From Dromaius novaehollandiae (lineage: Eukaryota > Chordata > Aves > Casuariiformes > Dromaiidae): a DNA stretch of 64,000 bases. Below are positions 1 through 64,000 of this stretch, piece after piece; the stretch's first letter is position 1; each line of letters begins with the position of its first letter. The DNA lies in assembly GCF_036370855.1 (NCBI RefSeq), contig NC_088111.1, positions 19,131,501 to 19,195,500 of the forward strand, written 5' to 3'. Position numbers and translations under genes: made by a program. Under the pieces are notes generated by a model. The model did no database searches and was not told where the DNA came from. It saw only the letters and a list, made by a program, of their open reading frames with translations.

Positions 1-2222
1 GAAACTGTGGGTTGGAGCCTGGCAAACACAATGCCAATTTTCCTTTTAAAGGAAGATCCAGGGAGCTGCAGGCCACTAAATCTGACATCTGTACCAGCAA
101 GTTAGCAGAAATGCTACTGAAAAACAGAATTAATGGACACCCAAGGAAATATGACGTATCTGGGAAAAATCGGATGACTTGTAAAGCAAAGTCCTGTCTC
201 CTAAGAGTGGTTGACTTCTTTGAAGGAATCAGCAGCAACACAGGTAAGGGTGATAGAGGCAATACAGCCATCTTGGGTTTGCAAAAGGCTTGTGACAATA
301 TCATCATCAAAGGCTTGCAGGTAAATGAGGCAGCTTCTGGGAAAAAGGGTGATCCTCTCATAAGACAGTGGTAGATGGTAGTGCTCAGAGAGGAGAGGGA
401 AGCAGCCAGTTCTCACAGTGGAGAGAGCTCACCAGAGAGTGCCCAGGAGCTGTTTAGGACTTGCCCTGTTCAACACGTTTGTGGGTGCCCTGGAATGGGG
501 TGGGAGAAGGAGGCGAGAAAGTTTGTTGGTGATACTGAGCTACTCAGGGTTGAAGGATGAGGTCGGCTGTGAAGAACTGCGGAAGGACCACACGATGCAG
601 AGGGACTGGGCAATAAGCGGGCCAGCAAAATTCACTGCAGATAAATGAAAAGCGATGCTTGCGGGGAAAAACAGTCCTAGCTTCACATGTGAAACACTGG
701 GCTCTGAGCTGTTTCCATCCAGCCCTGAGCTACCGCGGGAGCTGCAACAGGCAGCTCCATGGAGTGCTCAGGCCTGGCCCAAAAGCAAACTGAACGTCAG
801 GCGTGGTTAGGGGAGGCCAGGAGAACACCGCAGAGAAGGGCATAAGGACGGTCCGTGCCAGGCATGGGCCAAAGAGCAGAGAGGAGGTAGCTCCCCGGCC
901 ACGGGGGACGTGTGGCCACACGAGGACCCGCCGGCGAGGTCTGAGGCAGCACGCAGTGCAGCCGGGAGCCTGGGTGGGGAAGCTGCTGCCGTTTTTTTGA
1001 ACTGTGGCCAAGGAATAATGAGAATTTTGGCTCATTTTTGAAACCCGATTGTATCAGAATCACCAGACAGAAATGCTCTGCCATGTCCTGGACACCCACT
1101 GCCCTGAGCAGCATCTCCTTGGCTCAGACAGGGGCCATGGCTGGGAGCTGTGGCTAGGACACAGTGCCACTGGGAAGTCACCTGCTCCCAAACCTGTACC
1201 TGTACTGTATCTCCCCTCCCAGCGCGTGCAGAGAAGACTGTGTCCTCCTGCGAAAGAGCTTGCTGGTGCTCAGCTAGCGTGGGGTATCCATTGAGAAATG
1301 GGTGAGGAGGATGGGGAATGGCAGGACTGGGCAGCAGCACCAGCCTGGAGCTGGCCTTTCCTGGCCCCTCTCTCAGCTGGACTCAGAGAGCTTCTCCAGT
1401 TTTGCCCCAGCCGGGCAGAGCAGGGAAGAGGGGCTTCCCGAGAACACGGCCCAAAGGATGAGCAATGCTAACAAGCAACCAGTGCAGACGGTTTCTAAAA
1501 TGCCCATGAGCCACAGATGCTCTCCCTGCCCCGAGAACGAGTCCCTGGAGAAGCACCCCCAGAAGAGAGCAAGAGACAATCCAACCTGCCAGGCGGGCAA
1601 GGGACGAGGGCAAAGAACCACAAGGAAAGCAGGGTTGAGAGGGACGCCCTGCAGATCAGGAGCTGCGTGCCACCCCTGCCGCCAGCCCCGGTCCGCAGCG
1701 AGCTCCAGGACGCTGCAGGGAGCAGCCGCAGCCGGGACTGCTTGTCCGGGCTCCTGGCGAGCCAGGCAGGCCTGCCGGGGAAAGAGGCTGCCTCGTGGGT
1801 GTGGGCGAGCGCACCTGGAGCACGCACTTCGCGGGGAGCGTGGGGAGATGAAAGGAGGCATTGACGTCAGGACTCCTGCCACCCACACCAGGGTAAACAG
1901 GCAGCCCGGGAGGGTTGGCTTAAACAAACACGCCGTCCAGCTGCGCGCACGGCACCTCTTGGCCCCAGCTCAGCAGAGCGCTTAAGCACACGGCTCAGCC
2001 CCGGGAAAGGCAAGGGGAGCTAAGGGGGCACTGGGTCCTCCACACACACGAACACACTAAGCGGTATTACTGCCCAGGCCTCCTTTAAATCCACTCGCTG
2101 CGTCACGGCTGGGCACTCTCTGGAGCAGGGAGCAGACCTCTCTGGCTCTGCAAAGCGCAGTTTCGGCAGCGCCGCACAGATGCTGAGACCCCTGGAGCTG
2201 GCAGCCTCCGCGTGACCCAGCC

Positions 2223-2268
2223 CGGCCTCTTGCTGCGGGTCTGCACGGCCTCTTGCTGCGGGTCTGCA
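2223..2268. repeat. Perfect 23-bp tandem duplication
   Basis: Two identical, directly adjacent 23-bp copies lie at 2223-2245 and 2246-2268, in GC-rich non-coding DNA next to the CpG-rich patch. Perfect identity suggests a recent slippage duplication or a variable-number site. Confidence 0.9.
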
Positions 2269-2449
2269 CGCACTCCGCTCACATCAGCAGCTGCTTTCTG
2301 ACTTCCACCTTCTCCCTCTTCCTCTATTTTAAATGCAGTTTCTACATGCAGTGCTTTGGGGCTTGGATGAAACAGGATTTCTCACTCAAGTCTTTCTGAT
2401 GAAAGCAAGTCGGTCCTTTCCAGGCAACTGTGTGGCCTGGGGGCTCCCC

Positions 2450-2960
2450 CAGCTCCTGCACCCGTCGCAGAGCGCCGTCCGCCTGCGTTTGGAGCTGCTC
2501 AGCCCAGCACCATGCAGAGACCCAGCCGCACGCGCCGACGCCATTAGCGCCGCGCTGGCAGAGCCGCCGCTGACCTCCCGGCACCGCCGCCTGTCCTGCT
2601 TCCCAAGCATCCTCTGTCTGTTCCCATGGCAACTTCCCAGCTCCGAGGATGGGAGCCGTCATGGTTTTAGCCTCGCGCAACGTGCCAGCCCTGGCCCTGC
2701 TCTGCATCTGCTGCCGCTGCAGCTCACCGTGCCCATTTGCACACCCTCATCTCCGTGTCCCACCACGCGCCTTCCCTTTCCCCTCCAGGCGACTCCCAGC
2801 ACCCGTGCACCTCCCTGGCCGCCCGGATGGCCGCGAGCTGCCGTCATCCCCTGCCGCGCGCCGCTTGGGACCCTGCCGCGCATCCTGCCCTTGGGGCTGC
2901 CTCTGCTGCGGGGACCTCCGGGGTCTGGTCCCAGCCCCGCAAGGGACCTGTGCACCTTCT
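2450..2960. promoter_or_regulatory. CpG-rich patch, possible promoter island
   Basis: This part is markedly richer in CG dinucleotides than the sequence on either side, which is mostly CpG-poor. It could be a promoter CpG island, perhaps for the non-coding first exon of the next gene to the left (AXIN1 by human gene order). No TATA box or convincing first-exon donor was identified, so the assignment is inference from composition and synteny. Confidence 0.3.
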
Positions 2961-4854
2961 CCCCCTCGCACACCATTGCGGAGAAATGCCTCACCACACA
3001 AGCAAGCCCGCCCCAGGAAGGTGAAGCACCTTCCCTGGAGTCCCAAGTAGGCCCTAATTCTCCTTTTACTACAGTACATCCTGCAGAAAACAAGGACAAC
3101 TTCATAATGGGTGGGAGGAACGTAGTATTAATAGAGGGCGGGGAGCTGAGCAGGAGAAATGGGTCTTTTACAGACATTTCCCACTCTGTACTGCAGTGAA
3201 GCCTAGCTCTGAGCATCCCAAAGACTGCTCGGCTGGGCTTTCGTCACCCCGGGAAGCCAGTTAGCCCAGCACCTACATTCCCCCAGGTTTTAACCAATCT
3301 TTTAGAGGTAGTCACATAGGCGATGTGCCCCATTTGCTCCCTCTCCTCCTCCGAGGTGCCCAAAGGCAACACAGCAGATCCCCAGCCACGAGGGAAGCAA
3401 TAGCTGGGTTGGCGTCCAACGTTGCTATCTCTGCGTGGAGAGAAACAGAGGTCTGCGGCGACAGCGCTTCCCTGCCCTGCCTGGTGCACGCGTGCTGTTA
3501 GCTTGTTCTTGATTTCCCCGAGTGAGATTATTTGGAGCCGGGGTGCTGGGCTAGAAGCGTTAGAGGGTGCATGGGGAGGCCTCGGGTCGGGGTGATTAAG
3601 ACCTGTTAGAGGATCCAGACCCCAAAGGCTGTTGCAAAGGTGCTTTTTCACTAGCTAAGTCTCTGTTTCCCTGGCTACTCTTACAACCAGTCAGACCTGA
3701 AAGACGGCCTTTGGAAATCTGTTTCAAAATTGCTTACACATCAAAACACAATTAATTAAAGACAGAAGGCAGATACTTTATCTGCTAGGCCTTCTTGCAT
3801 TTACACGCTCTCAGGGGTTATAAGCAAATGGCTCACGCTGTGGCCCAACAATCAGATCTGACTTTGAAATCTCCGGTAGAGTCAGGAGAGAAATAAAGGA
3901 ATTATCTTTTTCCCAGATCTGAGACTGGGGACACTGGATTTCTTACCCACTGCCCAGCAAATGTGGCTTGCCTCACCTCAGCCCAAGGATCTCCCAGCTC
4001 CACAGAGCTCTAACAGCATCACCGTCCTCTGCTGCAAACCTCCCTTCACCTCTGCAGAAAGCCAACAAATTCTTGTGCATCAGTGGAAAATGAAAATGCA
4101 GGATGACGTTCATCTCTCTGCAGCTGAGCTCAGTGGAGCTCCTCCCAGAGAAAGGGCCAGACTCAAGTGAGGCCAAAACTGCAGGGAAAGCCTGTGCCTG
4201 GAGCTGGTTACGCAGCCACCGCCTGTCCCGGCCGGACTTCTGCCTCCTTGTGCCGTGTTGGGCAGCTTCCCCAGGGAGGAGCACCCACAGCTGGAGCACC
4301 CGGCTCTGGCCTGGGTGCAAAACTGGCTCTGGACTGGCTGCGGGGAATGGCACTGGGGTCACCACTGAGGAATGAGAGCTGAATCAGGCCACCATCAAGG
4401 GAAACCTGATGCACTATAAATAGATGTGGGAAAATAAAGGCACCATGGAAAATCCAACTGAGAAAAAGGAGGAGTCTCTACAGTAAAAGGAATGTGCATA
4501 GTGATTTAGGTCTGTTCCTGGATAAAGATGGAAAAAAGGCATTAATAATGACACAACCCTCCCCCCAGAAATAATCAGTCTATCTGTTCTCTAAAGAATT
4601 GAGACAGAGCGTTCATATCACAGGAGGATAAAGAAATGCACTGCCATGCACTAGCGAGGAGGAACACCCCTAAACCTGCTGACGGTCCAGATAATTTGCA
4701 CGGGCAAGTCCTAAGGAAGCTGGCGTCAGAGCTCCCCGATACACTGACCCTGAAGGGGAGATGCTGTTGAAGAGGGCTCATGCTGTGGCTGTAGGCAAGG
4801 ACTTGGTTAGACAAAACCACGACCATCCTGAGCCAGTGGTGGTGGCAGTCCTGT

Positions 4855-4925
4855 CCCAAGCGGGAGGCTGGACTGGAGACCTCCCGGGTCCCTTCCGCCC
4901 AGCGCTCCTGGGGTACTGTTAGACC
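4855..4925 (+). mobile_element. CR1 LINE 3'-end remnant
   Basis: About 70 bases match the form of the avian CR1 3' end in sense orientation: a 'ggctggactggagacctcccgg' type block followed by 'gtcccttccgccca'. The upstream part is not clearly recognisable. It is short and diverged. Confidence 0.45.
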
Positions 4926-5859
4926 ACCACTTTCACACACAGACATGCTTTGCTTTCATCAGTGTTTGACATTGTACTGAACTCCAATTTGATCTAAAAA
5001 CACCTCTGTACAAAATGAACGGAGCAGACATTAAAGGGACCAAACCTGGTTCACTGCCCGGTCTCCCAAACATGTTACCACTGGCAAGTATGAAAAACAG
5101 TGATATTTTTTCATCTGATTCTGCAACAGAGGTAGCGGGCCAACAACGCTAACAGCAGCTCAAGGTAAACTTGAACACCAGCTTTGTGAAGTGGTAAATC
5201 ATGAGGGAGATGGGGAGCCTTGCAGGACGGTCCAGCTTGCCTGAGCAGCAGGTCCATGCTGACACCCAGCAGTCCGGGAGGCAACTCCACCCGTAGCCGT
5301 CTTCACCCATAGTTCTGGTCCCACTTTTTAAAACTAGCAGTAGAAAAACTAATGAAAAGAAAAAAAAAAAATCACAGACTTGCAGCGAGACGTGAAATTC
5401 AGTGTAGCTGCCAAATAGACTGAGAGGTTGCAACACGAAAAACAGGAGAAAATATCAGCTACTGAGAGGCCGTACTCTGGCAGCCAAAGCGTGGCAAGAC
5501 TAATTCCTGGAGTCAGAGTAAGGCAGATTAAAGTTAGGAATAAAGACTTTCCATCATTTGAAATGCTCCAAAGTGCCCCCAAATCCATGAATGGCTTTCC
5601 AGAAGGAAGGCTTTAACCAAACTCAAGTTATCAACCAGTCTCAAAAATAGCTACAGGCCTTTGGCTTCATGAAGAAGGCTTATACTAAATCATGTTACAC
5701 TCCCTTCTGCCTCTAAGCAACAGGAATCTCCTAGGGCAAATATCCAGAGGTATACGTGAGAGCTAACAGTAACTCCTCTTTCAAACACCCCGGGGCAGAA
5801 AGCCAGCCAGAGTCCTTCGCAGACCCAGCAGATGTGAGCTGCAAAGGTTGTGTGGAGAC

Positions 5860-6620
5860 ACATGAAGTACAAATTAACTGGATGAGCAGTAACAAGTCTC
5901 CCGGATCAGATGGTGTCCGCCCAAGGGCACAGAGGAGCACACAGATGATATAGTCAAAATGCTGTAGGGAGCCTCTAGCTTAAAACTGTCCTTGTAGCAC
6001 AGGACAACGCAGCGGCTTTTGTGGCACCTGTTTTTTAGAGCCCCAGAAGAGGTAGAGACCAGCAAGTCAGGAGTTCCTACCAAGGAGTCTGATGGACAAT
6101 ACCCTAAAGATTAAAATGAGCAGACACATAGATTGTGATGGCTTGTAAGTCAGATGGCTTTTGTAAAGGGAGGGCAGGTCTCTCGACTCACAGGACTTCT
6201 CTGCTGGGCAGGCAAGAGGCAGCTGGTAAGGTCTTCCCGAGTCTCCAGTCACATTTGTGATGGCTGTTCATCAAACAGGGCTTAAGAAAACTGTTTTCTT
6301 GAGCTGAGAGGCAACTTCCCACGGGAATCAATAATTGGTTAAAACAAAGAGAGCACATTTTTCTGCGACCTGAAGTCCCCAGGGAAGCCCCGAAGGGGGT
6401 TAGCGCTTTGTGCTAAGTGCCAAGCACTTAGCCCTGTGCTCCTCAGGTGGTTGGTGGCAAGTTGATAAAGCTTGCTGAAGATACCAGCTTGCTGAGGGCA
6501 AGAAGATGAGGGCTGGCTAGGAAGAGCTTCAAAAGGATCCCACAGTACTGCCTGGAGGATTAAACAGTAGGTAAAATTCAGCCTTCATAAAGGCAGAGTA
6601 AAGGACATGGGAAAAATCCA
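5860..6620 (+). mobile_element. CR1 LINE fragment, reverse-transcriptase region
   Basis: A broken sense-strand fragment of a CR1 non-LTR retrotransposon. Near 5880-5930 the translation contains NKSPGSDGVRPR, which resembles the conserved CR1 reverse-transcriptase stretch around 'K-S-x-G-P-D-G-I-H-P-R'. Near 6140-6200 a second piece reads like the later 'G-F-x-K-G-x-S' segment, and 6460-6500 resembles sequence further downstream. Frames are interrupted, so this is an old dead copy. The exact right edge is uncertain. Confidence 0.55.
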
Positions 6621-8090
6621 GCCTAACTGTACACAGAGCCCCTGCTGGGCCCTGAACCAGCTGTTAGTACCGGGAAAAGGATTTAGGTTCACAACAGAGA
6701 GTTGCCCTTACAAAAAGAAACAGACTGCTGCTTTCATGGAAGAATAATCCATCAATAGCTACAGAACACCAGCGTGGCCCTGGATGGCTCTGCAGCGTAG
6801 GTGGCCAAATACAGGCAATGGCAAAAATGCAGGTCCACAAGATGCCTGCCCCATTTTCTGGCACCACCCCACGCCAGGTCAGGCCATCCATGCCTCATCT
6901 GTCGTACTGCCCTGAGCTTCCTCAGACCCTGAGGTCGGCCTGCAGACATGGACGCCGGCTTTGCACAGCCCATTCCAGGGACTCTTGGTCTCCTTGATCC
7001 CTAGATGACTTACACCTTGACCGTGCTTGCTGGCCTGATCCCCAAGCTCTGCTGTCCCAGCCCCATCCATGCTAGGAGCACTGCTGGAAAAGTCCTCTTT
7101 GCAGCTGCTCCTTTTCCCCTAGCACTTCCCATCCCGTGAGCTCCCTACGCCACCTCCATGCCGCCTCGGGAATCCCCAGGGGTACTGGCTCTTGTGAGGA
7201 CCTTTCACCAGCAGCCGCATCTCTGGGTGCCACGTCTGTCTGTCGGCCGAGCCCTACTCCCATCTCAGAAATGCTGTTTCTGCATTTGTCAGTGCTCTAA
7301 CTGGACTGAAACGGCACCATTTTAAGTGTTACCATGGTGACAGCTGCCTAGCAAACGCCTGCAATAAAAATGCGCACAGAACGGCAGAGTCCACTCAAGC
7401 AAAGGTGCCTGCGGCTGGTTCCTGGCTAGCACGGGGCTGCCCCTCGCACCCCTCCGGCCCTTCCTCCTCGCAGCCGAGGAGTCCAGCTTGGGCTCGTTAC
7501 ATGCAGCAGGAGTCGTGGATCGGGACAGCTCCATGTAGCCACTCCAGCTCCGCACGCCCAGCATCCCGGGTCCAGCTCAGCCCATGGTGGTAGGAGCAGC
7601 AGAGATGACAAGTGCAGACAGATGGCACACGCTGGAGCAGTGGGAGGGCAGACAGCCACGTCGATCAGCGCAGACTTAATTTGGTGATGCCAGCAGGGCC
7701 ACGGGCATACCCAGGGCTGGACAGATTTGTCCAGCAGCCTCCACTGCTTCAGGCTCCTGGTGATCCAGCCTGTGGTCAACATGTCCATCCAGCCATCCCT
7801 GCCTGCAGCCACTTCTCCTAGAGGCAGTGGTTTGGCCACGTGAACCATTTCCTTGGGTAGGTGGGAGAAGGAGCACAGCACATGCCTGCAGAAGATTCAA
7901 GCAGGACGGCAGCCCTCCCAGACCCTGTAGGAGGGGACTGAGCAGGGCTGCTACAAGCTCCCTCTCCTCCTTCCCAAACAGGGACCTTCCCCTCCAGCCA
8001 GCACAGGCTAGCTGGTCTTCCCCATTTCTTTACTGTTAAACCCCTTCTCAGGCTGATGACGGTTTTACAGGGAGCTTCACAGGTGGATGA
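6620..8090. other. Non-coding, nothing recognised
   Basis: No exon, RNA gene or clear repeat seen. Short overlapping frames occur on both strands, as expected by chance in GC-moderate DNA. Confidence 0.5.
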
Positions 8091-8095
8091 GCTCA

Positions 8096-8480
8096 AGGGA
8101 CCAAATCACAGAAAAGTTTAGGTTGAAAGGACCTCTGGAGGTCTTCAGTCCAACCTCCTGCTCTGAGCTGGGCTGACTGCAAAGCTAGAACAGGTTGCTC
8201 AGGGCCTTGCCCAGTCGAGTTCCAGAAATCTCCAAGGATGGAGGTCCCACCACCTCTCCAGACCCTGTCCCTGTCTGCACCGCTCTCCCGGGGAGGAGTC
8301 CTTTCTTTATGTCCAACCAGGGTTTCCCTTGTTGCTGCCCATGGCCTCTTGCCCTTCCCTCTGCGATGAGCCCGTCTCTGATGTCCAACCTTGTAACCCC
8401 GTGGGCAGCACAAGATGCGGTTCGATCCCACTCTGCCTCCTTTTCTGCAGGGCGACCAAACCCGCACCCTCAGCCTCTCC
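8096..8480 (-). mobile_element. CR1 LINE 3' fragment, antisense
   Basis: Read on the plus strand, this has the familiar order of a reversed CR1 3' region: 'accaaatcacagaaaag', then 'ttgaaaggacctctggagg', 'cagtccaacctcctgctctg', 'caaggatggaggtcccacc', and 'atgtccaaccagggtttccc'. It shares the block 'gagctgggctgactgcaaag' with the copy near 25.55 kb, so both probably belong to one subfamily. It is truncated. Confidence 0.8.
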
Positions 8481-9864
8481 CCCTAGGCCATCTTGATCCT
8501 GAAAATCCAGAGCGATTCATCATAGAGGCTACTCACAAGCTCAGCCACATCCACGTTTGCTGGCGTATCCATCTAAACGCTATGACGCAAATCCCAAGCA
8601 GAATGCAAAGCTGTCAGGGTCGGCACAGTCCACATTCCCCTTAGCCACAACAAAGAGGCCTTGGCATCCAGGGCCAGCTTTTGGGTGGGAATTTAGTCTG
8701 AACAATGGCCCTGTTAATTTGAAAGCAAACAAGACGGCAATACTTGAAGCGAGTTTGCTGGAATTGCCCAGTAAGTTTCTAAATCTCCTCTGTTTTTGAT
8801 AAACACCATGGGATGAGGGATGACTTTCAGGCTACATTTTCACCCACGCTGACTCTGGGCTCACAATCAGTCATACAGAAAGGAGGCATGTCCAGAGAAC
8901 AGCTTCACAGCACTCCTGAAACTCAAGTCCCTTTGCAGTACCACCAGTGGATACTCCAAAGTGAGAGCCTCAAAGCCAGGAGTGAAAACACAGGCTCACC
9001 TTTGAGACCTTTGAGAAAGGCAGGGATGTGCTGTTTTTGTTAATGCTTGCAAAACATTTTAGTCTTGGAGTACAGATGGGTTTGTTGGAAGTTTGCAAGT
9101 AAAATACTGTTTAATTCAGGAATTAAAATGGGTAAGAGAACAACTTTGTTAAGAAATGTGGCCTTAACCTCAAGCTATCCTTCGGGTAAGTGACACAGCT
9201 TGCTAGGAGTCACAAGAGAGACAAAGAAAAATGTAAAGTTGCTTTAAGGTACCAGCTTAAACTAATTTGGGAATTCACAACTGCAAAGCCTGGGCATGTT
9301 TCCTGGTATTGCTAAAAGGCAGAGTTAGTTCAACCACCTTAACCCAGGCTTTTCCAGTTTGGGGGCTTTACCCAGTTAATCTTTTTCTCTGCATTATTGG
9401 GTTTTGCAGGGTTGGTTTTGAGGATGATTACTCCAGCCATCTAATACCTAGCCCTCTTGATAATCAGTACATGGGGCTAAATTTCATACTTACATTTCAT
9501 GGAGCATCTTCATGTTTGCAGCGGGGGCTTTTCTGGGACTATTAAAGAAAACTGCATGTTACGTTACCTTAGGAATAAATTCAACAGGAACTGTTCAGCA
9601 GCAGAATGACCTTCTGAATTCCCAGTGATGGTGGCTGATATCCATCCGTGTGCATCTCCGTGGCCACTGCTAACATTTGGAGGCTGTTTTCTGTAACTAT
9701 TTTCTGCGCAGTGACTTCTGAGCACCGCTTTTCCCCAGCACAGTCTCCAATGCAGAACACACAACACCCTGGCAGCAGGGCCAGCTGAGCTGGGCACCTC
9801 CGCATCCCATGAGTGCTTCTGTCTCCTGCTAATGCAAGGGGCACTTAGAGGTGCCTACAGAGCT
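8481..9864. other. Non-coding, nothing recognised
   Basis: No coding exon or well-defined repeat was recognised between two reversed CR1 fragments. Confidence 0.5.
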
Positions 9865-10110
9865 GGTACAGGGACCCTGGAGGTCACTACTCCAATGCCC
9901 CACTTGGAGCAGGGCTCTTCCCAACGGTAGATCAGGGTGATATGGCTTTGCCCAGCTGCACCTTTAAAGCCTCCAAGACCAGAGATCCCCCTCTCAGCTG
10001 ACCTGTCCCTGGGCTGCAGCACCCTCTGGGGGAAGATCTTTCTGATGTCCAACCTGAGCTTCTCAGGCCCCAACTTCTAGCCGTTGTCATTTGTTCTATC
10101 ATCTGCCACT
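9865..10110 (-). mobile_element. CR1 LINE 3' fragment, antisense
   Basis: A reversed CR1 3' piece: 'gggaccctggaggtcactac', 'tccaatgccccacttggagc', a middle part with 'cctccaagaccagagatccc', then 'ctttctgatgtccaacctga'. It follows the same order of blocks as the copy at 8.1 kb but is shorter and diverged. Confidence 0.7.
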
Positions 10111-13100
10111 ACCACTTCCCTGCTTCTGCATTTGAACCACGTTGGCTCGGCTGGGCTGGGCAGTTGGCTGGCTCCACTTGGCCAGGGAACTGGGGATGGG
10201 GGTCGCCCCTTCCCGGGCTGCCCTGCTTTGGGTGGGGGACATACCGCTTTGTGCCTTCCTCTGAGCTGAGGTGGCACTGGAGGGCTGGTCTGGGAAGGGC
10301 TGTCAGCATCGGATGCACTTGTGGCAGAAGGCCTTCAAGCTGGCCTCCCCCAGCAGCGATTCTGCAAGGCCAGCAGCCCTCGGGATGTCACCAAGTCCCT
10401 CTGTCGGCCTGGCAGAGCTGCAGCGCGTGTCCTTGCAGAGCATCGGGAGCCCCGGTGCAAAGGTAGCCCCAACACCTTCCCTTTTTGGTGCTTACAGATC
10501 CACTGCTGAGCAATGCTTATCCGCAATGGCTGACTGAACGCCAGGCTCGCAGGCAAGCCTCAGGCAGAGCGCTGGGGTTTGGTTTGGATGACTAGCCTCA
10601 TTTTCCTGCTTTGCCATAAATCCGCCCAGTGCTGGCTGCAATCGCTGCACAGAAAAATAAAATGAACCAGTGATTATGCAGTCAAGATGCCAGCTAGCAG
10701 CTGTCTTGCCCAGGAATTGCACTGGCACAAAGCTTTCCCCCCACTCCTCCCCCCAGTTTGCCTTGAGGTTTTTCCATTTACTTCTGCTTTGCCAAAATCA
10801 TTTTTGCTGCTCCCCCTTCTGAAAAGTAGATCCCTGCTATGCCTCGGTCTCCCATGCAAAACCTTCTGGAGTGGCTTTGGCCAACAAAAGCTCATGAAAA
10901 AACAAAAATAGTGGTTAGAGTTGCAGAGCAAGCAAGGTCCAGTCAGGCAGGCAGTGGCACCCTGGAGCCTGGTTCCCAGCCCATTCTGCTCCAGGTCTGC
11001 TGTTGCTGTAAGGCGCTCAGCACCCAGGAGAGCCAAATTCTGGCCAGCATCCTTGCTACAGACACCAAAACGCTGAAAGACATGCCAGCTGCTACAGAAG
11101 CAGCCCTGCAAAGAGGTTCAACCACTGGCAGCTTTGGAAAACTGATCCAAAGAAGGGCTGTATTTGAGCTGTCATGGTCCCGTCAGCATGTAAACGCTCC
11201 CCTCCCTGACGTTGAGGTCTGTGCTTGTCCCTTCTGCCATCTCCACTCTCTGGACTGGCTGGCTGCAGGATCACAGCAGCCCCAGCACAACAGAGATCAG
11301 GACACCAGCCACATGGAAGGCCGTGAGCTCAGCCTGTCCCAAAGCAGTGGCTGGAGGCAGCAGGCATGGGCCAGAGGCACGTGCCATGACTGAGCTGCAC
11401 TGTGCTTGGAGGCTCACGAGATGTTCAGTGTGTGAGCCCTTGTGCTCACTCGACTCCTGCTCAGGCTTTGGGACTAACACACAGCTCATGCTAAGGCCTG
11501 GTGTCTGCTGGGAGCAACGCTGCTAGGCTGAAGCAAGAGCAACACGTACGCCAGACACTCAAGGACAGAAATAACGAGGTCTACTATCCTTGCAGTTTTG
11601 TAAGGAGCTGCTTGTTAACACCTGATAATTCCAAAGAGTTTTGGTCTTAAGAAAGTTCTCCAGTAACTGAAATGACCAAGAGGGATGGCATAGAGCAAAC
11701 TTCTGAGCTGGAAGGTACAAATACATCAGCTCACCCAAACAGCCTTTGAAGCAGATCCAGCAGCAGGTGGCTGCTCCAGCACTCATGCTTCCCAGTGCAA
11801 TTCAGGGGACACCCCCATCGCGACAAAGGAGGAACGATGGGCACCCTCACCACTGCTTAGGTAACTATTTCGCTTATGAGCACACAAATTAGAAAATTAG
11901 TGAATGAAGGAACTAGAGAATTAACAATTTAGGCTGGTCTATAGAGAAGGGATTAACGCCTTGTTTGCTTTTTTTTTTTTTTGTTTTTTTAAAATCTAAT
12001 GAGCTTTTAAAAATAGCTTGTTTCATGCAGTACGCTGTCCTGCAAGTCTGAGAGATCACAATGAACCGTGACAGCCCTGCCTGGCCCGCGGCTCGCTGGC
12101 GTACCCCATGGCTCTGGCTGGCCAGAGAGAGCAGTCCTTCGGGGACACCGTGAAGAGCATGGGTAGCAGCAGGGAAGCAAGGGGGCAGCTGCTGCTCTCA
12201 CAGGGAAGGAGACCAGGCTCAAGGAAACGGTGCTCCTCAGGACCTGGAGACACCACAGCCACCATCCCCTCTCTTTGTGCCACCCACAAAGACCCCCAGC
12301 TCCATGAGGCAAGAGACACCTTCCAATTTCAAAGTGCCATCAATAGGTACTCTGGGGACACCAGAAGCTGCCTCCTCTGCTCCCTCAGCCTTGTCTTAAG
12401 CTGCCAAATTCAAGGCGACCTTGGGAAGGGTTCCGAGGCATTTGCAGCTTCCTGGGATCTTGCAGCCACAAGACACATTGCTGACATGACAGATTACCAG
12501 CTCCTCCAATTCCCCCTCTTAAAGCAGTGAAAAAACTTGATCTGCCAGACTGAGCCCCCCCTAGACAGACAAAACAAACCACCATGGTCTCTCCAGCCAA
12601 GCAGAGCCAAGCTCTTGATTTGGGCTCAGAGCTGCAAAACAAGCATAAAACCAGAACAAGGCGAACATTGGGCCTTGAGCTACCCCTCCACAACCTCAAA
12701 ACTGTGAGTGTCATTGACCACAATACACGAAAGCCTGGAGAGGGGCTCCTTCCCTAGCCCCAGGATATTTGCTATTCTGCCTGGCAAAAGTGTGAGCCAG
12801 CCCTGCATGGTCGTGGCTCTGTAACCATGGACTTGACTTCTCTGAAGCTGCAACATTCCTGCTGTTGCAAGTAGAGTTTCCATCCTTCTTCAAGTTAGGA
12901 GAGAGTATCTCCATGTTGTGTGCTCAGCAGCATTGCTCAGACTCGGAGTAACCCTCCATCCTCAGCCTGCCAAGCCCCAGGAGCTCTGTCCTGGCCAAAC
13001 ACAAGGGCAGAGCACACCAGCCCCCATGCCAGCCCATGCTGGCACAGCCCTGCTGTCCCTTTGGGAGGTCAAACCTCTGGACCTCAGTTGCAGGGAGAGC

Positions 13101-15360
13101 CAGAGTGTGCCAAGGCTGAAGATGAGGTTCCCAAAACTGGCCCACCCCAGGAGAAGGAGGACTCAGGGGAAGCTCCCAGCTGCATCAGACTTGGGTGTAG
13201 GGAAAGGAGCAAGGAGGTTTCACAGTGAAGGCAGGATGAGAGGATGGAGGGGACCCTTCTCAGTCAAAAGCCAGGGAGAAAAAGGATTAACCATGTGCTC
13301 AATCCCTTCCCCACAGCACCCATCGCTCCCGCAGCGCCTATTGCACTTTTGCAGAGTGCACTTTGCTAGCCCTGCACTAGCCCTCGGCCCCAGCAGACAG
13401 GATCACTGCCCCCTTCCTGGGGCACAGGTCTTCTTGAAAGCCACCTGGGCCTCACTGCAGCCTGGTTTGATCTCGCATCCTTTATCCCCTCTCCTTTGCT
13501 ACCTACTAAACCTTCCTAAGCCAACAAATCCTGCAGAACAGGCACACATAATGAGAAGCACTGATGAACGGAGCCAACTTCGAGAGCAGGCAAGAGCCAG
13601 CACTCCAGCTGGGGAAGTCATGCAGCTGAAGCTCTCCCCCAAGAGACAGAGGCAGCACAGAACTGGAGGAGAATATTTCACAGCTAGGGTATAGCCCTGA
13701 GCAAAGAGAAGGAGGAGCTGATAATCACCCTCTCAGCCATCCCAAACAGTCCCCCCCCCCCCCCAACATGGAGCTGTGAGGCACTAGGGGGTCCCCAATA
13801 GGGTTGAGATGCCAGGATCCAGGCAGGGGTCAAATATGCACTGCTATAGCTGCACAAAGAGGTCAGACCCACACAGGCAGCAGAACTGGCAGATTCTAGT
13901 AAAGCTACAGAAAGGGGCCGGGGCAGAGCCACAGTCTGGAGCTTCGCTCAAAGCTGCATTAAAATGCATGAGCTGTGCTAGCCCTAATGATGAGCAGAGC
14001 TGTCAACAAGGAGCTTGTCCCAGCTAATTATCTCTAACCAGGGCAGAGTGTCAGGATCCCTGAGGAGCTGGGCAGCAGCTTCCCACTCAGCTCAGCTGCA
14101 GAAGAGTGAGAAGGTAACCAAATGTCATTCTGTTGGCCCAGCTAAGAATCATTAATTAGGCAAATGTGACCTTCTGTGCAAGTTTGCTCTTGGGAACCTT
14201 GACTTGCCAGAGCTTGGACACGCAGGCAGGCTGGAAACACCCCAGCTTCTGCCACCCTGCTTCTCTCCTGCAGCGCTGAGCCTTCTGTGCCCACGTTCTG
14301 GGCTGCAGGAAGAGACAACACAGCCCCAGTCTGGCAGCCCCCAGCACACCACCGCTGCCGGTCAGGCACTGCACAGCCGTGCCACACTCACCTGCTGGCT
14401 CAAACACCTCTTGCCAGGGCTCCATCCTGCTCCGAGACCAGACAGCTGCAGAGAAGTCTCCTGTTCTTCATGAAATGCCACCATTTAAGTAGTGTCCCCC
14501 TCTACCACCTCCCTCCTCCCCAACATCTAGCACTGCCCTACAGCCGCTCTGTGCCTACCCAGCAGTCACCTCTCTGCAGCACACCTCTCCCAAACCTTTA
14601 AGGCAGAATAAATGCAGAGAATTTCTGCTCCCCTGTGATCCCACATTTCACTGCAGAGCAGACCAGCCACATGCTGCTCTACAAGCTCAGGTCCTCTCTC
14701 ATCACGGATCTTTTGGCTGAAAAAACAAGATGGTACTTTCAGTCTTACATGCTGGAGAGGGGAAGCATGTCTCCCCCCAAGACATTGTTAAGAAGTCTCC
14801 TTTGGGAGCCAGCAGCAGTCCAGAGAGAGGAGGCTTACACAAGGCACATCCTGCAAGTGCTGCGCTTTTCCCTGACCCTGCACTGAAGGGAAAGGGAGCA
14901 CAGCCTGCTTTCTCTCCACCCTGAAACCCACTGCAGAGAGGACCATGGAGCTTTACAGAAGACGCCAGAAAGATTCACAGTGCTGTTCACCCGCATGTAA
15001 TTATGGTAAGTGCTCTTTGAGCTCTTCGGTCTCTTGTTGCCAAACAAGAGCAAAGGCTTGAATGCCCATCTCAATTAAATTTTTATCAGTACAGGGTTTA
15101 AAAATCATGAACTTGAAACAGGAACAGAACTGGAACGCGAGGGGTTAGAGCGAGCTGTACACAGGCTGCGGCTGTGAGCGGGGAGCTCAGCCCCACCTGC
15201 CGGCAGGCACCTGCCTGTGGCCAGCGGTTCGGGGCCGTGCTTTCAAGGCAGAACAATCTCTCTCCTGCGGAAGGGGGCCTGGGGCCCTGAGCTAAGTTAC
15301 ACCACCACTAAGTCTTGCAGCCCGTGCTGTAACATATATAATGAGCAGTGAATAACAGAG
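10111..15360. other. Non-coding stretch between CR1 fragment and MRPL28
   Basis: No exon of a known gene was recognised. The region holds a T-rich run near 11,970-11,990, a C homopolymer at 13,751-13,764 and many short two-strand frames. The part nearest 15.36 kb may include the distal MRPL28 3' UTR. Confidence 0.5.
13751..13764. repeat. Poly-C run
   Basis: A 14-base C homopolymer in non-coding sequence. Such runs are prone to sequencing length error. Confidence 0.9.
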
Positions 15361-15365
15361 GAAAG

Positions 15366-15371
15366 TTTACT
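15366..15371 (-). terminator. MRPL28: Candidate variant poly(A) signal of MRPL28
   Basis: The minus strand reads AGTAAA here, a minor poly(A) signal variant, about 330 bases past the MRPL28 stop codon. I saw no canonical AATAAA on that strand in the nearest 600 bases. The assignment is tentative. Confidence 0.25.
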
Positions 15372-15699
15372 GGTATTCCAAATATTCATATTTTGTTTTA
15401 TATCAGGGATCAAGCTCTAAACAGCAGTCAACTATTTGCACAGGCAGGAAGAACCACATTAAGTCAGTCTTATACGAACACCTTCAGAAGCCACAGGGCA
15501 GAAATTCTTTTCTCAACCAACAGGAACGGTACCTCATTGAATAAAAGCTGCTACTGTTGGACTTTGATAACTGCAACACGCTCCTGGGAGCACATGCATC
15601 AATGCGGCCCTCTCCACACAAGCATGGCTCCAACAGAAGACTCACTGAACCCCACAGCTTGATCTGCAGCGGAGTGTTGCTTCAAAGATTTCTTTTCTT

Positions 15700-18600
15700 C
15701 TACTTCTTCTGAAGTGCCTCTTCTTTCAGTTGGTTGACAAGCTCTTCAGCATACACTTTAAAGAGTGGGACAGGGTCCTGGAAGAAAGTGGAGGATAAGC
15801 TAGTTGAAAGGACTGAACTTGAGCAGCAGCAAGGTATAAAGTCTAGTAGTGAATAAAGATAGCAGGGTGTCCCGACTGCAACAACCCATACTCACACACC
15901 TGCACTACTAAAGCACATATCGCTCAACCAGTCTACAGCCTGGTAAGGGCTAATGGGAAGTACCAGTTACAAGGGTGGGAAGAAAGAGCACCCCTGGGAC
16001 CCTGTCTGTGGTCTCCGATGCCGGTGAGACTCACAAACATCTTTGCTCCTCTCAAGACAAGAGCCCTTTCCCCTGCACGCAGTCAGCCCAGGGAGCCAGC
16101 GCCACAGGGTGCTGACAGTCAAACTCAGAGGAAGAGGGGCCAGGTTGTTTCAGTGGCTGAACAAAGCAACATGCTGTGCTACTCCTGCATATACAGCTGC
16201 TGACCAGCCTGTAATTTCAAAGATTATAGGAATCTGCTTGGGACTTTGATCAGTTTTACCCAGTGTTGCCTGTAGATGAGAATCAGCAACGACTCCCAGT
16301 AATCCCTTTCCATCTAAAAAGGCTTGCCTCCCTTCTCACGTTGCACTACATCAGAGCTGTATTGAGGCACACAGGGAGAATACACTCCTTCGAGAAGCTG
16401 GAGCCCCACAAGGTTCAGGTGCCCGGCGTCACCTCATGCATTTGGCAATCCTGATCTCTGTTCCTGCTGCAGCTGCAATAAGAGCTAAAAGACGAGGGGG
16501 AGCATCACCAAGGGACCCTGTCCCTGTCAGGAAGCCCTTTTGCCTCAGCAGCCACCTGGCGTGCTCTCTGCTCGGCATTACTGCTTCTCACCAGCTAGCG
16601 AGCAGCAGTGAGCCCTGAACTTGCATCCCTGTGTCCCAAAGCACAAGCAGTAAAACAGAAGGCAACCAAACACAAAGATGGTCATGCAACAGGGGAAAAA
16701 GTATGAGCCACCCCCACTAAAAATCCCTCCCCCCTTTGGGAGATCTGGCTTTACAATGCACTTTAACCCAGCCTGTGTTTCACATGCTCAAATTCCTGAG
16801 GCAGCTCAGGGATTCTGGAGCACTGCATCTGTTGATAAGGAGTGCTTGGGCAGCTTAGAAGATCAACTGGATACGCAGCCTGATGCAACTAAGAACACTG
16901 CTGTGTCCACAGGACAAGCACTGCCTCAGAAACTCACCTTTTTTTCTAAAAGCCTCTGTTTTTCTATCGCTTCTTCTAAACTCAGGCCAACCCATTCAGC
17001 TTCCTCTTCTGGAATCACAAATTCCTGTGACAGAAGAAGAAACTGGTTGTTTAATCTCTCCAGGTGACTAACACACACATCTTCTCTAGGACCAAATCAC
17101 ACAGACACAGGATCAAGTAGGAAGAGCACTACAGCCAAAAGACTTAAACACTGTTTCCTTGCTTATCCCATTTTTTGGCAGCCAAAGTTCACTTTTCTCT
17201 TTTTCTCTTTGCAAGGGCCTTCCTTTCTCTGATCATTCGTGTATGTTGCTATTCCTCTTCTTTTTATAGCTCTGTGGCAGCTTCTCTGCACGACCCTGCA
17301 GGCTGTGGATGCTAACCTTGTTTCTATGCTTGTTTCAGCAGATGCACAAAATTAAACAATCACATAAAAGCAATCGGGCCTTCTCACTGCAGTGTCACTA
17401 GAAATGCCCCCTGCTATTGGGAGGGCCAGCTCTTACTAATGCTTATTGCAGACCCTCAGTGACCTGGTTCACACCAAAAAGAGGAGCTTTTGTCTTCCTA
17501 ACTGATCAGTAGTGAAATCTGCAGCCCACAGAGAAACAAAAACCTGACAAGTAACTTTCAGGTCTTCTCCACCAACACCCTTAACCCTAAGAACAGGAGC
17601 ATGAAGCTTGCACAGGACGAATAGGACATAATCAATCCGGACAGCCGGCTAAGATCGGCATACATACCGGAGCCCGAACCGCAGGTCAGCTACCCACCCG
17701 ATACTTATGATAAATCGCCTCTCTTCTGGCTGGGTCATCAGGATGCAGCTTAGGATCCTTCCGCGCAAGTCGCAGCAACATTGTTCGCTTCAGATCCATA
17801 CCGAGCTTTGAGCCCATATCTGCCTTTGGGGTCTGGAGGGATAAAGTCTGCTGTTGACATGCATCTCTAACAGGCCAGCTGCTAGGCAGCCAAGAGCCTA
17901 CCAGCACGGAGACAACGCACGCAATCTATCCACGCTTTAAGGGGGAAAAGATCCCCCAGATTTTTTTTTTGCAGCTAATTGACCGCGATTCTGATCTGTA
18001 ATGCTGAGCTGCTTAAATTAAGAATGTATTAAAGGCTGGAAACTTTAGGGCTGCACTAATACACCGATGGCAGCAGACGCCCGTGTGTGCCGAGCCAGGG
18101 CGACGTTTGCCGACCCGAGGCACGGAGCGCTGCCGGCAGCCCCGTGAGCCGGCCAGGGGGCCCCGGGGCGCCCCGCGGCACGCTCTTGCCTTCAGGATGT
18201 AGAAGTCAAAGCCGAAAGCCTCGTCGATGAGGTCCAGCGTCCGCATGGTGACGGTGATGGTCATCGTGGTGTCGAGGATCTCGCTGTAGAACTGGCGGCT
18301 GAAGAGCTGCGGCTTCCACGTCTTCGGCAGTCGGGTAGAGAGCTGGGCGGGAACGGCCGGTCACGGCACCGGCGCCGCCAGACCGGGCAGCCCTGGGGCC
18401 GAGCCAGGGCTCAGCCCCGCAGCGCGGCGGGGAGGGGGAGGGGCGCTCACCTTGTCGTTGCGGGCGTAGCGGAAGCCGCGGATCCAGCCCTCGCCGCCCC
18501 AGAGCCCCTCGTGGGCGGCGCGCGGCAGGTGCACCGGCACCGGCACGTCCTGCACGCGCTCGCGCTGCCCGGTGCGCGGGTGCCGCCGGTAGCGCACGCC

Positions 18601-18738
18601 CAGCGGCCGCCAGTGCACGGGCGTGGGCGGCGTGTCGTCCTGCAGCGCTGCCAGGTAGTGCGCGGGCAGCCGCGCGCAGATGCCCTCGCGCAGCCGCAGC
18701 GCGGCCCAGAGCCGCGGCGGGACGGCGTGCAGCGGCAT
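15700..18738 (-). CDS. MRPL28: Mitochondrial large ribosomal subunit protein bL28m
   Basis: Structural protein of the mitochondrial 39S ribosomal subunit, acting in the matrix. Five coding exons, in transcript order: 18451-18738, 18190-18342, 17698-17832, 16938-17024 and 15700-15777. Together they give 246 residues, against 256 in human MRPL28. Recognised by blocks shared with human: LWGGEGWI near residues 79-86, [63 protein letters not shown] and [13 protein letters not shown]. All junctions are phase 0 and every acceptor is AG. Intron 2 has a GC donor (AAG|GCAAGA); the other donors are GT. The start is the ATG whose product begins MPLHAV, matching human MPLHKY. The reading frame stays open upstream to an in-frame ATG at 18903, which would add an arginine-rich leader. 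The gene lies directly downstream of TMEM8A in the same orientation, as in human. Confidence 0.97.
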
Positions 18739-18930
18739 CGCCCGCCCCGCCGCCCCGGCCGCTTCCGCTTCCGCTCCCGGCGGCCGCCGCGGCCGGAAGG
18801 CGACCCAGAGCCGCCTCTGCATTGGCTGGCGGAGACGCCGTCGCGACGGCGGCCGACAGGGGCCGCGCCGAGCGCGCGTTCGCCTCCCCCGCCGCCGCCC
18901 CACAGAGCCGAGAGACCAGAGCCTGCGTTA
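18739..18930 (-). promoter_or_regulatory. MRPL28: MRPL28 promoter/5' UTR, CpG-rich
   Basis: The CpG-rich block spanning about 18,100-18,900 covers MRPL28 exons 1 and 2 and the short gap up to the probable end of TMEM8A. There is no TATA box, which fits a housekeeping mitoribosomal gene. The start site itself is not determinable from sequence alone. Confidence 0.55.
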
Positions 18931-18934
18931 GCTT

Positions 18935-18940
18935 TTTATT
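18935..18940 (-). terminator. PGAP6: Candidate poly(A) signal of TMEM8A (distal)
   Basis: AATAAA on the minus strand, about 200 bases before the MRPL28 start codon. With a second AATAAA at 19024-19029 it forms a pair that could end the TMEM8A transcript. Confidence 0.45.
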
Positions 18941-19023
18941 TGCTTTCTGGGCCCTGACTCTATAAAAATAAAATCCAAGCACCCTAAGAGCACAATCTGA
19001 GCTTGCCCTTAAATACTATTACA

Positions 19024-19029
19024 TTTATT
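19024..19029 (-). terminator. PGAP6: Candidate poly(A) signal of TMEM8A (proximal)
   Basis: This is the first canonical AATAAA I find on the minus strand after the TMEM8A stop at 22347. It would imply a 3' UTR of about 3.3 kb. Human TMEM8A also ends close to MRPL28. Confidence 0.5.
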
Positions 19030-22000
19030 AAATTATAAAATCGTAAGCTTTAAAATTGACTGTATAAAATAATCACAAAGTATTAACAGCAAAGAAAAAC
19101 AAACCCTTTTTAGGACGCTGGCATTTGCTCCGATTTTAACCTGCAGTAATTCACAAAAATCTCCCCCCCTCCCCCGCTAAAATTATGTCCAATCGTAGCA
19201 TGGGGAATTAAAAGCAGAATTTAAACAAACAGAAATAGTCAAGTTATAGGGATGTATTATCCCAAAGCTTCGTCTGCTTCACAGTATTGAAAACCGGATG
19301 GGAAAAGGCCTGAGGACTAATTATTGCTTTAGTTAGTCGATACGCAGCACCCTGGCTCTAACTGCAGCACGGCGTGGACGACACCGTTGCGAGTGTTTTA
19401 CTGTCATCCGCCAAAGGCCAAAGTGCTTGGTTCAAACCCAACGGGGAAAAGTGCCTAAAAGTGATAAAAGTTCAAGGAATCCCAGAGTGCGCCACGTCCA
19501 CCCCTCCCGTGGTCCAAACCCAACCGGGGCGAGCCGCGCCGCCGGAGTCACGGCCCTCGACCACTAGCAGCAAAACGAAACCCAGTGGAAAAAGCCACCG
19601 GGTGACAAGACACCATCTCCGTATAAACCCCCCGTCTCCGCACTGCGGGGAACAACGGAGGCGCGAGCTGCCGCCACCCCTTCCTGGCATCGCGCCGTGC
19701 CTCACAGTGACAGATACACAAGGGAACGAGCCTTCGGCTGGGTGCAAGCAAGTGCCGTTCGCTCCTCTTGCATCCAATTAAAAAAAACCAAAACACGGGT
19801 GCGTAGAGGAAGCAGAGGGAGACAGAGAAGACACGGCCCTGAGTGCCTGCAGCCTGTAGTTTGAGGAAAACTTCAAATTAGGCAGAGGTTGGATTAACTG
19901 CAAGACAAGGTTAAAGCGCAGAGCGGAGCAGAATGCTGGACATTTTTCAAAGCAGAGAAGTAAGTCCATTTCCTATAAACTAGGAGGCATCTCCTTCATT
20001 AATAGCTCTTTCCTCCCAAAAGCAATCTGAGCAGGGGCTCCACGGACAAGCTAGCAGCAGCACAGGCTAGACTGTATACGAGCAATATACTGCGCTTTGC
20101 TGGGGTGAACAGTCACTCTCCCCAAGGAAAGAGATTAAGCACTGTTATTCACATCCAAAACACTCCCCTCGCAGCTAAAGGTGCAAACCCTGGCTTTTAC
20201 TCTCATAGCCAGAAGACACACATGCAGTATTTGCTACCAAGTTTCTGATCCCAAAGTAGGAGGCTCTGCAGCAATGACTGGGGTCACGGTTATGTGGAAA
20301 TGAGTCAGCCTGCAATGAGAGTCAGGCTGAGAGCTGTAACGGGAGGATACAGCTGGAGGTAGGACACCAGCATCTCAGCTCTGGCCTAGCAAGGAGAGCT
20401 TCCTCCAGGCCTAAGCTGTCCTCCCTCGACTACCCACCACAGCCAGAATAAACAAGCAAGGAGCAATGCATTTGAGCCCTTATCTATATAATGAGGATGG
20501 GCAAAGACTACTATCCCAAGTGCATTCCCTGTGCTTTGCATACAGCATCATGTATGTCTGTGCGCCCTCCAGTAAGGCCAAGGTGAGACAGATGCCCCAA
20601 AGGAGACTAGAGCTACCTCAGGAGCCAGTGGAGATGCTCTTTGCTTGACTGGGACACTGCAATGGCCTGAGATCAGCCCCAAATCCACAGCACATCCAGC
20701 CTCCATGCAAGGCACTCACGTTCGTTTAGACACTGGTTCGTCATGGTCTATAGAGATTCCCCCTCCTTCCTGGGCCCTGCAGGGTGGTCTGCTCGGACTT
20801 CACCCACATAAGCATGGAGGATCAGGAAGAGCTTGCAAACAATCCTTCCCAAAAGAGTCACAGACACGGCAACAGGCACTTGCTCTAAATCCTTCAAGTC
20901 AGCCTAACCACACAGAATTCCCCACTGCCAGGTGTGGGTGTGTCCAGCAGCCCCACGTTCGCCGTTGCATGCATCCACAGTGCTCATCTCACCACAGACC
21001 TTCGGCTGTGCCAGGCACCAGCTTCACAGTCAGCGTGGAACAAGCAGGGAGCACAGAGATCCCATGCCTGTGAGCCACAGCAGCTTGAGAGCAGCGGACG
21101 CACAGCTTGGATGTGATGCTGGATGCAAAGCACAGGGGATATGCTGGGGTGAAGCACAGGTTTGAAGCGCACATTAACAAATCCACTGTAAGACCACGCC
21201 GTGTTCAGACTATTGCAAGATTTGTTGCATGCCTTGAGGCCAGAGCTGCTCCAGGGCCCCAGATTCCAAGTCTGCCCAGCCTGATCTCCGCCAAACGTGG
21301 GCATACAGCGAGCTGCTGCTGTCCAAAGAGGCAGGAGTCAGGGGCAGCTTTATCCACTTCCCTTGCAAGAGAAGTGCCGCAGCACATTATCAACCTGGCT
21401 GGAGTCCTGAGCGATTTTGCCACCTACGTTGCTGCGGCAGAGCTGCACATTTGCCTAAGCCAGGGAAGGAAGGAAGACAACGAGTACCTGAACATCAAGA
21501 AAAGGGGCACAGGGCAGCAGCCTGGTTCCCTCCAGATGAGCTAAGAGGGCCGAAATAAAACTTAATTTAAACCCTGCACTGCTGCATATTTTGCAGGTCT
21601 GGGACAGATGCTGCCAATGCCTCTTGCACATGCCCATGCTTCATCCCCCCCCACCCCCACATTCCTATCAAGTCTGATCCTGAATCCAGGCCCAAGTCCC
21701 AGCCTTATGAATCCCCTCCAGAATCAGGGCTAGGTAAGAGCAGCACCACCTGTTTCAGGAGAGGCTCCAGTCTCACATCGGAGACAGCAATGTTTTCAGT
21801 GCATACTGAAACCAGCTCCCACCCATCCCCATCAGCACCAAGGGTACTCGGCAGCATTTGCCTCCAGGTCAGGCACAGGGGAAACCTGTTCCCTTAGCAA
21901 AGCAAATTCTGAGAGAAGGACAGCAGGAGAAATCCCTGTCCCACAGCCCTCTGCCAGGAGAGCAGGTGCAGGGAAGAGCCCAACGGCCAAAGTCCTGGCT

Positions 22001-22346
22001 CCAGCGCAGAGCAGGCCATGCCTCAGCCTCGCAGACACAGCACGAGGGGAAGAAGGGGTGGCAAGTCCCCCCAGGGCCACAGGAGAGGTGGGGGACAGAC
22101 CATTCCTTCATTTAGAACCATGAAGAGCCTGTTCAGTCTCAGCAGAAAAGCAGAGAGCTCCAACTTGTCTTCATAAGACAAGCCCACCTTCTGCCTCTTT
22201 AAATCCAAGTCCAGCTACTGCACTGTCCTGGCCAGTGAACGAGCATGTGACAGGATTGCCAAAGTGCGACGGAGGGGCAGCCCAGGCTGGTCAGGCAAAG
22301 AGCAACCTGACTAACCCTTCGTCTCTGTGACCTGGAGCCAAGCAGC
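19030..22346 (-). other. PGAP6: Probable TMEM8A 3' UTR
   Basis: No other gene is recognised between the TMEM8A stop and the candidate poly(A) signals, and I saw no earlier AATAAA on the minus strand. The likeliest content is a single long 3' UTR. A shorter UTR using a variant signal cannot be excluded. Confidence 0.45.
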
Positions 22347-25300
22347 TCAGGTCACAGCATACAGCTCCTCGCGGTCGTTCTGGCAGATCTGATAGCGGCA
22401 GGTGAGCTTCTGTGACCAGGCCCAGGGCTTCTTATGCTTGTCCCGAGGTGGGAGCAGGAAGGCGACACTGCTGGCCACCAGCATATGCCAAATGCTGTGG
22501 GTGTAGTAATAGTTTTCATTGGTTTCCATGAATGCATATACTGAGATGGCGATGAAAGCCAAGGTGATCCCTGGTAGGAGGTAGAAAACCCAGCGCTTCC
22601 ACGAGGAGGGGTAGCAGTGTCTGCGCTTCACTCCATGGTAAACCTGAAGGTGTGAGAGTAGAGAAGGGTAAAAGCAGCCAGCCACAAGCTTACGTTGGGG
22701 AAATAGGCAGCGCTGCTTGACCTCGGAGCACCTGTCAACCAGCCAGTCCTCACAGCAAGAAGGTATGCTTGCTATCTCCAGGGAAATTCAGCCTTCCCCC
22801 TGCCTTGGGCCCATCTCTTGTGCGCAAGGCCCCATATCCAGCTGTGGCACCAATGCCCAGCACAGAGGGCAACGCTGATGCCATAGTCAACAGCCAACCA
22901 CTCCGGCATGACACTATAGCCACAGGTGCACATTGAATGGGAGCTGCAGCAGCTGGACCCTGCTGAGACTTGTAACCAGGGTTTTTCTCAGCTACCAGAG
23001 AGATGGAAGGTAAATTCCTTGCCCTGCTCTTCCTCCACTGGGGCATTCCAAGGAGATCAACCCATGGATATGGATGGGCTGGTGTCTGGGGCCCACTCTG
23101 TGACCGCTGTTCTCTGGAGGGGGAATAAGGGGCAGCAGGTCCTGCTTGGCTCCCGTTACTCACCCACGCTGCAATCATGATGATGAGGGCAAAGAGGCAG
23201 GGACCCATCATGTTCCACACTCCTCTGCGGTCCAGCTGCAGAGACATGGCAATGAAGAGAGTCCCCAAGATGAAAAGGACCTGCAGGTGAGACAGCACCA
23301 CTAACATCAGGATCTGATCTGCTGCCAGAGCACAGCCAGCGATGCCAAAGGCTTAAGGTAGGCAGAACCTCATCTCCCAGCTGCCCAGCCCTGCCTGCAT
23401 GGCTCAGGAGCAGCACCTTCAGCATGAGAAACTGGAGGACCCACAAATCTTCCCCCTCACCCTCTTTAGGCCCAGTCCCAGCAAGCATGCAGGCTGTGGG
23501 CCAAAGTCTTGGGACAAAACAACCCTCCGGTTTAAAAATCAGGGCAGCACTAGGTGACAAACAGTGTTTGGAAGGCAAGGAGGGCTGCCTAGGGAGCAGG
23601 GCTACCTTGGAGGCAGCACAGGAGGAGCCACTGTACAGACTGTGCTATGGAAGTGCTGCCACGAGAGGGCACAGCAGAGCTGCCTGCGGCTTGGCTGGCT
23701 CAGGCCTGGGCGGCCCTGCAGCTCCGGGTTACCTGCGGCAAAGACCCACCACTCACGTATTTCAGAATCTTCTTCACCCGGGACATGCACAGGATCGTCA
23801 CCCAGATGGACACCACGGAACCCAAGAAGTCACAGTACTGTAGTGTGTCATAGTCCATAATGCACAACACAGCAACGCCCGGCTGGTCACACGCATGGTA
23901 GAACTAGAGCCAGGAACAAGAGCAAAGGCTAGCATGAATCCAGCAGCACCACACAGCTTTCCAGGAAGGAGATGCAGAAGAGCTAAGCCCACGGTAGCCA
24001 GGATCCCTCCTGGAAGTGTCTCCATAAAGCTTCAAACTACCACAGCACTGTGGAAAGCAGCTGGAGAGCAACCATCAACCTGCACCCTCACAGCAGCAGG
24101 CTGAGAGCTCCTAGGACAGCATCCCTCAGCTCAATCCTGGTCCTCTGAGGAGTCAGCAACGCCATATATGTCTAATGTGACAAGGAGCCCCTGGGTATAT
24201 CCAGGGTCCCACAGACAGCAGCTCACTCCCGTTCAGGAAGAGAGGGCAGTGTGCTCCAGCCAATGCAGCTGCCTGGGTGCAATCCTGGGTCCCAGAGAAT
24301 GCTACACGCATTAGAGCGTGGAGCAATGAAGGTGCATAGAGCTCCAACCCCATCTCAGCTCCCCAGAGGCCTGACCCCAAATGCAAGCACCCACAGCAGA
24401 AGCAGGAAGAGCCCAGTGAAAATAACACTCCTGTTGAGCAGGAGCAGGACAGGCGCAGGACATATCCATAGGGGTGCTCACTCAGTGATCCCAGAAGCTC
24501 CTCATAGAGCTCCAGGATGGGACCACTCCACCAAGGACCTCAGTCCAAGCAGGCAGGACTCGCTTCCTGACACTCAGGGGAGAGCGCAGTTGGTGCTGTC
24601 AGGGGAACTGACAAAAGGCAATTCCTACCGTGGAGAAGAACATGGTGTAGGTGTAGACGGAGGCCTCCACCAGGCAGTAGCGATAGACAGCAACCATGAT
24701 TGCTGGCAGGAACATAAGGTTACTCAGTGTGAGCAGAAGGGTGGCCAGGTTTTGCACACTGACAGACTGGGCCTTGGTATCATCCGTGCAGCTCCACCCA
24801 CTCCAACCTGCAGAGCAGAGAGGCCTGTGTGTGTTGCATGCCCTGCTTGTCCTCCCACAGCACCCAGCAGAAGCTGGGACTCCTCACAAGCAGCAAATCA
24901 CATCACAGGACTATGCCCAGGCCTCCCTTCCCCTGCTCCAGAAGGCAGCACACTAGAACAAGGAAGGATGGACTCGCCTACCACCTTGGGAGCCCACCAA
25001 GGGTCCAATGTTCAGGGCAGTTCACCCACAAGCATTCATCTTCCCCAATAACCCAACCTGTATCTATACAGAGCAGGCAATTTTAATAGCTTTGCCGTTT
25101 GCTCTCACTGACTAATGAGCTCTGGTGCCACAGCCCCTCTTGCCCATCTGCTCCATCAGCCACTCACACTCCTGTCCTCAGGACACTCTTGTTACCCACT
25201 GCATGCTCTGCTGCAGAAAGTCACTGGCCCAGACTCCTAAACCTTGAGGGAACCCCTGCAGAGCCCAGTCCAAGATCTGAGAAAGTCTTCCAGGTAATTC

Positions 25301-28300
25301 CCATGTAGCAGAGGCCATTGAATGTACAACATGGGCCTGCCCAGGCTAGCACTTGCTTTCCACCCCCGTAATAACTCAACACACACATGCTACTTGCTGG
25401 CATCAAGTGTTTGGGACTCAGCTACTTGGGATAATGCTCTAAGCTGGGTGCAAGATACTGCAGGGGAAGATCCCTACAGATCCCAGGAACCAAGGAGAGA
25501 ATGATCCACAACATGGAGGAAGTCACTGGCCTCCTGTCCCACCTCTTGCTCTGAGCAGGGCTGACTGCAAAGCCAGATCAGGTTATTCCAGGCCTTGAGC
25601 AGCTGAGTTTTCAAAATATCTAAGGATGGAGCTCCTATCACCTCTCTGGATAATGTGCAAAACTGACCAACTCTGATGGGGAAAATCCATTTCCTTATAT
25701 TTGGCTGAAGTTTTCCTTGTGGCAGCCTGTGTCCATGGCCTCCTGCCTTTTCCCCATGGCCATCTGAGAAGAGCCTGGCTCCAGAGTCCCTGTAATCCCT
25801 GTGGGCAGCACAAGGTGCTGTCCTCCACCTCCTCTTCTGCAAGGTGACCAAACCAGCTACCTCAGCCTCTCCTCCCAGGCCCTGGGCTCTGGCCCCAACC
25901 ACTGCAGCAGCCCTTTGCTGGGCTCTCCAGTTTGTCAATATTTCTCTTGTACAGGGGGGCCCCAAAAGTCCCAGACAGAGCCTCATGAGTGCTGAGTAAT
26001 CACTTCCCTCAGCCTTCTGGCTATGCCTTGGCCAAAGCAGCTCAGGGTGCAAGCTGACCTTCGCGGCCACAGGGGCCGTAGACACTCTGCCGACTTGTAC
26101 CAAACCTGCTGTTGACCATTAAGAGGTCCTTTTCTGCAGAGCTACTCCCAGCTGGCCTTTCCTCAGCCTGTGCTGATGCAGTGTTGTTCTGTCCCAGATG
26201 TAGGAATTTGATGAAATAGATAAGGTTTTTGGCAGGCCCTTTCTTCAGTCTGTTGAGGTCCTGCTGAACGTCAGGCCTGCCCTCTGCCACAGCAATCAAC
26301 TCCCCCATTTGGTGTCATCCATGAATGTGTTGGTCATTGGAGAAGCTGAATGGTATCGGCCTCAGTACTGACCCCTTGCACTTACTCACACAATGTGGAT
26401 GATGTTCCCACTCTGTAGCCAATTCTAGGAGAAGAATTAGTGATTGGGAGTTCCTTAGCGCTCCTAATCCTGACAGGACCCTGCTCTTGGGGCACTTGGG
26501 GAAGTACCTACATCTGCTTAGATCTACACAGGAGACATCTGGAGGACTTCTCAGAAGAGTAACAATCCATCAGAGTGACATTCAGGTCTGCACAGGACAG
26601 GTGGAAGTGAAAACTTCCTAGAGGGTAATGCATGAGCCTTGACAGTAGGGCCAGTTCTTAGCCTGTTGACTGGATACCAGGGACTGAGCTGAGACAGTCT
26701 TCTATAGGCACAAAGCTTTTTTCCCTTTTTTTTGGTGCAGACACTCTGCATTCAACAAGCCCAGTTAAAAGTAGCATCCATCCTGTTACAGTGCTGCTGA
26801 AAACAACAGCTGGATACCTAACAGCTCTGTCTCTCCTCTTCTTGCTCTCTGCCAGGCAGAGCCCACAGCAGACTGCTCTCCCAGTGTATTTCTGGGTCAC
26901 GGATACAGAGGCAGGGCATTTTGCTCTCAGTGATTCAGCAGAAAGCTGTCCTCAGCCTCATTCACCTTTTCCCCTGGGCTGCTCTGTGCTTCCCAGAACC
27001 TGACACACCTCGGGGAAATCAGATGCTGTTCTCTATCTCACTACCAGCCCAGGCACAGGACTGCAGCAGACCGCAGTGACATCCTGGATTGAGACCAAAG
27101 CAACGGAGAACCACACTGGCCTTGCCCTTCTGCCGAGAAGAGGTGCAAGTACCCGTCCGAGCTCAGTGCAGCTATCATCTCCCCTATGCTAGTGACCCCC
27201 GCCCCCCCCCCCCCCCCCGCAGTCTTCTCATTCCACTAATACAATTAGCAGCTAACACAGACATTCCTCCTTCAGGGGTATCTCCGAATACAAGGGTTGG
27301 TTTGTGTATTGGCTTGTGGCAGGAGACAAAGCACCACAGCAAAGCACACACAGGGACTGCCAGCCCAGCTTCACCACATCCTGCAGCAGGACCCTATGTA
27401 ATAAATTGCCCTGAAAGGCCCTTGCTCTGACACTTTCAGGCAACCGTGCTGGCCTCCTGACCTCTTCAGGGATGCTCAAAAGCACCTCTCCAAGCCCCAC
27501 GGGACTCAAAGTTGGATGTGAAACAATCAACGCTGCCTGCCCACAAAGGGCTGCGAGCACCATGGCTGCGGAGGGCTCTTGGGGCTGGAGCCGCAACTCC
27601 ACGCTGCGCCTGGCAGCCAGGGCAGGTCCCAGGGTTCCCCACCTGCACTACAGCACAGAAGGACGTGGCCTCCCCTTGGAGCAAATGCCAAGGGCTCCTA
27701 GGAAAATGCACTCACCAGCTTTACAGCTGCAGCCAGCATAGAGGTAGCCATGTCTTCTCAGAAGACTGCACTGTCCATATAGCCCACAGTCATTGAAGCA
27801 GGGGGTGAGGTATGCTAAGATGGTCACTTTGGCTTCTGCGTTGTTACATTCACTGCAACAAGAGGAGGCCGTGTTGGTACCTGGCCTGCACGGGCAGCCT
27901 TGTGCTGAGGGAACGCTCTGCTCTGGAGGGTCTGAGACTGCCTGGCCTTGCTGTGCCCTGCAGTCAAGCCACTCACGTGCACAAAAGCTTCCTGCCATTT
28001 TGGCATAGGGATCCTCTCACTACAGCCAGCAGTGGATCTGCTTCATCCCTCCTGAGAGGCTGGAGGCAGAGCTAAGACACAGAGTCGGCTCCCTCTCCAC
28101 TCAGCGGGCCAAACCTGTATGCAGACAGACCCTAGCTCTTCCTCAGACCCCCAAAACAGACTCAGGTAACCATGACTGCTCCTCAGACCCAGCGTTTGCA
28201 AGTGCTGTTTTACAGAGCACACTTAGCCGCTTACACAGAAGCGTCACAAGGAAGACAGACTGCTGGACCATGAGCACAGCTACCTACTCCTTCAAGAAGT

Positions 28301-31300
28301 CTTTGAAATGTATCAGCAGCATTTTCATTTACAGTACAGCTCTTTCCAATTTATCACCTCAAAATCCATCTGGATAAGTGGGAACTCATCCAGGCAAGTG
28401 ACAGGCTCTGTCACCCACATGCAGTCAGCATGAGAAATGCCAGCTCAGCACCAGAAAAGCTGCTTGAGGGCCACAGGAAAGCAAGTTGGCACTCTCACCT
28501 GCTTGCTTCCCCCCAAGGTCTAGCTCTGCAGCCACAGCTTCGCTGCTGCCAGGTGAAAGGACCCCATAGCACAAGGCAGGACACCAGGGACAGGGGTTTG
28601 GTTTTGCTCACGTTAGTCAAGGGCAGCAGGACCTGGAGGTAGAGTGCTCTGAGCCAGCTCCAAGACCAAATGACACATGAGACTCACCCCTGGCCCTTTG
28701 GGCAGATAAGCTGCAGAGAAAGGAACCAGTCATTGGTCTCTGGGTAAAGAACGATCAGCATCGCTTCCGAGGAGGACGAGCTCACGCTCAGAGGGTAACC
28801 CTGGAAAAAAGCTTCAAGAAAAGAAGGTATTGTTATATGCCAGGACAGGGGGAGAAGGACCTGCGGCAATCCCAGGCCGAACCAGCTCCAAAGGGACTGG
28901 GTACTCCTACAGCCCCTTGCTCTCATCCCTGCAAGGCACTGAGGGTGATGGAGAGGATCCCTGCTCTCAGAGACCCTTGTTCTTCCTGTCAGCTCAGCAC
29001 TCAGTACCTGTCTAGAAAGCCCACGAGCGCATAAAGCACATGGAACAGCCACTGTTTGCTGGTTTAGTCCTCCAACAGAGTTCAGCTTCTCTGCACACCA
29101 GCAAGGCCTTGACCATCTCAAACCAGAGTTGGGAACCAGACCTTCCTTTGGTGGAGGCTGACTCCTGGTCCCAGACTAGCATCTGCATGCCAGCAACTCC
29201 TGCAGAGGTACCAGAACTGAGTGGTCAAGATCTCAGGAGGACTTATGCCAAAAATCAGCCTCACCTGGACACCCTCCCAAGGGACCTGAGCCAGCTAACA
29301 GCTTGTGAAACCTGAAAGCAAAGTCCTGACACAGTATAGCCGGGCTGGCAGTGGGTGCCAGTGGCTCTCATACCTGTGCTGCAGTTCTGCGTGGTATTGA
29401 GGGACAGCACTGGTGAAGCAGCGCTCACACACGCTAACACAGTGGCATTGGCCAGGCTCAGAGACGTCTGTGCAAAGAGAAAAGCATCCCAGGTCAAAGA
29501 GTGCCTCAGCATCACCCCCCCCTCCACACCCCTCATCTCCATTGCTATCCAGGCCCTACAGAAGCAGCAGGTGGCATTAAATCCTGCAGATCAAGGTCAA
29601 CCAACAACTCGCCAGCTCTTTCTGGGCAAACCCGCACCCACCTCAGCCTGCGCCATCACTGCATTACGTGCTTGCTGAAAGGCAGGGAGAGACATTCTCC
29701 CGGTGGGACTGCGTGGGCAGATGTGCCCCCAGCCGGGGTGTTCACACTAGCTCACTGCTTCTGCACAAGCACATGGTGACCCTGCTCCGGCCCTCAGGGA
29801 AGCACTACCTATCTCATGTGGTAAACTTCATTAGTCAGGATTTCAGGGAAACTAATTTCCACATGTCACTGAAGGAGTCTGAGTATCAGTGACTCAGGCA
29901 GCAACGTCCCTGGGTTTCCCTGATCAGTCTCCTCTCCTGGTGGCAAGGCTCCAGGCTCTGATGGAGGAGATGGTGAGATGGCTGCTTTCCAGTTCCTCTC
30001 CTCTGCATCATCACCATGACATGCCAGTGAGCTACGGCATTTGAATCAGAACTGGCAAGTGGGACATGCTAGATATGGCTAGAAAAAGCCCAGAGTGCTT
30101 TTTGACAGCAGAAAGGAAAGGGAAATAGCCCCACTGGTACCTACAAGCCCCGTAATTTGCTGACAAGCTAGCTGAGAGCAGGGACAGACACCAGCCCCAC
30201 TAAGAGAAGGAAGTCATATAAATAAGCCTACTGCACCTTGTTAAGCAGGAGATTCACCACAAGGGAACCTCCGCTGTCCATGCCAGTATTCAAACCGAGG
30301 AGGAGGAGGGTGGGGAAGATGGAGTACACAGGCACGCTGGGACCATTCAAGAGCCTGTATCGCACAGACACAACGTCCAGGTCCTCACGAACGACAGGCT
30401 GATTCTGGAGACAGAAACTCCTCTGGTTGGATGTGTTGCGTGAAGCCTCTCCTGCGGGCAGAGCGGGGCTCCCTGCTGTTCCTGTTTTACCTGGTCTGGG
30501 ACCAGTCTGGGTCTGGTTCAGACTGCTGAAGTTGAGGAATGAGCTGGTACTTCCCGGTCTGCAAGCTGTGAGGGGAGGGAGGGGGAAAAAAAAAAAAAAA
30601 AGAAAGAAAAAAGAGGAGTCAGCGCAGCCAGGACTGGCACTGCTCAGAGGCAGGGTGAGCCGAGAGACAAGGTGCTCCTGCAAACTGCAGCCCTGCTGGG
30701 CCCCAGCTCACGGAGCTGTAAGGGGAAGCACCATCCCAGCTCCCAGAAACTTGCTGTGCCGGAGCGTCTTGCTTGGTTAAGAAAAGGCACAACTCAATCT
30801 CATCTGGGCAAGGCCGCAGCGACTCCAGACCTCCAAGTGACAGTGCAAACTGGGGGCTATTTCAGCTGGCTCAGGCATTGCAGTACTGGCAATAGCCCCC
30901 AAAGGGTACCATCTTTGCAGGCAAACTCTAGCATCACCATCCACAGCCCAGAACACTGATAAGAGCCAGAGAACTGCTACAGTGGGTGGAAACAACCTGA
31001 AGCTGCAGAAAAGCAACTGGGAAGCAGAAGGAGAACAAGAGAAGGGCTGAACACTGCATCATAACATCAGCATACCCAGCAGGCAGGGAATACTCACTAG
31101 CCACTAACAGTGTGAGGGCTCAGCACCTACTGTCCCATAACCAGCGGCTCCATAAAAGGCTCCAGCAGTTCACCAGACCTGGGTACGCAAGGCTGAGCAG
31201 AAGAGGTGAACTAACTTGACACCAGCTATTGGCACAAACCATAAAACCGTGACCACTGAAGCCAGATGTGACACTTGGAGTCCCACTGCTGGAGCCTGCC

Positions 31301-34300
31301 CAGCACTCTCAGAGGCTCTAATGCCTCTGCCACTGATGCGTCCTCCCCTCTAACATCTCCACTGCTACTGCTAGGCCAGGGATGAGGCTCTGCTTGGAGG
31401 GGGAGATAGCAGAACCCCTAGCAGAAGAAAACTTCTAAAGATTTACCTAGTTGGTGAGATTCCACAGGTCAGCACAATTTCACAAATGTAAATCTCCAAA
31501 AGTCAAACAGGGATCATGATAAAATCCATATAAGAGGATGCAAAGGTGGCTACCATGGCCACAAGGACCTTGTGAGCTCCTGAGGCATATGAAATGGTGC
31601 CATTCCCTCACTACAGCCCAAGACATAACCCCAACTAAACCTCCAAGAGATGGTTTCCAGCCTGCAGCCCACTTACTGACAAGCCAATCAATAGTCAACA
31701 CATCAATAGAGTCTGGCACTTCTACCCAAAACTATTTTCCCTACCAAATTTTAAGCCAGCCACTGCTACCCAAACAGCCTTTGGAAAATATCAGTGGCTC
31801 AGAGAGCCTGAACTTTTTAGGGAATTTCCAAAACAGGCAGCTCCAGGGACTATCCCTCTTCAATGAATATTGGAAGCTACACATTTGATCCCAAAGCAAC
31901 AACTAGACCCCAGCCCTGAAGGTTATGCCCAGACAACCAGCATGCTGGGGAATGCAAGTCACAGATGACAACCACCCAAAGGCCCAAGAGAGGCATAAAG
32001 CTCCCTGCGGTCCTTCCCATGGGGCTGCAGAAAGTAGAAACCTACCTGTGAAAGAAGCCACCATCTCCACAGATGCATCGGCATTGGCAGTGCCAAGGTT
32101 CTCCACCATGATCTGCAGCCACTTCTCCCAGGGGGGTGAATCCAGGCCCAGGCTGCAGTTTACATTCCCTGTGCAGGTAAGGATCCTCTGGAAAGACTGT
32201 GGCAGTGTGATTGAGCCCAGCACTACCCGCACAGTGCCTACTTTCTGCTCACTTGTCACGCAGCTCCGCAGCTCAAACCACATCCTGGCGGTGTACTTGG
32301 GAACAAAGACCCTGCAGGAAGAGGAACCAGCAACTTACACAACTCATACTGTGAACACAAGCCAGCCACGACCCACCACAGAGTCCCAGGGGCTTTGTGG
32401 CAAGAACTAGATTGCCCTGGTTTGTGTTGTCAAAATCCTGCCCAAGGGTAGTGTCTTTAACAACAAATACATTCCTGCAGTTAAACCTCTAAGACTACCC
32501 GGAAGGAGTCAGAGCAGCGCCCTCTCATGTGTCCCCATACAAACCCTATCCCTCTACTGCAAAGAGCTTGTTAAAGAGTTTCAGAGACCTGAGCTCCAGA
32601 GCACAGTCCAGCCTAGGGCAGAAACAGTGGCTTATCCTAAACAGCACCAGCAGGAAATCTGACCCCCACCTCTGGCCCCAAGCCCTTCCAGCCGCTGCTC
32701 TCACTCACTTGACATGCAGTGGTTTAGCAGGTGAGACGACGGTTTGTGGCATGGCAACACCAGGCTCCAGAACAGGCATATCAATGAGTCTAAGCACAAA
32801 CATATCTGGCTGAAACATATAGGTGCATGGGGTGGAGAAACCCTGCAAGAGGGGAGAACAGAGTGGTCAGGTATGACGAGACAACACCAGACAGAGTACG
32901 CTGACCGAGACCCACGCCATGGCCCTCACCTTCACTTCAATTCTGCCAGCAGCCTCAGGGAGATGCGCAGCGATGAACCAGTCTCCTGCAGCAGGAGCGG
33001 TAATGTTCACGAAGGTGTTGTTCTGCACAGCACTGCTCAGAGTCATGCTTATGTTATAGGAAGGACGGACGGTTGCATTGGCAGGAAAACGAGTGCTCAG
33101 TGGATTAATGACAGGTGGGGCTCCATAGCGAAAGTGCCTGCAGAGAAACCAGGATGCAAGTAAATCAAGGGATGCAAATACCTCCTGCAAAATAAACTGG
33201 GATACAAATTCATCAGTGGACAGCCAGGCTGGTCTGAGGTGAGAAAGGGAGCAGGTTGGGAACAACCCACATTTTCAAGTGGAGCACAGACCATCATTTT
33301 CATCTGAAAACTGAGAGAACTGGCTGGTATTAGTTTATTTTGGATTTATTTAGAGATTTGTTTAACTTGCCTGCTTATTAAGATAAGGATTTACATGGTT
33401 CCATCAAGCCTGAAAGCAAACTTCCACAGTGCTTACTAAGGTTAATCTCCAGTCGCAAGACTTTTTTTCTTCCTCCTTTAAGCCATCAACAAATTCCCCA
33501 TATAGCCAGCTAGGCTAAACCGTCAATTAAGAGCTTTCTTTTTATAGCTAAGATCTGCATCTCTGCCATTTCCTCCCTTAAGGAGGGCAGACGGTCTAAA
33601 AAGACACTTACCATGGAAGGCTCATGGGACCGACTTTAATACACAGGTACTTCTGCTCTCAAGACAAGCAGCCCGAAAATACTAGAAAAGCAGTTAGCTA
33701 AGCAATACAGGGGATATTTATTTGGGCAGCCAATTTGGTATGTAATTTGTTCCATTTCCAGGTGACTAGAGTGCTGCAACAGAACAAGGGACATAACAGG
33801 TCCAGCAAGCAAACATTACAGGTGATGTGTTAATAACCCACCTGAACTTAGCTGGACTGATCTTCGCAATATTTTCTTACGTTATCATTTAGCTCTTGCC
33901 TCGTTCCTCACATCTCCAAACTATTGGCAATGCTTCCGGGAAGCAGATCTGTTCCAGGCTGATCTGGAGCAGCAAAGAGCATAGGGCTGTACCCAGGAAA
34001 GACCAGCTGAAGCACAAGCCAACCAGCAAAGTTCAGCTGCTCTCAAGACCCCTGCGTAGCAGGTCCCAAACCCACAAGTTCTCCAAAAGATCAAAGTATC
34101 TCCAAGGAAATGACCTTCCCAGGAAACTTGGAACCCTCACAAGATACAGCTCAAAGTCTCACTCTCCACATCAGCATTCACCCTCCCACCCTTGTAAGTT
34201 CTTGGTCTCAAAGGCTCCAACAACTCAATTACTGCTTTGGGCAACGTTTGATTCACTGGCATTGAATTTGCCACCTTCTAATGTTCTTGTGTCACTAGGA

Positions 34301-37300
34301 CTCAGCATTCCTTTCTTATCTCTGCTGTGCACACAGTTCACACTCCTCAAAGGAATGCTCCCAGTCTCTCTGGCAACTCTGCACAGGGGAGTTTATCCCT
34401 GTCTCTGGTCAGCCTGGGACCTCTCAAGCCCCTTGCCATTCTGCCACATCCTCTGGCACCATGCACAGGATCCTATCAGAGACAGGAAGGGCCAAAACCA
34501 CCTTTGCTCAGGACCAGCAACACTAGTCTCATTGTGAAGCTCTCTGCAGCGTTTCTAAGGAATCTCTTAGACATCACATCTGATCGACATCCCCCAGATC
34601 CAACAGTAACATGAACATGAAACGCTCCTACTTGTTTAAATCCAGGGATCTAATGCTAGTACGACACTAAGAAACGATGCCTGCCGCAACTGGGGAGCAG
34701 ACACATAGCCTCCTCCAAAGAAATATCTGCAATGGTGAGCAACAAAGGACCAGAGAAGGGCAGGAAAGGCCACCTGTGCAAGCAAGGGCAGAGATATACG
34801 TACACTGTGACCTCCATGCTGGTACACTCAGGTCCTTTCCCCCTGGATGCTTGCAGGAGCCAGCGAAGCAGCACAGTGTCTTCTGGCACGTGGAAGTGGA
34901 AGAGCTTGGCATTCCCATACCAGCTGTAGAAGGACAGCTTCTGTGCGCTCTGAGAGAAGTACTCAGAGACATACAGCGAGTCTGAAAAGCAGAGAGCACA
35001 GCAATAGCTGGGGTGACTGCAGGGGGCAGGTCACAGGGCTAAATCCACCTACAGAAGCACACAGAAGTTTTAAGTCACTGGAGAGGAGCCCTTTTGTGTC
35101 TCTGATTTCTCATCCCAATCCCACTAAATACTTGTGATTGTCTGTGTTTCTCCTGAGCAACAAGTTAGGACAGAGCAGCCAGAACTGTCCACATTCCTAC
35201 TGCCAAACTGTCACTCGGAGCCAGAGAGCATGAAAAACTGCCTCAGCTACACTCTCTGAGATGTGCTCTGAAGATGACAGGTCACCCTGAGAGACTGGGG
35301 AGGAGAAAAACACCAGGAGGAAAAGTTGATGGCACAAGAAAACATGGTGGAGAAAGCAGCAGCACAGTCCCAGAACCTGGGGCCCTAGTAGCACATGGCA
35401 GGTGGCTGGGGTGGGACGAGGAGGGTGCACAGGCCTTTGGGCTCCACATGGGGAATTCACCAGCAGTTTATGGTGCTGATAGACAAGAGCTGTGTCCTGT
35501 TCCTTTCTGCTGGGGGCATGGGCTGATGTTATCACTTTTATGTGGCTCGGGACACAGGTATTGCGCAACACACTGTCTTTCTGTGACATGCAAGATGACA
35601 AAAACCCACATGCTGCAAACCTAACTTAGTTTTCAGGTGCACCTTCCAAAGTTTGAAGATTTTCCTCCGTGGAAGGAAGGCCATTTGAATGGTGACAACA
35701 GGCCTAGGGTAGGCTGCAAGCTCATGCAAGAGGACAACGGTCATTCAAACAAAGTACCATCAGGACTAACTAGACCCTCCATCCATCCCTGTCCCCAGCT
35801 GTACCTACAGATCAGCCCCAGCCTCCACATAATTTCACTTGCAAAATTATAGTAGTGTCATTTGGTGTCAGCAAGAAACCAACCAGACTACAAGTCAGGG
35901 AGAGAAAAGAAACATCATGCCAGGCTTAGGAAGGGGGCAAAATTGCACTAAATTAAGTGAGACAGTGGAGCCTAAGCCATTCTGCCCACCAGAAGACATA
36001 GCTCCCAACACTCAGCAAGGAGATGGGAGAATACGTCTTTGCATCTCTACCCAGTCCCTACAGATGCTCCTTTCTACTCTACAATCCCCCCAACAGGGAG
36101 AAAGTCTGGTAGCTTTCAAATTCAGATTCCTCATTTTGACCAGCCAGCGCTGTTTAACTTCCCTCCATCTGATACTGCTCAAGGTTGTGTGGAAACGCGC
36201 AGGACCCAACTGAGTTGGAGTAGGGTGCCAGAGCAGGGGGGAAAACAGTCCTCAGGCAGGATCAGAGCGTGTGCCTTGGGAGGCACTTTTGGTGCCAAGA
36301 GGAAGCTAATCCTAGCAAGAACTATGATTTGTGCCCCAAAGCAGGAAGCATGGTGGCCTGTACCCAGGGCACTGCAAAGAGACAGGAAGGGTAATAATGG
36401 GTTTAATTTCCTGGCAAATTACCAAGCTAAAGCCTCCAGGCATGTTGCAAACCTAACAAAGAAAGGAGGAAGCAGACAAGCAAGAAATACCAGCCACAGA
36501 GTCTTCTCTGCTGCCAATATACAAGGCAATAGGAGAATTCACTCTTTGAGGAAAAGCACATGCCTGCAGAACGCCAGAGCCCCCTTGGTGCATGTACTGC
36601 TTCAGCCCCACATCCACGGGGTCCAGCAGACAGAGCAGTGCTTAGAGCTGCAGGAGGTCACACAGGAAGGCTGAACCCCCAGTGTGGGACAGCAAGAAGT
36701 CTACTTACAGGGCAAAGCACAACATGCGGGCAGAGTCCTTACACAGTGACAACAGCAGTCCAGCTGTGGTCCCCAAGTCTATCCACGCCAGCAAAGAGCA
36801 GATACTACAACAGGGGCTTTTCAAGCAAACGCTGTTTGGCTGTAATGCCAGTGCAGTGTGTGGGATACCACAGACAAGAGCGGAGACAGCAAAGAACTGC
36901 AGTTTTTAACCAGCACCTTCTATACACTCAGCTGTGCTCCGCATGCACACTGCATGCATGTTCGCTTCTGGAAAGCCACAGGCACAAGAGAAAGGCAGAT
37001 ACAGACACAAAGACTGATTAGAGTCGGGAAAGCACTGGCACTGCTCAGGGAGGGTTGTATCAGACAACCTGAGCAGGGATAAGCTTTTCTGCCAGTGCCT
37101 GCCCGTGACACAACCTGCTCTGCTCCCACCGGCTGTCAGGCTCTGCATGGCCAATATGCAGAGTTAGCACCCATCCAGAAGGTCTCCCCTCAAAGGGTCA
37201 GGCTGAAACACCAGAGGAAGCTGAAGTATTTCTTTCTGGGAAAAAGAGGGCAGGCAGACTGCAAAGTTAAAGAAGCCAAGTGATGAGGAGTGCTGATCAG

Positions 37301-39709
37301 GAGTGCTGATCACTCCTGATGAGCATGATAAACCACACCCTGTAGCAGTTGACTAGATTAGCACAACAGCTGTGGTTATACCAACAAAATACCAGTGTGG
37401 ACAAAGTCCAGTCACAAACAGCTTGACTTAGAGATGATCTGTCAAGCCCCTGCTCACAGGCTTTGCTATGCTTGGCACTTCAGACCTGCATCCAGACAAT
37501 AGAGAAGTTCATTCCCAGAGCACCTTCAGCCTGGGTTGGCAAGGAGATACTACAGGGAGATAAAACTGCACATCAGTAGAGACAAGCCAGAAAGACAGGT
37601 CACTGGAAGAGAGGCATGTGTTCCTGCAGCCTGTTTGCATTAAGGGAGTGTTTGGTAGTATTTGCTGTGCTCTGTACGTGTTTCAGTCTCTACCCTGTTC
37701 AGTGTGCTCAAGGACCGCACCACTTGGAAAGTCACACTTGACTGTCTGACAACGTTAAATAAGCCTTCAAAATTGAAAAATGGAGTGGTGAGATCTCAGT
37801 GGGAGAGAATGGAAACAATACCCATTTGACATTTAACAATATCCTCCTCCTGTGAGCAAGCAAGTCCCAAACACATTGTCCAAAAAACTGAAGCCTTTTT
37901 AAGGAAACAAACAGACCAGGGTAGAAACATAGATGCACAGAGGAGACACATTCTTTGAATTTCAGAATAAAGAACTACCTACAATAGCTTGGACTCATTC
38001 ATCCAAAAATTAACCTCATGGTAGTTTTAGAAATGCTACCTTGATCACTGGTTTCTGGGCTTCCCATAAAATGGATGAGGCCCCCATTTAAAAGCAGATT
38101 CGGATCTCTCTGGAGTTTCGGAATTAAGGGGGAGAGCCAACACTTCCAAACCCAGCAGGCTCAACCTTGTGCAGAGATTAGGCCAAGAAGCAACTTTAAA
38201 GATACTTATATAGCATATGAAAACTCCTATGACAAGCTACATGGACAGCGATCAGTTTGGCTCAAGACAAGACATAGCTATGTGGCAGGTTGTTTGGCCA
38301 TTTACAATAGAACAGAAGCCACACTCCTTTAGCCTGTGTCAAAACAGCTGCTGGGTCTCACAAGGGGGAGGCATGTCCCTTGGACAGGTCCCCAGCACAG
38401 CTTCTGCCACATCGCCAGCAGAGCTCTGGGCACACCATGGCAAACAGCGGCCCCCCACTCCATTAAAACAAACAGACCCTCTCCCCGCCCGCTTGGGAGT
38501 CTGCTCTTGCCCAAGCACCTTGATATACTCCAAGTATCCTGAAGACAAAAAACAGCCACCACCATCACCCCAAACAGGGCAGAAGTTCTGCCCGGGTGCA
38601 GGTCCTGATCTCGCTGGGAGAACGAGCCACGTCTCTCCTTCGTAGCTCTGCAGCACCTAATACAGCTGGACCGGAGCACCGCTCTGCCACAGCGGGGAGG
38701 ACGTTTAAGTTATAGAGCCCCTATGCATCAAATTACTCCAGAGGTCATCAAGATCATCAGCTCAAAGCAATCGCTGGTACTGAGCTGAGAGTTTTAAAGC
38801 AGCTCTCAGGCCCATGCTTCGGGCAGAAGTTTCTGCTCCCTCCACAATAATTTGTGGAATTTTCCACAGACATCTTCGTCCTCCTGGGGAAGCCGGCAGT
38901 CCTGGGGAAGCCGGCAGTCCTGGGGATGTCACCTCCTGGTTTCCAGCAGCCCCATCCTAGCCCGGCTCCTGCTTTCAGAAGTGCCCCCTCACCGGCCCCG
39001 TCCCTTGCGCGTCCCCCGCAGCCCCCCAGGCACTTTCTCCTAGCCCCGAGCGCCGGGTTTACAGGCCGGGTTTACAGGCGCCAGGCGAAGCGTGGCGGAG
39101 CACCGAGACGTCTCCACGCGCCGTCCTCCCTTCGGCGCCTCCGACGAAGCTCGCTCGCGTCCCGACGCATCGCCGCGGAGTGAGCGCGGCACCGCCACGC
39201 CGGGCTGACGCCTGCCACGCGAGCCGGGCGCCGAGCGGGACGAGGCCACGCCGGGCCTGGCCGGCCGCTCCGGCCGGTCCCTCAGGCCCGTGTGCACCGA
39301 GGGCCGCCGGGTCCCGGCCGAGCAGCCCCGGCCCTCCCGCGGGAAGGTGACCTTCCCCGGCGGGACGCGCTGCTTCAGCCCCCCGGGCTGCCCCGAGCCA
39401 CCGGCGAGGCCTCGGCCCCCCGGCGAGGCCCCGCCACGCGCGGCCCGAGCCACCGCGGAGGGCCGGGGCGGCAGCGAGCCCGCCTCGGGGGGCCCTGCCC
39501 GCTCCGCGCCCCCTCAGCGGCTCCGCCGCAGCCCCCGGCCGCGCGGCGGCTCCCGGCCCGACCGCCGCAGCGCTCCCCCCTCCCCCGCCCGGCCGGGACT
39601 CACCGGCGCCGGGGCGGTTGCCGCGGCCGGCGGGGAGCGCGAGGAGCTGCAGCAGCGGCGGCAGCAGGGCGAGCAGCAGCCGCGGCGCCGGGCCGGCTCC
39701 CCGCGCCAT
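22347..39709 (-). CDS. PGAP6: TMEM8A / PGAP6, GPI-processing membrane protein
   Basis: Thirteen coding exons, in transcript order: 39604-39709, 34804-34981, 32930-33137, 32709-32842, 32046-32311, 30237-30565, 29374-29467, 28688-28811, 27716-27852, 24629-24807, 23757-23903, 23164-23280 and 22347-22643. They total 2316 nt, 771 residues, the same length as human PGAP6. All donors are GT, all acceptors AG, and phases match throughout. The N-terminus is a Leu-rich signal peptide (about 1-28), followed by a large ectodomain. An EGF-like module has cysteines at 498, 502, 508, 521, 523 and 532, split by intron 9. A multi-helix CREST hydrolase domain runs from about 540 to 771, with Ser584, His588, Asp604/610, His722 and His726 placed as in the family. 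The C-terminus NDREELYAVT is identical to human. Human PGAP6 acts as a GPI-specific phospholipase A2 at the cell surface, shedding CRIPTO. In birds this gene lies next to the alpha-globin genes. Confidence 0.97.
25540..26420 (-). mobile_element. CR1 LINE 3' fragment in TMEM8A intron 9, antisense to plus strand
   Basis: A long reversed CR1 piece inside the intron between exons 9 and 10 of TMEM8A. The plus strand runs from 'cttgctctgagcagggctga' through 'taaggatggagctcctatca', 'cagcctgtgtccatggcctc' and 'gcaaggtgaccaaaccagct' to a distal part around 26,290-26,380 ('ggtgtcatccatgaatgtgt', 'cctcagtactgaccccttgc'). That distal part resembles the CR1 reverse-transcriptase 3' coding region. The insert is on the gene's own strand. 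It is diverged and broken. Confidence 0.75.
27202..27218. repeat. Poly-C run in TMEM8A intron 9
   Basis: A 17-base C homopolymer, intronic. Its length is probably unreliable in the assembly. Confidence 0.9.
30585..30612. repeat. A-rich tract beside TMEM8A exon 6
   Basis: A purine-rich run on the plus strand. On the gene strand it is a long pyrimidine tract (T-rich then C-rich) directly upstream of the exon 6 acceptor, so it serves as an unusually long polypyrimidine tract. Confidence 0.7.
37296..37320. repeat. Perfect inverted repeat, 10-bp arms
   Basis: ATCAGGAGTG, a 5-base spacer, then CACTCCTGAT, giving a perfect 10-bp stem. It overlaps a short direct repeat of 'aggagtgctgatc' starting at 37,287. 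It lies in TMEM8A intron 1, with no known function. Confidence 0.85.
38882..38926. repeat. 18-bp tandem repeat, 2.5 copies
   Basis: Two perfect 18-bp copies (38882-38899, 38900-38917) followed by half a copy. They lie at the edge of the TMEM8A CpG island. Confidence 0.85.
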
Positions 39710-40000
39710 GGCCGCCCGCCCGCCCTATCCCGGCATCGCTGCCCGCCGCCGCCCGCCCCGCAGCCCCATCGCCGCCGCCGCCGCCGCCGCTTCCGCCACC
39801 GCCGCCCCGCCCCGCGCCGCCGCCGCCCGCCCCGGCGCCCGCAGCTCCGGTCCCTCCCCGCCCGCCCGGCCCCGGGGCCCTGCGGCAGCCGTGGGGGCTG
39901 CGGCCGCGCCGGGGGGAGCCCTGGGGACCCGGGAACGGCCTAGGGACCCCCGGGGCCCTGGGGGAGCGGCCTGGGGACCCCCGTGGTCCTCAGGGCCCCA
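39000..40000 (-). promoter_or_regulatory. PGAP6: CpG island / promoter of TMEM8A
   Basis: Extremely GC- and CpG-rich sequence surrounds the first coding exon (ATG at 39,707-39,709) and continues about 250 bases upstream. No TATA box. This is the form expected of the housekeeping promoter of TMEM8A. Beyond about 39,900 the sequence stays GC-rich but becomes a degenerate repeat of CCTGGGGACCC-like words out to about 40,300. Confidence 0.7.
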
Positions 40001-40609
40001 GGACAAGTCTAGGGCCTGGGACCCTCCCGGTCGTGGGGCAGCCCTGGAGCCTGCGCAGCCCCCCGAGAGCATGGGATGGCCCCAGGGTCCCTGAGACCTA
40101 GAGACTCCACAGGATCCTGAGAGGGCCCTGAGACCCCCCTGGCACCCCAGGACCCCGGGAGGTCCATGAGACCCCCTGGGAGCACCCTGGGCCTCTCCCA
40201 AGCCCTGGAGGAGCCCTGGGACACAGAGACCTGCCAGCAGCCTGGGGACCCCCCGCGGTGCCCTGGGGCCGGGATGGGGCAGCCCTGTGCTCCTGCGAGA
40301 CCGGCCCATTCGCAGGCCGATGCAGGCACAGGTCCAGTTCATCCTCGTGACACCTTCCCACGCACACGCAGGCCAGCTTGAGCCGCCGCGAGGGCAGCGA
40401 GAGCTCCCATCCCTCTGACCCGCACCTCCGCACGGATCTGCGTGCACCCCTGGGGCGGTGGAGCAGCCTGGCAGGGGAGCAATGCTGGAAAAACCCAAAG
40501 GTTTGAAGCTTGCCACATCCCTGGCTGGGGGTGCCGGCGCGGTGCGGTGATCCCCTCTGCCTTGCAGCAGCTCTGCTTTGGTCAGTGCAACCTGTCTGTG
40601 GTTCACCCC

Positions 40610-43600
40610 TTCCTCCTCTCTGAGATGCAGTTTCCTGTTGCCTCTGAGTATGAAGCAAGGATGCTTCCTCCTCTACTGTCCCCAGCGCAAGCTGCAATCT
40701 CATGTGCCGGAGGCTTGGTGTGTGAAACCCCCTCTGCTCCACGCCGACCCCCCTCGCCCCTGACAGCCCCTGCCTGCTCCGCTCTGCCCTGTCTGCCGGG
40801 AGCAGCCCCATCGCCAGAGCAGCTGGGGGAGCAGGCAGGGCAGGAGGCCACAGGGGGCATCTGATGTCTCCCCCCACCCGAGGAATGTACCAGCTCCACC
40901 GCTGTCACTTGTGGCACCTATTTGTCTGTCCCTCGATGACTGAAACTGCCAACATCCCCAGGGAACCTCCTGATGATTCATACCTAACCATGACAAGGTT
41001 TTTCTTAGTCCTTAATTCCCTGATACAATTTAAGAACATTATTTCTTGCTCCAGCTACTATGGGCATGGAAAATGGATTATTCTCCTCTTGGCGGTTATT
41101 TTTTACGTATACAAAGACTGAGGATTCCCGTTTTTTCCAACTGAACAACCTCAGCTCAATCACACCTTATAGGCTGTGTTTTCTAGATCTGAGGCCAGTG
41201 CCTCCATGTCTTTCTTAGCATGTACTGTGTGGAAGCACTGCTGTTCCGTTATCACAGGTAGGTTTAGTCTTTAAATTGAGGATATGCCCTCACATTCACT
41301 CTGTCTAGGAAAGAATGTCAAGAATTCACAAGAAAATTCATTTTTTCAATGGGCCAGGAGACATTCTCCATTCTCAGGTGTATCATTAAAACTCCTGGAC
41401 ATCCCTTGTGTGGGCTACATCTGAAGTTTGCTTGTTTGTGTGGTTAGTAATCACGAGCTATTCGTAGTAACCCCACTATTTGGCAATTCTGTGGAATTCC
41501 TGGTCATTTTTGCTGTGTTTTTCTCTAGCAGAGGTGATGGAATAATGTCATTCTTTAGGCTATTTGTTTCAAAGAAAAGCACTTTTCTATCGTCGGTGCT
41601 GCAACCAGGTTGCTGTCACAGAATACAGTAGCCTTGTATTTTTACTTCTTAATGATGTGAAGAGAAAGTTAGCAAGATATAAATTACAGATCGGTTTAAT
41701 GTGAAATCACAAACATTAACAGGTATCAGGCATAACTGAACAGTAGCAGCCCACTGTACTATAGCTCAGAATTTAAATTGTTGGGGGTCACTTAACTGTC
41801 CATTTCCAAACATCAACAGATTTTAATTATGTTCAGTGAAAGACCCGGCTCTCCCTATTCAGGAGAAGAAAACTAGCGGAGATCCTCCCATAGAAGCTGT
41901 AAACTAGTAGACAGAGGGTAAGAGGACGCTCAGCTCTTCAGTCTGAAAGGTGTTTTTATACCTGTCTTTAGAAAGTCATTTTACTGCCAACAAGGGATTG
42001 TCCAAATCGTGTTACATATGTCATTACCTTCTCAGTTCTATACATCTGCTATGTTCATAGGACTTACAGAAGATGGGGCTTTTATATGAACAGTTGACTC
42101 ATTTTCTGTTTTTCTGGTTGTCTTCAGAAGAGTCAAGGTCTTTTCCAAAGGGATCTTCCCTCTTACGCATCTTTTCTTTGGGATACCTTCTGACGTATAT
42201 GCGTTTTCCAGGAGAATCATGCAGTCTGAGCACAGTCTTGGAGTCCTTTCCCAGAAAAAAACCCTACTCATCTCCCGATCAGTCTGGTTGTTCGAGGAGT
42301 TCAGACCTGTTTCAATCACAAACTCACTGAAAATGGACTTCAGGAGCCCCAAATCTTTGTTTCTTTCTCTCACAAGCCTGATATACCTGTGGTAAATACA
42401 ATAAATATTGGAAGAAAATCCCCTGGGGAAGAGCTGTTGAGAGCACACTCATTTTCTAAGGGTTCTGACATCACCAGAAGCCCAGTCAGAGCAGTTTAGG
42501 CAATCAATAGCTTTCCTGATCTAATTTATGAGAAGACTTCATTGAAGTCAGCCCAGAAGCTGGACAACATGCAGCATAGGATTGGAAGGAGCTATTCTTC
42601 TAATTCCGAGCCTACATTTGTTCACTTCCTGTTTATTTCCATTTGTTCCTGTGCAGTACTATCCTTGGATGTTCAAGGTTTTCCTTCTGGGATGTGTACT
42701 CCATAAAGACAAAATCAGCTTCCTCCTCACCTTTATTCTTGTGGGTGAGGATATCATCCCATTTCTACCATGCTGATTGCTGAGGCCACACAGGTATCCT
42801 GTAATATACTGATCCTCCTCTGTTGTGACAGTGCCCACATCTTTTTTCACATGTGGTCATTAATAAAAACTCCAAGACCACTTCCAGGGTCAGATTCCAT
42901 CAGTAAGTTCCCCCAAGCCCACTTCATTGCTAATTTGTATTTTCTTCAGTTCAAATCACATGTTCCCACCACCACCTGATGCTGTCATAACATATGCTCA
43001 TGACTGAGCTTTGAGATCTTGACCTAGATACAAATTCTGGGGCAAGAACCCCAGATGTCTTTATGGCAATTCTTTATTGGTACTGAGAAGTACAGACCCA
43101 CCACATATTCTTGTCAAAGAAAGGTATCAAATTCCTGCGGCATGATCTGTCTTTGCTAACCCTCCAACACACGTTGTCTAATTTACCACCATCTCTTTGA
43201 TCATTCCTTTCTCAAAAATCTTATTCTAAAGCCCTGCATATTACTGATATGAGGCTAAGGATCTGTGGCAACCTGCTCCACTTCCTCCCTCCTCTCTTTT
43301 AAATACAGATACTGTATTTGGTATTTTTAAATTCTACAACATCCGCTTACCTCCAGCTTGGTGGATTTATCTATTCTTACTTCACTCACACATTTCATGA
43401 ACATGAAGCTTTCTTTATTGATTAGTCCTTCTCCTCACCATTTTTCATAAGCTTGTTATTCCCAATATCCTTTTGATATTATTATTCCTCTGGAACAACG
43501 TCAAGTAATTTTGCAACTTCTGCTCTAAGGAATGGCAAGCTACTTCCACATCAAGCTTGAGTTCTTCCAATTAATTCTAATGTTGCTCAAAGATTGCTTT

Positions 43601-45540
43601 TCTGGAATAAGAACAAACAAAATCTCTTATTCCCACTCTACATTAATTTAGCATTCAACTCAATTTCAAAGGCATCAGCTCATCATCACTCAGTCCTTAT
43701 GAATAGCTTTCTTGCAACACTGTCACTACCTATAATTATTCTTCTCGAGGACTAACAATGGGATTCAAAGTCAAGGACTGAGAGACCCAAGGACAACTGA
43801 AACTCATCTGATGTAATGCAGAATCAGGTCACCAACATGTTACGATATCTGTTTTCCCACAGCTTGGGTTCCTTAGACCTGCTCCTATTCCCTTAGGAAA
43901 GCATTCCACCACTGTCTGGGGTGGTGGATGCTACAGGACATGTTGCCTCTGGACTCATAGCTGCTACAAACACATGAGATTATTAAAATGTTGACATTGG
44001 CTTAGCAGCTCTGTGGGCTGCTCTCTTTTCTCTCCCCTTTGGCTAAATGGCCTTGCAGTCTTGGAATAAAGGATGAGCTTGAACCAGGAAGGGTGAAATA
44101 TTCTTTTCCACAGAGAGAGTCTCCCTTCGCTCCAGAGTAGACCCTTCTTGCTGGAGCTGAAGTTTCCACCACTTCTACAGGCATGGTCGCTTCCATATCC
44201 TGTGGCTGGTGGATGCGTATAGCAACCCATGGATCACTGTGAGACCTGCAACCAGACAGCAAATCCAGCCACAGTGACATCTGCCTTCTCCTGTGGTGGC
44301 AACACAAACTGCAGCGTTTAAAACGCTCCTTCTGTCTACACTGAAATCAAAGGGAGTATGGCTATACTGGGACCAGGGTTTCCGTCTAGCAGTCTTGCAA
44401 CATTTGATTACACAACTGACCCTGGATATACTGCAGGTGCCTGTGCCAGCAGGCCAGCCCGTGTAATGGTTAGGGCTATTCACCTCTGCTTATTGCCATT
44501 TGGTCTTTGAGTCTTCAAACTCATCCCCTCCTTGGGAAGTCAAACGCAAGTGGAGCAGAGAGCACCTTGCTCTTGAAGGTGTATTTTTGACAAGACTGCA
44601 AACACACCTGGAGGGAAATTTGGGCTATGCATCCCCATTTTGCATCTACATTTGCATCTACATCTACAAAGCATCCCCATTTGAATCTACAATCTGGAAA
44701 AATAAGTAACAATGATGTGTCCAAGCTGGATCTGCAGAACTGACCTCAGAGCTGACAGTGCTGACCCATGAATTTCGATAAATGTATTTCTGCTACCAAT
44801 AAAGACACTCAGCTACTCAAACAACCATTGAAGGAGGTACAAAAGCTTCCTGGCTGAGCATCTGCAATGCACATTGTGCTACATTCCTTTCCATAAATCG
44901 ATAGCTGTGATCCTCTTGACTGCATGGAAAGGTCTCTGGTGAGCACAGAGCTGGCATAGTTTGCTCCCATACCTCTGTTTATCTGGTCCTGGTACAAGGC
45001 GTGAAAGGGGTCACTGGGTAGAAAGCCCTAAGTTTTGGCCAACTCCAGCTAGATCCTAGATGAGTGGTGTTTAACTTGCAGCTCACTGCCTACTTGATGT
45101 CCCTGTGGCTAGGGTTCTGGAAGGGAAGAGTACAACAGAGCACTATGTTCTGGGAGGATGGATCAAAAATCTGCAGTTAAAATTGCATGCTATAACTTTA
45201 GACAGAAATGTGAGATGTTGCGCCATCACTGCAGGAGACTGATGAAAGGCTTTCTGTTGTAATTCATGGAGCAACATGATACAGAAGTGCTTTCAGTGGC
45301 TCAGGTGCCTTCCCACCCATCGGCTCCCCATTTGGCAGTCACTGCAGGGTCTCCTTCCCTGCCTTGCCCCGTATAGAGCAAGCCAGACACCAGCTGGTTC
45401 CTAGGAGCGGCTGTGCTCTTCCATATAGTCCCTCAATGCAGTCCAATAAAGAGAGTGATATAAACTGGAGAATCTGCAGCAAAATAAATACAGCTTTCTA
45501 ATTCTCAGTCCCAAGTCTGCTCCATGCAGCTTTCAATGTT
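40610..45540. other. AT-richer gene desert between TMEM8A and HBA
   Basis: No exon recognised. Base composition drops sharply from the GC-rich flank to AT-rich at about 41 kb. Scattered words near 43.0-43.4 kb hint at a very old reversed CR1 piece, but I could not support it. This is the left part of the 13.7-kb gap between TMEM8A and the alpha-A gene. Confidence 0.5.
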
Positions 45541-46410
45541 ATTCATGAATGGAAAAATAAGTGGCTGGTCAGCTTCAGTGTAGACAGACGTAAGGTGACA
45601 CACCTAGGGAAATATGATCTAAACCAGGAGATGCTGAACTTGAACTGGCTGTTACAGCTCAGGAAAGAGATCCTAGAGTCCTCATTGACGATTCACCAAA
45701 ATTGTATGTTTGAAGTGCAGAAGTAGTCCAAAAAGCCAGCAAAGCATGGTGACATCATCAGGAAGGGCTCTGAAGACAAGACAGAGGGTATCATTTGGCT
45801 GCTTTGTAAAAGCTTGGTGCACCCACATCTGTGCAGTTCTGGCCTTCGAATCTAAGGACATAGTGGACTTAGAGAGAGTCCTGAGAAGGGCAGCTGAGAT
45901 GATCCAGGGGACGGGACAGCTGCCTTATGAGGAGGGCCTGGGAAGGCTGGGATTTTTCAGCCTGGAGAGGAGGGAACTGAAAGGACAAAGTTTACAAAAT
46001 CATGAAAGTGGCAGGTAAGGTGAATGTGGACCTGATGCTCATCAGATCCTGCAATACTCGTGATACAGTGCATTGATGAAACTAGTTTAAAATGGATAAA
46101 AGGGACTTTCTACAGGATGTGGGAGGATGAACTTCTGGAACCTGCTGCCACAGGACGCTGTGGAAATAAACAGGATCAGCAGGTTTATAAAGGGATTAGC
46201 AAATTCGTGGACAGCAGGTCCATAAACAGATGCTGGAGGGAATAGGCAGGAACATACTCTCTGAAATTGCTATTACTGCTGCTGTGAATGCTGGGGAAGC
46301 ACAAGGGGAATGCACAACTGCCCTAAATAGCACATCTTATTGCTGCAGACAACATGGGGTGAGATGGACCAATAATCTGACCCAGTATTTGTGTTCTCCA
46401 TCTCCTCATC
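45540..46410 (+). mobile_element. CR1 LINE, 3' coding end and 3' UTR
   Basis: A sense-strand CR1 copy of an old subfamily. It shows the classic order 'gacttagagagagtcctgag', 'aagggcagctgagatgatcc', 'ttatgaggagggcctgggaa' and 'ttcagcctggagaggaggga'. A central part reads 'tctggaacctgctgccacag', and the end is 'gatggaccaataatctgacc' at about 46,365. The region upstream from 45,560 (a 'gacgtaaggtgacacaccta' block) resembles the last part of the CR1 coding sequence. Frames are broken. Confidence 0.8.
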
Positions 46411-47880
46411 CCTAACCACATTCAGACCTTCTCAGGTGGCTGGTGGGTAGTAGGAAGATGGGATAACTAGCAGGAAAGAAATGTTTCCATTTCCAGTCAG
46501 CTCCCATGTCTGTATTGAAAAATCTAATCAATTCCCAGGAGACAGCATCAAGCAGACCTGATGGAAAAACATCATCATCTTAATGAAAGGGGTTGCTAGT
46601 GTTACAATCTCAGTGGAAATCTGGCTAGATCTAGTTACTAAAAAAAGACATTGTTGGCCACACAAAGGAAGTAGGAAAGCAGTGCAGAGCAGTTGTGGAA
46701 AGTTTACTGCTGCTTAGCTGATGAGTGGCTCTAAAATAGCAGTGATGGCCCTGGAAAGGAGTCTGTCACCAACATTACGTCACCACAGATCTGCTCCTTC
46801 TCATCTCAGATATAAGATCCAAGACCTGGATTCTGTCCTGAACATCTCTGAGGAAAGGAGATTCATCACACTTCATGGCTTGCCAGTCACGGGAGCTTGC
46901 AGAAGGAGACCTGGATTCCTAATGGGTCAACTTTGAGGGGGACCAGCAACGAGTATTTCTAAGCTATTGCTTGTCATGCTAAACTTTTTGTGATGGCAAA
47001 GGAGAGCAGACAATGTTTTAAGTTTCTCTACTGCTTGTTTTTACTTTAGGAAAAAAAATGTTGAATCAGTTCTACTCTGTCTGGAGGGACTTGTGCAGCT
47101 GTGCAGTTGCTGGTGTCTGATGTGACTGCTCAGCTGGGAGCAGTCCTGGCTTTTGGAAAAGGAAGGAGAGAGAACAACAGAATAAAAGCATTGGACTTCA
47201 AAGAAACAAAGTTCAGCAAGTTCAGTAGTCTGATGTGTGAGATCCTATAAGAAACATCTCACACAGCTGGTAAAAACTGAGAGCTGGTAAAAATTATGTG
47301 AAAGGAAGACATAAGGGCCCGAATATAACCTATAGCAGAGCAGAGGAAGAGCAGGAAGGAACTATCCTATGCTCTCAGGCACAAAAAGGGAACCGCAGAC
47401 TGGAGATGAGGTAAACCGATTAACAACAAATATTAAAAAAAACCCACAAGCACGTAGGCACGCAGTCAAAAGAACAAGGCACAAAGCAAGATGTAACTCA
47501 CAAGGGTCTTAAAAGCCCAAAAGAAAACCATCAACGGCTTCCCACAAGGAAAGCATCGATTCAGTGGGGAAAGGAGAAGTAGTCACAGAAAACAGAGTCA
47601 CCTCTCACTAAAATTTCGATTTTAATGGAACCCTTAACACAACTGGCAAAACAATCATTGGAGAAAGTGTGTAGATTCTGAAAAGAGTGGATTAAAACAT
47701 ACTTAATTCATTCCTGTATTTTCAAACTGTTTGCCTGAAAAAATTCCCCATTACCTCAATAACTGATTGAAATCATCTCCAAACAATCAATATATTTGAG
47801 AAGTGGTGGAGGATGGTGGGGCTGCAGAAGCAAGGTAATAATGTCTATTATCATTAGCAGGATAAAAGGAAGAAACTAAG
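46411..47880. other. Non-coding, nothing recognised
   Basis: AT-rich sequence between two CR1 pieces. No exon or structured RNA seen. Confidence 0.45.
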
Positions 47881-48190
47881 GAACTATAAAACATCCAACT
47901 TCAATTCACAAAAAAGGGTGGGACAGTCAATCAAAGAAAAAGATGAGCAACAACCATTACTATTGCCAAGAACAAATCATGTCAAATTAGTTTATTTTCC
48001 TTCTGTGACAAAGTCTAGTCCTTGATCCAACAGTATTTTTCACTGTTGCTTCATCAATGACTTACACGTTATACTAGAGAATACGCTAGTTAAATTCCCA
48101 GATGCGGCTGAGTTGGAAGGGCTGCAAGCACTTCGGTGTACTGGTTAAAATGCAGAGGCATCTAGACAAATTGGAAAGATCAGTTCACTA
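47880..48190 (+). mobile_element. CR1 LINE fragment, 3' coding region
   Basis: Around 47,970-48,010 'aacaaatcatgtcaaattag' and 'ccttctgtgacaaagtctag', and around 48,080-48,130 'aaattcccagatgcggctga' and 'agttggaagggctgcaagca', follow the order of the CR1 reverse-transcriptase 3' half in sense orientation. The piece is internally deleted and old. Confidence 0.6.
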
Positions 48191-51100
48191 CAGAAGATCT
48201 GACATTCAGGACAGAATAACCAACTGTGCAAAGACAAACTGCTTGGGTAGCCATTTTTCAGCAAAGGGCCGATAGGTTGTACCAAACGTGTTATGCTATT
48301 GGCATATTGGATGCTGATACGGGATGTATATGCAGAAGAATGGTTTGCAGAACAGGTGACATTTTCCTTCATCTTTCTCCAACTAGAGGATGTCTCCGCT
48401 GGTGTCCTGAGACCAGCTTTCAACAAGAAATGAATCCTGTATCTTCCCCTTCATTCTCTGCTACATGGCAAGGTGCATTTTGAAAGGGAAGTGCTTGGTA
48501 AACTCCTCTAGGATGCTTGGCTTCCCCCAAAAGTAAGGACAGCAGCTTATAACCACACTTGTACTTCTCCTTTTCCAGAAAAGCATTCCCTAGGGACCAT
48601 GACTTTTTTATCAGATGCTGATATGAGTAATATCCAAGCCACCTGGACAAAACTGTTTGCGAACCCTCAAGAGACTGGCAAAACTGTTGCAATCAGGTAA
48701 GTCAAAACTGTCAAATTTGTTTTCTGATGTCATTTTAATTCCACTTTCAGTAAAAATAAGCTCTAGGATACTGCTTTCTTCTGTGACTATCATATAAGAA
48801 TATATCAGGTTGTTCTGTGGGCCTCTTTTAAAGGTAGATGTTTTGTGCTTTTACAAGAAATGCCAGTTACTCCAGAGAAAAGGCCTCCAGATAGTGGAGA
48901 CATCAGAGCGGACTTTTGCTTCACCTGAAGATGTTCATCTTTCTTCTTCCCCTGAAATTTCCTCCTGTAACTCTCTTCCTCTTGGGCAGTGCACTGGCCT
49001 GGGTCATGGGGGCTCTGCCCTCAAAGTCCACCTTCCCCGTGTAGCGTGGTGCTATTGCAGCCTGCCACGGCTGTGGCAGTGCAGAGATTGCCTCCCCTGC
49101 CTCCCTCTGACGCTGGAGCTGCAGCAAAACATGCTGCAAAAACAACCTGGGCAAGAAGTGGGGTAAATATTTAACCTGAACTGTTTCAGCCAACCAGTGC
49201 TGCCCTGACTACATGTCCCAAAGCAGCTAGGCAGGTAGAACTAGCTCAGGGACAAACGAGCTACAGAAAGCCACAGACTACACCCTCGCAGTGAACTTAG
49301 GGACTATGTTCTCCTGGATGGTTGCTGACAGCTTGTTTGGGCATCTTAGTGCTGTAAGCGCTTTACGATGGTGGTTATTAGAGTGAAATTGGAACAGATA
49401 GACTCCTGCGATGGTCTAAATGTACCAGCTGGGGAGCATCAGCCCATGTTGAAACATCTCTTCCCACTTGTGTGTTGACCTCTCTCATGGGAGGGACTAT
49501 CCTGCTCTGCTCCTTCTGTGGTCTTGACTTGCTGAAGCTGAGTGTCCCATCCCACTCTTTTCCACCCTGCAGTGAGTCCATTCATTGGAAACGTCTCCAT
49601 CCACTAAGCCTCGATATTTTAGATAAACTTCTAACTTGCCAAACCCACCCGATACCACCCTCAGACTGCATTCAGTACATGCAGTCCACTGGCTCTTAGT
49701 GGAGATCCCATCCTATGTCGATGTGATAATGCTTGTGGGACTACCGATCCCAAACCTGCCTTCAAGGCAAATCATGCACCTTCTCCTGCAGGATCTTGCT
49801 GCGCATGGGCAGCGTCCGTGTGCCACAGTCACCTGACCTATGCTTAGAAAATGTCAAGATTGCCAAATCCTGAGTACTGCCAGGAGGAAAAGCAAGCCAA
49901 TGAGCTGTGGTCGTAGAGCTACACCCCTGGGAGAGCCCGTGTGAGCTGCACTCGTAGGAGAGCACAGGTCCTCTGGCCTGAAGGCAGAACATTGAGGACC
50001 ACCCCATCAGCCTTATACCTCCAGACCCTGGTTTCAGCCAAAAGCCTCTGCCAACAGGGTGGGGTGTCCCCAAAGCAAACAGGGACACACAAGGGGCAGG
50101 AGAGTCCACACCTACTTCACCTGCGGTGGGCTCTAAACTGTCCATGCTGTCAGTATATGGAGGGGAAGGTTAGAACTGGAGACGCAGAACAGTCTTCCCA
50201 CCCTCCAACTGGTATGCTGGACAAAGTGATATTTATTAAGGAAAACAAAATGACTTGCCTATTTATGGGGGCTCAAGATCCCTTGTGGCAGCAGTGGCAT
50301 AAAAGAGCTCCCAGCCCTGTGGAAACAGAGGGCTTTACATGAGACCAGCTCCCTGTTCTAGCTCACAGTGCCAGGCTGTGTGTTTTGCACAGCTGGAAGT
50401 GGAAGAATATGACAGCACCTGTGTAAGAGCAAACGCTGGGGGCACAGGAGGGAGACGACTTCTGCTGATGTGGCTGTGCTGCAAACACTAGCTGACGAGA
50501 GGACTTTTTGGTCCCATGTTTGACACATCCAGAAAACGGAAGAGAAAGTAACTTGATTGAGATACTGATGTCCACAGACCACCTGAATGCCCTTTGGCTT
50601 CTTTGCTTGGAAAAAGGTGAATGTGTACATCTTATGCTTGTGTGTGCATGAAGTCTTCTGGTAGATTTTACAGGTTGCTCTGGAGCAGAGGCCATACCCC
50701 AGGTGAGCATGTACTCTGCCCGGTCCAACTCTACGTACAAGCAAAACCCTAAGTTACTGCATACCCTTCTGACACACTAGAGGAGGGAGGAGAACTGAAA
50801 ATCCCACTTCAATCAAAGCTGAAAGGATCATTTTCAAGAACACCCTTTGATTTCTTCATGTGGCTGGAGACGACCTTCGTTTGCACAGTTTTTACTGCCT
50901 GTGCTTGCGTGCGTGTGAAGCAGTTGGCCCCTGCTGGATTTTTTTGGTTGCTTTCTGATTTTCCAGCACTGCTAACCACCTTTTCCTGATACAGGTTCCT
51001 TGCAGAACTTCCTGGTGTGAAGCGGCACTTCAGGACGGTTCCTACGGATGGCAACCTTCTGGACAACCCCTTGGTGCGTTTCCACAGCAGGAGGGTCATG

Positions 51101-52270
51101 GTTAATGCTGCTAGTGCTGTGCAGGGCCCCGCCGTCCCTACCTGCCCAGCCATCAGCCCAGCCCCGTGGCAGCCAACCCTTCCGCCAGCTCCCAGCAGTC
51201 TGTCCCAGCATGTCTGGCCCCTCTGGCTCACCGTGTCCCGGGGCACGCAAAACCCTGGTCACTGAGGGTTGCCCGTGCTCCCACGGCTCTGCTCCCCCTG
51301 CCCGGCCCTGATAAAAACACCGCGGCTTGAGGCCTCCCTCTTGTGGCGGCAGGGACAAATGTCTGTGCCGAAACGCGTCCCCGCTGCTTGGAGCTCGGCC
51401 TTTCCTCCGCCAGGTTTGTCGCAGCCCGGGAGGCGTCTGAGCCCTGCGCTTTCCGGATGGCAGCTAGGAAAGCACTGGGGCCCAGGGCACGGCCACTGTG
51501 TCACACTGCCTCCCCCTGCCCAAGGACAAAACGAGGCACGTGCACTGCTGCTCCCGTGCATGCGTGCACACGCTCGGTTGTGCGCTTGCACCGTGTGTGC
51601 ACACACACACTGCCCGTCCGGGCTGACGCACATCCCTTTCTTTGCACATATACTCCCCCGCACACGGGCTCTCACACGCGCAGTGGCTTTGCCGTGCCCA
51701 GGACTGCGAGAGTCCTGCGCAGCCGGGTCTGGAGCAGCTCAGGTCTGCGCCGGGTTTGAAGCTGGCTCATACTGGTACTTTAGGCACCAGTCCCCGCTGC
51801 CGGGCACACCTGCGTGCCCTATTTCCCCATCACACGCCTGCTCCCCCCATGCTCCGCAGGCACCAGAGGCCCTTTGCCAAGCAGAGTTGTGCCTACAGCT
51901 CTCAGTGAATAATATTGGCTGCAAGGGACCGCTAGAGTCCAAGCTGCTGCTCCAAGCAGGCCCAGCACACAGGCAGTTCAGGTTGGTCATTGACGCGCCA
52001 AACAGCCTCTGCTCCCCCTCCTCACCGTGCCCACGTGCAGTAGGCTCTGCCTTGCCCCTGGTGCGGGCCCACAGCCTGAGGCTGGTGCTTTGCAGGGGGG
52101 CCCTGGGGACTGGAGGCCTGTCTCCCTCCAGAGTCAGTTCTGGCTTCTCCCGCCTCTGGTGTTTTTGCTGACGGGGGGCTGGAGGCCACGGGGCTGGAGC
52201 AACCATCCAGCCTCATACGGGAGCCGACCCTTGCAGCATGCGTGTGCCAGGGAGCGAAGGGGCCCGGGGC
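48191..52270. other. Non-coding region downstream of the globin enhancer candidate
   Basis: No exon recognised. From about 51 kb rightwards GC content rises again. A CA/GT-rich patch of loosely repeated CACAC words lies at about 51,550-51,680. Long frames at 51.2-52.2 kb overlap on both strands and have no known-protein similarity that I recognise. Confidence 0.5.
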
Positions 52271-52279
52271 AACCTCCGC

Positions 52280-52540
52280 CCCGCTCACTGTATCAGCCGC
52301 CCGAGGGCTTTCGCGAACCTTCCCCTCGGTGCCGAGCACCTCCCAGCCCTGGCAGAGACAGCGCAGTTACTCAGCACCTGACGGCTTTTGGCCTCCGGAG
52401 ACTCTCTGTTGCTGAGGTCTCTTACCACACCCCGAGGCTGGAGGGGAGCCCATCCAGCTCCTTTATCAGCTGCCCGCAGCCCCCCCAGCCCCTGGCCCTG
52501 GCTGCCGGTCAGCCCCGCTGCTGGCCGCGATAAGGGCGGA
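52280..52540. promoter_or_regulatory. Candidate erythroid enhancer 3' of HBA (GATA and MARE-like motifs)
   Basis: Within about 260 bases lie three GATA-type motifs: TATCAG at 52,291, TTATCAG at 52,463-52,469 and GATAAG at 52,529-52,534. A MARE/NF-E2-like site, gttactcagca, lies at 52,366-52,376 (TGCTGAGTAAC on the other strand), and GC/CACC-type words sit between. The cluster is about 0.9-1.2 kb past the HBA poly(A) signal. Chicken has a known erythroid enhancer just 3' of the alpha-A gene, also built of GATA and NF-E2 type sites. The match of position and motif content is the argument; activity is inferred. Confidence 0.5.
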
Positions 52541-53251
52541 GGGCTGCGCGGAGCACGCATGCTTTTCGGACCCCAGCACCACGTCGCGTCCTGCTCTCTC
52601 CTTCCTGCCCTGACGCTACCTTCCCAGCTGAGATTCGTGGTCCAAAGAGCAGGATCTGGGGCTGGGCCAGGTGCACCTGAGGGCTCCCCTTGGGGCAAAC
52701 TGTGCCCGCTGGTCTCCCCGGCCTGCTAGCCCCCTCCGCAAGCACCCCAGACCCCCTGCCAGAGCAGTACTCTGGCAACACGGTGTTAGATGGAAACAGA
52801 GAAGAAATTCGACATGTGCCACACAGCCCTGTTCTCTAGTTGTTGTGGAGATGCTCGGAAAGCTGCCCTTGCACTGCAAGGTCTTCAGGACTCAGCATTC
52901 ACAGGAGTCCTTGCTGTGCCACCATGCAGCTGGTCACAGATGCCAGGAGTCACCTGTGCCCCATGGTCTCCCACGAGCACTTGCAGGACAAGACCCATCT
53001 TTCAGAATGCAATTTAGCCTGAGCGGGGGCAAGAGGTGCACAGGGCTCTCCACCCCCACAGAAAAGAGATGCCAAGGTTGAGATGGGTGTTCTGACGAAA
53101 AGGCCTCGGCAGGATGGGGCTGTAGGGACTTGCCAAGCGTCAGACTCTGGCCCCTCTCCCTGAGGCTTTCCCGTGTGCCAGTGTCCGGAGATGCCCTTCC
53201 GCTTGTGCCTGGAACCCCACAGCTTGCAAAGAGATGTGCACCTACCGGACA

Positions 53252-53264
53252 CCCCCCCCCCCCC
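53252..53264. repeat. Poly-C run
   Basis: A 13-base C homopolymer about 190 bases downstream of the HBA poly(A) signal. Confidence 0.9.
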
Positions 53265-53453
53265 AACACCGAGGCAGGAAACCCAGAGCCTGGGAGCCTC
53301 TTTGCTCCGTGTCCCCACCTGGCATGGGGGGAACCAGTAGTTTGGGTGCAGGCAGGCACAGAGCCCTGGAGCAGAACCGTCCCAGTCCTCAGTCCTTCCC
53401 CACAGGCAGTGATCAGAGCAAGACACCAGAGCTGGAGCACAAATGCAATCGAT

Positions 53454-53459
53454 TTTATT
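53454..53459 (-). terminator. HBA: HBA poly(A) signal
   Basis: Canonical AATAAA on the minus strand, about 70 bases after the HBA stop codon, as usual for globin genes. Confidence 0.9.
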
Positions 53460-53529
53460 TCAGATCATTTGGCTGCTCGCTGTCAGAGGGCTGGTGGTAA
53501 GTCGGGTCCAGCTCCAGACGCAGTGCTGT

Positions 53530-54265
53530 CTAACGGTATTTGGCAGTCAGCACGTTAGCCACAGCACACAGGAACTTGTCCAGGGAGGCGTGGACCTCTG
53601 GGGTCAGGAGAGAGGGGTGATGGATGGCCACCACCACCAGGAAGCACTGGCCCAGCAGCTGAAAGGCAAAGGGAGATTGTGAGCAAGCAAGTCAGGGGAG
53701 GGTGCAGTCAGACAGCACAGAGATGGGACTGGAGGAGAACCAGGCTGGGTTGCCCCTTCTCGGACACTCACTTTGAAGTTCACAGGGTCCACGCGGAGCT
53801 TTTGGGCATGGAGGTCGCTGAGCTTGGAGAGGGCCGTAGAGATGTCATCAATGTGGTTGGCAGCCTCAACCAGGGCAGCTGCCACCTTCTTGCCATGCGC
53901 CTTGACTTGAGCAGAGCCATGGTGCAGGTCGAAGTGGGGGAAGTAGGTCTTGGTCTGGGGGTAGGTGGTGAACAGCCTGCAGGGCAGAGAAGGTGAGGGC
54001 TGGTGGGACAGGACCAGCAGGGCTGATGGGGAGGGGGACAGAAAAGGCAGGGGTGAGGACAGGCATGGCTAGGACACGGGCAGGTGCAGCTCGGGAGAGG
54101 ATGGGGGCAGACGGGACAGAAACGGGGACAGGCAGGATGGGGACAGCCAGAGACGGGGACGGACACTTGCCTTTCCAGGGTCTCAGCTCCATACTCCTCG
54201 GCATGGGGGCCGATCTTGGCGAAGACGCTCTTCGTGTTGGTCTTGTCAGCCGCAGACAGCACCAT
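53530..54265 (-). CDS. HBA: Alpha-A globin, major adult alpha chain
   Basis: Oxygen-carrying alpha subunit of the major adult haemoglobin (HbA) in erythrocytes. Three coding exons, 54171-54265, 53772-53976 and 53530-53658 (95, 205 and 129 nt), give 142 residues with Met, the exact family length. It begins [12 protein letters not shown] and ends VLTAKYR. Distal His ([10 protein letters not shown]) and proximal His (LSDLHAQKL) are present. Intron positions are the conserved globin ones (phase 2 and phase 0). Intron 1 has a GC donor, AAAG|GCAAGT, otherwise a perfect match to the consensus; intron 2 is GT-AG. Residue 32 (mature numbering) is Leu, where the bird and human sequences I know have Met. 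The gene lies last in the transcriptional order pi, alpha-D, alpha-A, and a TATA box stands about 60 bases upstream of the ATG. Confidence 0.98.
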
Positions 54266-54323
54266 GGTTGCAGCTCCGCGTTGGCAGCCCCCAGCACGGG
54301 TGCCCCCCACCGCCGCTGCCGCC

Positions 54324-54331
54324 CTTATATG
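54324..54331 (-). promoter_or_regulatory. HBA: HBA TATA box
   Basis: The minus strand reads CATATAAGG here, about 60 bases before the ATG, placing transcription start near 54,298. I see no CCAAT box in the next 100 bases upstream; instead there are many G-rich Sp1-type words and a 12-bp palindrome, GGCGACGTCGCC, at 54,418-54,429 with a CRE-like core. Confidence 0.85.
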
Positions 54332-54432
54332 CAGTGCCGGGGCCCCGCCCGCCTCCCGGCCCCCCCCCCCCGCCCCGGCCCGGCCCCGCCCGCCCCGGCG
54401 GCGCTGGACCGCGGCCAGGCGACGTCGCCACC

Positions 54433-54472
54433 GGCCCCGGCCCCGGCCCCGGCCCCGGCCCCGGCCCCGGCC
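54433..54472 (-). repeat. (GGGGCC)n hexanucleotide repeat upstream of HBA
   Basis: Six full and one partial copy of the hexamer, GGCCCC on the plus strand and GGGGCC on the HBA sense strand. It lies about 100 bases upstream of the TATA box. Such G-runs can fold as G-quadruplexes. Copy number in the assembly may not be exact. Confidence 0.95.
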
Positions 54473-54649
54473 GCGGCGCCCGACCCGCCGGCAGGGCCGG
54501 GGGCAGGAGGAGGGCCCGGGTCTGCGGCGCCGGCGCGGCGGGGTGTCCTGCCGGAGCGGGGCCGGGGCGGCAGAGCAGCCGCCAGCTCCCGGCGCTCGGC
54601 ACCGGCACCGCGCTGCGAGCGGGGGGCACAGCGGCCTGCACACCCGCCC

Positions 54650-55660
54650 TGCGCCTGTACGCACTGCCGTCCTGCACAGCCCCTGTGCACACCCGCTGCG
54701 CCTGTACACACATGCTGCGCCTGTACCTACTGCCACCCCGCATGGCCCCTGTGCACATATGCCGTCCCTGCACACACGTGCTGCGCCTGTACACACACGC
54801 TGCGCCTGTACGCGCTGCCATCCAGCACAGCCCCTGTGCACACACGCTGTCCCTGCACACACATGCTGTGCCTGTACACACACGCTGCGCCTGTACCTAC
54901 TGCCACCCCGCATAGCCCCTGTGCACATATGCTGTCCCTGCACACACACGCTGCACCTGTACACACACGCTGCGCCTGTACACGCTGCCATCCAGCACAG
55001 CCCCTGTGCACACACGCTGTCCTCGTACACGCACACTGCGCCTGTACGCACTGCCATCCTGCATGGCCCCTGTGGACATACAATGTCCCTGCACACACAC
55101 GCTTTGCCTGTACACACACGCTGCGCCTGTACGTGCTGCCATCCAGCACAGCCCCTGTGCACACACACTGCACCTGTACACACACGCTGCACCTGTCCAC
55201 GCTGCCATCCAGCACAGCCCCTGTCCCTGCACACACACGCTGCGCCTGTACACACACGCTGCGCCTGTCTGCACTGCCATCCCACACGGCCCCTGTGCAC
55301 ACACGCTGTCCCTGCACACACACACTGCGCCTGTCCACGCTGCCATCCAGCACAGCCCCTGTGCACACACCGTCCCTGCACACGCATGCTGCACCTGTAC
55401 GCACACACTGTGCCTGTCTGCACTGCCATCCCGCACAGCCCCTGTGCACACGCTGTCCCTGTACACACATGCTGCACTTGTCCACGCTGCCATCCAGCAC
55501 AGCCCCTGTACACACACGCCATCCCCGCACACACACGCTGTGCCTGTACACATACGCTGCGCCTGTCCGCACTGCCATCCAGCACAGCCCCTGTGCACAC
55601 ACGCTGTCCCTGCACACACACGCTGCGCCTGTCCGCGCTGCCGTCCGGCACGGCCCCAGC
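54650..55660. repeat. Minisatellite, nested 65/85-bp units, between HBAD and HBA
   Basis: About 1 kb of tandem repeat. Each unit starts with a word like 'cacagcccctgtgcacacac', continues with one to three copies of a ~20-bp subunit of type 'acacacacgctgcgcctgt', and ends in 'gctgccatccag'. Starts of successive units at about 54675, 54741, 54826, 54912, 54996, 55061, 55147, 55213, 55285, 55351, 55434, 55498, 55583 and 55648 give spacings near 65 or 85. The difference is one 20-bp subunit. Units differ by several substitutions, so the array is not brand new. Stops are rare in several frames on both strands, giving long meaningless open frames. Confidence 0.95.
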
Positions 55661-55689
55661 CCTCGCCCCTGCACACACCACCACATGCT

Positions 55690-57066
55690 CCCTGCAGAGA
55701 GGCTGATGTCCCCGACTCCGGGAGCGGGGGACATACGGCAGTGCTGGGCACCGACCCAGACACTGGCCTGCAGCAGGAGCTCGAGGCTGGGGAAGGGAGG
55801 CGCGCTCGGCCGCGGTGGGTTTTGGGGAGCCATGTGCCCCCAGTGAGGAGGGTCAGGGAGGCGAGGAGACGGGGAAGGCGAGGAGGGCGAGGAGGGCTGC
55901 AGTGCTTCCAGTCGTTTCTAGAGCTGGCACGCGCGGGCGGGGGGACAGTTCACGCTGTGTTTTCTCCATGGGGCCGACGGTTCTTATCGTTTGTGTTTAG
56001 GGGAGATTAGCACAACCCAACCTGGCACCGGTTCAGAGCACGGGGCGGGGGGGGGGGCTGGTCTTCCAAGAAGCTGGGCCGGTGAAACAGCGGCAGGGGC
56101 AGCGTGTTTGCTGTGCGTGACAACATCAGTGGGGCAAACTGCAGAAGTGCAGAGCCCTCCAAACCGAAGGCATAAGAATAAATGGATATAAATGTACATG
56201 AATATGCTGGGACTCAGATGATGCTTCTGAGCATGGAGGAAGAGCACGGTGGATTCATGGGTGTACTTGCGAGGGCAGAGGCCAGCATGGCCCAGGAGTT
56301 CCCCAAGCCTGTGCTTCTGTGCGCACGAGGTCCCAGGACAGCCGGCACCCACTGTCTGTGCTCGGGACCCCATAGGTGCTGTTCCGACCCACCTTCTCTT
56401 ACACTCACTCTTAAACTCTTATCTCATCTCTCTCTGTTGTCACAGCCTAGAGCAAACTGAAAGCTGCTTTAGGATCTTACAACCCGTCACCTCCCGGTGA
56501 TCTAAAGGCAATGAGTTTTTTGATTCAGGCTCCAGAAACATGAAACCAGCGGCCCCTGCGGCAGACTCCGCCTGTCCCTGGTCCCACCCACCCCAGGAGC
56601 CCTGGGAAGGGCAGACACCCAGGGTGGGTGTGGGGGGCACTTCCCTGCCAATCACGAGGGATTTGTGGCTCAGGGACTGGAGCCAGAGACAGTATTATTT
56701 GTGCTTGATGGTCTGTGGTGCATTTTTTTTGCTGCATGAATTTGTCCGATTGCTTTTGGAGCTCATGCAGGCACTCGGCTCCCACAGCATCTGAATCAAG
56801 TCCTAACCACTCATTGCAAAAGCTGGGGCCAAGAGGGGCTAAGCCTACCCCCAGGTAAACAGCACCAACAAGATCCAGGGACTGCCAAGAACAAAACTGG
56901 GCTTTGCGTATCCTTCATCTCTCCCATTCCCCAACGGGACACGGGCATGACGAGGTGACAGCCTGGGGTCCATCCCACTGTCACTGAGGTGCTGCCACCA
57001 GCCTGAGGACAGGGCCAGGATGGAGCAGGTTCGGCGCAGGACAGGCCCCAGGCAGGGCCCCCCTCC
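55690..57066. other. Intergenic DNA between HBAD and the minisatellite
   Basis: No gene recognised. Contains a G homopolymer near 56,043-56,056. This is the 5' flank of HBA and 3' flank of HBAD. Confidence 0.55.
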
Positions 57067-57230
57067 TTCCTCAACCGTAGAACGAGGCGGACAGGGCCCC
57101 AGGGTGGGTGGGAGACAGCCCCCAGCCAGCACCACCCCCGGGCCCTGCTTGGGGCACCTGCCGAGGGCTCCCCCCACCCCGGCCAGCGCTGCCCCAGCAC
57201 ACACGGACACGGTGGTGTGGCAAAGGCATC

Positions 57231-57236
57231 TTTATT
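57231..57236 (-). terminator. HBAD: HBAD poly(A) signal
   Basis: AATAAA on the minus strand, about 31 bases past the position of the ancestral HBAD stop. In the shifted reading frame of this copy it is read through as codons, with no stop before it. Confidence 0.85.
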
Positions 57237-57266
57237 GAGCATGTGGGCACGGGCGGCACGGGGGCC

Positions 57267-58004
57267 TCATCTGTACTTCTCAGCCAGCACGGAGGCACGG
57301 AGGCCACGGCTGCCAAGAACTTGTCGAAGGCGGAGTGGACCTCGGGGGTGTAGTCCTTGCCCAGGTGCACAGCCAGCACCACCTGGAAGCACTGTGACAG
57401 CAGCTGCAAGGCAAACGCAGGGCTCAGCACCGCCGCTATGGCCCCCGGCCCGGCCCCTGGCCCGCCCTGGCCCCTGGCTCGCCTTGAAGTTGACGGGATC
57501 CACATGCAGGTTGTAGGCATGCAGGTTGCTGAGCTCGGACATGGCCTGGCTGAGGTTGTCCAGGTTCTTCACGGCGTTGCCCAGGGCGTTCATCACCTTC
57601 TTGCCGTGGCTGCGGATCTGGTCAGAGCCATGGTGCAGGTCAAAGTGGGGGAAGTAGGTCTTGGTCTGGGGGTAGACCATGAACATCCTACCGGAGCGAG
57701 GCCGGTCAGAGCGATGGCACCTCCCAGCCCACATCCCCCCCGGCAGAGGCCGGGCCCGTATCACCCGTGGGGGGCTCTGCATCCCCTGGCCCCCGGCCTG
57801 CGTCCCCCACGGGGGTCCCAGGCCCACATGCCCTGGCCCTTCCCCCCCGTGGGTCTGCATTCCCCCAGCCTGGCCTGCCATGGGGCTCCCGGCCACCGGT
57901 CGCAGCCCACACCTCTCCAGGGTCTTGGCTCCAAAGGCTTCCTGGTGTCCCATCACCCTCTCCCAGACCTGCGGGATGACCTTCCTGTCGTCAGCGGTCA
58001 GCAT
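57267..58004 (-). CDS. HBAD: Alpha-D globin, C-terminus frameshifted by 8-bp duplication
   Basis: Alpha subunit of the minor definitive haemoglobin (HbD). Coding exons are 57913-58004, 57483-57687 and 57267-57403, where 57267 is the ancestral stop position. The product starts [17 protein letters not shown] and continues normally through heme-pocket histidines ([19 protein letters not shown]) to [11 protein letters not shown]. Exon 3 is 137 nt rather than 129, because an 8-bp word is tandemly duplicated at 57288-57295 and 57296-57303. The frame therefore leaves the expected VLAEKYR ending and reads [10 protein letters not shown] onward, open to 57,071, past the poly(A) signal. Intron 1 is GT-AG; intron 2 has a GC donor (AAG|GCGAGC), as reported for duck alpha-D. 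Either a recent disabling mutation or an assembly error; the rest of the gene looks well kept. Confidence 0.93.
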
Positions 58005-58079
58005 GGTGGCGGCTGGCGGGGCAGGGCGGTGTGGCGGCTGTGTGGGGCTCTGTGGTGGAGGTGCCCGTTGGGCCGCCCC

Positions 58080-58086
58080 CTTATAG
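58080..58086 (-). promoter_or_regulatory. HBAD: HBAD TATA box
   Basis: The minus strand reads CTATAAGG about 76 bases before the ATG, directly followed by a G-rich CACC-type word (GGGGGCGGC). It looks intact. Confidence 0.85.
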
Positions 58087-58134
58087 CACCAGGCCGGTAC
58101 CCTGCGCCCTCCCCCAGCCCCACTGCCGCTCCAG

Positions 58135-58147
58135 CCTTATCTTATCT
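58135..58147 (-). promoter_or_regulatory. HBAD: Overlapping double GATA site upstream of HBAD
   Basis: The minus strand reads AGATAAGATAAGG, two overlapping GATA-1 consensus sites about 50 bases upstream of the TATA box. Paired GATA sites are typical of erythroid promoters, including avian alpha-D. Confidence 0.8.
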
Positions 58148-58194
58148 GCGGGGGGCTGCGGCCCCACAGCGCCTGGCCCAGGGAGCAGCTGCAC

Positions 58195-58720
58195 AGTGCT
58201 GCGGGGGCCCTGTGGTGGCCCAGCCTCGTCCTGAGGGGGCCCAGACGGACCTTGTGGTGGCCCGGCCCAGCCCCGTGGGGACCCTGGTGGCCCCAGCCCA
58301 GCTCTGAGGGGCCTGGGGGGGACCTGACCCAACCCTGTGGTGGCCCAGCCCAGCCCTGAGGGGCCTGGAGGGGACCTGGCCCAGCCCTGTGGGGACCCTG
58401 GTGGGCCTGGCCCGGCTCTGAGGGGCCTGGGGGGGACCTGGCCCAGCCCTGTGGGGCCCCGGGTGGGCCTGGCCCAGCTCTGAGGGGCCTGGGGGGGACC
58501 TGGCCCAGCCTTGTGGGGGCCCTGTGGTGACCCAGCCTGGCCCTGAAGGGGCCCGGCGGGACCCGGCCCGGCTCTGAGGGGACCCTGTGGTGGCCCGGCC
58601 TGGCCCCGTGGGGACCCTGGTGGCCCCAGCCCAGCTCTGAGGGGCCTGGGGGGACCTGGCCCAGCCCTGCAGGAGCCCTGAGGGGGCTCGGCCTAGTCCT
58701 GAGGGCCCCGGGGGCACATG
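58195..58720. repeat. GC-rich minisatellite upstream of HBAD, ~52-63-bp units
   Basis: Degenerate tandem array built of words like 'gctctgaggggcctgggg', 'gacctggcccagccctgtgg' and 'ggaccctggtggccccagcc'. Unit starts at about 58301, 58353, 58415 and 58478 give spacings of 52, 62 and 63; another copy appears at 58633. It produces a long open frame on the minus strand with no protein similarity. Confidence 0.85.
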
Positions 58721-58759
58721 GCCTGCGAGCCTCCGCAGCAGCCTGGCTGGCTCCTGCCG

Positions 58760-60955
58760 TGAGGGGTCCGACCAGGGCCCTGCTGGCCCTGGGAGTGGGA
58801 GGAAGCTGCCTGGCAGCGCTGCCCCCAGCAGTGGGTCAGCAAGCACGGGCACCTGCCGTGGGTGCCGAAGGACTGCTGTGGTCACGGCCCGGCTGCCCCC
58901 TTCTCAGACATCCCTGTGCGGATCTGCCATTTCCGCCTTCGCTGGGCCCAGGCCCTCCGTGGCTCCTCGCCACCCACGTCGCGGTGGATCCCACATGTGG
59001 CCCTGGCCCTTGTGCCCTCCAGCCTCCAGCATGTCCTCAGGCCTCCTCCCTGCCACGGGCTGCCTTTGCCCACAGCGCGTTCCCAGCGCCTCAGAGTAGG
59101 AGCTGCGGACAAGCTGGTGGCAAGCCCTCTCAGATACTGCCGGGGATCTGCCATGGGAAAGACCATTTCTCCAGCAGCCCAGGGAAACTGGGGTGGGGAA
59201 GAACCTCCTTTCTCGGCATGTGGTTTTTTCCAAGTGTGCACCTGCAGCGCTTACCAAGCCGTGATCTGTTGCCTTGTTCCCATCCCAGGGTGTGCTCCTG
59301 CCTCTCCATAAACACAGGGACATCCCACAGGGCATGTGGTGGTTGGTGGCTGTTACACTCCTCATTAAGGCCCAGGATGAAGTCACTGGTATACCTTTGG
59401 TTATTTGATCAGGGACATATCATATGCTGACCTGCCATATAAGTTGTTGATTTAAACATTCAGGTTACCTGAAACCCCACAAACATACAACGTATTAGAA
59501 AGTTGTTGGCCCCAGCAAGCGCTGGGGTAGACTTTCTGTAACAGTTTGGGAGTAATTTGGCAGCTTCAGAGCTGCAGTATTTTCCCTCTGCCCAAATACA
59601 GCACCTAAATTTTTCAGCATTCCAGGAACTGTGTATGAATATAGCTCTCAAAATTAGTATTTTGTAACTAAGAGGACGACAGAAACATGCAATGCCAATT
59701 TGGGCTCGTTGATCAAAGCTTGTCTAAGACTTTGCACCCACCTTTTCATGTGAAAAAGTCCTCTAAGACACACATGGGCAATGAATGTAACTTGAAAAAT
59801 ATCTCACTACAGGGATATAGCTCAGTAAAAGAAATAGGAGTCACTCAGTCCTTAGACATCGATCCCTCCTAAGCTGCCTTGAGCATTCAGTTTGTTGCAC
59901 ATGTGTGGGGAACTTGCCTAGAAATGCAGTCTTTGGCCTGCACACAGCATGTGGGTCACTTAAGTAGTGAACACACCCCCAAACAAAGAGGTTTTCCATT
60001 TTCAAACTGTTCTAAAAATCACTGTGTTTTTCTTGGAGAAACAATGGATCACTGTAGAGTCTTGGAAAAACTTTGGAAGAGGAAGCAAGGATGTGAATGA
60101 AACAGCTCACACAGCTTTTATCAGCTGACAGCCAGGCTGTTGACAGGAGGGCCTTGGCCAATTAATCACGGTTGTGGTTCTGAGGACAATCCCTCTGCTC
60201 CCCCCAGGGTGACCCTCAGTTCTGTATTTTTCACTGTTGCCCCTCTCCGGAGAAACCCTGGGAATTCAGGTCTTCCAGATGTCATCAACAGAGACCTTCA
60301 GTGGCCAACACTATTCCTAAATTTCAAATGCGTGCATAGTTCCAGTATAAAACTAGGAAATGTCAAGCTGAGGGGGGACTTCCCCTTACCAAACCTCTCT
60401 ACCAGGTATGATAGCCCAAGATTTTCATGAAAAATAAAAATGTCAAGTACCATATCAACTACCTACTCTAGACCCTGTGGAGCATGCACCAGGGCAGTTA
60501 GAGGAACGATGACCCAGCCTGGCTCTGGGCACATCACAACACATGGCAATGCAGGTTATGTTCAAGTTAGGCTGGTCTGGGTTTTCCAAAGTGCCCACTG
60601 ACAGCTCCAGGTGACAGCAGCACAGGAAACATACACTTTACTCCTGTTTTCCAGATAGGCCAAATGAAAAGCCTGGATTCATTCAATATCCCAAAAGGGT
60701 AAAAGACTGATTCCTGGTCAGCCTTATCCCTGGTGAACCCACCTTCTGCACAGTGAGCAGAAGCAGTCACAGGGCTCTAGCTTGTTCTGGGCTTCTTCTC
60801 AATGGTATGTCACTCCCACTATGCACATGAACTTACACAGCTTAGCATTTTCCCCTCCACCTTTTGTACGGATGTCAAAATACCCCTGGCTGAACAGTGA
60901 GGTGTAGGTGGAACAAGTGAAGATGAAAGCACAGAGACCAAAGTGCACAGTTGAA
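58760..60955. other. Intergenic DNA between HBZ and HBAD
   Basis: No exon recognised. A GATA motif joined to an E-box (ttatcagctg) lies at 60,118-60,127. The stretch from 59.3 to 60.9 kb is AT-richer than the HBAD flank. No clear CR1 copy was seen. Confidence 0.55.
60118..60127 (-). promoter_or_regulatory. GATA / E-box composite motif
   Basis: The minus strand reads CAGCTGATAA, an E-box directly overlapping a GATA site, 0.8 kb past the end of HBZ and 2.1 kb upstream of HBAD. Composite E-box/GATA sites bind TAL1-GATA1 complexes, though usual spacing is wider, so activity is uncertain. Confidence 0.3.
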
Positions 60956-60958
60956 TTA

Positions 60959-60964
60959 TTTATT
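60959..60964 (-). terminator. HBZ: HBZ poly(A) signal
   Basis: AATAAA on the minus strand, about 130 bases after the HBZ stop codon. Only canonical signal nearby. Confidence 0.9.
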
Positions 60965-61092
60965 GGGTTTTGCAGATGACTGAACCCCTACACAGAGGGC
61001 TTGAGAGGACTGTGTAGGAAGAATGAATACCCCAAAGCCTGGCAGCTGTGGCATGCCATGGACAAGCATCCCTCACCCTCTGTGAAGGCCAT

Positions 61093-63493
61093 TTATCTGT
61101 ACTTCTCAGTCAGAACAGAGGAAACACTGGACAGGAATTTGTCCCATGCAGCATGAACTTCTGGGGTGAACTCACTGGGATAGCGGGCAGCCACAGAACA
61201 CAGGATACAGTGGGAAAGCAGCTGTAAGAGAAAACAGGACAAAATCCATTGTAATCAGTTATAGACCTCAGTCTAGGGATCTGTAACAAACCTTACTCCC
61301 AGCCTGCTCTGGGATGACAAACACGTGTCCCAGGCAGTTAACACTGCTGCCTTATGCTAAAGTGTGAAGAAGCAGAGTTGCCTTTTGCACAGGGAAAAAG
61401 GCATTGCTTGATACCACTCCCTCTTTCCAAATGTCCCTTCCTCCTTCACCAAAGGGAAATGCAAGAAAAGTGGAAATGTTGTCTAGAATTTACTAAGGTT
61501 TTGTTCAAGAAAGGCGATATTATAATCTGACTTGTGAGGAAGATTCATAAACTACCACAAAGGCAGCAGGGGCTCAGGTCTGTCTAACACAGACCACAAG
61601 AGCTCCCTGAATAGTTCTTTGCTTGAGCTAGACCAGATCTTTCATGAAAGGGTCCAATCTCAGGTTAATAACCAGGTGGTGAAGCAGCAACATGAGTTGA
61701 CAAGGCTGTACAGTGCAGTCAGGGATCGAGCTGCCATTAGCTGAAATGATCTCTGGTCTCTAATTTTGTGACTGGCGGTTTTCACCGCTAAAAGTGTCTG
61801 AGTTCGCTCACCTTGAAGTTCACGGGGTCCACCCGAAGGATGTAAGCATGCAGCTCGCTGAGTTTGGCCAAAGCACCTCTAATGTCATCAATGTTCTTCA
61901 CAGCTTCCCCAATAGCATTCAGGACCTTGGAGCCATGACCACGAAGCTGAGCAGAACCTTGGCTCAGATCGAAATGAGGGAAGTAGGTTTTCGTCTGGGG
62001 GTAGCTGGAGAAAAGCCTGGAGGAGAGCAAGAGAATTAAATTCAGCAGTGTAAATTGCATGGAGGACCTGAACTTCAGGACAAGTATGCTGTAAACCCAC
62101 CAGTTGCAGCAGTACACTCATTCAGCTGTTGTAACAGAGCTTCGGAGGCTTGAAGCTTGCATTAAGACCTGCGATGTTTTTGCTCTTAAAACACTTCTGT
62201 AGTATGTACAGAATAGCCAGCGGTCTAAAGTTTTTTAAATGTAATGTTTTATTAATAAATAATGCACCCAAATTGTCACCTACATTTCTTGTATTACACT
62301 GTCAGCCAGTTAGCAGGATCTGCAAACTAATCTGAGCTGAATGAACCAGAATCAATATGAGTGGTACTCTGAGTCTCTGAAAGAGCATCACAGTACTTTA
62401 GATTGATCTATAAATAACATCTGAATAACTTTGGTTAACTTAATTGCTTCAGAACAATTTACAGACTATTCTCCCTTTTGTGCCAGCTTGCTTAATTTGG
62501 GTGAACTTTTTTTGGAAGAAGTAGAGACTTCCATAGTCTTAAAAGCAGCTTGGCTGATTTGAAAGGGACATTCCTCTTGTGATAATAAGAAGCTATTGTA
62601 TTTAGAGTGGCTTCTTTCTGTACCCATTCTGTTTCTGTGATATACTCCATGCAGAGTCCAGCTGTGTTGTTTCCTAATGGTCTGTTATATATCGACTGGG
62701 TCAATGAAACATGACTATCCGATGAATTCATTGGACAGCTATCCTCTATTAATGCTGATTATATGGCAACAGGAATTGCATCACTCATACAATAAACCAC
62801 TTTAAGTTCATTTCCTAGTAGTGGTAACCCTATTTCAGGACACTGAGTATGAATGACTTTGAATTCCTCCTCAGTGCTCCTGGCTACGAATTCTTCTAAA
62901 TTGCTATAATGGGAAAGAAACCTGTAGAATTGAATAGAAAATTATGGTTTGCCATAAGACTTTGGGGCTATCTATTAGAATTTAGTAGCAAAGATGTAAT
63001 TCCAGTAAATTACATACTAAATAACATAGAGTTCATCAGCAATTTCTGTACAATTGCTGAATTCTAAAGGACTTGCCCTAACGCTTGTTCTCCAAGACTT
63101 ATCTAGGTCCTTCCTCATCAGTATCTGATGGTGCGGCCCAAAATCCACTGATACCACATGCTCAGTAGCCAGGCAGCCTTGGCCCTTATCCCGCAGGGCT
63201 CTGCACACCGTCGGCAGAGCCGGTCAGCTCCCCACTGCCGGAGAGGCTGAGCACATGTAAGGAGGTGGTTAAGATGTTTACAGAATCTAATTCACACAAC
63301 TCCCGGTGTGATCTCATTCGTATAAGTTTTACACAAGAAACATCTTAACAGCAAAGTTAGATGAGGGACCCTCTTCGGAGGGATGCTGGGTGACTTACCT
63401 CTCCAGCGATTCTGCCCCAATGGCATCAGCTTGGGGAGCCACCTTTGCCCAGATGGTGACCACGGCGGCCTTCTCAGCTTGAGTCAGCGTCAT
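61093..63493 (-). CDS. HBZ: Embryonic alpha-type globin (avian pi, zeta orthologue)
   Basis: Alpha-type chain of embryonic haemoglobin in primitive erythroid cells. Coding exons are 63399-63493, 61812-62016 and 61093-61221 (95, 205 and 129 nt), giving 142 residues with Met. The product starts [18 protein letters not shown] and ends SVLTEKYR, close to chicken pi throughout (for example [19 protein letters not shown] and [17 protein letters not shown]). Distal and proximal histidines are present. Both introns are GT-AG at conserved positions. Intron 1 is 1.4 kb, far longer than in HBA and HBAD; intron 2 is 590 bases. The first gene of the cluster in transcription order. TATA, CCAAT, CACC and GATA elements lie upstream. 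Confidence 0.97.
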
Positions 63494-63570
63494 TGTGCAA
63501 CGAGTGCGGTCTCAGGCTCCCTGCAGTGAACGCTCAGAGCAGGTTTGTGCTAACTGCCCTCGCAGCCCTG

Positions 63571-63580
63571 GTTATAAAGA
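63571..63580 (-). promoter_or_regulatory. HBZ: HBZ TATA box
   Basis: The minus strand reads CTTTATAAC about 80 bases before the ATG. Together with the CCAAT box it forms a standard globin promoter. Confidence 0.8.
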
Positions 63581-63617
63581 GGAAGAGGAGAGCGGACCTT
63601 GGCAGCTGTTCACGCTC

Positions 63618-63641
63618 ATTGGTCACTCCTGAGGCCCACCC
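63618..63641 (-). promoter_or_regulatory. HBZ: HBZ CCAAT box and CACC-type element
   Basis: CCAAT on the minus strand at 63,618-63,622, about 40 bases upstream of the TATA box, followed by CCCACCC on the plus strand at 63,635-63,641. Spacing is typical for alpha-type globin promoters. HBA in this window lacks a clear CCAAT box. Confidence 0.8.
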
Positions 63642-63656
63642 ATGGACGTGGGAGAC

Positions 63657-63664
63657 TCTTATCT
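63657..63664 (-). promoter_or_regulatory. HBZ: HBZ upstream GATA site
   Basis: The minus strand reads AGATAAGA, a strong GATA-1 consensus, about 80 bases upstream of the TATA box. A further GATA-type word (TGATAACA on the minus strand) lies near 63,724-63,731. Confidence 0.7.
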
Positions 63665-64000
63665 CCCTGTGAAACAACGTCTATTTCGGCAAGGGTCAGT
63701 GCACTGGCCTCCTCGTTTGCTGGTGTTATCAGCTTCTTGCTTCTTAACGTAATGGCTGTGTGGCCCGAAGAAATTGTCTGGACACATATTGATACATGAA
63801 CAGCGAGATAATGCTGGAAAATTCCAGTGACAGAGTATTAGGACACATCACTAAGCTGAGGAGTGTGTGGATTTCAAACGTACTGAGAAGTTTGCAGAAA
63901 AATCTCCGTTTGCCTCCTTGCTTCAGAAATGCGTACACAAGGCCCCTGGGTTTTGCAGTGGCAGGTCATACACTTCCAGTACACGTGGCAGCAGCATGGC

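Follow-up and report, generated by a model that had tools for sequence, protein, structure and literature searches.

The mammalian relative of alpha-D is human HBM, which has an open frame and may be transcribed without contributing haemoglobin, and in birds HBAD has been lost repeatedly, as Opazo et al. are said to have reported in 2015. Most birds studied are described as carrying HbA together with a minor HbD of higher affinity (PMC4670201, PMC5400398), and in the account given in PMC8020755 penguins have HbA alone after hatching, from which it follows that life without HbD is viable. In another globin gene, human HBB, two exon 3 frameshifts that lack the natural stop are reported to leave mRNA undetectable, and restoring the frame restored the mRNA (PMC5465470). 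Such losses of HbD are familiar from birds, and the duplication that we describe here in HBAD of the emu is probably a further case.

We analysed a stretch of 64,000 nucleotides (hereafter the window; C14:19131501-19195500) from one pseudo-haploid assembly of 1,468,444,375 bases in 271 contigs. The alpha-globin cluster occupies positions 53530-63493 of the window on the minus strand, in the order HBZ, HBAD, HBA, and its relevant features are:

61093..63493, minus strand: HBZ, open, exons of 95/205/129 nt, comparison gene
58081..58085, minus strand: TATA motif of the HBAD promoter, -81 from the ATG
57913..58004, minus strand: HBAD exon 1, 92 nt, ATG at 58004, donor GTGTGG
57483..57687, minus strand: HBAD exon 2, 205 nt, donor GCGAGC, codon 92 His (CAT)
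57267..57403, minus strand: HBAD exon 3, 137 nt to the ancestral TGA, which is now out of frame
57288..57303, minus strand: perfect 8-bp tandem duplication, CCTCCGTG x2, within HBAD exon 3
57231..57236, minus strand: AATAAA poly(A) signal, ahead of any in-frame stop
57071..57073, minus strand: first stop codon of the shifted HBAD frame, past the poly(A) signal
53530..54265, minus strand: HBA, open, exons of 95/205/129 nt, comparison gene

By sequence, the middle gene is closest to alpha-D chains. The best single-domain solved chains, 1hbr_A with 239 bits and 1v75_A with 223 bits, carry the label haemoglobin D and are presumably the chicken and giant tortoise chains, and the next single-domain chain reached 176 bits; fused two-domain human alpha chains rank above them by summing two domains. 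Pfam assigned the product to Globin with 116.7 bits. The gene lies between HBZ and HBA and has three exons, which amount to 141 codons including Met provided that the additional 8 nt are not counted. Upstream, GATA motifs are found at -137 and -142. Intron 1 opens with GTGTGG and intron 2 with a GC donor (GCGAGC), which probably represents no damage, since a GC donor is a known feature of duck alpha-D. Two introns of the cluster have such donors, the other being intron 1 of HBA (GCAAGT in place of GT, 54170-54165, minus strand). We also observed a GC-rich minisatellite at 58209-58723 (units of ~31/62 bp), starting ~120 bp further upstream than the HBAD TATA motif, and a long minisatellite array at 54634-55657 (periods of ~66/85/151 bp) upstream of HBA.

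Up to the ancestral TGA, exon 3 measures 137 nt in HBAD versus 129 nt in HBA and in HBZ. The excess is exactly 8 nt and falls at the same place as the perfect tandem pair, so the initial annotation was right both about these lengths and in attributing the difference to one tandem copy of an 8-bp word. When the 434-nt HBAD coding sequence was shuffled 5000 times with a first-order Markov model, 55 of the shuffles had a perfect period-8 pair. The tandem pair, taken together with an exon exactly 8 nt longer than the family standard, argues for a duplication event rather than a coincidence, and from the sequence alone this is the sensible reading of the extra 8 nt. The HBAD protein is colinear with alpha-D chains up to Val135; directly after this residue the frame shifts and reads PPCWLRSTD..., and the normal ending LAEKYR disappears, along with the last part of helix H and the C-terminal Tyr-Arg. 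A frameshift after AAVASV with loss of LAEKYR had indeed been proposed. In place of a frame open to the Tyr-Arg C-terminus, the coding sequence carries a disabling lesion of the kind that marks a pseudogene.

The shifted frame remains open for 74 codons beyond Val135 and closes only at 57073. The AATAAA at 57236-57231 comes before any in-frame stop (the 3' end is predicted), again as the initial annotation had claimed, and this AATAAA was the sole match when ten poly(A)-signal hexamers were scanned from 57267 down to 54601. Since the stop lies past the only signal found, an HBAD mRNA ending shortly past AATAAA is predicted to have no stop codon. A scan of 57000-57400 for bacterial promoters and terminators gave nothing and is irrelevant to a bird gene. 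The 74 open codons could also be read as the new tail of a functional, extended alpha-D chain, produced by use of a longer 3' end. We regard this as highly improbable: no second poly(A)-signal hexamer occurs down to 54601, such a tail would displace the C-terminal Tyr-Arg, on which the T state of haemoglobin depends, and mRNA was lost in the comparable human frameshifts. As far as they are described, the human HBB alleles resemble HBAD in combining a small shift in the last exon with an altered C-terminus and no premature stop; they differ in that their frames could yield slightly longer proteins, whereas in HBAD no stop was found before the poly(A) signal.

We consider it likely that HBAD exon 3 carries a real, slippage-type 8-bp duplication and that this is a null allele giving rise to no HbD. 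Within this reading, fixation of the loss has somewhat less than an even chance, and a null allele that still segregates is possible but on the doubtful side. The duplication would have originated by slippage in a GC-rich stretch. Everything upstream of it is still open, a point on the contrary side. We infer that the HBAD transcript would be made and spliced, that ribosomes would run into its poly(A) tail, and that the stop-less mRNA would be cleared by surveillance, while any chain made, deprived of the end of helix H and of Tyr-Arg, would probably be unstable. The duplicated allele would then yield no HbD, and adult oxygen transport would depend on HbA. In this the emu would be like penguins and other HbA-only birds, whose adult blood rests on HbA without HbD; here the change is a defined 8-bp duplication in exon 3, and it is found in a palaeognath. 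Human HBM is similar in being an alpha-D-type gene that is perhaps transcribed without a haemoglobin product, yet it keeps the open frame that HBAD has lost here.

An artefact had been among the options of the initial annotation. If the duplication had been introduced by assembly or polishing, the animal would have one 8-bp copy and a normal HBAD, and both the GC-rich, repetitive surroundings of the site and the fact that everything else for HBAD expression is open fit such an error. However, an exact 8-bp duplication is no typical long-read error, and HBA, on the same contig, scored 305.7 bits against the independent record 3wtg_A, identical to its self score (3wtg we take to be emu haemoglobin). 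Four trial single changes in HBA cost 2.3 to 3.7 bits against this chain, and 34 of the 34 displayed residues were identical. Open frames were also seen in all five of the other globin genes examined (HBA, HBZ, two beta genes and beta-A; one further globin-like match, L010, was left out of this count). Given the HBA score and these five open genes, base quality looks good, and we judge an artefact unlikely, and less likely than a real allele. The exon 3 stretch has a single 100% place in the 1.47-Gb assembly, which indicates that there is no alternative haplotype contig with the single-copy form, and no second HBAD was seen among the 10 globin matches listed.

It had also been stated that the rest of the gene looks intact. 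This stands insofar as HBAD shows no further frameshift, premature stop or lost splice site, and the TATA and GATA motifs are kept, but two substitutions make the description doubtful as judged from the sequence. At codon 27 HBAD has AAG (Lys), against Glu in all five other compared chains (E27K), and at codon 92 CAT (His), against Arg in the four others compared there (R92H); we take the former to be helix position B8 and the latter to lie in the FG corner, where alpha1 contacts beta2. In addition, position 11, in helix A, is Pro, versus Gln in chicken and tortoise alpha-D. These three residues are what could be expected if the loss were old and shared among palaeognaths, the duplication being a late hit in an already silenced HBAD, a variant of the null-allele explanation that overlaps with it. 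To this the lack of any further disabling change (stop, frameshift or splice loss) can be opposed, as can the modest number of private changes at invariant sites: 4 of 24 in HBAD versus 7 of 94 in the other chains together (Fisher p = 0.16; residues 1-37 in six chains and 65-95 in five chains, without tortoise alpha-D), two of the four in HBAD being Lys to Arg. The apparent excess is weak and not significant; taken alone it does not demonstrate relaxed constraint, and we claim no accelerated evolution from it. On balance, an old shared loss seems rather unlikely.

The emu/cassowary split is placed at ~28 million years ago in PMC8665684, which also describes low substitution rates in ratites. 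We modelled neutral decay with an assumed rate of 1e-3 substitutions per site per My and indels at 10% of substitutions. At this rate 0.45 changes are expected in the 16 nt of the duplication over 28 My, so that the perfect match between the 8-bp copies carries little information on age. The probability that HBAD acquires no additional stop or frameshift and loses neither a splice site nor its start falls from 0.94 after 1 My to 0.55 after 10 My, 0.19 after 28 My, 0.09 after 40 My and 0.03 after 60 My. A loss older than ~40 My would be unlikely under this model. The pseudogene had initially been called very young, a qualification that we do not retain: tens of My fit too, with a 19% chance of a clean state at 28 My. 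HbD might also have been lost in the emu/cassowary lineage while HBAD was kept transcribed but untranslatable, its transcription tuning the neighbouring HBA; promoter and splicing would then be retained for HBA, and decay of the stop-less mRNA would silence the product. We hold this to be improbable.

Under the preferred reading, a real null allele of HBAD, the significance of the duplication depends on its frequency. If fixed, it would join the repeated losses of HbD in birds as a palaeognath example whose lesion is defined, and would provide a natural test of the need of birds for a high-affinity minor isoform. If it segregates, emu flocks would allow birds that have HbD to be compared with birds that lack it. 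In addition, the allele would, if the prediction is true, show a stop-less globin mRNA occurring naturally in an animal. We recognised no published report of the HBAD lesion in the literature searched, although this search was limited and absence from print is unproven. Blood RNA of the kiwi, in which, according to PMC4882810, two haemoglobin sequences stood out as highly expressed when 250,000 reads were assembled as a test, is a place to look for alpha-D.

Outside the alpha-globin cluster, a motif search found three beta-type globin genes in 26 kb (G000:C1:218598000-218624000), a count from which a fourth may be missing; four are named for songbirds in PMC9554719. The beta-A gene, near G000:C1 218608697-218607100, agrees with 3wtg_B in 144 of 146 positions. 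The two differences (Asn for Met and Glu for Asp), present even though HBA scored as identical to 3wtg_A, may reflect another species of the group, a polymorphism or the deposited sequence. On the minus strand of the window, 10 of the 113 listed open reading frames were scanned and gave flanking matches to Ribosomal_L28 and DUF3522 (18013-18360 and 22347-23352), which we take to be MRPL28 and PGAP6/TMEM8A, neighbours of bird alpha-globin clusters.
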